The notes below the pieces were generated by a model. The model was not told where the DNA came from. It saw only the letters and a list, made by a program, of their open reading frames with translations, and did not search any database. Source: a virus. From it: a DNA stretch of 38,845 bases. The stretch spans positions 1-38,845 of IMG/VR virus record IMGVR_UViG_3300012988_000010, one strand, 5' to 3'. Positions 1-38,845 of this stretch are shown one piece after another; position 1 is the stretch's first letter; every line of letters starts with the position of its first letter. Position numbers and translations under genes: made by a program.

Positions 1-123
1 AACCTTTCGATTGCGCTTGTCCCAGTGCGTGGTTAATGGAGTCAGTCGTTAACACCATTTGTTTTTCTTGTATATCGTACACACCGAAACGTGAGCCGCG
101 CGGAAACTTTAACTTTGAAGCGT
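1..123. repeat. Terminal direct repeat, left copy
   Basis: Bases 1-123 are identical to 38723-38845. The repeat lies inside a minus-strand reading frame that continues correctly across the junction. This fits a circular or circularly permuted genome whose assembly ends overlap, rather than a repeat with its own function. A true short terminal repeat cannot be excluded from sequence alone. Confidence 0.95.
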
Positions 124-211
124 CAAGCGGCACAACCTTTGTGATGCAATAACATTGACCTGTTTTAGTTAAGCAACCCGCGCAATCGTCACAATAACTT
201 AATTGTTTCAT
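1..211 (-). CDS. Small Cys-rich protein, split by the window edge (78 aa when circularised)
   Basis: The frame starts with ATG at 211-209 and runs off the left edge. Joined to the right end it continues to a TAA at 38697, giving 78 aa. The N-terminus carries Cys at about 7, 10, 13, 20 and 22 (YCDDCAGC then CYC), a spacing suited to binding a metal such as zinc. The start overlaps the stop of the upstream 52-aa gene as ATGA, so translation is probably coupled. I do not recognise a family. It belongs to the minus-strand early operon and is followed by one more small gene. Confidence 0.75.
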   Translation of the reverse strand, partial: MKQLSYCDDCAGCLTKTGQCYCITKVVPLDASKLKFPRGSRFGVYDIQEKQMVLTTDSINHALGQAQSKG

Positions 212-366
212 GTTTTTACGGTTAACTGTTCACGCAAACACCGTTTAAACTTTTCGAACCTCCAATGGCCAACCGTTTTGTATTTCACAGCTGACCAATA
301 CGAAGTGAATGCCGCTTTAATTGTTATCCAACAAAGCAACGCTAAAATAAATTGCAAAGTTATCAT
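208..366 (-). CDS. Small membrane protein, 52 aa
   Basis: I chose the ATG at 366 because it overlaps the TGA of the upstream 202-aa gene as ATGA. An upstream ATG at 402 would give 64 aa but would lie inside that gene. Residues 1-20 (MITLQFILALLCWITIKAAF) form one hydrophobic N-terminal helix, followed by a basic, aromatic cytoplasmic-type tail. Its own stop overlaps the next start in the same way. No family is recognised; it could be an early inner-membrane protein acting on the host. Confidence 0.7.
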   Translation of the reverse strand: MITLQFILALLCWITIKAAFTSYWSAVKYKTVGHWRFEKFKRCLREQLTVKT

Positions 367-971
367 GGTATTATAATTGTATTTTCTTGACGCATTGTGC
401 AACCTGGAATCTTTTTGCCTTTCTTCAGGTCGGCTTTTATTTTAGTCTCGTCAGGCACAAGGTATTTGCGCGGTATAGCTGACAGCTTTGTAATGTGTAG
501 CTTCCAAAGTTTTCGCGTGTTGTCATTATCTTCCAATTCGTTTTGTTTACTGATAAGTTTACCAACACTTAAACCTGAACTTTTACCAATTAGCTTGGAT
601 TTTTCTTCGCGTGTATTCACAAACGCTAATATTTTTTGTTTGCCAAGTAATTGCGCGGCTTCAACTGAATCCAAAAACGGCTTAAAAAACTTTTTTGATT
701 GCGCGATTATCTTTTTAGCTGGATCCACAAAAAGACTTTCTTCGGTTTCGGCCAGTTCACCCAACTTTTTTATTTTGCTAAGTGTTTCCACCAATTTTTC
801 TTGGTCTTCCTTTGTTTTGATTACAAAGTTTTCAACTATCTTCACCAATGGTGCTGACTTCTTTTTTAGCCCGCTTACAGTTTCACTAACGTTAGTTGTA
901 ACAACCATTGTACTTACTTCTGCTTTGCCATCATTTTTTTTGACAGCTACACTTTTATTTTTCTTTGCCAT
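363..971 (-). CDS. Conserved-type phage early protein with a PRKYLVPDE...IPG motif
   Basis: 202 aa. The N-terminus is Lys-rich and the middle is helical and charged. The C-terminus contains IPRKYLVPDETKIKAD followed by KKIPG. A similar P-x-YL-x-x-DE ... iPG ending is found, as I recall, in many phage proteins encoded beside ssDNA-binding and recombination genes, and the neighbours here fit that. The biochemical function of that group is not established to my knowledge. It lies in the minus-strand early operon between small unknown genes, and its stop is coupled to the next start. Confidence 0.75.
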   Translation of the reverse strand: MAKKNKSVAVKKNDGKAEVSTMVVTTNVSETVSGLKKKSAPLVKIVENFVIKTKEDQEKLVETLSKIKKLGELAETEESLFVDPAKKIIAQSKKFFKPFLDSVEAAQLLGKQKILAFVNTREEKSKLIGKSSGLSVGKLISKQNELEDNDNTRKLWKLHITKLSAIPRKYLVPDETKIKADLKKGKKIPGCTMRQENTIIIP

Positions 972-983
972 ATTTTTGGAGGT

Positions 984-1298
984 TTAATTTAGACGTGTTG
1001 TGAATACAGGTTTCTTTTTCTTAAACCAAGTTTCTTCCTTGGATTTTTTCGTTGGTTTGTACGCTTGCGTTGCGCTGAAATTAAAATGTCTATGCTGTTT
1101 GAATTCCTGATTTGTGTCAGGCGGGTGGAGTAACAACATATTTTCACAGCTTGACGTTATGGAAATAAAACCACCGTCAGGGTAATTGATCACAAACATT
1201 TTTTCATGGTGTGTAGACTGAACGATTTTGTTGCCGCGTGATATGTACGGCGCTAAATACTGAACATGACCATTAAGGGCGCTTGAAAATGAATTCAT
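984..1298 (-). CDS. Hypothetical protein, 104 aa
   Basis: Starts with ATG at 1298 after an A/T-rich leader and ends 12 bases before the 202-aa gene. The centre is rich in beta-prone and aromatic residues (FVINYPDGGFISITSS, then LLLHPPD). The C-terminus is very basic (KPTKKSKEE...KKKK). No family is recognised. The basic tail could bind nucleic acid, but this is only inference from charge. Confidence 0.7.
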   Translation of the reverse strand: MNSFSSALNGHVQYLAPYISRGNKIVQSTHHEKMFVINYPDGGFISITSSCENMLLLHPPDTNQEFKQHRHFNFSATQAYKPTKKSKEETWFKKKKPVFTTRLN

Positions 1299-1308
1299 AA
1301 ATTTGGGA

Positions 1309-1458
1309 TTAAAGGGTTGAGTATACGGTGAAATCTTTGTAAAAGGCTCGAAGGTTTAAAACTCTAGCCATTTCAGCTTTTACGGCTTTGTGACCTGTGA
1401 TCACACGCATAACAAGTTTTCCGCTATGCAGCCGCGCAAGAAATAAATACGTTTTCAT
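1309..1458 (-). CDS. Small hypothetical protein, 49 aa
   Basis: ATG at 1458-1456, stop TAA at 1311-1309. It sits 3 bases after the stop of the 60-aa gene and 10 bases before the start of the 104-aa gene, filling an otherwise empty gap. The sequence is compact and basic (MKTYLFLARLHSGKLVMRVI...). It looks like a short beta-hairpin plus helix. No homologue is recognised; operon position and tight spacing are the main support. Confidence 0.6.
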   Translation of the reverse strand: MKTYLFLARLHSGKLVMRVITGHKAVKAEMARVLNLRAFYKDFTVYSTL

Positions 1459-1461
1459 AGC

Positions 1462-1644
1462 TTACGCGCCGCCTTGACGTTTTTTAATATCGTCACGAAT
1501 TAACTTACGCAAATACTGTTTAAACGTTTTATCTTCCGTCTCCAGGTATTGCTCTATAGAATTTTCTTCGTCGCTTGTCAACTCCAAATTATATTTTGAC
1601 TTTTGACGGCTTTTCTTTTTCTGCACTGTTTTTGATGGTGCCAT
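1462..1644 (-). CDS. Possible ribbon-helix-helix DNA-binding protein, 60 aa
   Basis: 60 aa with a basic N-terminus (QKKKSRQKSK), then a short strand-like stretch YNLELT. Two helices follow, at about 24-34 (DEENSIEQYLE) and 39-55 (TFKQYLRKLIRDDIKK). This length and order resemble Arc/ParG-type ribbon-helix-helix repressors, which bind short palindromes as dimers. It is the first gene after a terminator. It is one candidate for the protein that binds the AATGTTAACATT palindromes, but nothing in the sequence proves that. Confidence 0.6.
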   Translation of the reverse strand: MAPSKTVQKKKSRQKSKYNLELTSDEENSIEQYLETEDKTFKQYLRKLIRDDIKKRQGGA

Positions 1645-1683
1645 GATTATTGGATTTTAGGTAAAATGAAGTTTAAAAAATAA

Positions 1684-1712
1684 GGGTGAGCCAATTCTAA
1701 ATTAACTCACCC
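1684..1712 (-). terminator. Rho-independent terminator after the 272-aa gene
   Basis: A 7-bp stem GGGTGAG/CTCACCC (1684-1690 with 1706-1712) has a 15-base AT-rich loop that can pair further (AATT/AATT). On the minus strand it is followed by TTATTTTTT. It lies 11 bases beyond the stop at 1723, ending the transcript that begins at the promoter near 3.2 kb. Confidence 0.75.
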
Positions 1713-1722
1713 GTTTGTTTGA

Positions 1723-2541
1723 TTACTTGCCCTTCTTAATGATGTAACCTTTTTCGGTGTTTTGTACATCGTGACCGTTGTTCCTGATTTTGTTCAGGTA
1801 CCAACCGATGTTACCCTCCTTTGTGTCAGCAAGTTTTGCCAACTGTTCTTTGGTGTGCGCTTTCTTACTGATTGCGTCAAATATTACTTTGGCCGCCCCA
1901 CCTTGTATTGGTGCATCAAGTGCGCGTGTTGCTGAACCTGATTTTTTCTTTGCGGTTTTCTTTGCTGCAACTTTTTTGCCTGACTTCTTTGCTGACTTCG
2001 TTTCCATTTTGTTGTTTTTTGATTTTGTGGATTCCTTTACGGCGGTCTCCTTTGCCGTTTGTGCGCTGATTAATTTTTGTGCTTTTTCACTTTGCGCCGG
2101 AAGTGAACGCTTTTTATCTTTTGGTTTTCCAATTTCTACAAATGTTTCCGAACTTGTTTGCGGCTTATAAGTTTTGTCCAATTCACCGTTAACATATTTG
2201 TTCATGGTGCCGCGCAACGGCGCGGTTCCTACACTACATTCGCCGTCACCGTCATCAATAACGTAGTGCGGTCTTTTCAATTTTTTCGACGCGGCTTTTG
2301 CGCGTTCAACGGCTGTTACTAAGTCCATGGATTTTTGTTTAAAGTGTTTGACATGATTAAATTTACTAATTGCTTTTTCTTTTGCTATTTCAAATGTCGG
2401 CGCTTCAATTTTTACCACATGCTGACGGCTGTTTTTTACGGCTCGAAATATGTGTACTTCGTTTCTGTGAAAGTCGGCGGCAAAGAAAACGCTTTCGCCT
2501 TTCTTAATTTTCTTGCCATCACGTGGAAGTTGTTGCACCAT
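1723..2541 (-). CDS. Lys-rich protein with C-terminal winged-helix domain
   Basis: 272 aa. Residues 1-80 form a mixed alpha/beta domain. A central region of about 165-205 is Lys/Ala/Ser-rich (KKSGKKVAAKKTAKKKSG) like histone H1 or bacterial nucleoid tails. The last 65 residues look like a winged helix: AAKVIFDAISKKAHTKEQL, then NIGWYLNKIRNNGH and a GYIIKKGK wing. The arrangement suggests a DNA-binding or compacting protein, or a transcription factor, in the host cytoplasm. It is the last gene before a strong terminator. The exact role is unknown. Confidence 0.75.
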   Translation of the reverse strand: MVQQLPRDGKKIKKGESVFFAADFHRNEVHIFRAVKNSRQHVVKIEAPTFEIAKEKAISKFNHVKHFKQKSMDLVTAVERAKAASKKLKRPHYVIDDGDGECSVGTAPLRGTMNKYVNGELDKTYKPQTSSETFVEIGKPKDKKRSLPAQSEKAQKLISAQTAKETAVKESTKSKNNKMETKSAKKSGKKVAAKKTAKKKSGSATRALDAPIQGGAAKVIFDAISKKAHTKEQLAKLADTKEGNIGWYLNKIRNNGHDVQNTEKGYIIKKGK

Positions 2542-2542
2542 A

Positions 2543-2782
2543 TTAATATAAGTCTTTGCGTGTAAACTGTTTTAATTCTTGAATGGTGTTACCTGTTAAT
2601 GGTTTCATTCCGATATTCATTATTGCAAGTGCGGCCAATGTACTGTAAGCGTCGTTAAGAGCTTTCCAATGTAAAGAATTTTGTATTTCACTTAATGACT
2701 CACCAAAATGTTTACCGTTAGATTCAACTTGTTTCATCGAAGCCTTTACGGCCTTCATTTGTTGTTTATATGTTGTTGTCAT
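2543..2782 (-). CDS. Hypothetical helical protein, 79 aa
   Basis: 79 aa, predicted mostly helical, with an N-terminal Gln/Lys/Met-rich helix and a hydrophobic segment ALAIMNIGM near residues 51-59. Its start overlaps the stop of the upstream 73-aa gene as ATGA. Its stop lies 1 base from the start of the 272-aa gene. No family is recognised. Confidence 0.65.
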   Translation of the reverse strand: MTTTYKQQMKAVKASMKQVESNGKHFGESLSEIQNSLHWKALNDAYSTLAALAIMNIGMKPLTGNTIQELKQFTRKDLY

Positions 2783-3000
2783 GGCCGCACAAAGTTTGGT
2801 GAATAAACAAAATCTTTTCTGTTCGGGTCTTCATCGTACATAATCGTTTCTTCCAAGTTCAGCAATTCCACAATTTTACTTGGCAACGGCCTGAAATTAT
2901 CGAATTGGAAAAAGCCGCAACGTGGTTCAGTACAAGTTAAATATTGATGGTGTACAGCGTCGCGAAATGAATTGACAAAGTTTAAAAGGAATTTATCCAT
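2779..3000 (-). CDS. Hypothetical protein, 73 aa
   Basis: 73 aa with no clear domain. It contains an HHQYLTCTEPRCGFFQF segment with two Cys and two His that might bind a metal, but spacing alone is weak evidence. It lies 11 bases after the 52-aa gene and overlaps the next gene by 4 bases, so it is part of the operon driven by the promoter near 3.2 kb. Confidence 0.65.
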   Translation of the reverse strand: MDKFLLNFVNSFRDAVHHQYLTCTEPRCGFFQFDNFRPLPSKIVELLNLEETIMYDEDPNRKDFVYSPNFVRP

Positions 3001-3011
3001 AAAGTTGTAAG

Positions 3012-3170
3012 TTATATTGATATTGTTTTAAATATTTCAAAGCTACCATTTGCAAATGTACGCACAAAACGAAGTTTATTTTTTGAACGTTCCACGCTGC
3101 AAGTAATACCATTAGCAAAGCTGATCGTTATCGATTCACCGTGTTTTAAGTTGTTGATTTTTATATCCAT
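3012..3170 (-). CDS. Small hypothetical protein, 52 aa, first gene of its transcript
   Basis: I chose the ATG at 3170 (MDIKINN...) over an upstream ATG at 3257. The upstream start would place the reading frame across a strong promoter-like site at 3224-3194 and inside the ERCC4 gene. The product is a small beta-rich protein (ESITISFANGITCSVERS...). The expected transcript start near 3187 leaves a short leader of about 15-20 bases. No family is recognised. Confidence 0.65.
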   Translation of the reverse strand: MDIKINNLKHGESITISFANGITCSVERSKNKLRFVRTFANGSFEIFKTISI

Positions 3171-3193
3171 TTTTCCCGTTTGATTTGATATAT

Positions 3194-3224
3194 CAAAGGT
3201 ACAAGGATTTGTGATAATTACAAA
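3194..3224 (-). promoter_or_regulatory. Bacteroidota-type promoter (TTTG-N19-TACCTTTG), minus strand
   Basis: On the minus strand TTTG at 3224-3221 is followed by 19 bases and TACCTTTG at 3201-3194. This matches the Bacteroides consensus TTTG-N19-21-TAnnTTTG exactly. An AT-rich stretch at 3226-3243 lies directly upstream, where an UP-like element would sit. A 14-bp palindrome TTTGATATATCAAA (3184-3197) overlaps the -7 box and the expected start site and could be an operator. Confidence 0.75.
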
Positions 3225-3237
3225 TAATAATTTAAAA

Positions 3238-3660
3238 TTATTTGCCTTTTTTTTCAAACTCCAAAAGCCGCTTTTGGACGTTGGAAATGCACTCTTTTCG
3301 TGATTTGTGCCAAACGAATTTCAGGTAATATTTTTTTGTGAAGGTTTTTATTAACTCCATAAGGCCGTGTTTGTCAAACTTGCGTTCGTCGCCTTTTGGA
3401 AACCGCTTATTAATAAAGTCGTCGTGCGTACCTTCCACGAATACTTCCAATTTTACCGCGTGATATGCAGCCCTGAACAGTTCATATTTGAAACGTCGAT
3501 TACCTTTTGTTAACGTGCCGTACAGGTCGGACAAGGATTTTCTTTCGATGTGAAATTTGTTTTCCAACTTTACCGTCGTGTAATCGCCTACGTCCAATTT
3601 TCTTTTGATCACGTTTTTGAATAGCGGTTTTTGTTCGCGGGTGTCTACTATTATCTTCAT
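3238..3660 (-). CDS. ERCC4-domain nuclease
   Basis: 140 aa. It has the ERCC4/XPF nuclease signature in order: VDTREQ (D6), VGDY (25-27) and IERKS (E39, R40, K41), the V/I-ERK-x3-D metal-binding site. The family cuts branched or flap DNA using a divalent metal. The enzyme consists of the single nuclease domain without a helicase or HhH domain, as in several phages. It lies in the minus-strand recombination/replication block next to an ssDNA-binding protein and another nuclease. Its first 161 bases are also read in another frame by the upstream nuclease gene. Confidence 0.85.
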   Translation of the reverse strand: MKIIVDTREQKPLFKNVIKRKLDVGDYTTVKLENKFHIERKSLSDLYGTLTKGNRRFKYELFRAAYHAVKLEVFVEGTHDDFINKRFPKGDERKFDKHGLMELIKTFTKKYYLKFVWHKSRKECISNVQKRLLEFEKKGK

Positions 3661-4291
3661 ATTTTCTTTTGAACCTGATTAAGTCAGCTTTAACCAATGG
3701 CAAATATTTTTTCAATTCATATTGTGCGGCCTTAACTCTATCGGGATAATCTTTTGCGTTGAATATAAATATCTTAATTGGAAATGTTTTCGTTACGCCA
3801 ATGTAATAAAAATCTTTCAGGCCGGTTGCAGCCATGTACATTGCAACTTGTAGAAAATCCATTGAAGCAATGAAAGCCTTTTTGGTTGTTGTTATCGTGG
3901 ATTTAAGATCAGCAACATAAGTTTTTGCAAGTATGTCTATTCGTCCACAACATTTCATTCTAAATATTTCCTTTTTAAATTCTTGCTCCACCTTCACGTT
4001 ACGCATTAATTCTTTTACAATTGGATGGCAACGTAATTCTTTCAACATTGCTTTTAACAACGCACGTTCCCTTTTATTTAATTTCTCTACTGATTTGTTT
4101 TCCAAAAATTGCGCGTGTAATTCCGTACCGAAACGAAAAAAAGGTTTGCTATTTTTGGATGGTGTTGCGCAATCACGATACATTTTTAAACTGGAGAATG
4201 AAACGTAGGGGCCGTCACCGTAACGTTTATCTTCCACAATCCATTTAAGCGCCTGACTTCTATCTAAAAATTCTACCGTGTTCTTTCCCAT
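3500..4291 (-). CDS. RecB-like PD-(D/E)XK nuclease
   Basis: 263 aa. Conserved elements appear in family order: H59 in GTELHAQF, D119 in CGRIDI, D128-x-K130 in ADLKST, and Q148-x3-Y152 in LQVAMY. These are the hallmarks of RecB/Cas4/lambda-exonuclease-like PD-(D/E)XK enzymes acting on DNA ends. The core ends near residue 205. The last 53 residues are very Lys/Arg-rich and overlap the start of the ERCC4 gene in another frame. They may be a basic tail, or a sign that the original stop was lost. The gene follows the terminator of the SSB gene, so it needs read-through or its own promoter. Confidence 0.85.
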   Translation of the reverse strand: MGKNTVEFLDRSQALKWIVEDKRYGDGPYVSFSSLKMYRDCATPSKNSKPFFRFGTELHAQFLENKSVEKLNKRERALLKAMLKELRCHPIVKELMRNVKVEQEFKKEIFRMKCCGRIDILAKTYVADLKSTITTTKKAFIASMDFLQVAMYMAATGLKDFYYIGVTKTFPIKIFIFNAKDYPDRVKAAQYELKKYLPLVKADLIRFKRKYEDNSRHPRTKTAIQKRDQKKIGRRRLHDGKVGKQISHRKKILVRPVRHVNKR

Positions 4292-4311
4292 AGTTTAAAA
4301 AGTTAAGTGAT

Positions 4312-4341
4312 AAAAAAAGGTAGCCTTTTACAGCTACCTTT
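4312..4341 (-). terminator. Rho-independent terminator after the SSB gene
   Basis: A 9-bp stem AAAGGTAGC/GCTACCTTT (4316-4324 with 4333-4341) has an 8-base loop, followed on the minus strand by a run of seven T. It lies between the SSB stop at 4370 and the next gene start at 4291. It probably limits transcription into the nuclease genes, giving SSB much higher expression than its neighbours. Confidence 0.8.
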
Positions 4342-4369
4342 CTCCCAAAAATACTAAAACACAAACACC

Positions 4370-4996
4370 CTATTTTGTAAATAACTCCGTCGCGTCGTCA
4401 CCTTCTTGGAAATCCCATGGTGATCGTGCATCGTCACCAAGGAAATAATTTTCCAAACACACTTCACATTTATTAATGTCTTTGATAACATTTTTTGGAA
4501 GTGGTGATTTTGGTTCTGGAGTTACTGTGTAACGGGATTTTTTTCCTTCACCTTTGCGTGTTATCGCAATGTCATAAGAAAAAGGTTGCCCCCATTTTGG
4601 ATTGTCCGCTAGTGCGCTCAATTGCTTGATAATACCTTGTTGCGTAATTTCACAAACTTTGATTTTGTCATCGTCCATTCTATCAACACATACAACAGCG
4701 ATAAACTTACGCGGTTTGTTTTCTTCGTCTGTTGCTTCCGGCTCTTCATCAATTGGATAACGCTTTGGGATTCTCTTCTCATCTTCGTCCTCTTCCCAAT
4801 TAACCCACCCAATCACGGGTTTGGAAATAATACGAATGGTGTTTTCGGCTTCGTCTTTGATGTTCAAAAATTTACCGTCACCGCCTGACATGGCATCTTC
4901 TGGAATGAAACCGCCGGAAGATTTGGATGGTGTTGCACCGCGCTTGGTGGGTTTCTCTTCGCGGCGACTTGCTGCACGACTTGGCTTTTTGCTCAT
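4370..4996 (-). CDS. Single-stranded DNA-binding protein (phage gp32/gp2.5 functional analogue)
   Basis: 208 aa. A basic Ser/Arg-rich N-terminus (1-30) precedes an OB-fold-like core with IRIISKPVIGWVNW, FIAVVCVDR and KVCEITQQGIIKQL. The core ends in a WGQPFSYDIAITRKGEG block and Y-x-V-x-P near the C-terminal side. An acidic C-terminus (GDDATELF) is typical of phage SSBs, where it recruits replication partners. It is the first gene leftward from the divergent control region and is followed by a strong terminator, so it forms its own high-level early transcript. The match is to the general pattern of phage SSBs, not one named family. Confidence 0.8.
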   Translation of the reverse strand: MSKKPSRAASRREEKPTKRGATPSKSSGGFIPEDAMSGGDGKFLNIKDEAENTIRIISKPVIGWVNWEEDEDEKRIPKRYPIDEEPEATDEENKPRKFIAVVCVDRMDDDKIKVCEITQQGIIKQLSALADNPKWGQPFSYDIAITRKGEGKKSRYTVTPEPKSPLPKNVIKDINKCEVCLENYFLGDDARSPWDFQEGDDATELFTK

Positions 4997-5003
4997 TGTG
5001 TTG

Positions 5004-5029
5004 ATTGTTTAAATTGTTTAGATTGTTTA
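5004..5029 (-). repeat. Triple 9-base repeat in the SSB leader
   Basis: ATTGTTTA occurs at 5004, 5013 and 5022 with exact 9-base spacing. The SSB mRNA leader therefore reads TAAACAAT three times just before the ATG at 4996. It is A-rich and likely unstructured. A role as a binding site for SSB on its own mRNA, as T4 gp32 does, is inference. Confidence 0.6.
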
Positions 5030-5032
5030 CAT

Positions 5033-5051
5033 GTTCGCGACTTTCACGAAC
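5033..5051. promoter_or_regulatory. Inverted repeat in the SSB leader/control region
   Basis: GTTCG...CGAAC is an imperfect 19-base inverted repeat just upstream of the 9-base repeats and downstream of the likely minus-strand promoter. It could be a small RNA hairpin in the SSB leader or an operator. Confidence 0.4.
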
Positions 5052-5055
5052 GGTA

Positions 5056-5086
5056 CAAAAGTGAATACAAATGTTAACATTAACAA
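5056..5086 (-). promoter_or_regulatory. Probable minus-strand early promoter for SSB
   Basis: On the minus strand TTG at 5086-5084, a 20-base spacer and CACTTTTG at 5063-5056 match the Bacteroidota promoter with one mismatch in the -7 box. The spacer contains palindrome 5070-5081. The expected start near 5049 leaves a leader of about 50 bases. Confidence 0.5.
5070..5081. promoter_or_regulatory. Candidate operator copy 1 (AATGTTAACATT)
   Basis: A perfect 12-bp palindrome between the -33 and -7 boxes of the leftward promoter. The same 12 bases occur at 5146-5157 and 13123-13134, each near a promoter. Confidence 0.6.
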
Positions 5087-5096
5087 TACATAAATT

Positions 5097-5119
5097 ATTT
5101 AAAATTATTTTTAATTATT
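5097..5119. repeat. 23-bp AT-rich element, copy 1
   Basis: An exact 23-base match to 13085-13107, and a 14-base match to 3230-3243. It lies between the two palindromes of the divergent control region. Its position upstream of promoters suggests an UP-like or DNA-bending element. Low complexity tempers this, but a perfect 23-mer at matching positions is notable. Confidence 0.6.
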
Positions 5120-5145
5120 TTATTTTCATTCAGATCATTAGTCCA

Positions 5146-5157
5146 AATGTTAACATT
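5146..5157. promoter_or_regulatory. Candidate operator copy 2 (AATGTTAACATT)
   Basis: A perfect 12-bp palindrome ending 2 bases before the TACATTTG box of the rightward early promoter, where a bound protein would block RNA polymerase. Confidence 0.6.
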
Positions 5158-5159
5158 CG

Positions 5160-5167
5160 TACATTTG
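5160..5167 (+). promoter_or_regulatory. Rightward early promoter -7 box (TACATTTG)
   Basis: TACATTTG matches TAnnTTTG and lies 21 bases before the ATG at 5189. No clear -33 TTTG is visible 19-21 bases upstream, which suggests help from an activator or the AT-rich element. It would drive the polymerase/replication operon. Confidence 0.55.
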
Positions 5168-5188
5168 TTACATACCTAAAAACACAAC

Positions 5189-5470
5189 ATGACGTTTCAA
5201 CGATTATGCAATTTGGTTACGCAAGGCGAACTAAATTATTATTCAAAGGTTTTAGAGATTCTGATTGAGCCTTTGTACAGTGATTCACAAACCGATTACC
5301 GTTTAACAGTACACAAAGACAAACAAGTTATTGAAGTAGTGGACGTGACACCGCCGCCGGTGCATAAGGTTGGCAAAGGCTTGCGCCATGAATGGAAAAA
5401 CGCTGACGAATGCCGTGACAAAATTCTATTAGAAAAAAATCGGCTTCACATTAAACATGCGTGTGCATGA
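5189..5470 (+). CDS. Hypothetical protein, 93 aa, first gene of rightward early operon
   Basis: 93 aa, no recognised family. The N-terminal half is helical (MTFQRLCNLVTQGELNYYSK), followed by a beta-rich segment (YRLTVHKDKQVIEVVDVT) and a basic helical C-terminus. The ATG at 5189 follows a TAnnTTTG box. Its TGA overlaps the ATG of the DNA polymerase gene, so the two are translationally coupled and it may be a small polymerase partner. That role is inference from position only. Confidence 0.7.
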   Translation: MTFQRLCNLVTQGELNYYSKVLEILIEPLYSDSQTDYRLTVHKDKQVIEVVDVTPPPVHKVGKGLRHEWKNADECRDKILLEKNRLHIKHACA

Positions 5471-7227
5471 AGCAAAGGAGAATTGCCATTGATATAGAAA
5501 CGAGTGGTCTATATCCAATACCTGGAAGTAAAATTTTTTGTTGCGCGGTCAATGACGGACACAATATAAAAGTCCATACATCTTTTGAAGAGTTGCGTAA
5601 AGTGTTAGAAGATGAATCAATACAAAAAGTAATTCATAACGCGGCCTTCGATTCATTTTGGTTGTACATGAAACACGGTATTGAAGTCAGGAATATTTGG
5701 GATACTGATTTGATGGAACGTGTTTTGATTGGTGACAACTTATTGAACGCCGACAACGCAACCGAAAAACAAAAGATGGAGTTATCAGCAAGTTTGTACT
5801 ATACATTAAAGCGTTACAAACTTCCGGCACATGACAAAGCAATGTCGTATAACTTTTCACAACGGCCAATCAATGCACCATTAACTAAGCAAGAAATTGA
5901 CTACGTAAAAAGTGACGTTAAACATTTGTTACAAGTTCAGGCATTGCAGGAAATCAGATTACAACGCTTGAACTTAACGCGTGTTGGTACACTTGAAAAC
6001 AAAGTTGTGGAAGTTGTTGTGCGTATGCGTTCGGCTGGAATTGGTATTGATGTTAAACGGTGGTTGCAAATTGAAGAAGAGAACCTTAGAAAAAGTATTT
6101 CAATTCAAAAGCGTTTACCCGCACGTGTACACAATTGGAACAGTCCGCCACAAGCAAAGGCATACTTTCAAAGTATCGGTATTCCTGTTTTATCATTGGA
6201 AGATATTACCGACGATTTCCGACGCAAGTATAACAACGAGATACTAAACAAGTTCGTGGAGATGCGTGAATATTCCACGTATGCGTCTAAGTATGGCCGG
6301 AAATTTTTGTATGCAACAAAGAAAAAAGGCAAAGGAGAAGACCGTTACTTGGTTGATAAAGACAATCGAATACGCGCCAACTTTTCACAAATATTAAACA
6401 CGGGTCGTTTCGCTTGCTCCAATCCTCCTTTGCATGGCTTACCACGGGAAAACGAACGACGTTACGGTTACACTTTTACTGGTGCAAAGCATCGTGGTGC
6501 ATTCGTACCGCGTAAAGGTTGTACGTTTGTCGGTGGTGACTTTTCCGGCCAAGAAATCGGAATCATGGCGGCTGCAAGCGGTGAACAACTTTGGATTAAA
6601 GCGTTGCAACGTGGTGAAGATCCTTTAAGTTTGATGGCAAGTATATTTTTTCCTGACTGGAGCAAAGGCACTGAAAAGAAATGTACGTTTCCAAAAAAAT
6701 GTAAGTGCGCACAACACAAGGAACAAAGACAAATTGCAAAAGAAATAACTTATGGTATCGCATACGGTGCATTTCCAAAAGGTATATCAGTAAAGATTAA
6801 CCGAACGGTGAAAGAAACTAAACGCTTAATGTTAAAGTTTCAACGCACCGCACCAAGATTGTACCGTTGGTTACAAAAGAATGCAAAGGAAACTATACGT
6901 ACACGCGTAAGTTATTCAGCTGATATTTACCGCCGTCGTCGTACTGTTCGTGACCCTCAAGAATGGATGGTGCGCAATGTCGGTTACAATAACCCAATAC
7001 AATCTTCAGCTGCGAACATGATCAAATTAGCCATGATCAGTTTGAATAAAAAGTGGCAACAAATTTTACCGTGGCACGATGACTTAATATTGGAAGTTAA
7101 AATTGGCCAGGCCAAGCAAGCCGCGAAAGAATTAAAAATAGTAATGGAGAAAGCCGCCGATTATTGTACTGGAATTAAAGGGCTTATAAAAGTTGAACCT
7201 AGGATTACTAAATCACTTGAAAAATAA
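5467..7227 (+). CDS. Family A DNA polymerase with 3'-5' exonuclease
   Basis: 586 aa, replicative polymerase. Exonuclease motifs are present: Exo I DIET (D9, E11), Exo II NAAFD (N58, D62) and Exo III YVKSD (Y136, D140). Polymerase motifs are TGR at 302-304, motif A GGDFSGQE (D348), motif B RQIAKEITYGIAYG (K415, Y419), QSSAANMIK near 502-510 and motif C HDD (527-529). No 5'-3' nuclease domain is present, as usual for phage PolA. A Cys/His cluster (C396, C402, C404, H407) lies just before motif B. I chose the ATG at 5467, which overlaps the upstream TGA; a GTG six bases earlier is possible. Confidence 0.95.
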   Translation: MKQRRIAIDIETSGLYPIPGSKIFCCAVNDGHNIKVHTSFEELRKVLEDESIQKVIHNAAFDSFWLYMKHGIEVRNIWDTDLMERVLIGDNLLNADNATEKQKMELSASLYYTLKRYKLPAHDKAMSYNFSQRPINAPLTKQEIDYVKSDVKHLLQVQALQEIRLQRLNLTRVGTLENKVVEVVVRMRSAGIGIDVKRWLQIEEENLRKSISIQKRLPARVHNWNSPPQAKAYFQSIGIPVLSLEDITDDFRRKYNNEILNKFVEMREYSTYASKYGRKFLYATKKKGKGEDRYLVDKDNRIRANFSQILNTGRFACSNPPLHGLPRENERRYGYTFTGAKHRGAFVPRKGCTFVGGDFSGQEIGIMAAASGEQLWIKALQRGEDPLSLMASIFFPDWSKGTEKKCTFPKKCKCAQHKEQRQIAKEITYGIAYGAFPKGISVKINRTVKETKRLMLKFQRTAPRLYRWLQKNAKETIRTRVSYSADIYRRRRTVRDPQEWMVRNVGYNNPIQSSAANMIKLAMISLNKKWQQILPWHDDLILEVKIGQAKQAAKELKIVMEKAADYCTGIKGLIKVEPRITKSLEK

Positions 7228-7231
7228 AACT

Positions 7232-7393
7232 ATGAAAAAGGAGATAAATTACTTAGTTGCGTCTTTTATCGGCAAAGTTATATACGCTTACATACCTTGC
7301 AAAACTTTGAAAGATGCAATGGAAATAAAAAAACAGTGCAGGTTTAAATCCAAAATTGTAAAACGAACAACCACATATAAATTTGTAAAGTAA
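7232..7393 (+). CDS. Small hypothetical protein, 53 aa
   Basis: Starts at ATG 7232 in a typical context (aaaactATGaaa), 4 bases after the polymerase stop, and its stop shares a base with the next ATG (TAATG). It is a basic protein with MKKEINYLVASFIGKVIYAY at the N-terminus and a Lys-rich end. An upstream in-frame ATG at 7193 lies inside the polymerase gene and was not used. No family is recognised. Confidence 0.65.
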   Translation: MKKEINYLVASFIGKVIYAYIPCKTLKDAMEIKKQCRFKSKIVKRTTTYKFVK

Positions 7394-7569
7394 TGAGCAA
7401 AAAGAATGAGCGCTCCGAAACCGTTGCGTGGAGAGTTAAACCCGCACACGTTAGACCAATTAATGAATTGGTTAGAAAATTTTTGATGTCTAAAAATTAC
7501 AATCTTTATGAAAAAAAATCTATTACAGAGATTCGTGACAACATCGCTAAACGTTCTAAGTCTGTTTGA
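7393..7569 (+). CDS. Small hypothetical basic protein, 58 aa
   Basis: ATG 7393 overlaps the preceding TAA (TAATG). The product is basic and probably helical (TVAWRVKPAHVRPINELVRKFLMS). Its last 62 bases overlap the start of the methyltransferase gene in another frame. The coupled start supports it; the long overlap argues for caution. It could be a small DNA-binding protein of ribbon-helix-helix type. Confidence 0.5.
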   Translation: MSKKNERSETVAWRVKPAHVRPINELVRKFLMSKNYNLYEKKSITEIRDNIAKRSKSV

Positions 7570-8398
7570 TGGTATTTCATGCGGCCAACATGTGTTACGC
7601 AATTATCTGAAAAGGAAACGCGTAAACTATTGGGCAAGCGAAATAGAAGAAGCGCCAATTAAAAACACGATGCACAATTTTCCCGATACCGTTCAACTTG
7701 GTGACGTTACTAAAATCAACCCTGATAAGTTACCAATCATGGATTTGTTATTGGGTGGTTCGCCGTGTCAAGGCTTTTCGTTTTCAGGTCATAATCTTGC
7801 GTTCAATGACCCACGTTCTAAACTGTTTTTTGAATACGTTCGTATTTACCGCGCGTTGCGTAAGCGTAACCCCAATTTACTTTTCTTACTTGAAAATGTT
7901 GTCATGCCACCTAAACACAAAAACGTTATTTCAAAGTACATGGAAGTAGAACCGATTTATATTGATAGTGCTTTGTTCAGTGCTCAGTCACGCAAACGTT
8001 TATATTGGACAAACATTCCTTTGGCTCCATTGCCTGAAAAAGATTGTCACATTGTATTGCAAGACATTTTAGACCCGCCGTATTATGGTGGGGCATTCGT
8101 CGAACGTGTCAACCCACACAAAAAAGGCTGGAGACAAAACAGGTTGGTAAGTAACATTTACGGTAAGTCACCAACCATAACAAAGTCTAAACCTGTTTGC
8201 GTTAACATACCTACTGGTTACCATACATCACGCACCGCGACAATACACGAAATCGAACGCTTGGCCGGATTGCCTGACGATTACACTTTAAATTGTGGCT
8301 CGTTTACTTCACGTTACGCCGCCGTCGGTAACGGATGGGAATGCAACACGATTGCTTTTATACTGAATTACTTTAACCCAAAAAGAAAAATCAAATGA
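7508..8398 (+). CDS. C5-cytosine DNA methyltransferase, orphan, Dnmt3-like
   Basis: 296 aa. Motifs are in order: I LSLFDGISCG (17-26), IV GGSPCQGFS with catalytic C87, VI ENVV (129-132), VIII QSRKRLYW (160-167), and IX-X RLAGLPDDY and GNGW (274-277). It transfers a methyl group from S-adenosylmethionine to cytosine C5. The spacing between motifs and segments such as RSKLFFEYVRI and IDSALFSAQSRKRLYW remind me of eukaryotic Dnmt3 more than of HhaI or Dcm. No restriction endonuclease is nearby, so it is likely an anti-restriction or regulatory enzyme. The recognition sequence is unknown. Confidence 0.93.
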   Translation: MKKNLLQRFVTTSLNVLSLFDGISCGQHVLRNYLKRKRVNYWASEIEEAPIKNTMHNFPDTVQLGDVTKINPDKLPIMDLLLGGSPCQGFSFSGHNLAFNDPRSKLFFEYVRIYRALRKRNPNLLFLLENVVMPPKHKNVISKYMEVEPIYIDSALFSAQSRKRLYWTNIPLAPLPEKDCHIVLQDILDPPYYGGAFVERVNPHKKGWRQNRLVSNIYGKSPTITKSKPVCVNIPTGYHTSRTATIHEIERLAGLPDDYTLNCGSFTSRYAAVGNGWECNTIAFILNYFNPKRKIK

Positions 8399-8475
8399 AC
8401 GAATTACAAATGTTACTTCGTGCAATTATAGAAGAAGACAACGAACGTGAAGACAGGTTTCAACAATCAGTATAA
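8395..8475 (+). CDS. Very small protein, 26 aa
   Basis: ATG 8395 overlaps the methyltransferase TGA as ATGA and the frame closes with TAA at 8475. The peptide (MNELQMLLRAIIEEDNERED...) is an acidic amphipathic helix. Coupling and lack of any other gene in this gap support it; the length does not allow more. Confidence 0.45.
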   Translation: MNELQMLLRAIIEEDNEREDRFQQSV

Positions 8476-8506
8476 AATATAGGTTCAGACATAAACTAAA
8501 AACGCA

Positions 8507-9139
8507 ATGAAACAAATTACTTGGAAGACAATCAAAAAGAAAATTAGTTGGTTGAAGCCAACACCGAAAAATTATAAAATAGCCGTGGAGGATGGAAGCG
8601 CACGTGTTGACAAGTCGTTAGAGAAGTACGGATTTGCTGGATCCATGATTGCTAACGTTGACGGTACATTGATAAACGGAAACCGCCGCACTGAAAAACT
8701 AAAAAAGAAACATGGTAACAATTATATGGTGGAAGTGTCAATACCTTCACGCAAGTTGACACCGAAGGAAGTTCAAGAGTTTGCCGCGATCTTCGATTTT
8801 GCCAGGGCTGGAGAAACTGACTTGGCAGAAATTAAAAAGGATTATGGAACAACGGCGGGTTTCTTTAAGGTGTGGGGAATACACATGCCAAAAACAGCCG
8901 TGGACAATTTAAAGGAACTGGAGAAGGCAACAATTAATCCACGTATAGATGGAGGCAAACCTACAAAAAAAGAAGAGCAGTCAGTTAGTAAACCGTTAAC
9001 GTTAATGTTTGTTGGGAAGGAGAATGAACAGTTTATAACTATGGCCGAAAAACTTTATCCGATATTTAAAACTGATAACGTTACTGATCTTTCGTTTAAG
9101 GCGTTACAGTCTCTTTGCAAGCAACATAAAATAAAATAG
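8507..9139 (+). CDS. ParB/Srx-like nuclease-domain protein
   Basis: 210 aa. The N-terminal 95 residues have the ParB/sulfiredoxin fold pattern: LKPTPKNYK, then YGFAGSMIANVDGTLINGNRR with the G-N-R-R box at 58-61, then VSIPSRKLTPKEVQEFA. In ParB this box binds CTP or, in relatives, supports nuclease or ATPase activity. The C-terminal half is helical and ends in a basic segment. Such proteins often accompany phage methyltransferases, as here. It could act in genome partitioning, transcription control or DNA nicking; the sequence does not decide. Confidence 0.8.
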   Translation: MKQITWKTIKKKISWLKPTPKNYKIAVEDGSARVDKSLEKYGFAGSMIANVDGTLINGNRRTEKLKKKHGNNYMVEVSIPSRKLTPKEVQEFAAIFDFARAGETDLAEIKKDYGTTAGFFKVWGIHMPKTAVDNLKELEKATINPRIDGGKPTKKEEQSVSKPLTLMFVGKENEQFITMAEKLYPIFKTDNVTDLSFKALQSLCKQHKIK

Positions 9140-9141
9140 CC

Positions 9142-9360
9142 ATGCAACCCAAATATATTATTAGACGACACGACCCCGTTAGTAATAAATGGCAATTTTT
9201 ATTTCTAACAGAAGCGGGTAAACCTTATTGGCACGACACAACGGCAACAAGCGCAAAGAGGTTTGACAGTTTAGGCCAAGCCGTATTATGTTTAGAACAT
9301 GGTGCGAAGGAATTAAACTGGGGTGGCGTTCACGTTGTCGAACCAATTTATGTGTTATGA
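9142..9360 (+). CDS. Hypothetical protein, 72 aa
   Basis: 72 aa starting 3 bases after the ParB-like gene. It begins MQPKYIIRRHDPVSNKWQFL and resembles a small beta-rich domain with aromatic residues. The stop overlaps the next ATG. No family is recognised. Confidence 0.7.
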   Translation: MQPKYIIRRHDPVSNKWQFLFLTEAGKPYWHDTTATSAKRFDSLGQAVLCLEHGAKELNWGGVHVVEPIYVL

Positions 9361-9569
9361 GTTTAGGCATACCAGTTGAAAAATTTTTTGGCAAGGCAGC
9401 CTTTCAAGCTTTGTACAAAAATAACCCCAAGTGGCAATGGGTAATTGTTATGAGTGAAGATGATATAACAAAACTTTGCAAAGACAATTCAGTAACACAC
9501 ATTAGAATCATTACACGTCATAAAATTTTTGAATTGGACATGACGGATATAAAACCCGAAATTAAATGA
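9357..9569 (+). CDS. Hypothetical protein, 70 aa
   Basis: I chose ATG 9357, which overlaps the previous stop (ATGA), over an ATG at 9288 inside the previous gene. The product is 70 aa with alternating helix and strand (QWVIVMSEDDITKLCKDN, then HIRIITRHKIFELD). Its stop overlaps the primase-helicase ATG. The position suggests a small replication accessory protein; this is inference. Confidence 0.65.
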   Translation: MSLGIPVEKFFGKAAFQALYKNNPKWQWVIVMSEDDITKLCKDNSVTHIRIITRHKIFELDMTDIKPEIK

Positions 9570-11920
9570 ATCGAACCAAAGAAATACAAACGCTACACAA
9601 TAACGGTTTTGTTATCCTTCAAGCGTCGCGATCAACAAACGCACCAATTGGCTGGAAAGATAAACGAACAAAAAAATGGGGTTACGTGCAAGAGATGACC
9701 GACCCACATTTAATTCGTTACAAAAATTCTTTCAGCGCTGACATTCTTGCACGTGCTCATTGTGGTTTTTATCTTGGCCATAATGAATTGTGTTGCATTG
9801 ACCTTGATGTAAAAAAGGTTAAAGGTGATCACGTCCATAAGATGGTCAAAGAATTAATCAAGGTTATGCGTGACAACATTGCAGTTGAGACCACCAAGTC
9901 TAACGGTTACCACATTTATTTTCGTTATAAGACTGACGCACCGAATGAACCGAATTGGACGCAAACCGATGCAAAGACAAAAAATTGGATTGAGGTTTAC
10001 TATCGTTCGCGCTTCATTGCCTGTTATCTAAGTAACTCTAAACGGTATAACCTAATTCATGGCAGCGTACAAGAATTACCCGTACTTTCCAGTAAGTTGT
10101 ACAAACGATTAATACAACCATTTGAAAAGTATCGTGGTGAAAAACCAAAGCCGCGCAAGTCTAAGCCGGTGGTAATTGATCAAGAGGTATGGAAGCGCAC
10201 GTTAAATTTTGTTGAACAAATAGAAGAAAAGCAATTGGACATTACCGGAGACAACCCAAAATGGTTTAGAATCGGAAAGGCTTTTGCGTCAGCTTTTGGC
10301 GCTGACGGTTTCGACATGTTCAACCGTATTTCCCGTTTCAGTCCATTGTATAATGAAGACACTATACAAGATGATTACCGTTCTTTTGTTGATGGAGATA
10401 AACGCGACCGTGGCGTAAAAATTACCATTGCAACGTTTTTCCATTTGTGCCGTCATGCAAACTTGTTAACGCTGGAAGATCTTCAAGCGCAACGAATGCA
10501 CCCCGCCGTTATGGAAAAGGAATTCGCTTTGCCATTAACCAAGAATGAAACACAAGGCGAACACGTACACATATTAGTGGAAGAGTTTAAAAAGGTTGTT
10601 CCGATTTGCTGCATTGACAAAGCAAACTTTTATGTGTTTGAAACAACGCATTGGGTATTAAAGAACACACGCGAGATTGTAGATTTAATAAATAATTTTA
10701 TTGATCGGTGTGACGTACCCGAACGTTTTAGGTTATTACTCAGAACGGTTCCGTATATGGAATTAGCTTTGAAAGAGTTGTACTTGACGACACAACGCAA
10801 CGCGCTCGAACCACACACAGGTAATTTGCACGAAGGTATTTTTATTAACATGGAAAATGGTGTGTTGCATATCAACATGCAAACAGGTAAACGAAAACTG
10901 TTAGACCATGAAGCGAAATATAATTTTACTTCCCTATTGCCTTACGCATACGACCCGTTACAATCGTGTCCAAAGTTTGACAAGTGGATGGACACGCAAA
11001 TTCCTGACACATCTTTGCACACGGCGTATTACGCTTTTGTTGCATCATGCTTGACGAAACACAAAGCCGATATTATTATGTTGTTGGCCGGTGAAACATC
11101 AACGGGTAAAAGTTCGCTTATCGATGTGACGCGGCGAATAGTTGGGTTAGACAACGCGGTTGCAATTTCAGCGTCAATGTTATTCAGTGGCAAGCCTGAC
11201 GCACAAACGCAAGCCATGCAAATGGAAAACAAATTGTTGGCTTATGACTTTGACGCGCAACCGTTCAGACATTTAGAATTACTATTGAAGGTTGCAGCAC
11301 AAGAGCCGTTACCTGGATGGCAAATGAATGTAGCACGTAGGCCCGTTTCAAATTACGGTCGATTAATCATTGCAATGAACCCACAAAATTATTCAGTGTT
11401 TAACGCCGCCGTTGCGCGTCGCTTTATTACAATCTCTATGAACGTGCCGGTGGTGAAAGATAATAGAGTTATGCCCGACATTTACGAAAACGAATTGGCC
11501 GGAATATTTAACCATGTCATTAACATTGGTGTAAGGCATCTTATAGAAAATAATGGTGTTATCCAAGTAAGCGACACAATGAAACAGGCAACACTATCGT
11601 TTCACACTGACGCGCGGGATTCTATACGTTGGTTTAACATGCACTTTGAAAAGCCGACACCGAGCAAAGACAAGAATAATAGAATGACTCTTATCCAAAA
11701 ATTGCGCAAGGCTAACCCGAAATCTAATATTGAACTATCAAACGTTAGTGAATTGTATAACGCGTTCCGTTTGTGGATGGAAGACACGGAAGGTTACAGC
11801 GTTCACAAAATTCCTATTCGCAAACACTTTGCCGCCGACCTTGAATTGATCGGTGTGAAAGATGAAGTGTTGAAAATTGAAGGTCAAACAATTCGTGGAG
11901 TTTATATAATCAAAAAATAA
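9566..11920 (+). CDS. Bifunctional primase-polymerase / SF3 helicase
   Basis: 784 aa. The N-terminal archaeo-eukaryotic primase (PrimPol) domain shows D79-x-D81 in CCIDLD, SNGYHIYF (H116) and a third acidic site at WIEVYY (E143). A PriCT-2-like linker follows (WFRIGKAFASAFG ... DDYRSF, 233-274). The C-terminal D5/P4-type SF3 helicase has Walker A GETSTGKSS (509-517), Walker B LLAYDFD (D561), sensor IIAMNP (N605) and Arg finger RR (618-619). It unwinds and primes at the origin. The iteron-like repeats 0.9 kb downstream are a natural binding target. It starts with an ATGA overlap. Confidence 0.93.
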   Translation: MNRTKEIQTLHNNGFVILQASRSTNAPIGWKDKRTKKWGYVQEMTDPHLIRYKNSFSADILARAHCGFYLGHNELCCIDLDVKKVKGDHVHKMVKELIKVMRDNIAVETTKSNGYHIYFRYKTDAPNEPNWTQTDAKTKNWIEVYYRSRFIACYLSNSKRYNLIHGSVQELPVLSSKLYKRLIQPFEKYRGEKPKPRKSKPVVIDQEVWKRTLNFVEQIEEKQLDITGDNPKWFRIGKAFASAFGADGFDMFNRISRFSPLYNEDTIQDDYRSFVDGDKRDRGVKITIATFFHLCRHANLLTLEDLQAQRMHPAVMEKEFALPLTKNETQGEHVHILVEEFKKVVPICCIDKANFYVFETTHWVLKNTREIVDLINNFIDRCDVPERFRLLLRTVPYMELALKELYLTTQRNALEPHTGNLHEGIFINMENGVLHINMQTGKRKLLDHEAKYNFTSLLPYAYDPLQSCPKFDKWMDTQIPDTSLHTAYYAFVASCLTKHKADIIMLLAGETSTGKSSLIDVTRRIVGLDNAVAISASMLFSGKPDAQTQAMQMENKLLAYDFDAQPFRHLELLLKVAAQEPLPGWQMNVARRPVSNYGRLIIAMNPQNYSVFNAAVARRFITISMNVPVVKDNRVMPDIYENELAGIFNHVINIGVRHLIENNGVIQVSDTMKQATLSFHTDARDSIRWFNMHFEKPTPSKDKNNRMTLIQKLRKANPKSNIELSNVSELYNAFRLWMEDTEGYSVHKIPIRKHFAADLELIGVKDEVLKIEGQTIRGVYIIKK

Positions 11921-11924
11921 AATT

Positions 11925-12083
11925 ATGAGAATAGCAATTTTAATGTCGAGTGTTTATATTGGTGAATGTTTACATACCCATAAACTTGATGGGGATTTTG
12001 TAGTCTTCTTTGGAATTATATTTGTAGTTTCAATGGTGTTTGATGTGTGTGAATTTATAAACCGAATAAGCAGAAAAAAATAA
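11925..12083 (+). CDS. Small membrane protein, 52 aa
   Basis: ATG 11925 in context aaattATGaga, 4 bases after the primase-helicase stop. Residues 24-42 (DFVVFFGIIFVVSMVFDVC) form one transmembrane helix, followed by a basic tail (NRISRKK). No family is recognised. Confidence 0.6.
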   Translation: MRIAILMSSVYIGECLHTHKLDGDFVVFFGIIFVVSMVFDVCEFINRISRKK

Positions 12084-12087
12084 TATT

Positions 12088-12318
12088 ATGAAAATTTCAT
12101 TTCTATTTGCGTGGTACGATTTATGGATTGGTGCGTATTGGGATAAGGCGCACAAATGGTTATACATTCTACCTTTGCCAATGTGTGGGATAATTTTAAA
12201 ATTTCGTTGGCTTGAAATTTACACACCCATGTTCGAGCACGAAGGCCAGGCCTACACGGTTGGAATTCCTGAGACAAAAGAAAAAGGTTGGTTAGCAACT
12301 AAACACAACACAATATGA
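12088..12318 (+). CDS. Hypothetical protein, 76 aa
   Basis: 76 aa, Trp/Tyr-rich, with two short hydrophobic stretches near the N-terminus (SFLFAWYDLWIGAYW, then LYILPLPMCGIIL). It may be membrane-associated. It starts 4 bases after the previous stop and overlaps the next ATG by 4 bases. Function unknown. Confidence 0.7.
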   Translation: MKISFLFAWYDLWIGAYWDKAHKWLYILPLPMCGIILKFRWLEIYTPMFEHEGQAYTVGIPETKEKGWLATKHNTI

Positions 12319-12785
12319 AAAATTCAATTAGAGCAATTACAAAACAGTATAACGAATTGATAGAGAAAGTCAAGACAGACAAATTTTACACTGACGTTGA
12401 TTTAACAAATCGTGTGAACTGTTATAACTGTACGCACTGCCATCACACAACCAAGTCGAAAGATATTGATAGTGGTGTAACGCCGTTTATGTTCACGTGC
12501 GAAAAATGTGGACGACCTGCATACAGTACATTTTATAATGACACCGCCCCGACGCAAGAACCCACATGGGAATGGTTCAGGCCAACACTTAAACAATGTT
12601 TGCGAATGCGAATACACAACACGGCGTTACTTGATCACGTGTTAAGTGGGGGTTTGGATTTTCGGCGCATTAAGAAAGTTCGTACCGCGTCACCTGAAGA
12701 GTATTATAAAAATTGTAAGCTGAAATGTGAAGGCTACCCAAACACCGATTGCCCTTGCAGCCATGCCTTAAATGCGTTGGAATGA
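12315..12785 (+). CDS. Zinc-finger protein, 156 aa
   Basis: 156 aa. One metal-binding site is clear: CYNCTHCHH at about 36-44 paired with CEKCG near 62-66. A second Cys-rich cluster ends the protein (CKLKCEGYPNTDCPCSH). The protein is probably DNA- or RNA-binding. It is the last gene before the iteron-rich region, so a role at the origin or as a transcription regulator is reasonable but unproven. The ATG overlaps the previous stop. Confidence 0.75.
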   Translation: MKNSIRAITKQYNELIEKVKTDKFYTDVDLTNRVNCYNCTHCHHTTKSKDIDSGVTPFMFTCEKCGRPAYSTFYNDTAPTQEPTWEWFRPTLKQCLRMRIHNTALLDHVLSGGLDFRRIKKVRTASPEEYYKNCKLKCEGYPNTDCPCSHALNALE

Positions 12786-12915
12786 CACATTTTTGTACTA
12801 TTTTTCAGGTGTCGAAAAAGTGTAACCGAAAAAGTGTAACCGAACTTTTGTACCTGTTTTTGTTATGCGTGCATACAAATACCCAACGGTTTTGCGTTGG
12901 TGGTTACAAAAAAAA

Positions 12916-12941
12916 GTGTAACCGAAAGGCATCGGTTACAC
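12916..12941. repeat. 10-bp perfect hairpin made of two iterons
   Basis: GTGTAACCGA (12916-12925) and TCGGTTACAC (12932-12941) form a perfect 10-bp inverted repeat with a 6-base loop. It could extrude as a cruciform at an origin or serve as a head-to-head binding site. Confidence 0.7.
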
Positions 12942-13022
12942 ACGTAACTAATTGATTTTCAAATCGGTTACACGGTTACAGTTACAAATGAAGTCAAAAA
13001 TTTAGGCCGTGTTTTTAATAAA

Positions 13023-13038
13023 AAGCCTTATACGGCTT
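13023..13038 (+). terminator. Weak stem-loop downstream of the iterons
   Basis: AAGCC/GGCTT with a 6-base loop, followed 11 bases later by a T7 run near 13050. It could end the replication transcript, but the stem is short and the T-run is distant. Confidence 0.3.
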
Positions 13039-13084
13039 AGCTATGAGTGTTTTTTTGTAACCGCTCCAAAGTGATCATGTGATA

Positions 13085-13107
13085 ATTTAAAATTATTTTT
13101 AATTATT
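13085..13107. repeat. 23-bp AT-rich element, copy 2
   Basis: An exact 23-base copy of 5097-5119, followed 15 bases later by the third AATGTTAACATT palindrome. The left palindrome at 5.07 kb is also separated from copy 1 by 15 bases. Confidence 0.6.
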
Positions 13108-13122
13108 GTAATTTTTTATGAC

Positions 13123-13134
13123 AATGTTAACATT
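13123..13134. promoter_or_regulatory. Candidate operator copy 3 (AATGTTAACATT)
   Basis: The same perfect 12-bp palindrome as at 5070 and 5146. It lies 13 bases before a TATATTTG box, over or just after the expected -33 position of that promoter. Confidence 0.6.
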
Positions 13135-13147
13135 AAAGCCAATGAAT

Positions 13148-13155
13148 TATATTTG
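13148..13155 (+). promoter_or_regulatory. Promoter -7 box (TATATTTG) for the packaging block
   Basis: Matches TAnnTTTG and ends 4 bases before the ATG at 13160, so the transcript may be leaderless. No good -33 TTTG is visible; palindrome copy 3 occupies that position. Confidence 0.55.
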
Positions 13156-13159
13156 TAGC

Positions 13160-13423
13160 ATGAAAAAAGTTCGAACAACCGTAAGTCGTGGCATGATCGC
13201 AAAACACCTTCAGTGGTTACGGATGGAGCCGCGCTTACTTACGGTTATTAATGAACTTATCCAAGCGGATTGGTGTAGACTATTCGAAATCTCCAATGGT
13301 ATTATTTACTTAGTAGTGGAACATTGGAAGTACTTGGACTTGGGCGATGCGAAGCGTCTCAAAGTTGCTCGCTGCAATGGAGCAAGCGGAATGTATTACA
13401 TAACTGAGCAAATCACTGTTTAG
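13160..13423 (+). CDS. Hypothetical protein, 87 aa
   Basis: I chose ATG 13160 (MKKVRTT...) rather than 13118, because the earlier start would place the palindrome and promoter inside the gene. The first half is basic and helical (RGMIAKHLQWLRMEPRLLTVINELI), the second half beta-rich and ending in SGMYYITEQITV. No family is recognised. As first gene behind the shared operator it could be a regulator. Confidence 0.65.
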   Translation: MKKVRTTVSRGMIAKHLQWLRMEPRLLTVINELIQADWCRLFEISNGIIYLVVEHWKYLDLGDAKRLKVARCNGASGMYYITEQITV

Positions 13424-13451
13424 CAATGGAATAAAAACGATTTCCAATTTT

Positions 13452-13790
13452 ATGGCAGTAACAAAAAAATCACTCAAGAATTTAAAACCCTTTAAGAAAG
13501 GAAAAGGTAAAAAGCGCGACCCGCGAATAAATGCAAATGGCGCACCCAAGAAAATTCCAGCGCTCAAAGAATTGATGCGCCAAGTATTGGGACACGATGG
13601 CGACGACCTGACGAAATCGGAAATGGGGAAAGTGGTTGCAGCGTTGGCGGAAACCGCAAAATCTAAAAAGTCTTATCTCCAAGTTAACGCGGCCAAAGAG
13701 TTGTTGGATAGAATGTTTGGCAAAGTTAAAACGGAAGATGACGGCGGTATGGGAACAGACTTAAACATAACCGTTAATATAAAGAAGTGA
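13452..13790 (+). CDS. DUF5681-like protein, possible small terminase subunit
   Basis: 112 aa. The Lys/Gly/Pro-rich N-terminus (FKKGKGKKRDPRINANGAPKK) resembles the GNPxGRP stretch of DUF5681. The rest is helical, with AAKELLDRMFGKVK matching the common ending ...AA-x-LLDR-x-GK found in DUF5681 and small-terminase-like phage proteins. A small terminase would recognise the packaging site on phage DNA. The large subunit lies 4.3 kb downstream, with an accessory cassette between them. The assignment is inference. Confidence 0.6.
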   Translation: MAVTKKSLKNLKPFKKGKGKKRDPRINANGAPKKIPALKELMRQVLGHDGDDLTKSEMGKVVAALAETAKSKKSYLQVNAAKELLDRMFGKVKTEDDGGMGTDLNITVNIKK

Positions 13791-13999
13791 TGGACAAAAT
13801 CGAATACATCTTTAAACTGGAAGAAGGTGTGGAACGTCCATGTATTACGCGTAACATTCAAGGCGGCGTGAATTTCCAAGAGCGCCAAGATTGGCACTAT
13901 CACTTAGACGGATGGTGTGACGCGAACAAATTCAATTTTCACATTGATATATTAAAAAGTAAAGACAAGTTAGTAACTGTAATGATTCATCCAAACTAA
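13790..13999 (+). CDS. Hypothetical protein, 69 aa
   Basis: ATG 13790 shares its A with the previous TGA (TGATG); a GTG at 13787 is the alternative. The product is acidic, with His and Trp residues in the middle (DWHYHLDGWCDANKFNFHID). The stop overlaps the next ATG (TAATG). No family is recognised. Confidence 0.65.
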   Translation: MDKIEYIFKLEEGVERPCITRNIQGGVNFQERQDWHYHLDGWCDANKFNFHIDILKSKDKLVTVMIHPN

Positions 14000-14109
14000 T
14001 GGACGCGTTCGGTAACTGGTTTTTGATTTGTATTGTGTTGCTTACAATAATATTATTGGGAGAAGATAAACCAAAAGGAAATGGAAAAGCCAATTCAAAT
14101 ATTGCATGA
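13999..14109 (+). CDS. Very small membrane protein, 36 aa
   Basis: ATG 13999 overlaps the previous TAA (TAATG). Residues 7-21 (WFLICIVLLTIILLG) form one membrane helix, followed by a polar Lys/Asn tail that overlaps the next gene by 29 bases. Coupling and the clear hydrophobic helix support it. Confidence 0.5.
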   Translation: MDAFGNWFLICIVLLTIILLGEDKPKGNGKANSNIA

Positions 14110-14338
14110 TATAAATAAAGAACTTCATTACGACCCACGTCAGCTTGACGCGATAAAAGAAATGGCGTACAGGTTTGCCGAACAAGTATTGCAGAATGTT
14201 CCAGTGTATGAAGACATAAGATATACCCGATTTGATGAACAGGAATCAAAAGATTTTTTAAATGAGTTGGTGCCTGGACGTGGTGAGACTTATAAAGCTG
14301 ACGACGAAAACCCTGGTTTGTTACCTGACGAAAAATAA
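14081..14338 (+). CDS. Hypothetical acidic protein, 85 aa
   Basis: 85 aa, helical and acidic (QLDAIKEMAYRFAEQVLQN; acidic C-terminus). No domain is recognised. It precedes the glycosyltransferase cassette with close spacing. Confidence 0.65.
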   Translation: MEKPIQILHDINKELHYDPRQLDAIKEMAYRFAEQVLQNVPVYEDIRYTRFDEQESKDFLNELVPGRGETYKADDENPGLLPDEK

Positions 14339-14342
14339 AATT

Positions 14343-14480
14343 ATGAGTAAACCGCGTTACCGTCTTTATTGGAATATAAATCGTTTTGGTTGGGAATGCT
14401 ATAAATATAATGTGAGGGTTATTAGACATAACGGTATATTAGGACCATTAAAAGATTTTATTCAATTTATAAAAGCATGA
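14343..14480 (+). CDS. Small basic protein, 45 aa
   Basis: ATG 14343 in context aaattATGagt. It is rich in Arg, Tyr and Trp (MSKPRYRLYWNINRFGWECY). An upstream frame opening at 14262 lies inside the previous gene and was rejected. Its stop overlaps the glycosyltransferase ATG. Unknown function. Confidence 0.6.
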   Translation: MSKPRYRLYWNINRFGWECYKYNVRVIRHNGILGPLKDFIQFIKA

Positions 14481-15469
14481 AAATTTGTTTAACAACCCCT
14501 AACCGTTTCGGTCAGAATGGCGGCTTGAAACTGATCAATGATTTTTACAAACAACTTTTATTACTTGGACATGATGTGTATTTGATGGATGAAAACGCCA
14601 TCAAGACGCATGAGAGAATTCTAACACCTGACGGGTTTCGTAAGCATCATTGGGGGTTGGTTATTTGCTGTTCACCACATTCTATTTGGACATTATATTC
14701 GACTAGTGTACAACGGTCAATCGTATGGTGTCAAATGGCGGAACATATGTGGAGCAAGTCAAGACAATTTACTGAACGGTGTAACCGTTTTTATAATCAT
14801 GAAACAGTTATTTGCAATGCGCAATGGTTGTTAGAGTTTATACCGAAGGGAAAAGTTTGCCGAACTTGGTTGCAAGAAGATTTCCAACAACTTAATAATA
14901 GAACAAAGTACGATATATTATTGGAGTCACCGTTTAGTAAGAACCCTACTAAAGATTCTTTGGCGCTTGCGTATCGTGCAGCCTTGAACCTGAAAGAAAT
15001 TTATAGCGACGTTAGAATTGCCGGATATGGTCGTCAGCATTTCGCACAAAAGACAATTAATAAATATGTGGTTGCACCGGCTCACAATACATTGGAACAT
15101 TTGTACAGTCAATCACGATTACTTTTCAAGGCAACTAAATACGATGGCGCTTCATGTTCACCGATTGAGGCGGCAAAGTATGGGTGTGTTACTGTTCGTG
15201 CATTAGATAAGGGTGACGATTGGTTGACAAATGAAAACGCGTATCGATGTGAGTATAACGAAAAGGAATATTTTGACTTAGTGGAGAAAGCGTTCATAGA
15301 ATCACGTCACGATTATTACGACTCATTTGCAACCAAGCAAAGATTAGCCAAAGAATTTATCAAACAGTGGACGTTTGAAAACTTCATAAATGAATTTTCA
15401 AGATTAACTAATATACCTGAATTAATTGGTATGGTTGAATGGCCATGTGAAACAGATAAAAATTATTAA
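14477..15469 (+). CDS. GT-B glycosyltransferase (GT4-like)
   Basis: 330 aa. The start MKICLTTPNRFGQNGGLKLI matches the N-terminal Rossmann strand and Gly-rich loop of GT-B enzymes. The C-terminal half carries the GT4 donor-binding signature SPIEAAKYGCVTV near residues 228-240. It should transfer a sugar from a nucleotide-sugar donor. The acceptor is not visible from sequence; phage DNA, a virion protein or host surface glycan are all possible. It is the first enzyme of a four-gene sugar cassette inserted before the large terminase. Confidence 0.8.
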   Translation: MKICLTTPNRFGQNGGLKLINDFYKQLLLLGHDVYLMDENAIKTHERILTPDGFRKHHWGLVICCSPHSIWTLYSTSVQRSIVWCQMAEHMWSKSRQFTERCNRFYNHETVICNAQWLLEFIPKGKVCRTWLQEDFQQLNNRTKYDILLESPFSKNPTKDSLALAYRAALNLKEIYSDVRIAGYGRQHFAQKTINKYVVAPAHNTLEHLYSQSRLLFKATKYDGASCSPIEAAKYGCVTVRALDKGDDWLTNENAYRCEYNEKEYFDLVEKAFIESRHDYYDSFATKQRLAKEFIKQWTFENFINEFSRLTNIPELIGMVEWPCETDKNY

Positions 15470-15470
15470 T

Positions 15471-16118
15471 ATGGTGGATGTACTTGTAATCAACTACACT
15501 GAAAAATCATTTAAGAAAACTTTGGATTGTTTGCCTTTGCTCGAAGATGGCACACATATTATTATCCAAGATCGGGAGCCAAAGGGAATTGGAAGTTTAG
15601 CGCAAGCCATTAACATTGGTGCCAAGCGTGTAACGAATGATTACTTTTGTGTCGTCACTAATATAGAGTTTGACGAAACCTTCAATGACTTTTTAAAGAC
15701 TAAGGGGCATGTTGCAATACAACCATGTTACGCAAGTGACCATCAAGCGTTAAGGCCAAAAGGAAATGGTATTGTTAAAGTTGCATTCACTGAATTTACA
15801 TGTGTGTTGCTTCACACTGAATCATTCAACACATTAAAAGGTGTGGACGAATTGATGCCTTATGTTGGATTTGATATTGACTTTGGCATACGTGCAAATC
15901 AATTGGGTAGTGTTGCATGTCATAACGATTTTAAAATTGAACACACGTATAACAGATTCATGGGTTACGACCCCATAACAGTTATGCGTAAACGTATGCG
16001 CCGTTCCTTCGAAGATCAAACATACAAACGCCTAGCCGAACTTTATGGAATTGATCGGCGCACAAAGTTACCAGCTTATCCATGGGAACGTCATTTGAAT
16101 CCATCATTACCAAATTAA
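15471..16118 (+). CDS. GT-A glycosyltransferase-like protein (family 2 type)
   Basis: 215 aa. The N-terminus VDVLVINYTEKSFKKTLDCLPLL and QDREPKGIGSLAQAINIGAKRV follow the GT2 pattern (first strand, then the G-x2-x-A-x-N-x-G loop). A later segment VGFDIDFGIRANQLG resembles the GT2 ED-D/F-x-R acceptor region. The classical DxD is replaced by weaker acidic residues (TNIEFDE). I chose ATG 15471 because an earlier ATG at 15426 lies inside the previous gene. Acceptor unknown. Confidence 0.7.
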   Translation: MVDVLVINYTEKSFKKTLDCLPLLEDGTHIIIQDREPKGIGSLAQAINIGAKRVTNDYFCVVTNIEFDETFNDFLKTKGHVAIQPCYASDHQALRPKGNGIVKVAFTEFTCVLLHTESFNTLKGVDELMPYVGFDIDFGIRANQLGSVACHNDFKIEHTYNRFMGYDPITVMRKRMRRSFEDQTYKRLAELYGIDRRTKLPAYPWERHLNPSLPN

Positions 16119-16138
16119 AACCACTAAACAAACAAAGT

Positions 16139-16573
16139 ATGGTAACAAAAGTGATCAAGACAATTGCAATCGACTTTGACGGTGTGTTGACTGACGGCAA
16201 ACATTACATTGGAAAAGATGGTAAGCAATTTTACGCAACGCATTCTAAAGACAATTGGGCAATCGCTCAACTCATCGCTTGGGGTTATGAAGTTGACTTG
16301 GTAACTTCAAATGATTCTGAAATTGTAAAACAGTACGCGCAAGATCGTAAGATGGGTTACGTTTATTCACGTGATAAAGATTTGCAATATCACGTTGCAA
16401 TAGTTGATTCTATCCAAGATATTAATTTGATGGCCAAAGCTGGCACAGTGTTTTGTCCCATCGACGCTGACGAAAATGTAGCGGAATCAGGTGGAACAAT
16501 TGTGGTTCCAGTTCGCGGCGGCAATGGAGTTATTAGTTATATCGTTCAACAATTAAATCAATTTTTAAAATGA
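16139..16573 (+). CDS. HAD-family phosphatase, KdsC-like
   Basis: 144 aa. The nucleophile motif IAIDFDGVLTDGKHY (D12, D14) followed by THSKDNWAI matches KdsC (Kdo-8-phosphate phosphatase) and related C0-type HAD enzymes. The C-terminus has the P-V-RGGNGV loop similar to the GG-x-GA(V)RE tail of that family. Motif II is LVTSND. Motif IV is weak (CPIDADENV, like vADAhplv in KdsC). It probably dephosphorylates a sugar-phosphate, perhaps supplying precursors to the neighbouring glycosyltransferases. The ATG at 16139 gives the standard N-terminus. Confidence 0.8.
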   Translation: MVTKVIKTIAIDFDGVLTDGKHYIGKDGKQFYATHSKDNWAIAQLIAWGYEVDLVTSNDSEIVKQYAQDRKMGYVYSRDKDLQYHVAIVDSIQDINLMAKAGTVFCPIDADENVAESGGTIVVPVRGGNGVISYIVQQLNQFLK

Positions 16574-17037
16574 AAACCAAATTAACTTTATTACTTGTAT
16601 TATTGTTATGTGTGTTAATTCCGTTAACGTGTTCTTCACAAAATATGCAAAGCAAAAAATCATTTGCATCCAAAGACACTATTCCCGGAATCGTATTTGC
16701 TCAAATTCACATGGCATCGATGTTGGTGAATGGTAAATTTGCGCTTGACTCCATCAAAGACAAATGGATGGACACATATTTTATTGCGCGGTTTTCTGGG
16801 TGCGTTGCCCAACAAATGGCGTTTGGTGTTGTGTATAACGAAAAGGAATGTTCGTTGAAAGCTGAAAAACATAAAATGTATTTACATGTGTATTGTCCAA
16901 ATCCAGAACAGGAATACCAACGGCAAATAAATCAGGTGTACAATGTTGTTCAAAAGAATTGGCAACTAATGTTAAACAAAGCCGGACAGCTACAACTAAA
17001 TGAAGACGGCGCAAGTTGGGTACTAGATAAACTTTAA
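16570..17037 (+). CDS. Secreted protein with signal peptide, 155 aa
   Basis: The N-terminus KTKLTLLLVLLLCVLIPLTCSSQ is a clear export signal with a likely cleavage near residue 23, or a lipidated Cys at 21 though the lipobox is not canonical. The mature part is polar with about three Cys and no recognised domain. It overlaps the phosphatase gene by 4 bases. It would act in the periplasm or at the envelope, for instance in superinfection exclusion; that role is inference. Confidence 0.75.
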   Translation: MKTKLTLLLVLLLCVLIPLTCSSQNMQSKKSFASKDTIPGIVFAQIHMASMLVNGKFALDSIKDKWMDTYFIARFSGCVAQQMAFGVVYNEKECSLKAEKHKMYLHVYCPNPEQEYQRQINQVYNVVQKNWQLMLNKAGQLQLNEDGASWVLDKL

Positions 17038-17040
17038 CGT

Positions 17041-17235
17041 ATGCTTACAATAGGAATTATTATTTACGTGTTCGGGCTTGGATTCTTTTCATGTCTTTGC
17101 ATGATTTCACCCGACCGCATGAGCGTTATGGATTGGGTAATACTTTTCGTTTGGCCGTTTAGTATTATCTTCTATATTGGACAATGGTGTTACGATTATG
17201 TGCGGAGCCTGTTCACAAGTAAAAAAATTCTTTGA
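17041..17235 (+). CDS. Small membrane protein, two helices, 64 aa
   Basis: 64 aa with two hydrophobic segments (about 2-22 LTIGIIIYVFGLGFFSCLCM and 31-47 DWVILFVWPFSIIFYIG). The end overlaps the next gene by 38 bases. It forms an envelope pair with the secreted protein before it. Function unknown. Confidence 0.65.
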   Translation: MLTIGIIIYVFGLGFFSCLCMISPDRMSVMDWVILFVWPFSIIFYIGQWCYDYVRSLFTSKKIL

Positions 17236-17389
17236 GGCAGCCGATAACCAAACAAAGGCAAGTCGTAGGGCTTTATGTAAGTCCTGCGACTTTTACGTTT
17301 CAGGCTTCTGTGGAATTTGTACGTGTAATGTATTTCTAAAAACAAAATTAAAAAATCAATCATGTCCAGCAAGTCCCCCAAAGTGGTAA
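17198..17389 (+). CDS. DUF6171-like Cys-rich protein
   Basis: 63 aa from ATG 17198. Eight Cys: C2, C5, C27, C30, C38, C41, C43 and C56, ending CP-x4-KW. The pattern C-x2-C ... R-x-LC-x2-CD ... G-x-C-x2-C-x-C-x-V-x2-K-x-K ... CP...W is that of DUF6171, a small zinc-binding family, as I remember it. An earlier ATG at 17177 is possible. It overlaps both neighbours. Its molecular role is unknown. Confidence 0.75.
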   Translation: MCGACSQVKKFFEAADNQTKASRRALCKSCDFYVSGFCGICTCNVFLKTKLKNQSCPASPPKW

Positions 17390-18069
17390 GTGTTGTTTAT
17401 ACTTTATGTAATCAATCGCATTACAATAATGCTGAATTACGTTTTAGTCTAAGGTCAATTGATAAGTATTTATCTAACATCGCCAACGTTGTAATCGTTG
17501 GTCACAATCCTCCAGGTTTTAAAAACTTTGATCACATTCCGGCCAGGGATAGTGAGTCAATACCAGACATAAACATATTTAACAAATTGGTGTTAGCTTG
17601 CCAAAGTGATAAAGTAACCGACGACTTTTTGTTTATGAATGACGACCATTTTCTATTTGATTACTTTGACGCGTCAGAATTTCCAAACTTTTATTGTAAC
17701 TCATTAAAGCATTACTTAGAGCGAACCAAAATACGTGGTGGATATTTTGGCCGTGTTCAAAACGTTGCGCGTAAATATCCCGATGGAAAGTTTTTTGATG
17801 TTCACACACCAATCATGTATAACAAAGAAAAATTTTTGGCGTTGCGTGATCATTTCGACTTTGAAAAAGGAATGGTAATTAAATCACTTTACGGTAATGA
17901 GTGGAATGTGGATAACCCAATTGAAATTACTGACTGCAAATGTATTGAACCACCATTAAGGTCCGTTAAAATTATGTCAACATTTCCACGTGTTAAAGCG
18001 TCAGTGTTTCGATACATAGAAGATAAACTTCCATTCACTTGCAAATACGAAACTTTCGATAGCCTGTGA
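17362..18069 (+). CDS. Stealth-like sugar (phospho)transferase
   Basis: 235 aa. The segment SIDKYLSNIANVVIVGHNPP followed by FLFMNDDHFLFDYF (about 89-102) is the hallmark of Stealth conserved region 2, where a [YF]-x-NDD motif marks hexose-1-phosphate transferases of capsule synthesis. The N-terminal ELRFSLRSI... agrees with this. Length fits a single-domain phage version. It ends the sugar cassette and its TGA overlaps the GTG start of the large terminase. Confidence 0.75.
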   Translation: MSSKSPKVVSVVYTLCNQSHYNNAELRFSLRSIDKYLSNIANVVIVGHNPPGFKNFDHIPARDSESIPDINIFNKLVLACQSDKVTDDFLFMNDDHFLFDYFDASEFPNFYCNSLKHYLERTKIRGGYFGRVQNVARKYPDGKFFDVHTPIMYNKEKFLALRDHFDFEKGMVIKSLYGNEWNVDNPIEITDCKCIEPPLRSVKIMSTFPRVKASVFRYIEDKLPFTCKYETFDSL

Positions 18070-19421
18070 ATTTAAACTTCGATTGCACTACTGTATTTGA
18101 AGAACTTTGGGACGCGCTGCAAAGCGGCGGTTATAAGTACATTCGTTTAATTGGTGGTTCAGGCTCCAGTAAGACGCATTCTATTTTGCAAGCGTTATAT
18201 ATTTACGGTCAAAGCGTAAAGAACAAACGCATTTCAGCTTTTCGTGGAACGCAAACCAATTGTCGTAAGACAGTGGGAGAAGATGCGAAAAAAATCTATT
18301 CAGGTTTACCAATTCAGGATTTCCACAAAACAACTTACACGCATTGGCTAAAGAGCGGAACGTTTATTGAATTCACCGGAACCGATGACGCGAATATCTT
18401 ACACGGTTACGAAACTGAAATTTCTTGGTTCAACGAGCCTTACGATATTCCTAAAGACGTGTTCACCGAAATAGATAAACGTGCGACTACGTGCGTAATC
18501 ATGGACTTGAACCCGAAAGAAGATCATTGGAGCGACGAACTTGAAAAGCGTAAGGACTGCAAAACAATCAGGTGTTCCTTTCTGAATAACCCTTTCTTAC
18601 CTGAACGTAGACGACAAACTATTTTGGGTTATAAACCAATCAAGTATAGTAACCTTGTTCAAAAGAAGTTACTGAAAGAGATTGAGGCCCGTGAATATTT
18701 TACCAACACAAAAAAGTTTTCAGAAGAAGACTTTAACGATTTGGTAATGTGTCAGCTTAACGAAAAGCAAGGTAGTGCAAATGAATATCAATGGAAAGTT
18801 TACGGGCTTGGACATAAGGCAGACAGACCAAATAGAATTTTCCATTGGACGCCGATCACATACGAACAGTTTAGAAATATCGATGCAACCCCAATAATAG
18901 GAATCGACTGGGGTGTTAGTGACCCGTTCGCCATTGTACTTTTGAAATATAAAGACGGTTGCATTTATGTACACGAATTAAATTACGCGTCGGAAAATGA
19001 ATGGATGCGTGAACTATCATTGCAGGGAAGAACCTGGAACAAAGAAGAAGAAGGCGGCTTAGCTGACATGATTTTAAAAAATATTCGTTTGCCTGAACCT
19101 TTGGATAGGAAAATAAAAATCATTTGTGATAGTAACTACCCTGAAAAAGTCTTGTCGTTACGAAAATGTGGTTGGGACAATGCAATAAGCATCGGCAAGA
19201 AAGAACGAGTGGTGCAAAGCGTTTCAACACTTAGTCAATTGAAAGTTTACTATACGAGCACGTCACAAAACATTTTCAAAGAGCAAGAACTTTACGAGCG
19301 TGAAACTGACAGGTACAACGTGGTGTTAGAAACTCCAGTGGATAAAGATAATCACACAATTGACGCAATCAGGTACGATGTAACGTATTTAAAGCGTCAA
19401 GGCATTATCAAAATAGTTTAA
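18066..19421 (+). CDS. terL: Terminase large subunit
   Basis: 451 aa, ATP-driven DNA-packaging motor and nuclease. The ATPase has Walker A GGSGSSKTH (30-38, K36) and a Walker B region ISWFNEP, where N123 precedes the catalytic-type E124 instead of the usual Asp. The RNase H-like nuclease has D281 (GIDWG), D355 (IICDSN) and D433/D438 (HTIDAIRYD). The start is GTG, overlapping the previous TGA as GTGA. It is followed by a promoter and the portal gene. The fold matches PBSX/Terminase_3-type enzymes. Confidence 0.95.
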   Translation: MNLNFDCTTVFEELWDALQSGGYKYIRLIGGSGSSKTHSILQALYIYGQSVKNKRISAFRGTQTNCRKTVGEDAKKIYSGLPIQDFHKTTYTHWLKSGTFIEFTGTDDANILHGYETEISWFNEPYDIPKDVFTEIDKRATTCVIMDLNPKEDHWSDELEKRKDCKTIRCSFLNNPFLPERRRQTILGYKPIKYSNLVQKKLLKEIEAREYFTNTKKFSEEDFNDLVMCQLNEKQGSANEYQWKVYGLGHKADRPNRIFHWTPITYEQFRNIDATPIIGIDWGVSDPFAIVLLKYKDGCIYVHELNYASENEWMRELSLQGRTWNKEEEGGLADMILKNIRLPEPLDRKIKIICDSNYPEKVLSLRKCGWDNAISIGKKERVVQSVSTLSQLKVYYTSTSQNIFKEQELYERETDRYNVVLETPVDKDNHTIDAIRYDVTYLKRQGIIKIV

Positions 19422-19454
19422 AAAAAAGGAAACTTCTACCCGATACACAATATT

Positions 19455-19462
19455 TATCTTTG
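19455..19462 (+). promoter_or_regulatory. Promoter -7 box (TATCTTTG) before the portal gene
   Basis: Matches TAnnTTTG and ends 5 bases before the ATG at 19468, the same close spacing as at 13148. The transcript could be leaderless. The -33 region is weak. It would serve the head and tail genes. Confidence 0.55.
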
Positions 19463-19467
19463 TAACC

Positions 19468-20700
19468 ATGATAAGTTTTTCAAACCTACTGCCCCGAATA
19501 TTTACGCGCGGGCTGTTCAGCTTCAATAGAATGATTGGGTCTCCATCATTTATGACTCTCCAAGACATTAAGAAGTTTGAATTTGTCTTTTCCAATCCTG
19601 CATTACTCAAGGTCATTGCTCTCCAATGTGACCTTTTCAGTTTGGGGGAAGTTCAAGTAACTCAAAACAAGGCACCAATAGAAAATGACCCGTTTCTAAA
19701 ACTGATTAAAAAGCCAAACACGTTCCAAACACAAACGCAATTCCTTTGGGACTTTATGTTTTGGAACATGATGGGAAACGGTTATTGTTATGTGGATTCT
19801 GCGTTGGTTGATAAGCCAAATAACAAGATGGTGTTTTTGAATTACTTCAAGATGCAATGGCCAACCGACTTATTTAAGATTGCAGACAAAATTTTTATCG
19901 AGCGCAAAGACCTGGCCAAATATAATATTACATATCGTTACAGCGATGGCACCACGTCTTTACTTCCACTTGATAGAATTATAATCAGTTCCGATTTGTC
20001 TAACAACTTTGGAAACTGGTTTGTAAGTCCATCAAGGATTGATGCGTTAGTGAAAGTTATTTCTAACAGTGAAGAAGCATTGGACGCAAAGAATGTAAAC
20101 TTACGTTATAGTGGACGATTTTTGGTTGGCTCACCGACTGACGCACAAAGAACAGGAATGACTGAAGAGGAAAAGAAGTCAATCACTGACGACATGGATA
20201 AAGATAAACACAAACGCGTGTTTCCAATGTCATCACTGGTAAACATTCGTCGTTTCGTGGATAACATTTCAGCGTTACAGTTAGACCCGTCTTTCCTTGC
20301 TGATTACTTTTTGATTGGCACCATGTTTAATATTCCCCGTGACGTATTGGAAGCGTACAATTCTGCAACATACGAGAATCAGGAAAAGGCACGTATTGCC
20401 CACATTCATTACACGTTAAGTCCAAAGGGTAACGAGTTTATGAATTCCTTTGAAAATATGTTTGGTTACGAACAGGAAAACAAAAACATTCAATTGACTT
20501 GGGATCACTTGCTAATGATGCAAGTCGCAAAGAACGATCAGATAGATTACAAGACAAAAGAAATAAACGCGTTTCAGTCTTGCTTGGATATGGGGATGAC
20601 ACCAGAAGAAGCAAACAAATATTTGGGAAGTGCATTTGTAATAACAAGCGGCGCAATAACTAACCCGCCGCAAAAAATAAGTTTAACTTTTGCAAAATGA
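19468..20700 (+). CDS. Portal protein (HK97 type)
   Basis: 410 aa. Characteristic features include an N-terminal ALLKVIALQCDLFSLG, NDPFLKLIKKPN (DNP-x4-LL-x-PN pattern), FLWDFMFWNMMGNGYCYVD and a later SFLADYFLIGTMFNIPRDVL. It forms the ring at one capsid vertex through which DNA enters and leaves. The order terminase, portal, protease, capsid is that of HK97-like phages. Confidence 0.9.
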   Translation: MISFSNLLPRIFTRGLFSFNRMIGSPSFMTLQDIKKFEFVFSNPALLKVIALQCDLFSLGEVQVTQNKAPIENDPFLKLIKKPNTFQTQTQFLWDFMFWNMMGNGYCYVDSALVDKPNNKMVFLNYFKMQWPTDLFKIADKIFIERKDLAKYNITYRYSDGTTSLLPLDRIIISSDLSNNFGNWFVSPSRIDALVKVISNSEEALDAKNVNLRYSGRFLVGSPTDAQRTGMTEEEKKSITDDMDKDKHKRVFPMSSLVNIRRFVDNISALQLDPSFLADYFLIGTMFNIPRDVLEAYNSATYENQEKARIAHIHYTLSPKGNEFMNSFENMFGYEQENKNIQLTWDHLLMMQVAKNDQIDYKTKEINAFQSCLDMGMTPEEANKYLGSAFVITSGAITNPPQKISLTFAK

Positions 20701-20780
20701 AACCAAACAAAGAAAAGTTGGAAACCATCAAGGCAGTGAAGGAACAACAAATTAAAACACAACAAATCGTTAAGAAATGA
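20697..20780 (+). CDS. Very small Lys/Gln-rich protein, 27 aa
   Basis: ATG 20697 overlaps the portal TGA and its own TGA overlaps the protease ATG, both as ATGA. The peptide is one charged helix (MKPNKEKLETIKAVKEQQ...). The double coupling strongly suggests it is translated, if only to pass ribosomes to the protease gene. No function is known. Confidence 0.6.
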   Translation: MKPNKEKLETIKAVKEQQIKTQQIVKK

Positions 20781-21643
20781 AACAGTACGGAAACAAATCT
20801 TTTTATAATCGTAAGGAACTCTTACAGTTCATAAAAGTGAACAGGGATTTTGAAGTACAGAGACGCAAGTCTATTGTTAAATATTCCGACGCCGTTCACA
20901 TGGCAAGTGATGCACTGCAAAAACTTCTTTGGCCAACGAAAGACAATGTAACAAAGGCCGTTCTGTATGCTGATGATCTTAAGAATGGTGTTGCGTCTCG
21001 CACGTTGTTGGTCAATACATATTTGTGGCGCGATTCACATTACGATGTACATTTACCTGGAACTTTTACACGTTCAATTGAACAACGCGCGTTAAAGATT
21101 CCGCCAATTGATCAGCATAATTTTGACCTTGACCATATAATGGGAGTTACGCGTTCAATAACCGAACAGCCTTTCGAATGGAAAGCGTTAAACGTTGATA
21201 GACCCGGCGAAACGATTGGTGTTGTAACTGAAACCGATATATTACAATCAAAATCACCACGCCGTTTTCAAGACTATGTGGATAAAGCTATTGACCAACA
21301 CAGCGTTGGCATGTGTTATCTACAAGTATCTTGCGCCATTGATGACCCAGATTCACCAAATGAATATGAACTTTATAAAAAATGGGTTGATCAATTAGGG
21401 AATCAAGCCGATGTAGAAGAGGATGGTTTTTTCTTTGGTGTATTCGAAGCAAAGTTAATGGAATATTCATGTGTAATTGCAGGCTCGAACCCGCTTACTC
21501 CAGTACTGTACCCGCAAAAAGGCACTACAGAAAATGGAGAGACCCGTCCAAGTGACACGCTGAAAGCGTTAGAAGCCTTGTCAAATAAATTAGAACTAAA
21601 TCAATCGTTAAACAATTTAAATTTAAAACTATGTCAGAAGTAA
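20777..21643 (+). CDS. Prohead maturation protease (HK97/U35 type)
   Basis: 288 aa, larger than the usual 180-220 because of N- and C-terminal extensions. Catalytic elements: IDQHNFDLDHIMG (H114 or H120), QHSVGM with S176, and MEYSCVIAGSNP with E229 before the conserved NP. The enzyme cleaves the capsid protein's scaffolding arm during maturation. The C-terminal extension (KALEALSNKLELNQSLNN) is helical and may be a scaffold. It overlaps the capsid gene by 13 bases. Confidence 0.88.
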   Translation: MKQYGNKSFYNRKELLQFIKVNRDFEVQRRKSIVKYSDAVHMASDALQKLLWPTKDNVTKAVLYADDLKNGVASRTLLVNTYLWRDSHYDVHLPGTFTRSIEQRALKIPPIDQHNFDLDHIMGVTRSITEQPFEWKALNVDRPGETIGVVTETDILQSKSPRRFQDYVDKAIDQHSVGMCYLQVSCAIDDPDSPNEYELYKKWVDQLGNQADVEEDGFFFGVFEAKLMEYSCVIAGSNPLTPVLYPQKGTTENGETRPSDTLKALEALSNKLELNQSLNNLNLKLCQK

Positions 21644-23004
21644 GTGAAGAACTCAAGCAGATTAATAAAATCTCTGAGCAAATCGACGGCCTTGTTAAAC
21701 AACTTGGCGACAAAGTAAACAAAGACGAATTGGAAACATTGCGTCAAGCAATTACAGAAATTCGTGACATCGTGGAAAACCTTGAAGGTTCTCAAATTCC
21801 TGAACCCGCCGACGAACAAAAATTAGATCGTCTCATTGGTGAGGTGAATAAGAAAATTGAAAAGTTAGGCACTCAAGTTGGTGAAATGCAACGCGACGTT
21901 GATAATGCAAAAGCAAATCCACGTTCAGCGCGTAAAGCTAAAAAGGATTTCACCGCGGAAGTGAAAAAGTTTATTGAAGAAACTTTCACCGATGAAAGTA
22001 AAACCGATAAGACTTCCAAGAAGGCTTCTATTCGTGTGAAGGCTGCGGAAGTTTTCGGTATTCCTAATTTCTTTGAAGGTGGTGCGGACACGGTTACAGA
22101 CGCATTTACAGACAGGTTTGTTGACCCAACATTGTATCAACGTCGTCGTAAAACGAACATCATTTTGGATTATTTCCAAATCGATACAATTCAGGTACCA
22201 AAACTTTTGTTTCTTGTTAAAGAAGAAGTATCGGGAGATGATGAAAGTTCAGAAGACACAGGTTCCGCCGACTGGATTACTTCCGGTGCATCTAAGCCAA
22301 TGCGTTCTTTTCGTGTAACAACTGGGGAAGCAGAAGCGAAAAAAGTTGCAATCTTTGGAACAGTGGAAGATAAACTTTTACGTGATGTGCCAAGCCTTGA
22401 AGCGTGGTTGCGTGAAGACTTTACCGATGAAATGAAAGAAGCGTATAACGACGGTTTGTTAAATAACAACCCATCAATTGACCCTAACGCTCCACTTGGT
22501 TTGAAACACAATGCCGTACAATATGTGGGGTCACCTGCATTTGATGGCACCATTGATGACCCTAACGAAATAGACGTTATTGTTGCAATGGCTGCTGACA
22601 TGGCGTTGCGTAAAGAACAGGCTGCAACCGCGTTCATTGCGAAAGATGTTTGGTATAAAATTCAAGTATTGAAAGATCAACAGGCCCGTTATCAAAATAA
22701 CCCACTTGTTTATACAAGTACAACGGGAGAATTGTACATTGCCGGTGTGCATGTTGTTGGGGTTGATAACGAAGACGTACCAAGTACACACGTTTTAATG
22801 ATCGGCGCGGAAGTTGGTTTCAAAATCCGTAACTATGGAGACATGGTGTTTGAACGTGGTTTGAATGGAAACGACTTTAAAGAGGATAAAACTTCATACC
22901 GTGGTTATCAAGAAGTGTTGTCATACATTCCAACTCATAGAGAGAATAGTGTAATGTACGATACTATCGCAAACGTTATTGCCGACCTGACAGCAACTAG
23001 CTAA
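21631..23004 (+). CDS. Major capsid protein (HK97 fold)
   Basis: 457 aa. Residues 1-100 are a coiled-coil delta/scaffold domain (EQIDGLVKQLGDKVNKDELE...), expected to be removed by the protease. From about 150 the HK97 core appears: ILDYFQIDTIQVPK, then KKVAIFGTVEDKLLRDVPSLEAWLRED (spine helix region), QAATAFIAKDVWYKI and a P-domain ending IAGVHVVGVDNEDVPS. It forms the capsid shell. The gap after the gene carries a highly structured RNA element. Confidence 0.93.
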   Translation: MSEVSEELKQINKISEQIDGLVKQLGDKVNKDELETLRQAITEIRDIVENLEGSQIPEPADEQKLDRLIGEVNKKIEKLGTQVGEMQRDVDNAKANPRSARKAKKDFTAEVKKFIEETFTDESKTDKTSKKASIRVKAAEVFGIPNFFEGGADTVTDAFTDRFVDPTLYQRRRKTNIILDYFQIDTIQVPKLLFLVKEEVSGDDESSEDTGSADWITSGASKPMRSFRVTTGEAEAKKVAIFGTVEDKLLRDVPSLEAWLREDFTDEMKEAYNDGLLNNNPSIDPNAPLGLKHNAVQYVGSPAFDGTIDDPNEIDVIVAMAADMALRKEQAATAFIAKDVWYKIQVLKDQQARYQNNPLVYTSTTGELYIAGVHVVGVDNEDVPSTHVLMIGAEVGFKIRNYGDMVFERGLNGNDFKEDKTSYRGYQEVLSYIPTHRENSVMYDTIANVIADLTATS

Positions 23005-23009
23005 ATCGG

Positions 23010-23102
23010 TTTGTTTGGTTATCGAGGGTTAGGGAAGGTAAGCCATACTCCTTCCCGCCCTTGTTTAAAATAATTTAAGGTATGGCATAACCGACAAACA
23101 AA
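23010..23102 (+). ncRNA. Candidate pseudoknotted RNA element after the capsid gene
   Basis: The 98-base gap between capsid stop and next ATG can fold almost completely. P1 pairs 23010-23016 with 23096-23102 and 23017-23022 (GGTTAT) with 23087-23092 (ATAACC), with a 3-base bulge. P2 follows directly: 23023-23028 with 23058-23063 (one G-U) and GGGAAGG 23032-23038 with CCTTCCC 23050-23056. The P2 loop GCCATAC (23042-23048) matches GTATGGC (23080-23086), forming a 7-bp pseudoknot stacked on P1. P1 ends at the base before ATG 23103. No U-tract follows, so it is not a simple terminator. Confidence 0.65.
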
Positions 23103-23366
23103 ATGACAAAGGAAAACAACAAGTACAAGAACACCGTGGTGGTGGAAGTTCAAGAGGACTTTAATCCACTGCAAGCGCGTACAGCAAAAAGCGACGTGAA
23201 AAAGAGTAGAGTGATTTACTCCAAAGGGTCACGCCATGCAATTAGAAAGGAACTTTTAACCAAATTGAAAAAGAAAGGTTTGAAGTGCAAAGAAGTTAGC
23301 GTGGACTTTGGCGCTACTGAAAAAAAGGCAGCCGACAAATTAAGAAAGTCAAGAAAAGAAAATTAA
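23103..23366 (+). CDS. Hypothetical basic protein, 87 aa
   Basis: 87 aa, strongly basic (SRHAIRKELLTKLKKKGLKCKEV; C-terminal KKAADKLRKSRKEN). Its ATG directly follows the last paired base of the RNA element, so that structure may control its translation. Its position between capsid and connector suggests a head-associated or DNA-binding protein. No family is recognised. Confidence 0.7.
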   Translation: MTKENNKYKNTVVVEVQEDFNPLQARTAKSDVKKSRVIYSKGSRHAIRKELLTKLKKKGLKCKEVSVDFGATEKKAADKLRKSRKEN

Positions 23367-23379
23367 AAATTAGATTACC

Positions 23380-23886
23380 ATGATAGTAGACGGCTCCAGT
23401 TTTAACGATAGGCCATACAGGATTCTAAACCAAGAGAACATGAAAGATTTTAATTCATGGCTTGATAAGCGTGAAAAAGAAATATTGCGTTTAGTTCTTG
23501 GTCGTGAATTAACCACAGAACTTTTGGAAGCGGTTCAAGGCAGCGCCCTCGAGACGCGTTTTGAAGACCTGATCAATGGCGCTGGGGAATACCCTGGACT
23601 TATTGAAATATTGGTGCCGTCTATTTATTCTAAATGGGTAAGCGGTGACAATCAATTTAAAAATACGGCGGCGGGTATTGTAAGCAATCAACCCGCTCAA
23701 AATTCTACTGTGTTGGATAATGCTTTTGAGTTTGAGGTAAAAGCATGGAACGAGTTTGTTAAAATGGTGGGCTTCATAAATACCAAAGAAGATTCTACAC
23801 TTTGGTTTTACATGAACTCTAACAAATCTGATTTTCCAACATGGCGTTTCACCCCTCAGAAATTTAAAAACCGTTTCTTTCATTAA
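23380..23886 (+). CDS. Head-tail connector-like protein (DUF6712-like)
   Basis: 168 aa, mostly helical (FNSWLDKREKEILRLVLGRELTTELLEAV; SIYSKWVSGDNQFKNTAAGIV). The size, position after the capsid and Trp-rich helical end fit connector/adaptor proteins of Bacteroidota phages, which I associate with DUF6712. Such proteins form a ring below the portal. Family assignment is from memory of the pattern. Confidence 0.6.
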   Translation: MIVDGSSFNDRPYRILNQENMKDFNSWLDKREKEILRLVLGRELTTELLEAVQGSALETRFEDLINGAGEYPGLIEILVPSIYSKWVSGDNQFKNTAAGIVSNQPAQNSTVLDNAFEFEVKAWNEFVKMVGFINTKEDSTLWFYMNSNKSDFPTWRFTPQKFKNRFFH

Positions 23887-23896
23887 ACCAAACAAA

Positions 23897-24058
23897 ATGG
23901 AACAAGAGATTAAGCCACAAAAAACTTCCACAACGATTTTCAATTTAATTTTGTTGTTTGTTGCTGGGATCATTTTCCTAAGCATCGTTTCAGGTGTCTT
24001 AGGATTTTTAGCTTCAATATTTGTAAAAGCCTTTACAGTAGGTTACAACTTATGGTAG
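23897..24058 (+). CDS. Small membrane protein, 53 aa
   Basis: ATG 23897 to TAG 24058. After a polar N-terminus (MEQEIKPQKTSTT) comes a long hydrophobic stretch (residues 14-44) with Gly residues, able to form one or two membrane helices. Its end overlaps the next ATG by 7 bases. A membrane protein inside the head-tail block is unusual; it may affect the envelope during infection. Confidence 0.6.
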   Translation: MEQEIKPQKTSTTIFNLILLFVAGIIFLSIVSGVLGFLASIFVKAFTVGYNLW

Positions 24059-24825
24059 TAAATAACCGAAAAATCAAATTCATTAATAAGACCGAATTAA
24101 GTTTGGGTTTGTATCAAACTATAACTAGGCAAGTGGATTTTGATAACCTTGCTGACGATTGGATAAAACTTTTCAACTTAGTAACGGGTGAAAACTTTAA
24201 AGTTGAAAATGTGGAGGTTCAGACTAAAATATTGACGGCTCTTTCACCTTACCTAAATGGTATTACATTTGAAAACTTTATGCCTGAAAGTATACAGTTC
24301 AAAGGCAAGGAAATTAAACTACCAAAGCAAGTTGGCAACGTTAAGATTGGACAAGCCATTGCGTTACTACAAACAACACGCGGGCATAAATACGTGGATG
24401 AAGGAATAAGCAAAGCAATTGCAATTTACTTACAGCCCATAATTGATAACAGTAAATTTTCATTGGCCAGGGCAATGGAGTTAGAAAAAGAAATTGCAGA
24501 GATGCCCGCATGGATGTTACATACATGGGGAAATTTTATTTACGGGCAACTACAGAAAGGTGGAGTGCCTTCTTCGATTCTCAGAAGGTTAATCCAAAAC
24601 AGCCAAAGCAAAGTACGAAAGACCTTGCGGCACACATGGCAGATAGTAGTAGCCTTGCCCGCTATGGGAATTTCTCGCTTGTTGTACGTTATGCTAAACT
24701 TTTTTCGCTTGACCCTGATTACGTTTATGAGTCGTGCGCTTTCTCTTCAGTATGTTATACCCTTTCTTATGAAAAAGATGAAAGCGAATACATTGAACGG
24801 TACACAGAATTCTATCACAAATTAA
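24052..24825 (+). CDS. Tail assembly chaperone-like protein, frame-0 product (site of probable -1 frameshift)
   Basis: The first 162 codons read as a sound protein (FDNLADDWIKLFNLVTGENF; VGNVKIGQAIALLQTTRG; ELEKEIAEMPAWMLHTWGNF). After the slippery heptamer at 24531-24537 the frame-0 translation changes character (VRKTLRHTWQIVVALPAMGIS...) and looks like the shadow of the -1 frame. A -1 shift would give a 282-aa fusion. Position between connector and tail genes and this layout resemble lambda G/GT-type chaperones, although here the tape measure is 3.6 kb downstream. Alternatively a sequencing indel split one gene. Confidence 0.7.
   Translation: MVVNNRKIKFINKTELSLGLYQTITRQVDFDNLADDWIKLFNLVTGENFKVENVEVQTKILTALSPYLNGITFENFMPESIQFKGKEIKLPKQVGNVKIGQAIALLQTTRGHKYVDEGISKAIAIYLQPIIDNSKFSLARAMELEKEIAEMPAWMLHTWGNFIYGQLQKGGVPSSILRRLIQNSQSKVRKTLRHTWQIVVALPAMGISRLLYVMLNFFRLTLITFMSRALSLQYVIPFLMKKMKANTLNGTQNSITN
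24531..24537 (+). other. Slippery heptamer A-AAT-TTT for -1 frameshifting
   Basis: In the frame of the 24052 gene the codons are GGA AAT TTT ATT. The heptamer therefore reads A AAT TTT, a perfect X-XXY-YYZ site with X=A and Y=Z=T. Slipping back one base moves ribosomes into the frame that stays open to 24899. Confidence 0.65.
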
Positions 24826-24899
24826 CTGAGGAGCCATACCATGTTATTCAAAATTCTAAAGGAGGTAAGCGACAACAGGACAAAGGTAAAAAACCTTAA
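24537..24899 (+). CDS. -1 frame extension of the chaperone-like gene (T-like part)
   Basis: 120 residues from TAT at 24537 after slippage. The sequence is protein-like and helical (NPKQPKQSTKDLAAHMADSS; SLDPDYVYESCAFSSVCYTL; SEYIERYTEFYHKLTEEPYH) and ends with a basic tail (GGKRQQDKGKKP). Helices with F/S-x2-V-x3-L near the end resemble C-terminal domains of tail chaperone fusions. Independent starts exist at ATG 24510 and 24525, so a separate gene is possible. It overlaps the next gene by 59 bases. Confidence 0.65.
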   Translation, partial: YLRATTERWSAFFDSQKVNPKQPKQSTKDLAAHMADSSSLARYGNFSLVVRYAKLFSLDPDYVYESCAFSSVCYTLSYEKDESEYIERYTEFYHKLTEEPYHVIQNSKGGKRQQDKGKKP

Positions 24900-25284
24900 G
24901 TACGCGCGTATAGAAAACTTTAACGCGTTTAAAAATTCCTTTGTAACTCAAGACTATCCAGTAAACGTAGTTGTCCCCATTCCTGAATCAGGCACTAACA
25001 CGGGTAACCAACTCAAAACAGTTTTACAAATACAGGGTTGGATTTTAACGTTAATACCTGACGATGTTGCCGCGTCGATGGATGATGAAAAGGCAGAAGA
25101 GTATATTGGGCCTTTACGTATTCAGGCAAGGAAATTTTTGAACGGTTTGGGTTATATTAAAATTGTTGACCCCGAAGTAAGAAACATTGTGCATACTATC
25201 AAGCCCGAATATGCTTTTTTGGACATGCTGTTATTTGGTGTAAGTTATACAATCAATTTGCCTGTTAAATTTCCACCATGCTAA
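24841..25284 (+). CDS. Probable neck/tail structural protein, 147 aa
   Basis: 147 aa. The first part is basic, followed by a beta-rich middle (NVVVPIPESG; LQIQGWILTLIP) and an acidic helical segment (ASMDDEKAEEYIGPLRIQARKFL). The end overlaps the next ATG by 7 bases. It is placed where neck or tail-completion proteins usually lie. No named family. Confidence 0.65.
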   Translation: MLFKILKEVSDNRTKVKNLKYARIENFNAFKNSFVTQDYPVNVVVPIPESGTNTGNQLKTVLQIQGWILTLIPDDVAASMDDEKAEEYIGPLRIQARKFLNGLGYIKIVDPEVRNIVHTIKPEYAFLDMLLFGVSYTINLPVKFPPC

Positions 25285-25721
25285 GAAAGGTTAAACAAAT
25301 ATTAGCCAATACCATTATAAAAAACCTTTATGCGTTTGCAAACAGCATAGGGCAAAAGATTCCAACGGATATTAAGGTAGTTTACACGGAAGATGGCATT
25401 CAAATTAGTAGTAAGTATTTCAAGTTTCTTGTATGGGGAAGGCCACCGGGAAAACAACCACCCCCAAAGAAAATGGTGGAATTTGTTCGTGATAACCCTA
25501 ACATATTAGCTGATGCAAGAAGGATTTACAAAAAAATTACTGAACAAAGTTTGGGTTATCTGATCGGTCGCAAAATTGGTTTACACGGTACGGATATTTG
25601 GCAAGGTAAAAAGCCAGGCATTGACTTACACGGTGTAATTCAGGACAGTATCAAAGAAGTTTACGGCGAATTACAAAAGGCTTATGGTTTGGAAGTCATT
25701 TCTAAATTAAAATTCAAATGA
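25278..25721 (+). CDS. Probable head-tail joining protein, 147 aa
   Basis: 147 aa. An N-terminal helix (LANTIIKNLYAFANSIGQ) is followed by strands (DIKVVYTEDGIQISSKYFKF) and the turn GRPPGKQPPPKKMVEFV. The central W/G-R-x-PG-x-x-P pattern reminds me of HK97 gp10-like joining proteins found in Bacteroidota phages. It overlaps the next gene by 4 bases. Moderate confidence in the role. Confidence 0.6.
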   Translation: MLRKVKQILANTIIKNLYAFANSIGQKIPTDIKVVYTEDGIQISSKYFKFLVWGRPPGKQPPPKKMVEFVRDNPNILADARRIYKKITEQSLGYLIGRKIGLHGTDIWQGKKPGIDLHGVIQDSIKEVYGELQKAYGLEVISKLKFK

Positions 25722-27037
25722 GTTTAACAGTTATAAGTAGGCCCGAAAATTATTCAGCGTTTGGCAATCCAACTATTTACAAAATTCAGCGCAAGGATTT
25801 TCTAATAACAGCCGTTGCCGATAGTTTTGGACTTGCCAAAATTACTTTGGATGGCAATTACGATTCATCTTTTCACGTTGATGACAAAATATTTATTGGT
25901 GTTACCAATTATATGGCGTTAGCGGAAGTAGTTAACGTTAATAACGTTGGTGGGTTTACAACAATGGTTACCACATTGACGTATGTTGGCGGTGGTTCAG
26001 GCTATGTTAATAACGTTACAACAAAGGCGTTGCACCATGTGGCCGTAATATTTTTCGATGGTGTTGGTGAATTCCCGTTGTTCAATAGTCTTGAATTCAG
26101 ATTTGCGACTGACGAAACAGGTTTGGCCATTGTTGACGCACAAGTATTGCGTTACTTGTTACCTGATATATTATTACAACGTAGCTTTTCAACTTACAGT
26201 GAACAGAACTTTTCAAGCGGGTTGCAATATTACATTTCGTATCAAGAAAAATGGAGTAGTGACAGTGTTTCAGCTGTTAACGATTCAGCTAACAAGCGTG
26301 TTGGTTATCTTGCAGCGTTACAACTTCCAGGCACAAACAATTTAGGTGCGTTGATTGTTGGCGTTGCGGCTCCCGCTTCATTTCCTTCAATCATTCAGAA
26401 ACGTAAAGCGTGGAAAGGTTATCCATTTAGTATTTGTACGTTTAATAGTATTGCATCATTCACGTTTAAGTTAGTTGTTGACGGTTCAACCAAAGTTACT
26501 GCAAGCGTGGTTGCCATTCCTACAACTTTGTTCAGCATTGACCCTGACGATTTGAATTTAGGGTCACACACAATTGAATTGAAAGACAATGCGTTGACAA
26601 CTACATACGCAACATTAAACTTAGATGTTGTTGAACCTGATTGCCAAAGTCCAGTAATGTTAGTTGGCCGTGATTCATTAGGTACGCCTGTTCATTGGTT
26701 GTTTGAAGGTAATCAGCAAATGGAAATTACAAACGATGAAGGTTATAAGTATATTAAAATGACTTGTGCGGCTCCTAATCTGACTGCTGACGAATTCACG
26801 GCTTTACATCAAGCGTTTGCCCCGGCTTCATTGATAGTAGATACTGATTACCGCGACATGTCAACAACATTCGGAACAAGGAGGCACGACAATAAAGATA
26901 TTTTTACTATCTCCCCAGACGGTACGACAAAGACACAAGTTACTTGTGACGGCTTCAAAGCTGTTAGAGATACTAAGTCAGACAATGGAAATTACTTTGA
27001 AGTGACTATTCTTTTACCTTTTGATCAAGATTTATGA
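25718..27037 (+). CDS. Tail/baseplate structural protein, 439 aa
   Basis: 439 aa, beta-rich and Thr/Ser/Gly-rich (FTTMVTTLTYVGGGSGYVNN), with an Ig-like middle (FTFKLVVDGSTKVTASVVAI, about 247-300). The C-terminal half includes DYRDMSTTFGTRRHDNKDIF. It could be the distal tail protein or a major tail component. It forms a pair with the following 476-aa gene and precedes the tape measure, which is unusual for a tail-tip gene. Family unknown. Confidence 0.65.
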   Translation: MSLTVISRPENYSAFGNPTIYKIQRKDFLITAVADSFGLAKITLDGNYDSSFHVDDKIFIGVTNYMALAEVVNVNNVGGFTTMVTTLTYVGGGSGYVNNVTTKALHHVAVIFFDGVGEFPLFNSLEFRFATDETGLAIVDAQVLRYLLPDILLQRSFSTYSEQNFSSGLQYYISYQEKWSSDSVSAVNDSANKRVGYLAALQLPGTNNLGALIVGVAAPASFPSIIQKRKAWKGYPFSICTFNSIASFTFKLVVDGSTKVTASVVAIPTTLFSIDPDDLNLGSHTIELKDNALTTTYATLNLDVVEPDCQSPVMLVGRDSLGTPVHWLFEGNQQMEITNDEGYKYIKMTCAAPNLTADEFTALHQAFAPASLIVDTDYRDMSTTFGTRRHDNKDIFTISPDGTTKTQVTCDGFKAVRDTKSDNGNYFEVTILLPFDQDL

Positions 27038-28464
27038 ACTTATATTTGAATGGTTATAGAATGGACACCGATAACACGGTGTTGTCGTTGACTTATAATT
27101 TTAATAACTCCATTGATGGCAATGATAATTCCATTTCTCATTCAAATCAGATTACACTACCTGCCACGAAAAGGAATAGAGCGTTTTTCGAATATTATAA
27201 AAGTGTAAAAATTGGTGCCCCAAAGTTTTATCAATGTTATGTGGTGAACCCACGTACTAACATTACTGTGTTCTTTGGTTTTGCTTTCTTGGTGGATAAA
27301 CAAGTATTCGCCATTGAAGTTTATCAAAACCCAATTGACTTTTTTGATTTGATTGACCCATTAAAATTAAGTGATTTGAATTTTACGTCAACATTACTTT
27401 GGGACACAACCACCGCGACGGCTGCACGAAATTCGTCTAGTGGTTTGGCTTCACCGTTAGTTCAGTATGGGCAAATAGATCCAACCGATACAATACCACA
27501 ATTGTTTTACGGCACGTCTCCTTCTTTCTATGTTAAGAATTACCCACCACATGTTTTTTTCAAAACTGTTTTAGAGAAAATATTTTCCAATCAAGGTTAT
27601 TCAATGGAATCATTTAGCGATGTGGTGTACGACAACTTATTGTTTACTTATGGATTGGATAAATGGATAGGGCCATCATTTAAACTGCATGAAATCTTGC
27701 CGGACTTTTCACAAAAGGATATTATTGCACAATTCCAAATGATGTTCGGTATCAAATTAATGCTGACAGATTCCACTAATACTTTCAGAATAAAAAAACC
27801 TAATGATGTTTTAAGCAATTCGGCTTACTATAATTGGTCTGCAAAGTTCATGGGACAAAACAAAGACATTATAAACACTTCGTATAACCAAAACAATGTC
27901 ATTAAGTGGGCGAATACTGAATTACACGCTGGTGGTTTTTCTGTACCCAACCCATATTTGAAAAAATCTAATACATTGTTTGAAAGTCCATTCAATCACG
28001 ATGGTTCAGAAACTTACACGCTAATAAGTGGAAGTAAAACAGTTTACGGATGGAAAAATCCTTTGTGGACTACAACGGCGGGCGCTGATTTGGCAACATT
28101 TGAAACCGCACCACAACCAAATTTAATTGTTCAGCGTGACCCCATTTCTGGTGTCGAGCCTGACGAAATATTTTTTCATAACAACACGTATATAGATTAC
28201 AAAGTAGGTTATAAATATGCAAGTTATGACGGTAATCAACCCGCGTTACCGTGGAACAAATATGGTGGGTCGATTGCTGGGGCTCTTGGCAATAATTATG
28301 GTTATGAATGTGAAAGGTATTATAACCTGAACGACATTGATGTAATGTTAATGCAGCAAGAGGAGAGAATGATTTTTGATCGTGGAGAAGTATACGCGGT
28401 TAAGTCAATAGTTGATTACGTACCAAATCAGATTACAAAAGTCCAAATGTTTAGAGTAATATGA
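27034..28464 (+). CDS. Tail/baseplate structural protein, 476 aa
   Basis: 476 aa. The N-terminus MNLYLNGYRMDTDNTVLSLT and NQITLPATKRNRAFFE (HSNQITLP...N) is a pattern I recall from Bacteroidota phage tail proteins similar to hub/Tal proteins. The middle is rich in Tyr, Phe and Asn, and the end is V/Q-rich (YVPNQITKVQM). It may bind the tail tip. It overlaps both neighbours by 4 bases. Confidence 0.6.
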   Translation: MNLYLNGYRMDTDNTVLSLTYNFNNSIDGNDNSISHSNQITLPATKRNRAFFEYYKSVKIGAPKFYQCYVVNPRTNITVFFGFAFLVDKQVFAIEVYQNPIDFFDLIDPLKLSDLNFTSTLLWDTTTATAARNSSSGLASPLVQYGQIDPTDTIPQLFYGTSPSFYVKNYPPHVFFKTVLEKIFSNQGYSMESFSDVVYDNLLFTYGLDKWIGPSFKLHEILPDFSQKDIIAQFQMMFGIKLMLTDSTNTFRIKKPNDVLSNSAYYNWSAKFMGQNKDIINTSYNQNNVIKWANTELHAGGFSVPNPYLKKSNTLFESPFNHDGSETYTLISGSKTVYGWKNPLWTTTAGADLATFETAPQPNLIVQRDPISGVEPDEIFFHNNTYIDYKVGYKYASYDGNQPALPWNKYGGSIAGALGNNYGYECERYYNLNDIDVMLMQQEERMIFDRGEVYAVKSIVDYVPNQITKVQMFRVI

Positions 28465-30455
28465 ACGAAGAGTTAATTTTAGATATTAAGCTGGACGAAG
28501 GTGACAGCGAAAAGCAATTGGTAGATTTGAATCAACTGATTGCCGAACAAAAGCAACGCGTTTTAGATTTAACCGATGCAATAAAGGAACTTTCCAAAAG
28601 TGATAAAGCAAGTTCTGATCAGATTGCAGCCGTTGTCAAACAACGTGACACGCTTTCCAATTCTGTTAAGCAAAACACTACTAACCAAAAGAATTTACTC
28701 ACTGTAATTAATAGTGAGAAAGGTAGTGTGGAATCTTTGTTGGCTCAAAACAAAATATTGACCGCGCAACGTAATTCCTTAGGTGACGCAACCGACGCAC
28801 AACGCGCAAAGGTAATTCAATTGAACAACGCAATTGAAGCCAACACAGCGCGTGTTAAAAATCAATCCACTGAACAGGAAAAACAAAAAATGAAAATCGG
28901 CGACTACATCAAGACGGTTGAGGTCGGCGGTTTTAGCCTTGAAGGAATAGCGTCAAAGTTCGCTTCACCATACCTTGCAGCCGGTGCGGCTCTTGGTGGC
29001 TTGTTCAAACTGTACGCACAAAGCAAACAAGGAGCGCAAGACCTTGAATTGGCGCAAACAAAACTTAACGCGGTATTTCAAAGTTTCGCTGATAATGTTG
29101 GAAAGGTTGGTACAGATAGTTCCGGCAAGGGTATATTTTCCAAATTAGTTGATGGTGCTTTACTTGCTCTTGGTGCTTTCGATGCTTATGCAAGTTCGGT
29201 GGCCGCTGAAATAAAACAACAAGCGGATAAAGAAGCACAATTAATGGAGTTAAGACGGCAACGCTTTGCAAAAGTTTATGATGAACAAGCGGAACAGCAA
29301 CAAAGAATTAGAGATGATGAAGAAAAAACTCTTAAGGTTAGAATAAATGCAGCGGAAGCCGTGTTGGCGAATGTACGCGCCGCAAACAAACTTATTATTT
29401 CCACTTCTCAAGAGCAATTGGAAGCAAAAAACAAATTGTTGCAGAAGGATAAGCAAAATTTGGATTTGCAAATTGAAGTTGCAAGGGCAGAAGCGCAAGT
29501 GGCAGATATTCAAGAAAAAAATACCAAAAGGGAATCACAAGCGTTAGAAGCTTTATTAAAATTACAAGAGCAACAAAGAAAAGGTGCGGCCACAAAACCT
29601 TATCAATCACAACCCATTCCATCGGGTATAACAAACTTTGATAAGAACGTAAAGACGTTGGATAAAATTTATAAAGACCAACAACTGGCCGACAAAAAGA
29701 ATTATTTGGAAAGTGCGCAAACACAATCTGAATTCCAAACTACTCAATTCAATTCTTACATAAGATATTTGAAGCAAAAGAAAAAAGCTGCTGAAACTTA
29801 TGGGGAAGACACGTTAGAAATAGACCAACAAATTGCAGACGCTCAAATTGCAGAAGCTGAACGAACAGCCAACGCCATTGTAAAAACCAACAAGGTAAAA
29901 ACCACAAGTAACATACAACAATTGCAAACTTGGGATAACCTTTTGGGTACATCTTTAGCCGTATTCGATAAAAATACCGCCGCGTTTCAAATTGCGGCTA
30001 TATCTAAAGCCTTAATTGATACTTACTTAGCTGCAAATAATGCACTTGCAACTGGTGGCCCTTTCGCCATGTTAGGTGCGCTTGCGCTTGGTTTGGCCAA
30101 TGTTGCAGCCATCGAAGGTGTTGCAATGGCTGGAGGTGGTGACTTTTACACAACCAAACCAACGTTGTTATTGGTTGGTGACAATCCCGGAGGGGTTGAA
30201 CGCGTTACAGTCGAACCAATTTCAGGTAAAGGCCAAACAAAAAAATTCAACCCCGGCAAAGGTTTACCAAATGGTGTGGCAATGGCGGGCGGCGGTATGC
30301 TGCAAGTAAATAGACAAGCTGAATCAACGTCATTGATGCGTAACCTTAACCAAGCGGTAAGGCAAACACAAGTGGTCATGGTGTTACAAGACTTTGAAGT
30401 TGCAAGCAATAAGAAAAACCAACCAATTAACCGCGCCAAAGTTTTAACTCAATGA
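28461..30455 (+). CDS. Tape measure-like protein
   Basis: 664 aa. Long coiled coils cover about 12-150 and 240-500 (Gln/Glu/Lys/Ala-rich heptads). Hydrophobic segments lie near 163-185 and 515-560 (ALATGGPFAMLGALALGLAN). The C-terminal GGGDFYTTKPTLLLVGDNPG then ERVTVEP is the common ending of phage tail tape measures. It sets tail length and helps DNA delivery. Its modest length implies a tail of roughly 100 nm if it follows the usual 0.15 nm per residue. Confidence 0.85.
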   Translation: MNEELILDIKLDEGDSEKQLVDLNQLIAEQKQRVLDLTDAIKELSKSDKASSDQIAAVVKQRDTLSNSVKQNTTNQKNLLTVINSEKGSVESLLAQNKILTAQRNSLGDATDAQRAKVIQLNNAIEANTARVKNQSTEQEKQKMKIGDYIKTVEVGGFSLEGIASKFASPYLAAGAALGGLFKLYAQSKQGAQDLELAQTKLNAVFQSFADNVGKVGTDSSGKGIFSKLVDGALLALGAFDAYASSVAAEIKQQADKEAQLMELRRQRFAKVYDEQAEQQQRIRDDEEKTLKVRINAAEAVLANVRAANKLIISTSQEQLEAKNKLLQKDKQNLDLQIEVARAEAQVADIQEKNTKRESQALEALLKLQEQQRKGAATKPYQSQPIPSGITNFDKNVKTLDKIYKDQQLADKKNYLESAQTQSEFQTTQFNSYIRYLKQKKKAAETYGEDTLEIDQQIADAQIAEAERTANAIVKTNKVKTTSNIQQLQTWDNLLGTSLAVFDKNTAAFQIAAISKALIDTYLAANNALATGGPFAMLGALALGLANVAAIEGVAMAGGGDFYTTKPTLLLVGDNPGGVERVTVEPISGKGQTKKFNPGKGLPNGVAMAGGGMLQVNRQAESTSLMRNLNQAVRQTQVVMVLQDFEVASNKKNQPINRAKVLTQ

Positions 30456-30688
30456 CAAGAGAAGAATATTTTAAAAAACATGGTAAGTTAGGTTTAATGT
30501 TGGGGGCAATCCCTCAAGGAAAGATGGATAAATTCCATCGTTATCAGGTTTATAAAAAATACATAGAGATGGGAAATAATAGTGTTGGTGCATTGTATTT
30601 GGTAGCTGAAGAATGTTGTTGTGAGTACATCACGGCGTACAAATCAGTTTCATTTTTTGTAAACTTGAGAACGAAAAAAGAAAAGTAA
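30452..30688 (+). CDS. Hypothetical protein, 78 aa
   Basis: 78 aa, basic and helical, with a CCC triplet at about 55-57 (EECCCEYITAYKSVSFF). It follows the tape measure with a 4-base overlap. The N-terminus TREEYFKKHGKLGLMLGAIP and HRYQVYKKYIEMG suggest a DNA-binding-like helical fold, but this is not certain. A promoter follows it. Confidence 0.6.
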   Translation: MTREEYFKKHGKLGLMLGAIPQGKMDKFHRYQVYKKYIEMGNNSVGALYLVAEECCCEYITAYKSVSFFVNLRTKKEK

Positions 30689-30693
30689 ATTTG
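30665..30693 (+). promoter_or_regulatory. Promoter before the 212-aa tail gene
   Basis: TTG at 30665-30667, an 18-base spacer and TAAATTTG at 30686-30693 fit the Bacteroidota pattern. The ATG at 30719 follows 25 bases later in a caattATGaaa context. It lies partly inside the preceding gene. Confidence 0.55.
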
Positions 30694-30718
30694 TTTAACT
30701 TAAAATCAATAATCAATT

Positions 30719-31357
30719 ATGAAAAAACTAATTCACGCCTCCTTTTTAGCAAGCATGGTACAAAAAGGCTTGGCATGTTTCCGCGTACCATGCGGCGAAC
30801 TTGATAGTGGAAGTGAAGCCGGAGAGTGCGAGACACTACCACCAAGTGGAACGGAGGCGATTATTAGAGCCTTCAACAAACGTGATATTGTTGGTTATGA
30901 CGAAACCAATGACATCATTACCGACATCCAATTGAAACCTGGAAAGCAGGGGTTTGTTTTCACGGGCTTTCGTAATGACGCAAAGAAATCTGAAGAAGTT
31001 ATCTTGCCGTCAGTCGGTGCACCAATGTTCAAACATGGTTCCGGCTTTGTTGTTTATCACAGAGACCAAGCAACCAAGAACACGGTAGAAAATCTTTGCC
31101 GTGGAACGTTTGTATTTGTTGTTGAACAGAAAGGCCAAGACTCAACGGCGTTCGAACTTGTTGGTAAAAAATGCGGTATGCGTTTAGTGCCTGGCTCAAT
31201 CCGTGACGCACACACCAATGGAGGTTTTTACGTTTTGAACTTTGCCACCGCCGATGGTGAAGGGGAATTGGAACCTAAATTGCCACAAGTATTTTGCGAT
31301 ACTGATTACGCTACAAGTTTGGCGGCTCTTAATGCAATGTGTGAGGGTTCAATCTAA
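30719..31357 (+). CDS. Tail structural protein, 212 aa (possible tube or tip)
   Basis: 212 aa with a Cys-containing N-terminal region (ACFRVPCGELDSGSEAGECE) and a beta-rich rest (GTFVFVVEQKGQDSTAFELV, GFYVLNFATADGEGELEPKL). It has its own promoter, as expected of an abundant product such as a tail tube subunit. Repeated-type G-x-CG-x-RL and LPQVFCDTDY segments are suggestive, but I cannot name a family. Its stop overlaps the next ATG (TAATG). Confidence 0.6.
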   Translation: MKKLIHASFLASMVQKGLACFRVPCGELDSGSEAGECETLPPSGTEAIIRAFNKRDIVGYDETNDIITDIQLKPGKQGFVFTGFRNDAKKSEEVILPSVGAPMFKHGSGFVVYHRDQATKNTVENLCRGTFVFVVEQKGQDSTAFELVGKKCGMRLVPGSIRDAHTNGGFYVLNFATADGEGELEPKLPQVFCDTDYATSLAALNAMCEGSI

Positions 31358-32091
31358 TGCGTAAAGTATTTTTTGACAAAAGCATTACTACCCCACTGTT
31401 TGCCCGAAAAGGTGACAGTGGGAATAGTATTGTCCTAAGGTTTTTTGATGAGTTGCGTCAGGAATTTCCAATAGATGAAAAAGATTGGGCACTCCACATC
31501 TACAAAAGAGGTTCCGACAAACCAATTGCAACACTAACCGAAGGAGACGGGCTGGAGTTGGTTGGCACCAATGTTTTATTGGTACACCAAGAAGCCATAA
31601 CGCTCAACCCTGAAACATATTTTTATAAATTATTTTCACGTGAAGAGGACGCAACTTGGTTACACGGTGAATTTACCATTTACGGTAACCTTGAAAAGTG
31701 TACTTTGGATAATAAGAAAACTGTTATCGTCGGTGAAACAACAATTTATATCACTGTGGTGTCAGGAAACATTTTTGTTGGGACAGTCCCATACATAATT
31801 GTTACTACCTCAGATTTGGACTTTGACCATAACAGAGACATAATTTTTGTCAATGAAAATGAGTTGACGGATAATCAGGTTTTTACTTTTGAAAATGCAG
31901 AATCTGATAGACATTTTCTTTATGTGTTCAACGCCCTTGGTGGAATTACATTGGAGTTTCCAAATAATTGCACTAGCAAGAGCGCTGAATGGAATGGTGA
32001 TGCTTTACACTCATTCACGTTGGCAGACCCCGGAGATTATATAATTGAAGGTATTTGGGACACGGATAAATTTAGACTAATATTAAAATGA
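31357..32091 (+). CDS. Tail-tip/baseplate protein, 244 aa
   Basis: 244 aa, all-beta character (NSIVLRFFDEL; DWALHIYKRGSDKPIATL; GEFTIYGNLEKC). The N-terminal half resembles the beta-sandwich used by upper baseplate proteins to hold fibres. The C-terminal half (DRHFLYVFNALGGITLEFPN) looks like a small carbohydrate- or fibre-binding beta domain. It precedes two fibre genes and is coupled to them by ATGA. Confidence 0.6.
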   Translation: MRKVFFDKSITTPLFARKGDSGNSIVLRFFDELRQEFPIDEKDWALHIYKRGSDKPIATLTEGDGLELVGTNVLLVHQEAITLNPETYFYKLFSREEDATWLHGEFTIYGNLEKCTLDNKKTVIVGETTIYITVVSGNIFVGTVPYIIVTTSDLDFDHNRDIIFVNENELTDNQVFTFENAESDRHFLYVFNALGGITLEFPNNCTSKSAEWNGDALHSFTLADPGDYIIEGIWDTDKFRLILK

Positions 32092-33368
32092 AAAAAATCT
32101 TATTCCTTCTATTCTTTCCCCTGATTGTTGCCGCGCAATCACCAACTAACTTTACTTACATACGGGTAAAAGAATTGGTAGACTTAACGTCAACAAATTT
32201 CAGTGCGCCGTCACCTTACACAGCTATTGGCGTGTATCAAGGTGTTTTGTATTACTTGGTTAACGGCCAACCTGTAAAACGTTTGTCATCCACGTTTGAT
32301 TTTCCTTCTGTTAGTGGAAAACTTGCAAACGATGTGTTGACATATAATGGAAGCGGTGGTGCGTTGTTTCAAACATTGAAAACCATCTATGGTGGTTCGT
32401 TACTTGGTGAGGGTAATATTACTTTTAACACAGATCAGATAACGGAAGGTTCAAGTAATTTGTATTTTACTGTACCACGTGTTCGAAGTTCACTTTCTTT
32501 TGTCAGTGGTTCGGGTGGTTATAATTCATCCACTGGAGTTATTTCAATACCAACAAACAACAACGAAATTTTAAATGGGGCTAACTACATAACGCCTGAC
32601 TCTTTACTATACGATGGCATCTCCCCAACTACTGTTACAGTCGGTGGCCTTGCAGCCGGAACAAATATTTCGGGTCAATCATTGGAACATATTTTACAAA
32701 GTATTGTTTCGCCTTACATTCAACCCGTATTTACTTCTTTCTCTATAACCGGCCAAGCCACTACGGTGGAAATTGGTACTACGTTACTTGGTTCTAAAAC
32801 TTTTACGTGGTCAATCAATCCCGGTTCCGGTGTTGTTGCAACTATTGGATTGTACGACAATACAGCCGCCGCCGATTTGTTGGCAAGTACGTCCAATGAT
32901 GGAACAAAGACACAATTGATTAACACCATTCAGTTAAACACAAATGGCGCAACGCAATCGTGGAAAGGTATTGGACATAATACGTCACCCGTTGGTGATT
33001 TTAATTCAATCAATTTTGTTGTAACTGCACGATACATTTTGTTTTATGGTGCAAGTTTAGCAACACCAACCAATAGCGCACAAGTTCGCGCGTTACCGTC
33101 AAGCGGTTTTTATACTGGCGCGGCCACATTAACGCTTAATACAGGCACGACGTTAAAGAAATTCGACGTTGCTTTGCCGCCGGGGTCATCAATAACACAG
33201 GTAATCGATATTGACGCGCTGAACGCTGTTATTACGTCGCAATACGTCAATACAGGTACGGTTAGCGTGACTGACGCGGGCGGTACGGCTCGAACGTACA
33301 CTCTTTACGAAATGAATACGGGTGTTCCTTACTCCACAAATCACAGGCACCAAATAACAATCAACTAA
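32088..33368 (+). CDS. Tail fibre-like protein with N-terminal signal peptide, 426 aa
   Basis: The first 17 residues (MKKILFLLFFPLIVAAQ) form a typical Bacteroidota signal peptide ending AAQ. The next part contains the fibre module QITEGSSNLYFT-x6-R ... YNSSTGVISIP (about 115-150), also found in the 1150-aa neighbour. The C-terminal half has Ig/beta-sandwich repeats (FTWSINPGSGVVATIGLYDN). It looks like a receptor-binding fibre. Export signals on fibres are unusual because virions assemble in the cytoplasm. Confidence 0.75.
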   Translation: MKKILFLLFFPLIVAAQSPTNFTYIRVKELVDLTSTNFSAPSPYTAIGVYQGVLYYLVNGQPVKRLSSTFDFPSVSGKLANDVLTYNGSGGALFQTLKTIYGGSLLGEGNITFNTDQITEGSSNLYFTVPRVRSSLSFVSGSGGYNSSTGVISIPTNNNEILNGANYITPDSLLYDGISPTTVTVGGLAAGTNISGQSLEHILQSIVSPYIQPVFTSFSITGQATTVEIGTTLLGSKTFTWSINPGSGVVATIGLYDNTAAADLLASTSNDGTKTQLINTIQLNTNGATQSWKGIGHNTSPVGDFNSINFVVTARYILFYGASLATPTNSAQVRALPSSGFYTGAATLTLNTGTTLKKFDVALPPGSSITQVIDIDALNAVITSQYVNTGTVSVTDAGGTARTYTLYEMNTGVPYSTNHRHQITIN

Positions 33369-33369
33369 G

Positions 33370-36300
33370 ATGAAAAAACTACTTTATTTATTATTGTTGA
33401 TCAGTTCTTATGCAATTGGTCAAACGCAATTGGAATTACCTTACTCAATTAAGGTATTAAATCCAAAACCGTTAGACGGTTATTATTATAACACAAGTTT
33501 TACACCTTACACGAACACTGCGCAAGTTATTTCACAAGTTGCGTCCAGTGTTCGGTATCGTGGCCAAGTGTTTAACGTGGCGGGTGTTGAATATTGGTTT
33601 AAAGCTGGAACGTCTGACGGTGACTTAATTGTAAAGGCAACCGATAACATTTACACTGCTGATGGTACACTAACTGGAAACCGTTCAGTCACAAATGGGG
33701 ATTTTAATTTAGATTTCCATAATAACCGAACTAAATTTACAATTCGTGGTGACGGTAATTTTGATTTTTCAGAACCTGCATTTGGTTTAAATTATTTTAA
33801 TACTGGAGGTAATGACCTGAACATGATTTTTGGTCAACTGGATAGTATATCTGGAGGTAGTAATTTTTCAAATGTTATTATTGGTGAAAGGTCTTCTATA
33901 ACCGATACACCGATAGGCTCTTACGATAATTTAGTAGTTGGTATTGATGTTCGTGTACGTGGAAGTCAATACAGAATTATTTCAGGGCAAAATATTTGGT
34001 CTGTTGGTGGTGGCCGTTATGGTATGGTGTCAGGTTATCACGTTGTCGATTCAGCTTCACAGGCAAGTTTTGTCTCTGGTTATGGAGGTACACAACCGTT
34101 AATTATTGGTAACGTTGTAGGTAGTTCACAAATGAGTTCTAACGACGTAGGACAAACGGCGGGTGACGGATTACATGCAAATTATAGTGCAATCATTGGC
34201 GGAGTGAATCACAACATACCAAAGAATTCCCCAAATTCTGTTATTCTTGGTGGCCATGAAATAAAAGCAAGGTTAGCTGACCCTAATGAGGTTTATGTGC
34301 CACAACTTAACATAGCTACTGTACCAACAAGCGATTCTACGTTAACACAATTTATTGTTAGAGACGCTTCTACTGGTAAGTTAAAGTATAGAAATTTTTC
34401 AACTATTGTGCCTAACTCATTACCCATAAAATTATGGTCTACACCTCAAAGCGGATATAAAACTGTAATTTCAGCTACTGTGTCTAATATCGGTAATTCC
34501 CCTGTAATTGCTTTTAGAGACAATTCCGCTAGAACTTTTACAGATGGTATTTTGGATGTATACATTGGTAGTGGAAATGGTAATCAATCTGCATTAGCTG
34601 GTAATAATATAGGCATAGGAAATCAAAATTTAAAAAATATAACCGTTGGAACATCGTTTGTAAATTCAGGCGGCTTCATAGGTTACTTTAAAGGGGACAG
34701 AAATATTGCAATAGGTTACAGCAATGGTGTAGCGTTAAATCCAAGTGGTTCCAATCAAGCATCTCAAAATATAATGATTGGCCAACAAAACTTACAGTCC
34801 AGTACTGGCGCTGCGTTTAACTATATTATGGGGTATAGAAACGCTTTATCTTATACTGGAACGTCTATGCAAAGCAATGTTTTAATAGGTGAATATCTTT
34901 TAGGTAACGCAACTACCATAGGCATAGCCAATGCGTTAATCGGGTCACACCCATCTAGTGGCGGCACTATAACATCTGTTGGTAATTTTAATAATTCAGT
35001 AGGGCAATCATTTTTTGGGGTTACGACATTAGGAAATAATAACTCAACCATAGGAAATGGTTTTTACAGCAACACAGGTACACGGGTAATTCAAAATTAC
35101 AATTCATCTATTGGGGAATTCACATTTTTTAACGCCAATCAAACTAATTTATTAAATACGTCAATAGCGTCTGGTATGTATGCAGGTGCGTTTTCAGGTG
35201 GAAACAGGAATAGCTTTTTTGGCGTTAATTCTGGATATAATGTGATCGGTAATGAAAATACTTATGTTGGTTACGCCTCAGGTTATACGACTGATAAGAC
35301 ATATCAAACAACTGGTGGCTTACCATTTACTTTAACAGCGGGCACCCAATATACTGGTAGTAGAAGTACGTTTATAGGTTATAAATCAGGATACTCTACA
35401 ACAACTCCAAGTATATCCGATGTTTTAGTGATTGGCAATACATACACCCCATCTCTTGTGGCTAATACAGCTTATTTAGGTGGTTTCAGTAACGGGTATC
35501 AATTTGATTCTAAAGTATTGTTTAAATCAATATCAAATAAAGATACGGCTACACATGTTTTGGTTGCTGATTTTTCAACTGGAGAAATAAAATATAGAAG
35601 GGCGTCTACAATAGGAAGTGTGGGTACTTCATGGTTATTATCATCTGGCGGTACACTTACAGGGCCTAATACTATTATTGGAAGTACTACAAATAACTTA
35701 CTTTTTTCTAGTGTTCCATTTAATATAACATTACCAAATGCTTCTTCACAAAAGTTTACAGCCCAACTACAATCATTTTCTAGAGGTCACTTTGAATTAG
35801 GAATAGGTTCATCTGCTTCCCAATCTTACATAGATATAAAATCAGGAACCGGTGGTACATCTGGGCAAATTACCTTAGATAATAGTAATATTTTAGGGAC
35901 AGGTGCCGGCTTATGGGTAAGTGACGGGGCTAATATTGGATTACAATATTTAATTGATTACTCATCTAATTTTACTTCATTATCACTAATAAGTAGAAAA
36001 TATGCCGATGAACATTTAAAAGGTTTAACATTTACTAATACACCAACGTCTGGTGATGTACCTACCTTTAACGGTACAAATTGGACGTTCTCAACGCCGT
36101 CAGGCGGTGTTAGTTCAGTGTTTGGTCGTACTGGAGCCGTTACGGCGCAATCAGGTGACTATACAACGGCTCAAGTAACTGAGAATACAAACCTTTATTA
36201 CACTGACGCAAGGGCACGTGCATCGAATTCGTTTACGTCAGGTAGTGGCGCTTACAATTCTTCTACGGGTGTGATCACAATTCCCACTAACACCAATGAA

Positions 36301-36822
36301 CTTACCAATGGTGCTGGTTTTGTTACGGCTTCAAGTTCAACAACGTTTACAAATAAATCGGGTAACATTTCGCAATGGACAAATGATAGTGGATACATTA
36401 CCGCGTCAAGTTCAAACACACTTACAAACAAATCTGGTAATATTTCACAGTGGACTAATGACGCTAATTACACTACTGGACAAACATGGATAGACCACAA
36501 TCAGTCCACATCTAATTTGACAACAACTATTAGTCAAGATGGAATCAACACTATTGTTTTTTCACCCACTACTGGTGTTATAAGTATTAATACAACTAGT
36601 GGAACTTGGGATATATGGAGTAGTTTTGATTTTGATGTTCCGGTTGATCAACAAGACCAAACAGGTACAATAACAGCGTCTGGAGTTGGTTGGGATTTTG
36701 CCACCATAATATTAATGAGTCAGTCAACTCATGTGTATTATAAAATTGAAGTCAGTGGGTCAGATAATTTAGGTAGTGGTTCTAATAGTAGAGAAAAATT
36801 TATGAAGGTATATAAACTATAA
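33370..36822 (+). CDS. Large tail fibre/adhesin with YadA-like head repeats, 1150 aa
   Basis: Begins with a signal-like peptide MKKLLYLLLLISSYAIGQ. The middle (about 400-700) has repeats such as NIAIGYSNG, NIMIGQQNL, NVLIGEYLL and NALIGSHPS, the left-handed beta-roll pattern of YadA-type trimeric adhesins. Two copies of a F-x-V-x-D-x-STG-x-x-KYR module are near 327-340 and 731-746. Near the C-terminus come SSVFGRTGAVTAQSGDYT, the module shared with the 426-aa gene and a 25-residue tandem repeat. It is the main receptor-binding candidate. Confidence 0.8.
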   Translation: MKKLLYLLLLISSYAIGQTQLELPYSIKVLNPKPLDGYYYNTSFTPYTNTAQVISQVASSVRYRGQVFNVAGVEYWFKAGTSDGDLIVKATDNIYTADGTLTGNRSVTNGDFNLDFHNNRTKFTIRGDGNFDFSEPAFGLNYFNTGGNDLNMIFGQLDSISGGSNFSNVIIGERSSITDTPIGSYDNLVVGIDVRVRGSQYRIISGQNIWSVGGGRYGMVSGYHVVDSASQASFVSGYGGTQPLIIGNVVGSSQMSSNDVGQTAGDGLHANYSAIIGGVNHNIPKNSPNSVILGGHEIKARLADPNEVYVPQLNIATVPTSDSTLTQFIVRDASTGKLKYRNFSTIVPNSLPIKLWSTPQSGYKTVISATVSNIGNSPVIAFRDNSARTFTDGILDVYIGSGNGNQSALAGNNIGIGNQNLKNITVGTSFVNSGGFIGYFKGDRNIAIGYSNGVALNPSGSNQASQNIMIGQQNLQSSTGAAFNYIMGYRNALSYTGTSMQSNVLIGEYLLGNATTIGIANALIGSHPSSGGTITSVGNFNNSVGQSFFGVTTLGNNNSTIGNGFYSNTGTRVIQNYNSSIGEFTFFNANQTNLLNTSIASGMYAGAFSGGNRNSFFGVNSGYNVIGNENTYVGYASGYTTDKTYQTTGGLPFTLTAGTQYTGSRSTFIGYKSGYSTTTPSISDVLVIGNTYTPSLVANTAYLGGFSNGYQFDSKVLFKSISNKDTATHVLVADFSTGEIKYRRASTIGSVGTSWLLSSGGTLTGPNTIIGSTTNNLLFSSVPFNITLPNASSQKFTAQLQSFSRGHFELGIGSSASQSYIDIKSGTGGTSGQITLDNSNILGTGAGLWVSDGANIGLQYLIDYSSNFTSLSLISRKYADEHLKGLTFTNTPTSGDVPTFNGTNWTFSTPSGGVSSVFGRTGAVTAQSGDYTTAQVTENTNLYYTDARARASNSFTSGSGAYNSSTGVITIPTNTNELTNGAGFVTASSSTTFTNKSGNISQWTNDSGYITASSSNTLTNKSGNISQWTNDANYTTGQTWIDHNQSTSNLTTTISQDGINTIVFSPTTGVISINTTSGTWDIWSSFDFDVPVDQQDQTGTITASGVGWDFATIILMSQSTHVYYKIEVSGSDNLGSGSNSREKFMKVYKL
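36328..36477 (+). repeat. 75-bp tandem repeat in the fibre gene
   Basis: Two adjacent 75-base units (36328-36402 and 36403-36477) encode 25-residue copies that share TNKSGNISQWTND. It allows unit gain or loss without a frameshift, changing fibre length. Confidence 0.8.
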
Positions 36823-36827
36823 ATATT

Positions 36828-37007
36828 ATGACTAAAATTTCTGATTTGCTCACCCGTTTAGACGTTAAGGTTTCTAATATCCAAAAAACATTGGACACGT
36901 TTCAAACTGAACTAAAAGAACAGGAACGACGAATTAGAAAACTGGAACGGTTCACGGCTTTAGTCACGGGCGGCGTAATCATTTTTGAATTCCTTGTTAA
37001 ACATTAA
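36828..37007 (+). CDS. XhlA-like lysis-associated membrane protein, 59 aa
   Basis: ATG 36828 in context atattATGact. Residues 5-42 form a coiled coil (LTRLDVKVSNIQKTLDTFQT, then KEQERRIRKLE), followed by one hydrophobic helix near the C-terminus (FTALVTGGVIIFEFLV). This layout is that of haemolysin XhlA/holin-associated proteins. It starts the lysis cassette. Confidence 0.65.
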   Translation: MTKISDLLTRLDVKVSNIQKTLDTFQTELKEQERRIRKLERFTALVTGGVIIFEFLVKH

Positions 37008-37018
37008 ACCAAATAAAT

Positions 37019-37396
37019 ATGAAAATCGTAACTTTAATCTTCTCACTCTTTACCATGTTTCTTTCCATCTTCCCTCAGTGGATGGTGGATAATTTCGGCG
37101 AACAAAATTTGTACGCCGCTGCAATTGGTTGGTTCACTTGGACAGTAGTAATGCTTTCTATGTACAAAGATGAAAACGAAAAAACGTGGAGTTTTTGGGC
37201 GTACACAAAGGAACATTGGGATAACTGGTTAGCCAACTTTGCCGTTGCCCTGGCTTTATTGTGGATAGGAAAAAACAAACTGGACATTCCTATGGTTGAT
37301 GGTGAAGGTCTTCAATGGAAAGACATTTACTATTTAGGTTCTGGATTTTTCTTGGAACTTTTAATTAAGGCAATCAAATTTTTTAAAAGCAAATGA
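37019..37396 (+). CDS. Holin-like membrane protein, 125 aa
   Basis: 125 aa with about three or four hydrophobic segments (VTLIFSLFTMFLSIFPQ; LYAAAIGWFTWTVVML; WLANFAVALALLWIG; YLGSGFFLELLIKAI) and a basic end KFFKSK. Position before the endolysin and size fit a holin, which forms pores in the inner membrane at lysis time. Its stop overlaps the endolysin ATG. Confidence 0.7.
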   Translation: MKIVTLIFSLFTMFLSIFPQWMVDNFGEQNLYAAAIGWFTWTVVMLSMYKDENEKTWSFWAYTKEHWDNWLANFAVALALLWIGKNKLDIPMVDGEGLQWKDIYYLGSGFFLELLIKAIKFFKSK

Positions 37397-37956
37397 CAAT
37401 GATTCACGAACAATACATACCAAAGAATGAGTTAAAAACATTTTCGGATAAACTCATAAGCGTTTGCCAAGTGTTGGATATTAAACCCTCTTGGTTACTT
37501 CAAGTAATGTACATGGAATCAAGGTTAAGACCTGATATTGAAAACACGGCTTTTCCTTTTTACATCAAGGGAAAGAAAGGTGTTCCGCAAATGCTGGATG
37601 GTTACGCTACTGGATTGATTCAATTCATTCCGGCCACTGCAAGAGCTCTTAACACAACAACGCAAGCCCTTAAAGCTATGTCACGCGTAAAGCAATTAGA
37701 CTATGTGTTGGAATACTTTAAGCCATACGCCGGAACATTGAAAAGTTTTTATGACGTGTATTTAGTTGTGTTCTTTCCGGCTGCAATTGGTAAACCTGAC
37801 GATTGGGTATTTGAAGTAAAAAACATTTCGCGCTCACTGATTGCGAAAATGAATCCAGCAATTGACTTAAACAAAGATGGAGTTATAACCATGAAAGAGT
37901 TTAAGGAATATTGCCGCAAAGGAATCCCACTTTCAATTCAAAGTGAAGTGTTATGA
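37393..37956 (+). CDS. Endolysin, lytic transglycosylase-type, with EF-hand
   Basis: 187 aa. The lysozyme-like domain has the catalytic Glu in WLLQVMYMESRLRPD (E42), followed by ATGLIQFIPATARAL (72-86), the G-x-x-Q-F-x-P-x-T-A motif of SLT/phage transglycosylases. It cleaves peptidoglycan glycan strands in the periplasm. The C-terminus has a textbook EF-hand loop D158-LN-KD-GVITMKE, implying calcium binding. There is no signal peptide, so the holin must release it. Internal ATG at 37399 is an alternative start. Confidence 0.85.
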   Translation: MTMIHEQYIPKNELKTFSDKLISVCQVLDIKPSWLLQVMYMESRLRPDIENTAFPFYIKGKKGVPQMLDGYATGLIQFIPATARALNTTTQALKAMSRVKQLDYVLEYFKPYAGTLKSFYDVYLVVFFPAAIGKPDDWVFEVKNISRSLIAKMNPAIDLNKDGVITMKEFKEYCRKGIPLSIQSEVL

Positions 37957-38540
37957 AATGGCTTGAGTGGATAGCTTTTATATTGTTAATACTTATTATA
38001 ATTGGTGTGTTCACATGGTTGGACTTACGCAATAACTCCAATAAGGATGAGGTATTTAAACAGGAAGTCGACGCAAAGGAAATGGTGATAAGGAACCGTG
38101 ATAAAGAAATACAGCTATTGCGAGACTCCATCAAACGCACTGATTCTGTTAATGCTGCATATCACGACGAAACCGTTAAACAAAAAGCCAGGGCCGAAAG
38201 CTATCGTGTAAAATATGAGGGCTTACGATCATTGCGTAACTCCAGGAGTGTTGACACGCTGAAAGCTGTTTTAGTTATATGTGATTCAACCGTATTGAAT
38301 CAAGACACAACTATTAATCGACTGCAAGTTGAAAACGATGGGTTGCGTCAGGCCAACAAAGAAAAGATGGTGTTGACTGACACGCTAACTAAACAGGTAA
38401 ATGATTTGAAAGCCGAAACTAATATGTTCAAAGAAGAAAATAAAAAGACAGCTCGAAAGGAAAAGTGGAAAAAGATTTGGCGAACAGCGCGGGACATTGG
38501 AATTGGTGTGATTGCTTTTATAATTGGAAAGGGGGCCTAA
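37953..38540 (+). CDS. Rz/spanin-like protein, 195 aa
   Basis: An N-terminal membrane anchor (residues 4-23, LEWIAFILLILIIIGVFTWL) is followed by a long coiled coil (about 35-170, Lys/Glu/Asp/Leu heptads) and a second hydrophobic stretch at the C-terminus (DIGIGVIAFIIG). This matches inner-membrane spanins that help breach the outer membrane. No embedded outer-membrane lipoprotein partner was found; the C-terminal hydrophobic segment may make it a one-protein spanin. The stop overlaps the stop of the convergent gene. Confidence 0.7.
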   Translation: MKWLEWIAFILLILIIIGVFTWLDLRNNSNKDEVFKQEVDAKEMVIRNRDKEIQLLRDSIKRTDSVNAAYHDETVKQKARAESYRVKYEGLRSLRNSRSVDTLKAVLVICDSTVLNQDTTINRLQVENDGLRQANKEKMVLTDTLTKQVNDLKAETNMFKEENKKTARKEKWKKIWRTARDIGIGVIAFIIGKGA

Positions 38541-38550
38541 GCCCCTTTTT
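38532..38550 (+). terminator. Terminator between convergent operons
   Basis: GGGGC (38532-38536), loop CTAA, GCCCC (38541-38545), then TTTTTCTTTT. The loop holds both the plus-strand stop (38538-38540) and the minus-strand stop (38537-38539). It ends the late operon. The minus-strand side has only a short T-run, so termination there is less certain. Confidence 0.8.
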
Positions 38551-38692
38551 CTTTTATATACTCTTCAGCTTGATAACGCTGTGTAAAACATTCAATCGTC
38601 CACCATAGCCAAAGAAATCTTATTTGCACTGAATAAAGCGTGTACCACTTTATGTATTCTTCTTTGATTCTAATTTTGCGTTTCCGTTTCAT
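38537..38692 (-). CDS. Small Trp-rich hypothetical protein, 51 aa
   Basis: ATG 38692-38690 in context aaattATGaaa, 4 bases after the stop of the 78-aa Cys-rich gene. It is very basic at the start (MKRKRKIRIKEE), then aromatic (FLWLWWTIECF). It may be membrane-associated or nucleic acid-binding. It is the last gene of the minus-strand block; its stop lies in the loop of the shared terminator. Confidence 0.6.
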   Translation of the reverse strand: MKRKRKIRIKEEYIKWYTLYSVQIRFLWLWWTIECFTQRYQAEEYIKEKGA

Positions 38693-38696
38693 AATT

Positions 38697-38845
38697 TTAT
38701 GGTTGAATTACAAATCTAAAATAACCTTTCGATTGCGCTTGTCCCAGTGCGTGGTTAATGGAGTCAGTCGTTAACACCATTTGTTTTTCTTGTATATCGT
38801 ACACACCGAAACGTGAGCCGCGCGGAAACTTTAACTTTGAAGCGT
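38697..38845 (-). CDS. C-terminal part of the split 78-aa Cys-rich protein
   Basis: The continuation of the gene that starts at 211 on the minus strand. Bases 38723-38845 repeat 1-123, and 38697-38722 add the last residues (YFRFVIQP) and TAA. No gene is missing if the ends are joined. Confidence 0.75.
   Translation of the reverse strand, partial: ASKLKFPRGSRFGVYDIQEKQMVLTTDSINHALGQAQSKGYFRFVIQP
38723..38845. repeat. Terminal direct repeat, right copy
   Basis: Identical to 1-123; see the left copy. Unique genome length is 38,722 bases. Confidence 0.95.

Follow-up and report, generated by a model that had tools for sequence, protein, structure and literature searches.

What does the RNA between the major capsid gene and the following gene of this phage do? 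The question was examined in a stretch of 38,845 nt (IMG/VR record IMGVR_UViG_3300012988_000010), referred to below as the window, in which a structured gap separates the capsid stop codon (23002-23004) from the next start codon (ATG 23103). The features of this junction are listed in Table 1.

Table 1. Features of the capsid junction (window coordinates)
Feature	Position	Strand	Details
Major capsid gene, HK97 type, 457 aa	21631..23004	+	PF05065, E 3.6e-13; phrog_10 major head protein, E 2.3e-14
Structured gap, 98 nt, capsid stop to next start	23005..23102	+	MFE -32.1, z about -3
Outer stem P1, 5' strand	23009..23022	+	pairs with 23087-23099 over 13 bp, one bulged U
Core hairpin P2	23023..23063	+	23023-23028/23058-23063 (6 bp), 3x1 internal loop, 23032-23038/23050-23056 (7 bp), 11-nt loop 23039-23049
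Candidate pseudoknot strand in hairpin loop, GCCATACT	23042..23049	+	pairs with 23079-23086 through an exact 7-nt complement and one G-U; helix of about -15 kcal/mol
Candidate pseudoknot strand downstream of hairpin, GGTATGGC	23079..23086	+	pairs with loop strand 23042..23049
Outer stem P1, 3' strand, overlapping region just upstream of next start codon	23087..23099	+	pairs with 23009-23022
Next gene, Lys-rich 87-aa protein	23103..23366	+	same-place genes of relatives homologous, phmmer E 1.5e-10 to 1.3e-4

Genome context of the gap

The record carries an exact direct terminal repeat of 123 nt (1-123 = 38723-38845) and is therefore likely to be a complete genome of ~38.7 kb, either circular or terminally redundant. 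Family searches showed that the phage encodes Terminase_3 and Phage_portal proteins. The named phages nearest to it by terminase have Flavobacterium, Cellulophaga, and Bacteroides as hosts; the host group of the window phage is Bacteroidetes. Among the families tested, the capsid protein matched PF05065 and phrog_10 only, with no match to the Mu gpT family. The Mu likeness suggested in the initial annotation is thus not supported for this HK97-type protein of a Terminase_3/portal phage.

The Mu-gpT-DE RNA motif (RF03012) is a structured RNA downstream of a capsid gene, and kinship with it had been suggested for the gap. Its covariance model was unmatched in the window (E <= 5) and in 22950-23160 (E <= 10), and no Rfam family gave a credible match at these thresholds, which leaves the suggested kinship unsupported. 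The two loci also differ in their capsids, since the gap follows a PF05065 gene and not one of the Mu gpT family. No tRNA or tmRNA was detected. A mobile copy of the gap elsewhere was considered as well, but blastn searches of phage records and of all retrieved loci returned only short chance matches. A 15-nt inverted match at 17242-17256 was judged to be chance; it sits in an apparent small Cys-rich reading frame (17198-17389), which probably encodes a zinc-ribbon-like protein and contains a strong 14-bp hairpin inside the coding sequence.

Folds available to the gap

The gap is structured beyond chance. Its fold gave z = -2.99 against shuffled sequences (2 of 200 as good), z = -3.46 in a second shuffle test (0 of 300), and 3 of 600 in a third, and its z-score was the most extreme among the folded gaps of the window. 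A crude score including the pseudoknot helix was reached by none of 600 shuffles, although it allows outer stem and pseudoknot to form together, a doubtful assumption on steric grounds. The four pairings originally named (the outer stem, the hairpin, the loop-tail pseudoknot, and a helix competing with the outer stem) all have their complementary strands at or adjoining the positions assigned to them.

The core hairpin is the most robust of these elements. On its own, this GC-rich stem of 13 bp folds with -20.1 kcal/mol, and its pair probability was 0.98-1.0 in every context, longer flanks included. Its stem ends 39 nt upstream of the next ATG.

The outer stem is less stable towards its surroundings. 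It had been described as 13 bp with a 3-nt bulge, ending at 23102. An outer stem does exist, but a better register was found (Table 1), which has one bulged U and ends three bases before the ATG; together with the hairpin it reaches -30.5 kcal/mol, compared with -25.7 kcal/mol for the original register. With added flanks, the outer-stem pair probability dropped from 0.95 to 0.02, a flank-dependent prediction that ribosomes in the cell would alter. The stem would partially cover the bases that immediately precede the next start. The claim that folding hides the start itself was contradicted: bases upstream of the AUG are partly paired, but in all computed states the AUG is mostly open (probability of being unpaired about 0.8-0.95 in the predicted ensemble). 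As to the competing helix, TCGGTT and AACCGA are indeed complementary, but their pair probability was 0.0 in every context.

The complementarity of the loop motif GCCATAC (23042-23048) to GTATGGC (23080-23086) was confirmed. This exact motif pair is expected 0.01 times per window. However, 7-bp hairpins followed closely by any 7-bp match to their loop are not rare in themselves, with 31 cases in 40 shuffled windows (one strand) and two in the real window. A scan of IMG/VR for AAGCCATACT...GGTATGGC returned 28 stretches, about the chance number, and all of the 18 inspected were unrelated sequence. The loop-tail pseudoknot is best described as possible, supported by a single sequence. A similar arrangement was noted at 30741-30793 of the window, within the reading frame 30719-31357, where a second hairpin is followed closely by an exact 9-nt complement to its loop (GCATGGTAC/GTACCATGC).

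In architecture, the candidate pseudoknot resembles the H-type pseudoknots of viral frameshift and read-through signals, with a long stem 1, a stem 2 of 7-8 bp, and an A-rich third loop. Unlike in frameshift signals of this type, stem 1 begins 18 nt past the stop codon, no slippery site is present, and the downstream start lies in another frame, with every frame stopped before it. A frameshift or read-through signal was rejected: in-frame read-through would add 22 codons up to TAA 23071, and the remaining two frames are closed at 23030 and 23076, so that all three stops precede ATG 23103.

Outer stem and pseudoknot are probably alternatives and would not coexist, because, by geometry, a coaxial stack of hairpin and pseudoknot (~21 bp) would set its two ends some 60 A apart, with no linker bases to close the outer stem. 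During transcription, the pseudoknot would form ahead of the outer stem and then, since the helices have no linker bases between them, compete with it. The gap might thus act as a switch, in which two mutually exclusive folds either cover or free the stretch ahead of the next start, coupling next-gene translation to translation of the capsid gene. The two helices are similar in strength, and a ribosome finishing at the capsid stop would open the outer stem; when 22990-23016 was masked to mimic this ribosome, the openness of the bases rose from about -11 to -4. Several results speak against the switch, which we regard as improbable. Every predicted state leaves the AUG open, longer flanks abolish the outer stem, and the downstream pseudoknot strand has a competing 7-bp partner inside the next gene (23233-23239). 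Moreover, neither the pseudoknot nor the outer stem of the window occurs in any of the 30 syntenic relatives described below. In its most specific form, i.e. a bistable RNA tying translation of the next head gene to ribosome passage over the capsid gene and thereby setting capsid stoichiometry, this reading appears more doubtful still, and we know of no described example of such a switch. Outer stem and pseudoknot are hence treated here as apparent window-specific additions, seen in one sequence.

The capsid junction in related phages

Relatives were recruited by alignments, since single-sequence searches were insufficient: those with the window capsid and terminase yielded none, and none were found in bacterial genome contigs. 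The alignments recovered 30 distinct IMG/VR relatives with a homologous next gene and capsid identities of 45-54% (nearly all 47-54%). The 87-aa protein of the window was matched by the downstream genes of 19 of the 22 loci compared (phmmer), so the junction is homologous. The distance from capsid to next gene ranged from -1 to 67 nt in these relatives. In 28 of the 30, the gap was short and lacked notable structure; a simple hairpin was present in the other two (L280, gap 67, -21.8; L273/L173, gap 33, -11.8).

In a sister capsid lineage (L011), two kinds of junction were found, of 2-27 nt without structure and of 56-67 nt with a GC hairpin. Such hairpins, of 8-16 bp, occur at 10 junctions, with a shorter one in L253. 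They start 6-15 nt after the stop codon, end 20-29 nt before the next ATG (25-29 nt in nine of 10), and have z-scores of -2.4 to -7.7 against shuffles. Their arms covary, with both sides changed in six of seven pairs and a score of 0.853 compared with 0.272 in shuffles, values in which pairing is inflated as the rows were trimmed to seven pairs, shortened in their loops, and chosen for folding. More distant lineages with a post-capsid hairpin are L009, L010, L014, L018, and L087. The distance of 39 nt in the window falls outside the 25-29 nt of the sister lineage; other lineages span 9-43 nt. A comparison of post-capsid with other gaps was uninformative because the simple ORF caller skips small genes.

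Presence of the hairpin accompanies a capsid-to-next-gene distance of about 60 bases, compared with a few bases where it is missing. L231 and L232, each 93% identical to the L011 capsid, differ in hairpin presence. Since the junction is unstructured in most relatives, even where capsids are 93% identical, the post-capsid hairpin is dispensable for head assembly, which weighs against the insulator model proposed below. In the window, too, the capsid stop and the next start are separated by a GC hairpin and not by a short gap, and the core hairpin fits a recurrent post-capsid hairpin that is easily gained and lost.

Rearrangements and other variants were also seen around these hairpins. L235 (2833-2863) and L236 (1377-1407) share a 31-nt exact inverted match, with the post-capsid hairpin in opposite orientations (loop TTAATG and CATTAA, respectively). 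In L243 (2823-2972; L117 contig), the 3' half of the hairpin and the next start region are duplicated ~120 nt downstream, which leaves an apparent truncated copy of the next gene. In L088 (~5503-5540) and at the same place in L092, phages without the small post-capsid gene, a strong hairpin (AAAGTCCCGA...TCGGGACTTT) lies within the beginning of the next coding sequence.

The hairpin DNA might have been acquired by chance or by recent insertion at a mosaic boundary, without any selected function in the window phage. The pattern of presence and absence across relatives fits this explanation, as does the exact inversion between L235 and L236, palindromes being easily rearranged. Nevertheless, we consider it unlikely, as the structure exceeds that of shuffles and independent hairpins occupy the same junction in several lineages, in one of them at near-fixed spacing to the start.

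Insulation or termination

A post-capsid terminator has precedents. In T7, a terminator directly behind the capsid gene is an established arrangement (PMC5592923), and in the podoviruses JG068 and LIMEzero one is predicted (PMC3765740). The window resembles both cases in having a structured element or hairpin directly downstream of the major capsid gene, which in T7 is T-phi after gene 10, with the genes beyond it expressed by read-through. It differs in that T-phi serves a phage RNA polymerase, whereas the window tail is weak and termination putative, and in that the JG068 terminators, selected by TransTermHP, are shown with a thymidine stretch, whereas the A/T tails are broken in both the window and its relatives.

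A leaky intrinsic terminator resembling T-phi is accordingly a credible, if tentative, alternative: hairpin and TTTAAAATAATTT would stop some polymerases and leave more capsid mRNA than downstream mRNA, with outer stem and pseudoknot incidental. The position matches known use (PMC5592923, PMC3765740), and the compensatory arms and A/T tails of the relatives fit terminators. The tail score of the window hairpin, -2.6, is borderline and just passes the cut-off of TransTermHP. On the other hand, the window site is not among the results of the terminator scan, its hairpin carries an internal loop besides the 11-nt terminal loop, and tail scores in 15 relatives reach no more than -0.8 to -2.05, i.e. 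they are those of poor U-tracts. Proper U-tract terminators elsewhere in the window phage score -3.8 and -5.4; the view that the gap is not a canonical U-tract terminator is supported.

Since the U-tracts behind the hairpins are poor relative to those of terminators at other sites in the window, we favor an insulator that works chiefly at the post-transcriptional level and rank leaky termination closely after it. The gap would then be an intercistronic RNA insulator built on the stable hairpin, lowering expression of the next gene relative to the capsid gene, a model to which we assign a probability of roughly 0.45. The earlier proposal that the element separates capsid from downstream expression is plausible in this light, as hairpins recur at the junction in relatives. 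Mechanistically, the hairpin may break close translational coupling from the capsid gene to the next gene, and it may also protect or define the 3' end of the capsid mRNA or cause weak termination. The result would be an excess of capsid over the product of the next head gene. Phages require far more capsid than connector protein from one operon.

If this is true, a small hairpin gained or lost at exactly the capsid junction would act as a dial, simple and evolvable, on the ratio of capsid to connector protein. Natural phage pairs with and without the hairpin, such as L231 and L232, make the dial directly testable. The pseudoknot of the window, if real, would add regulation on top.
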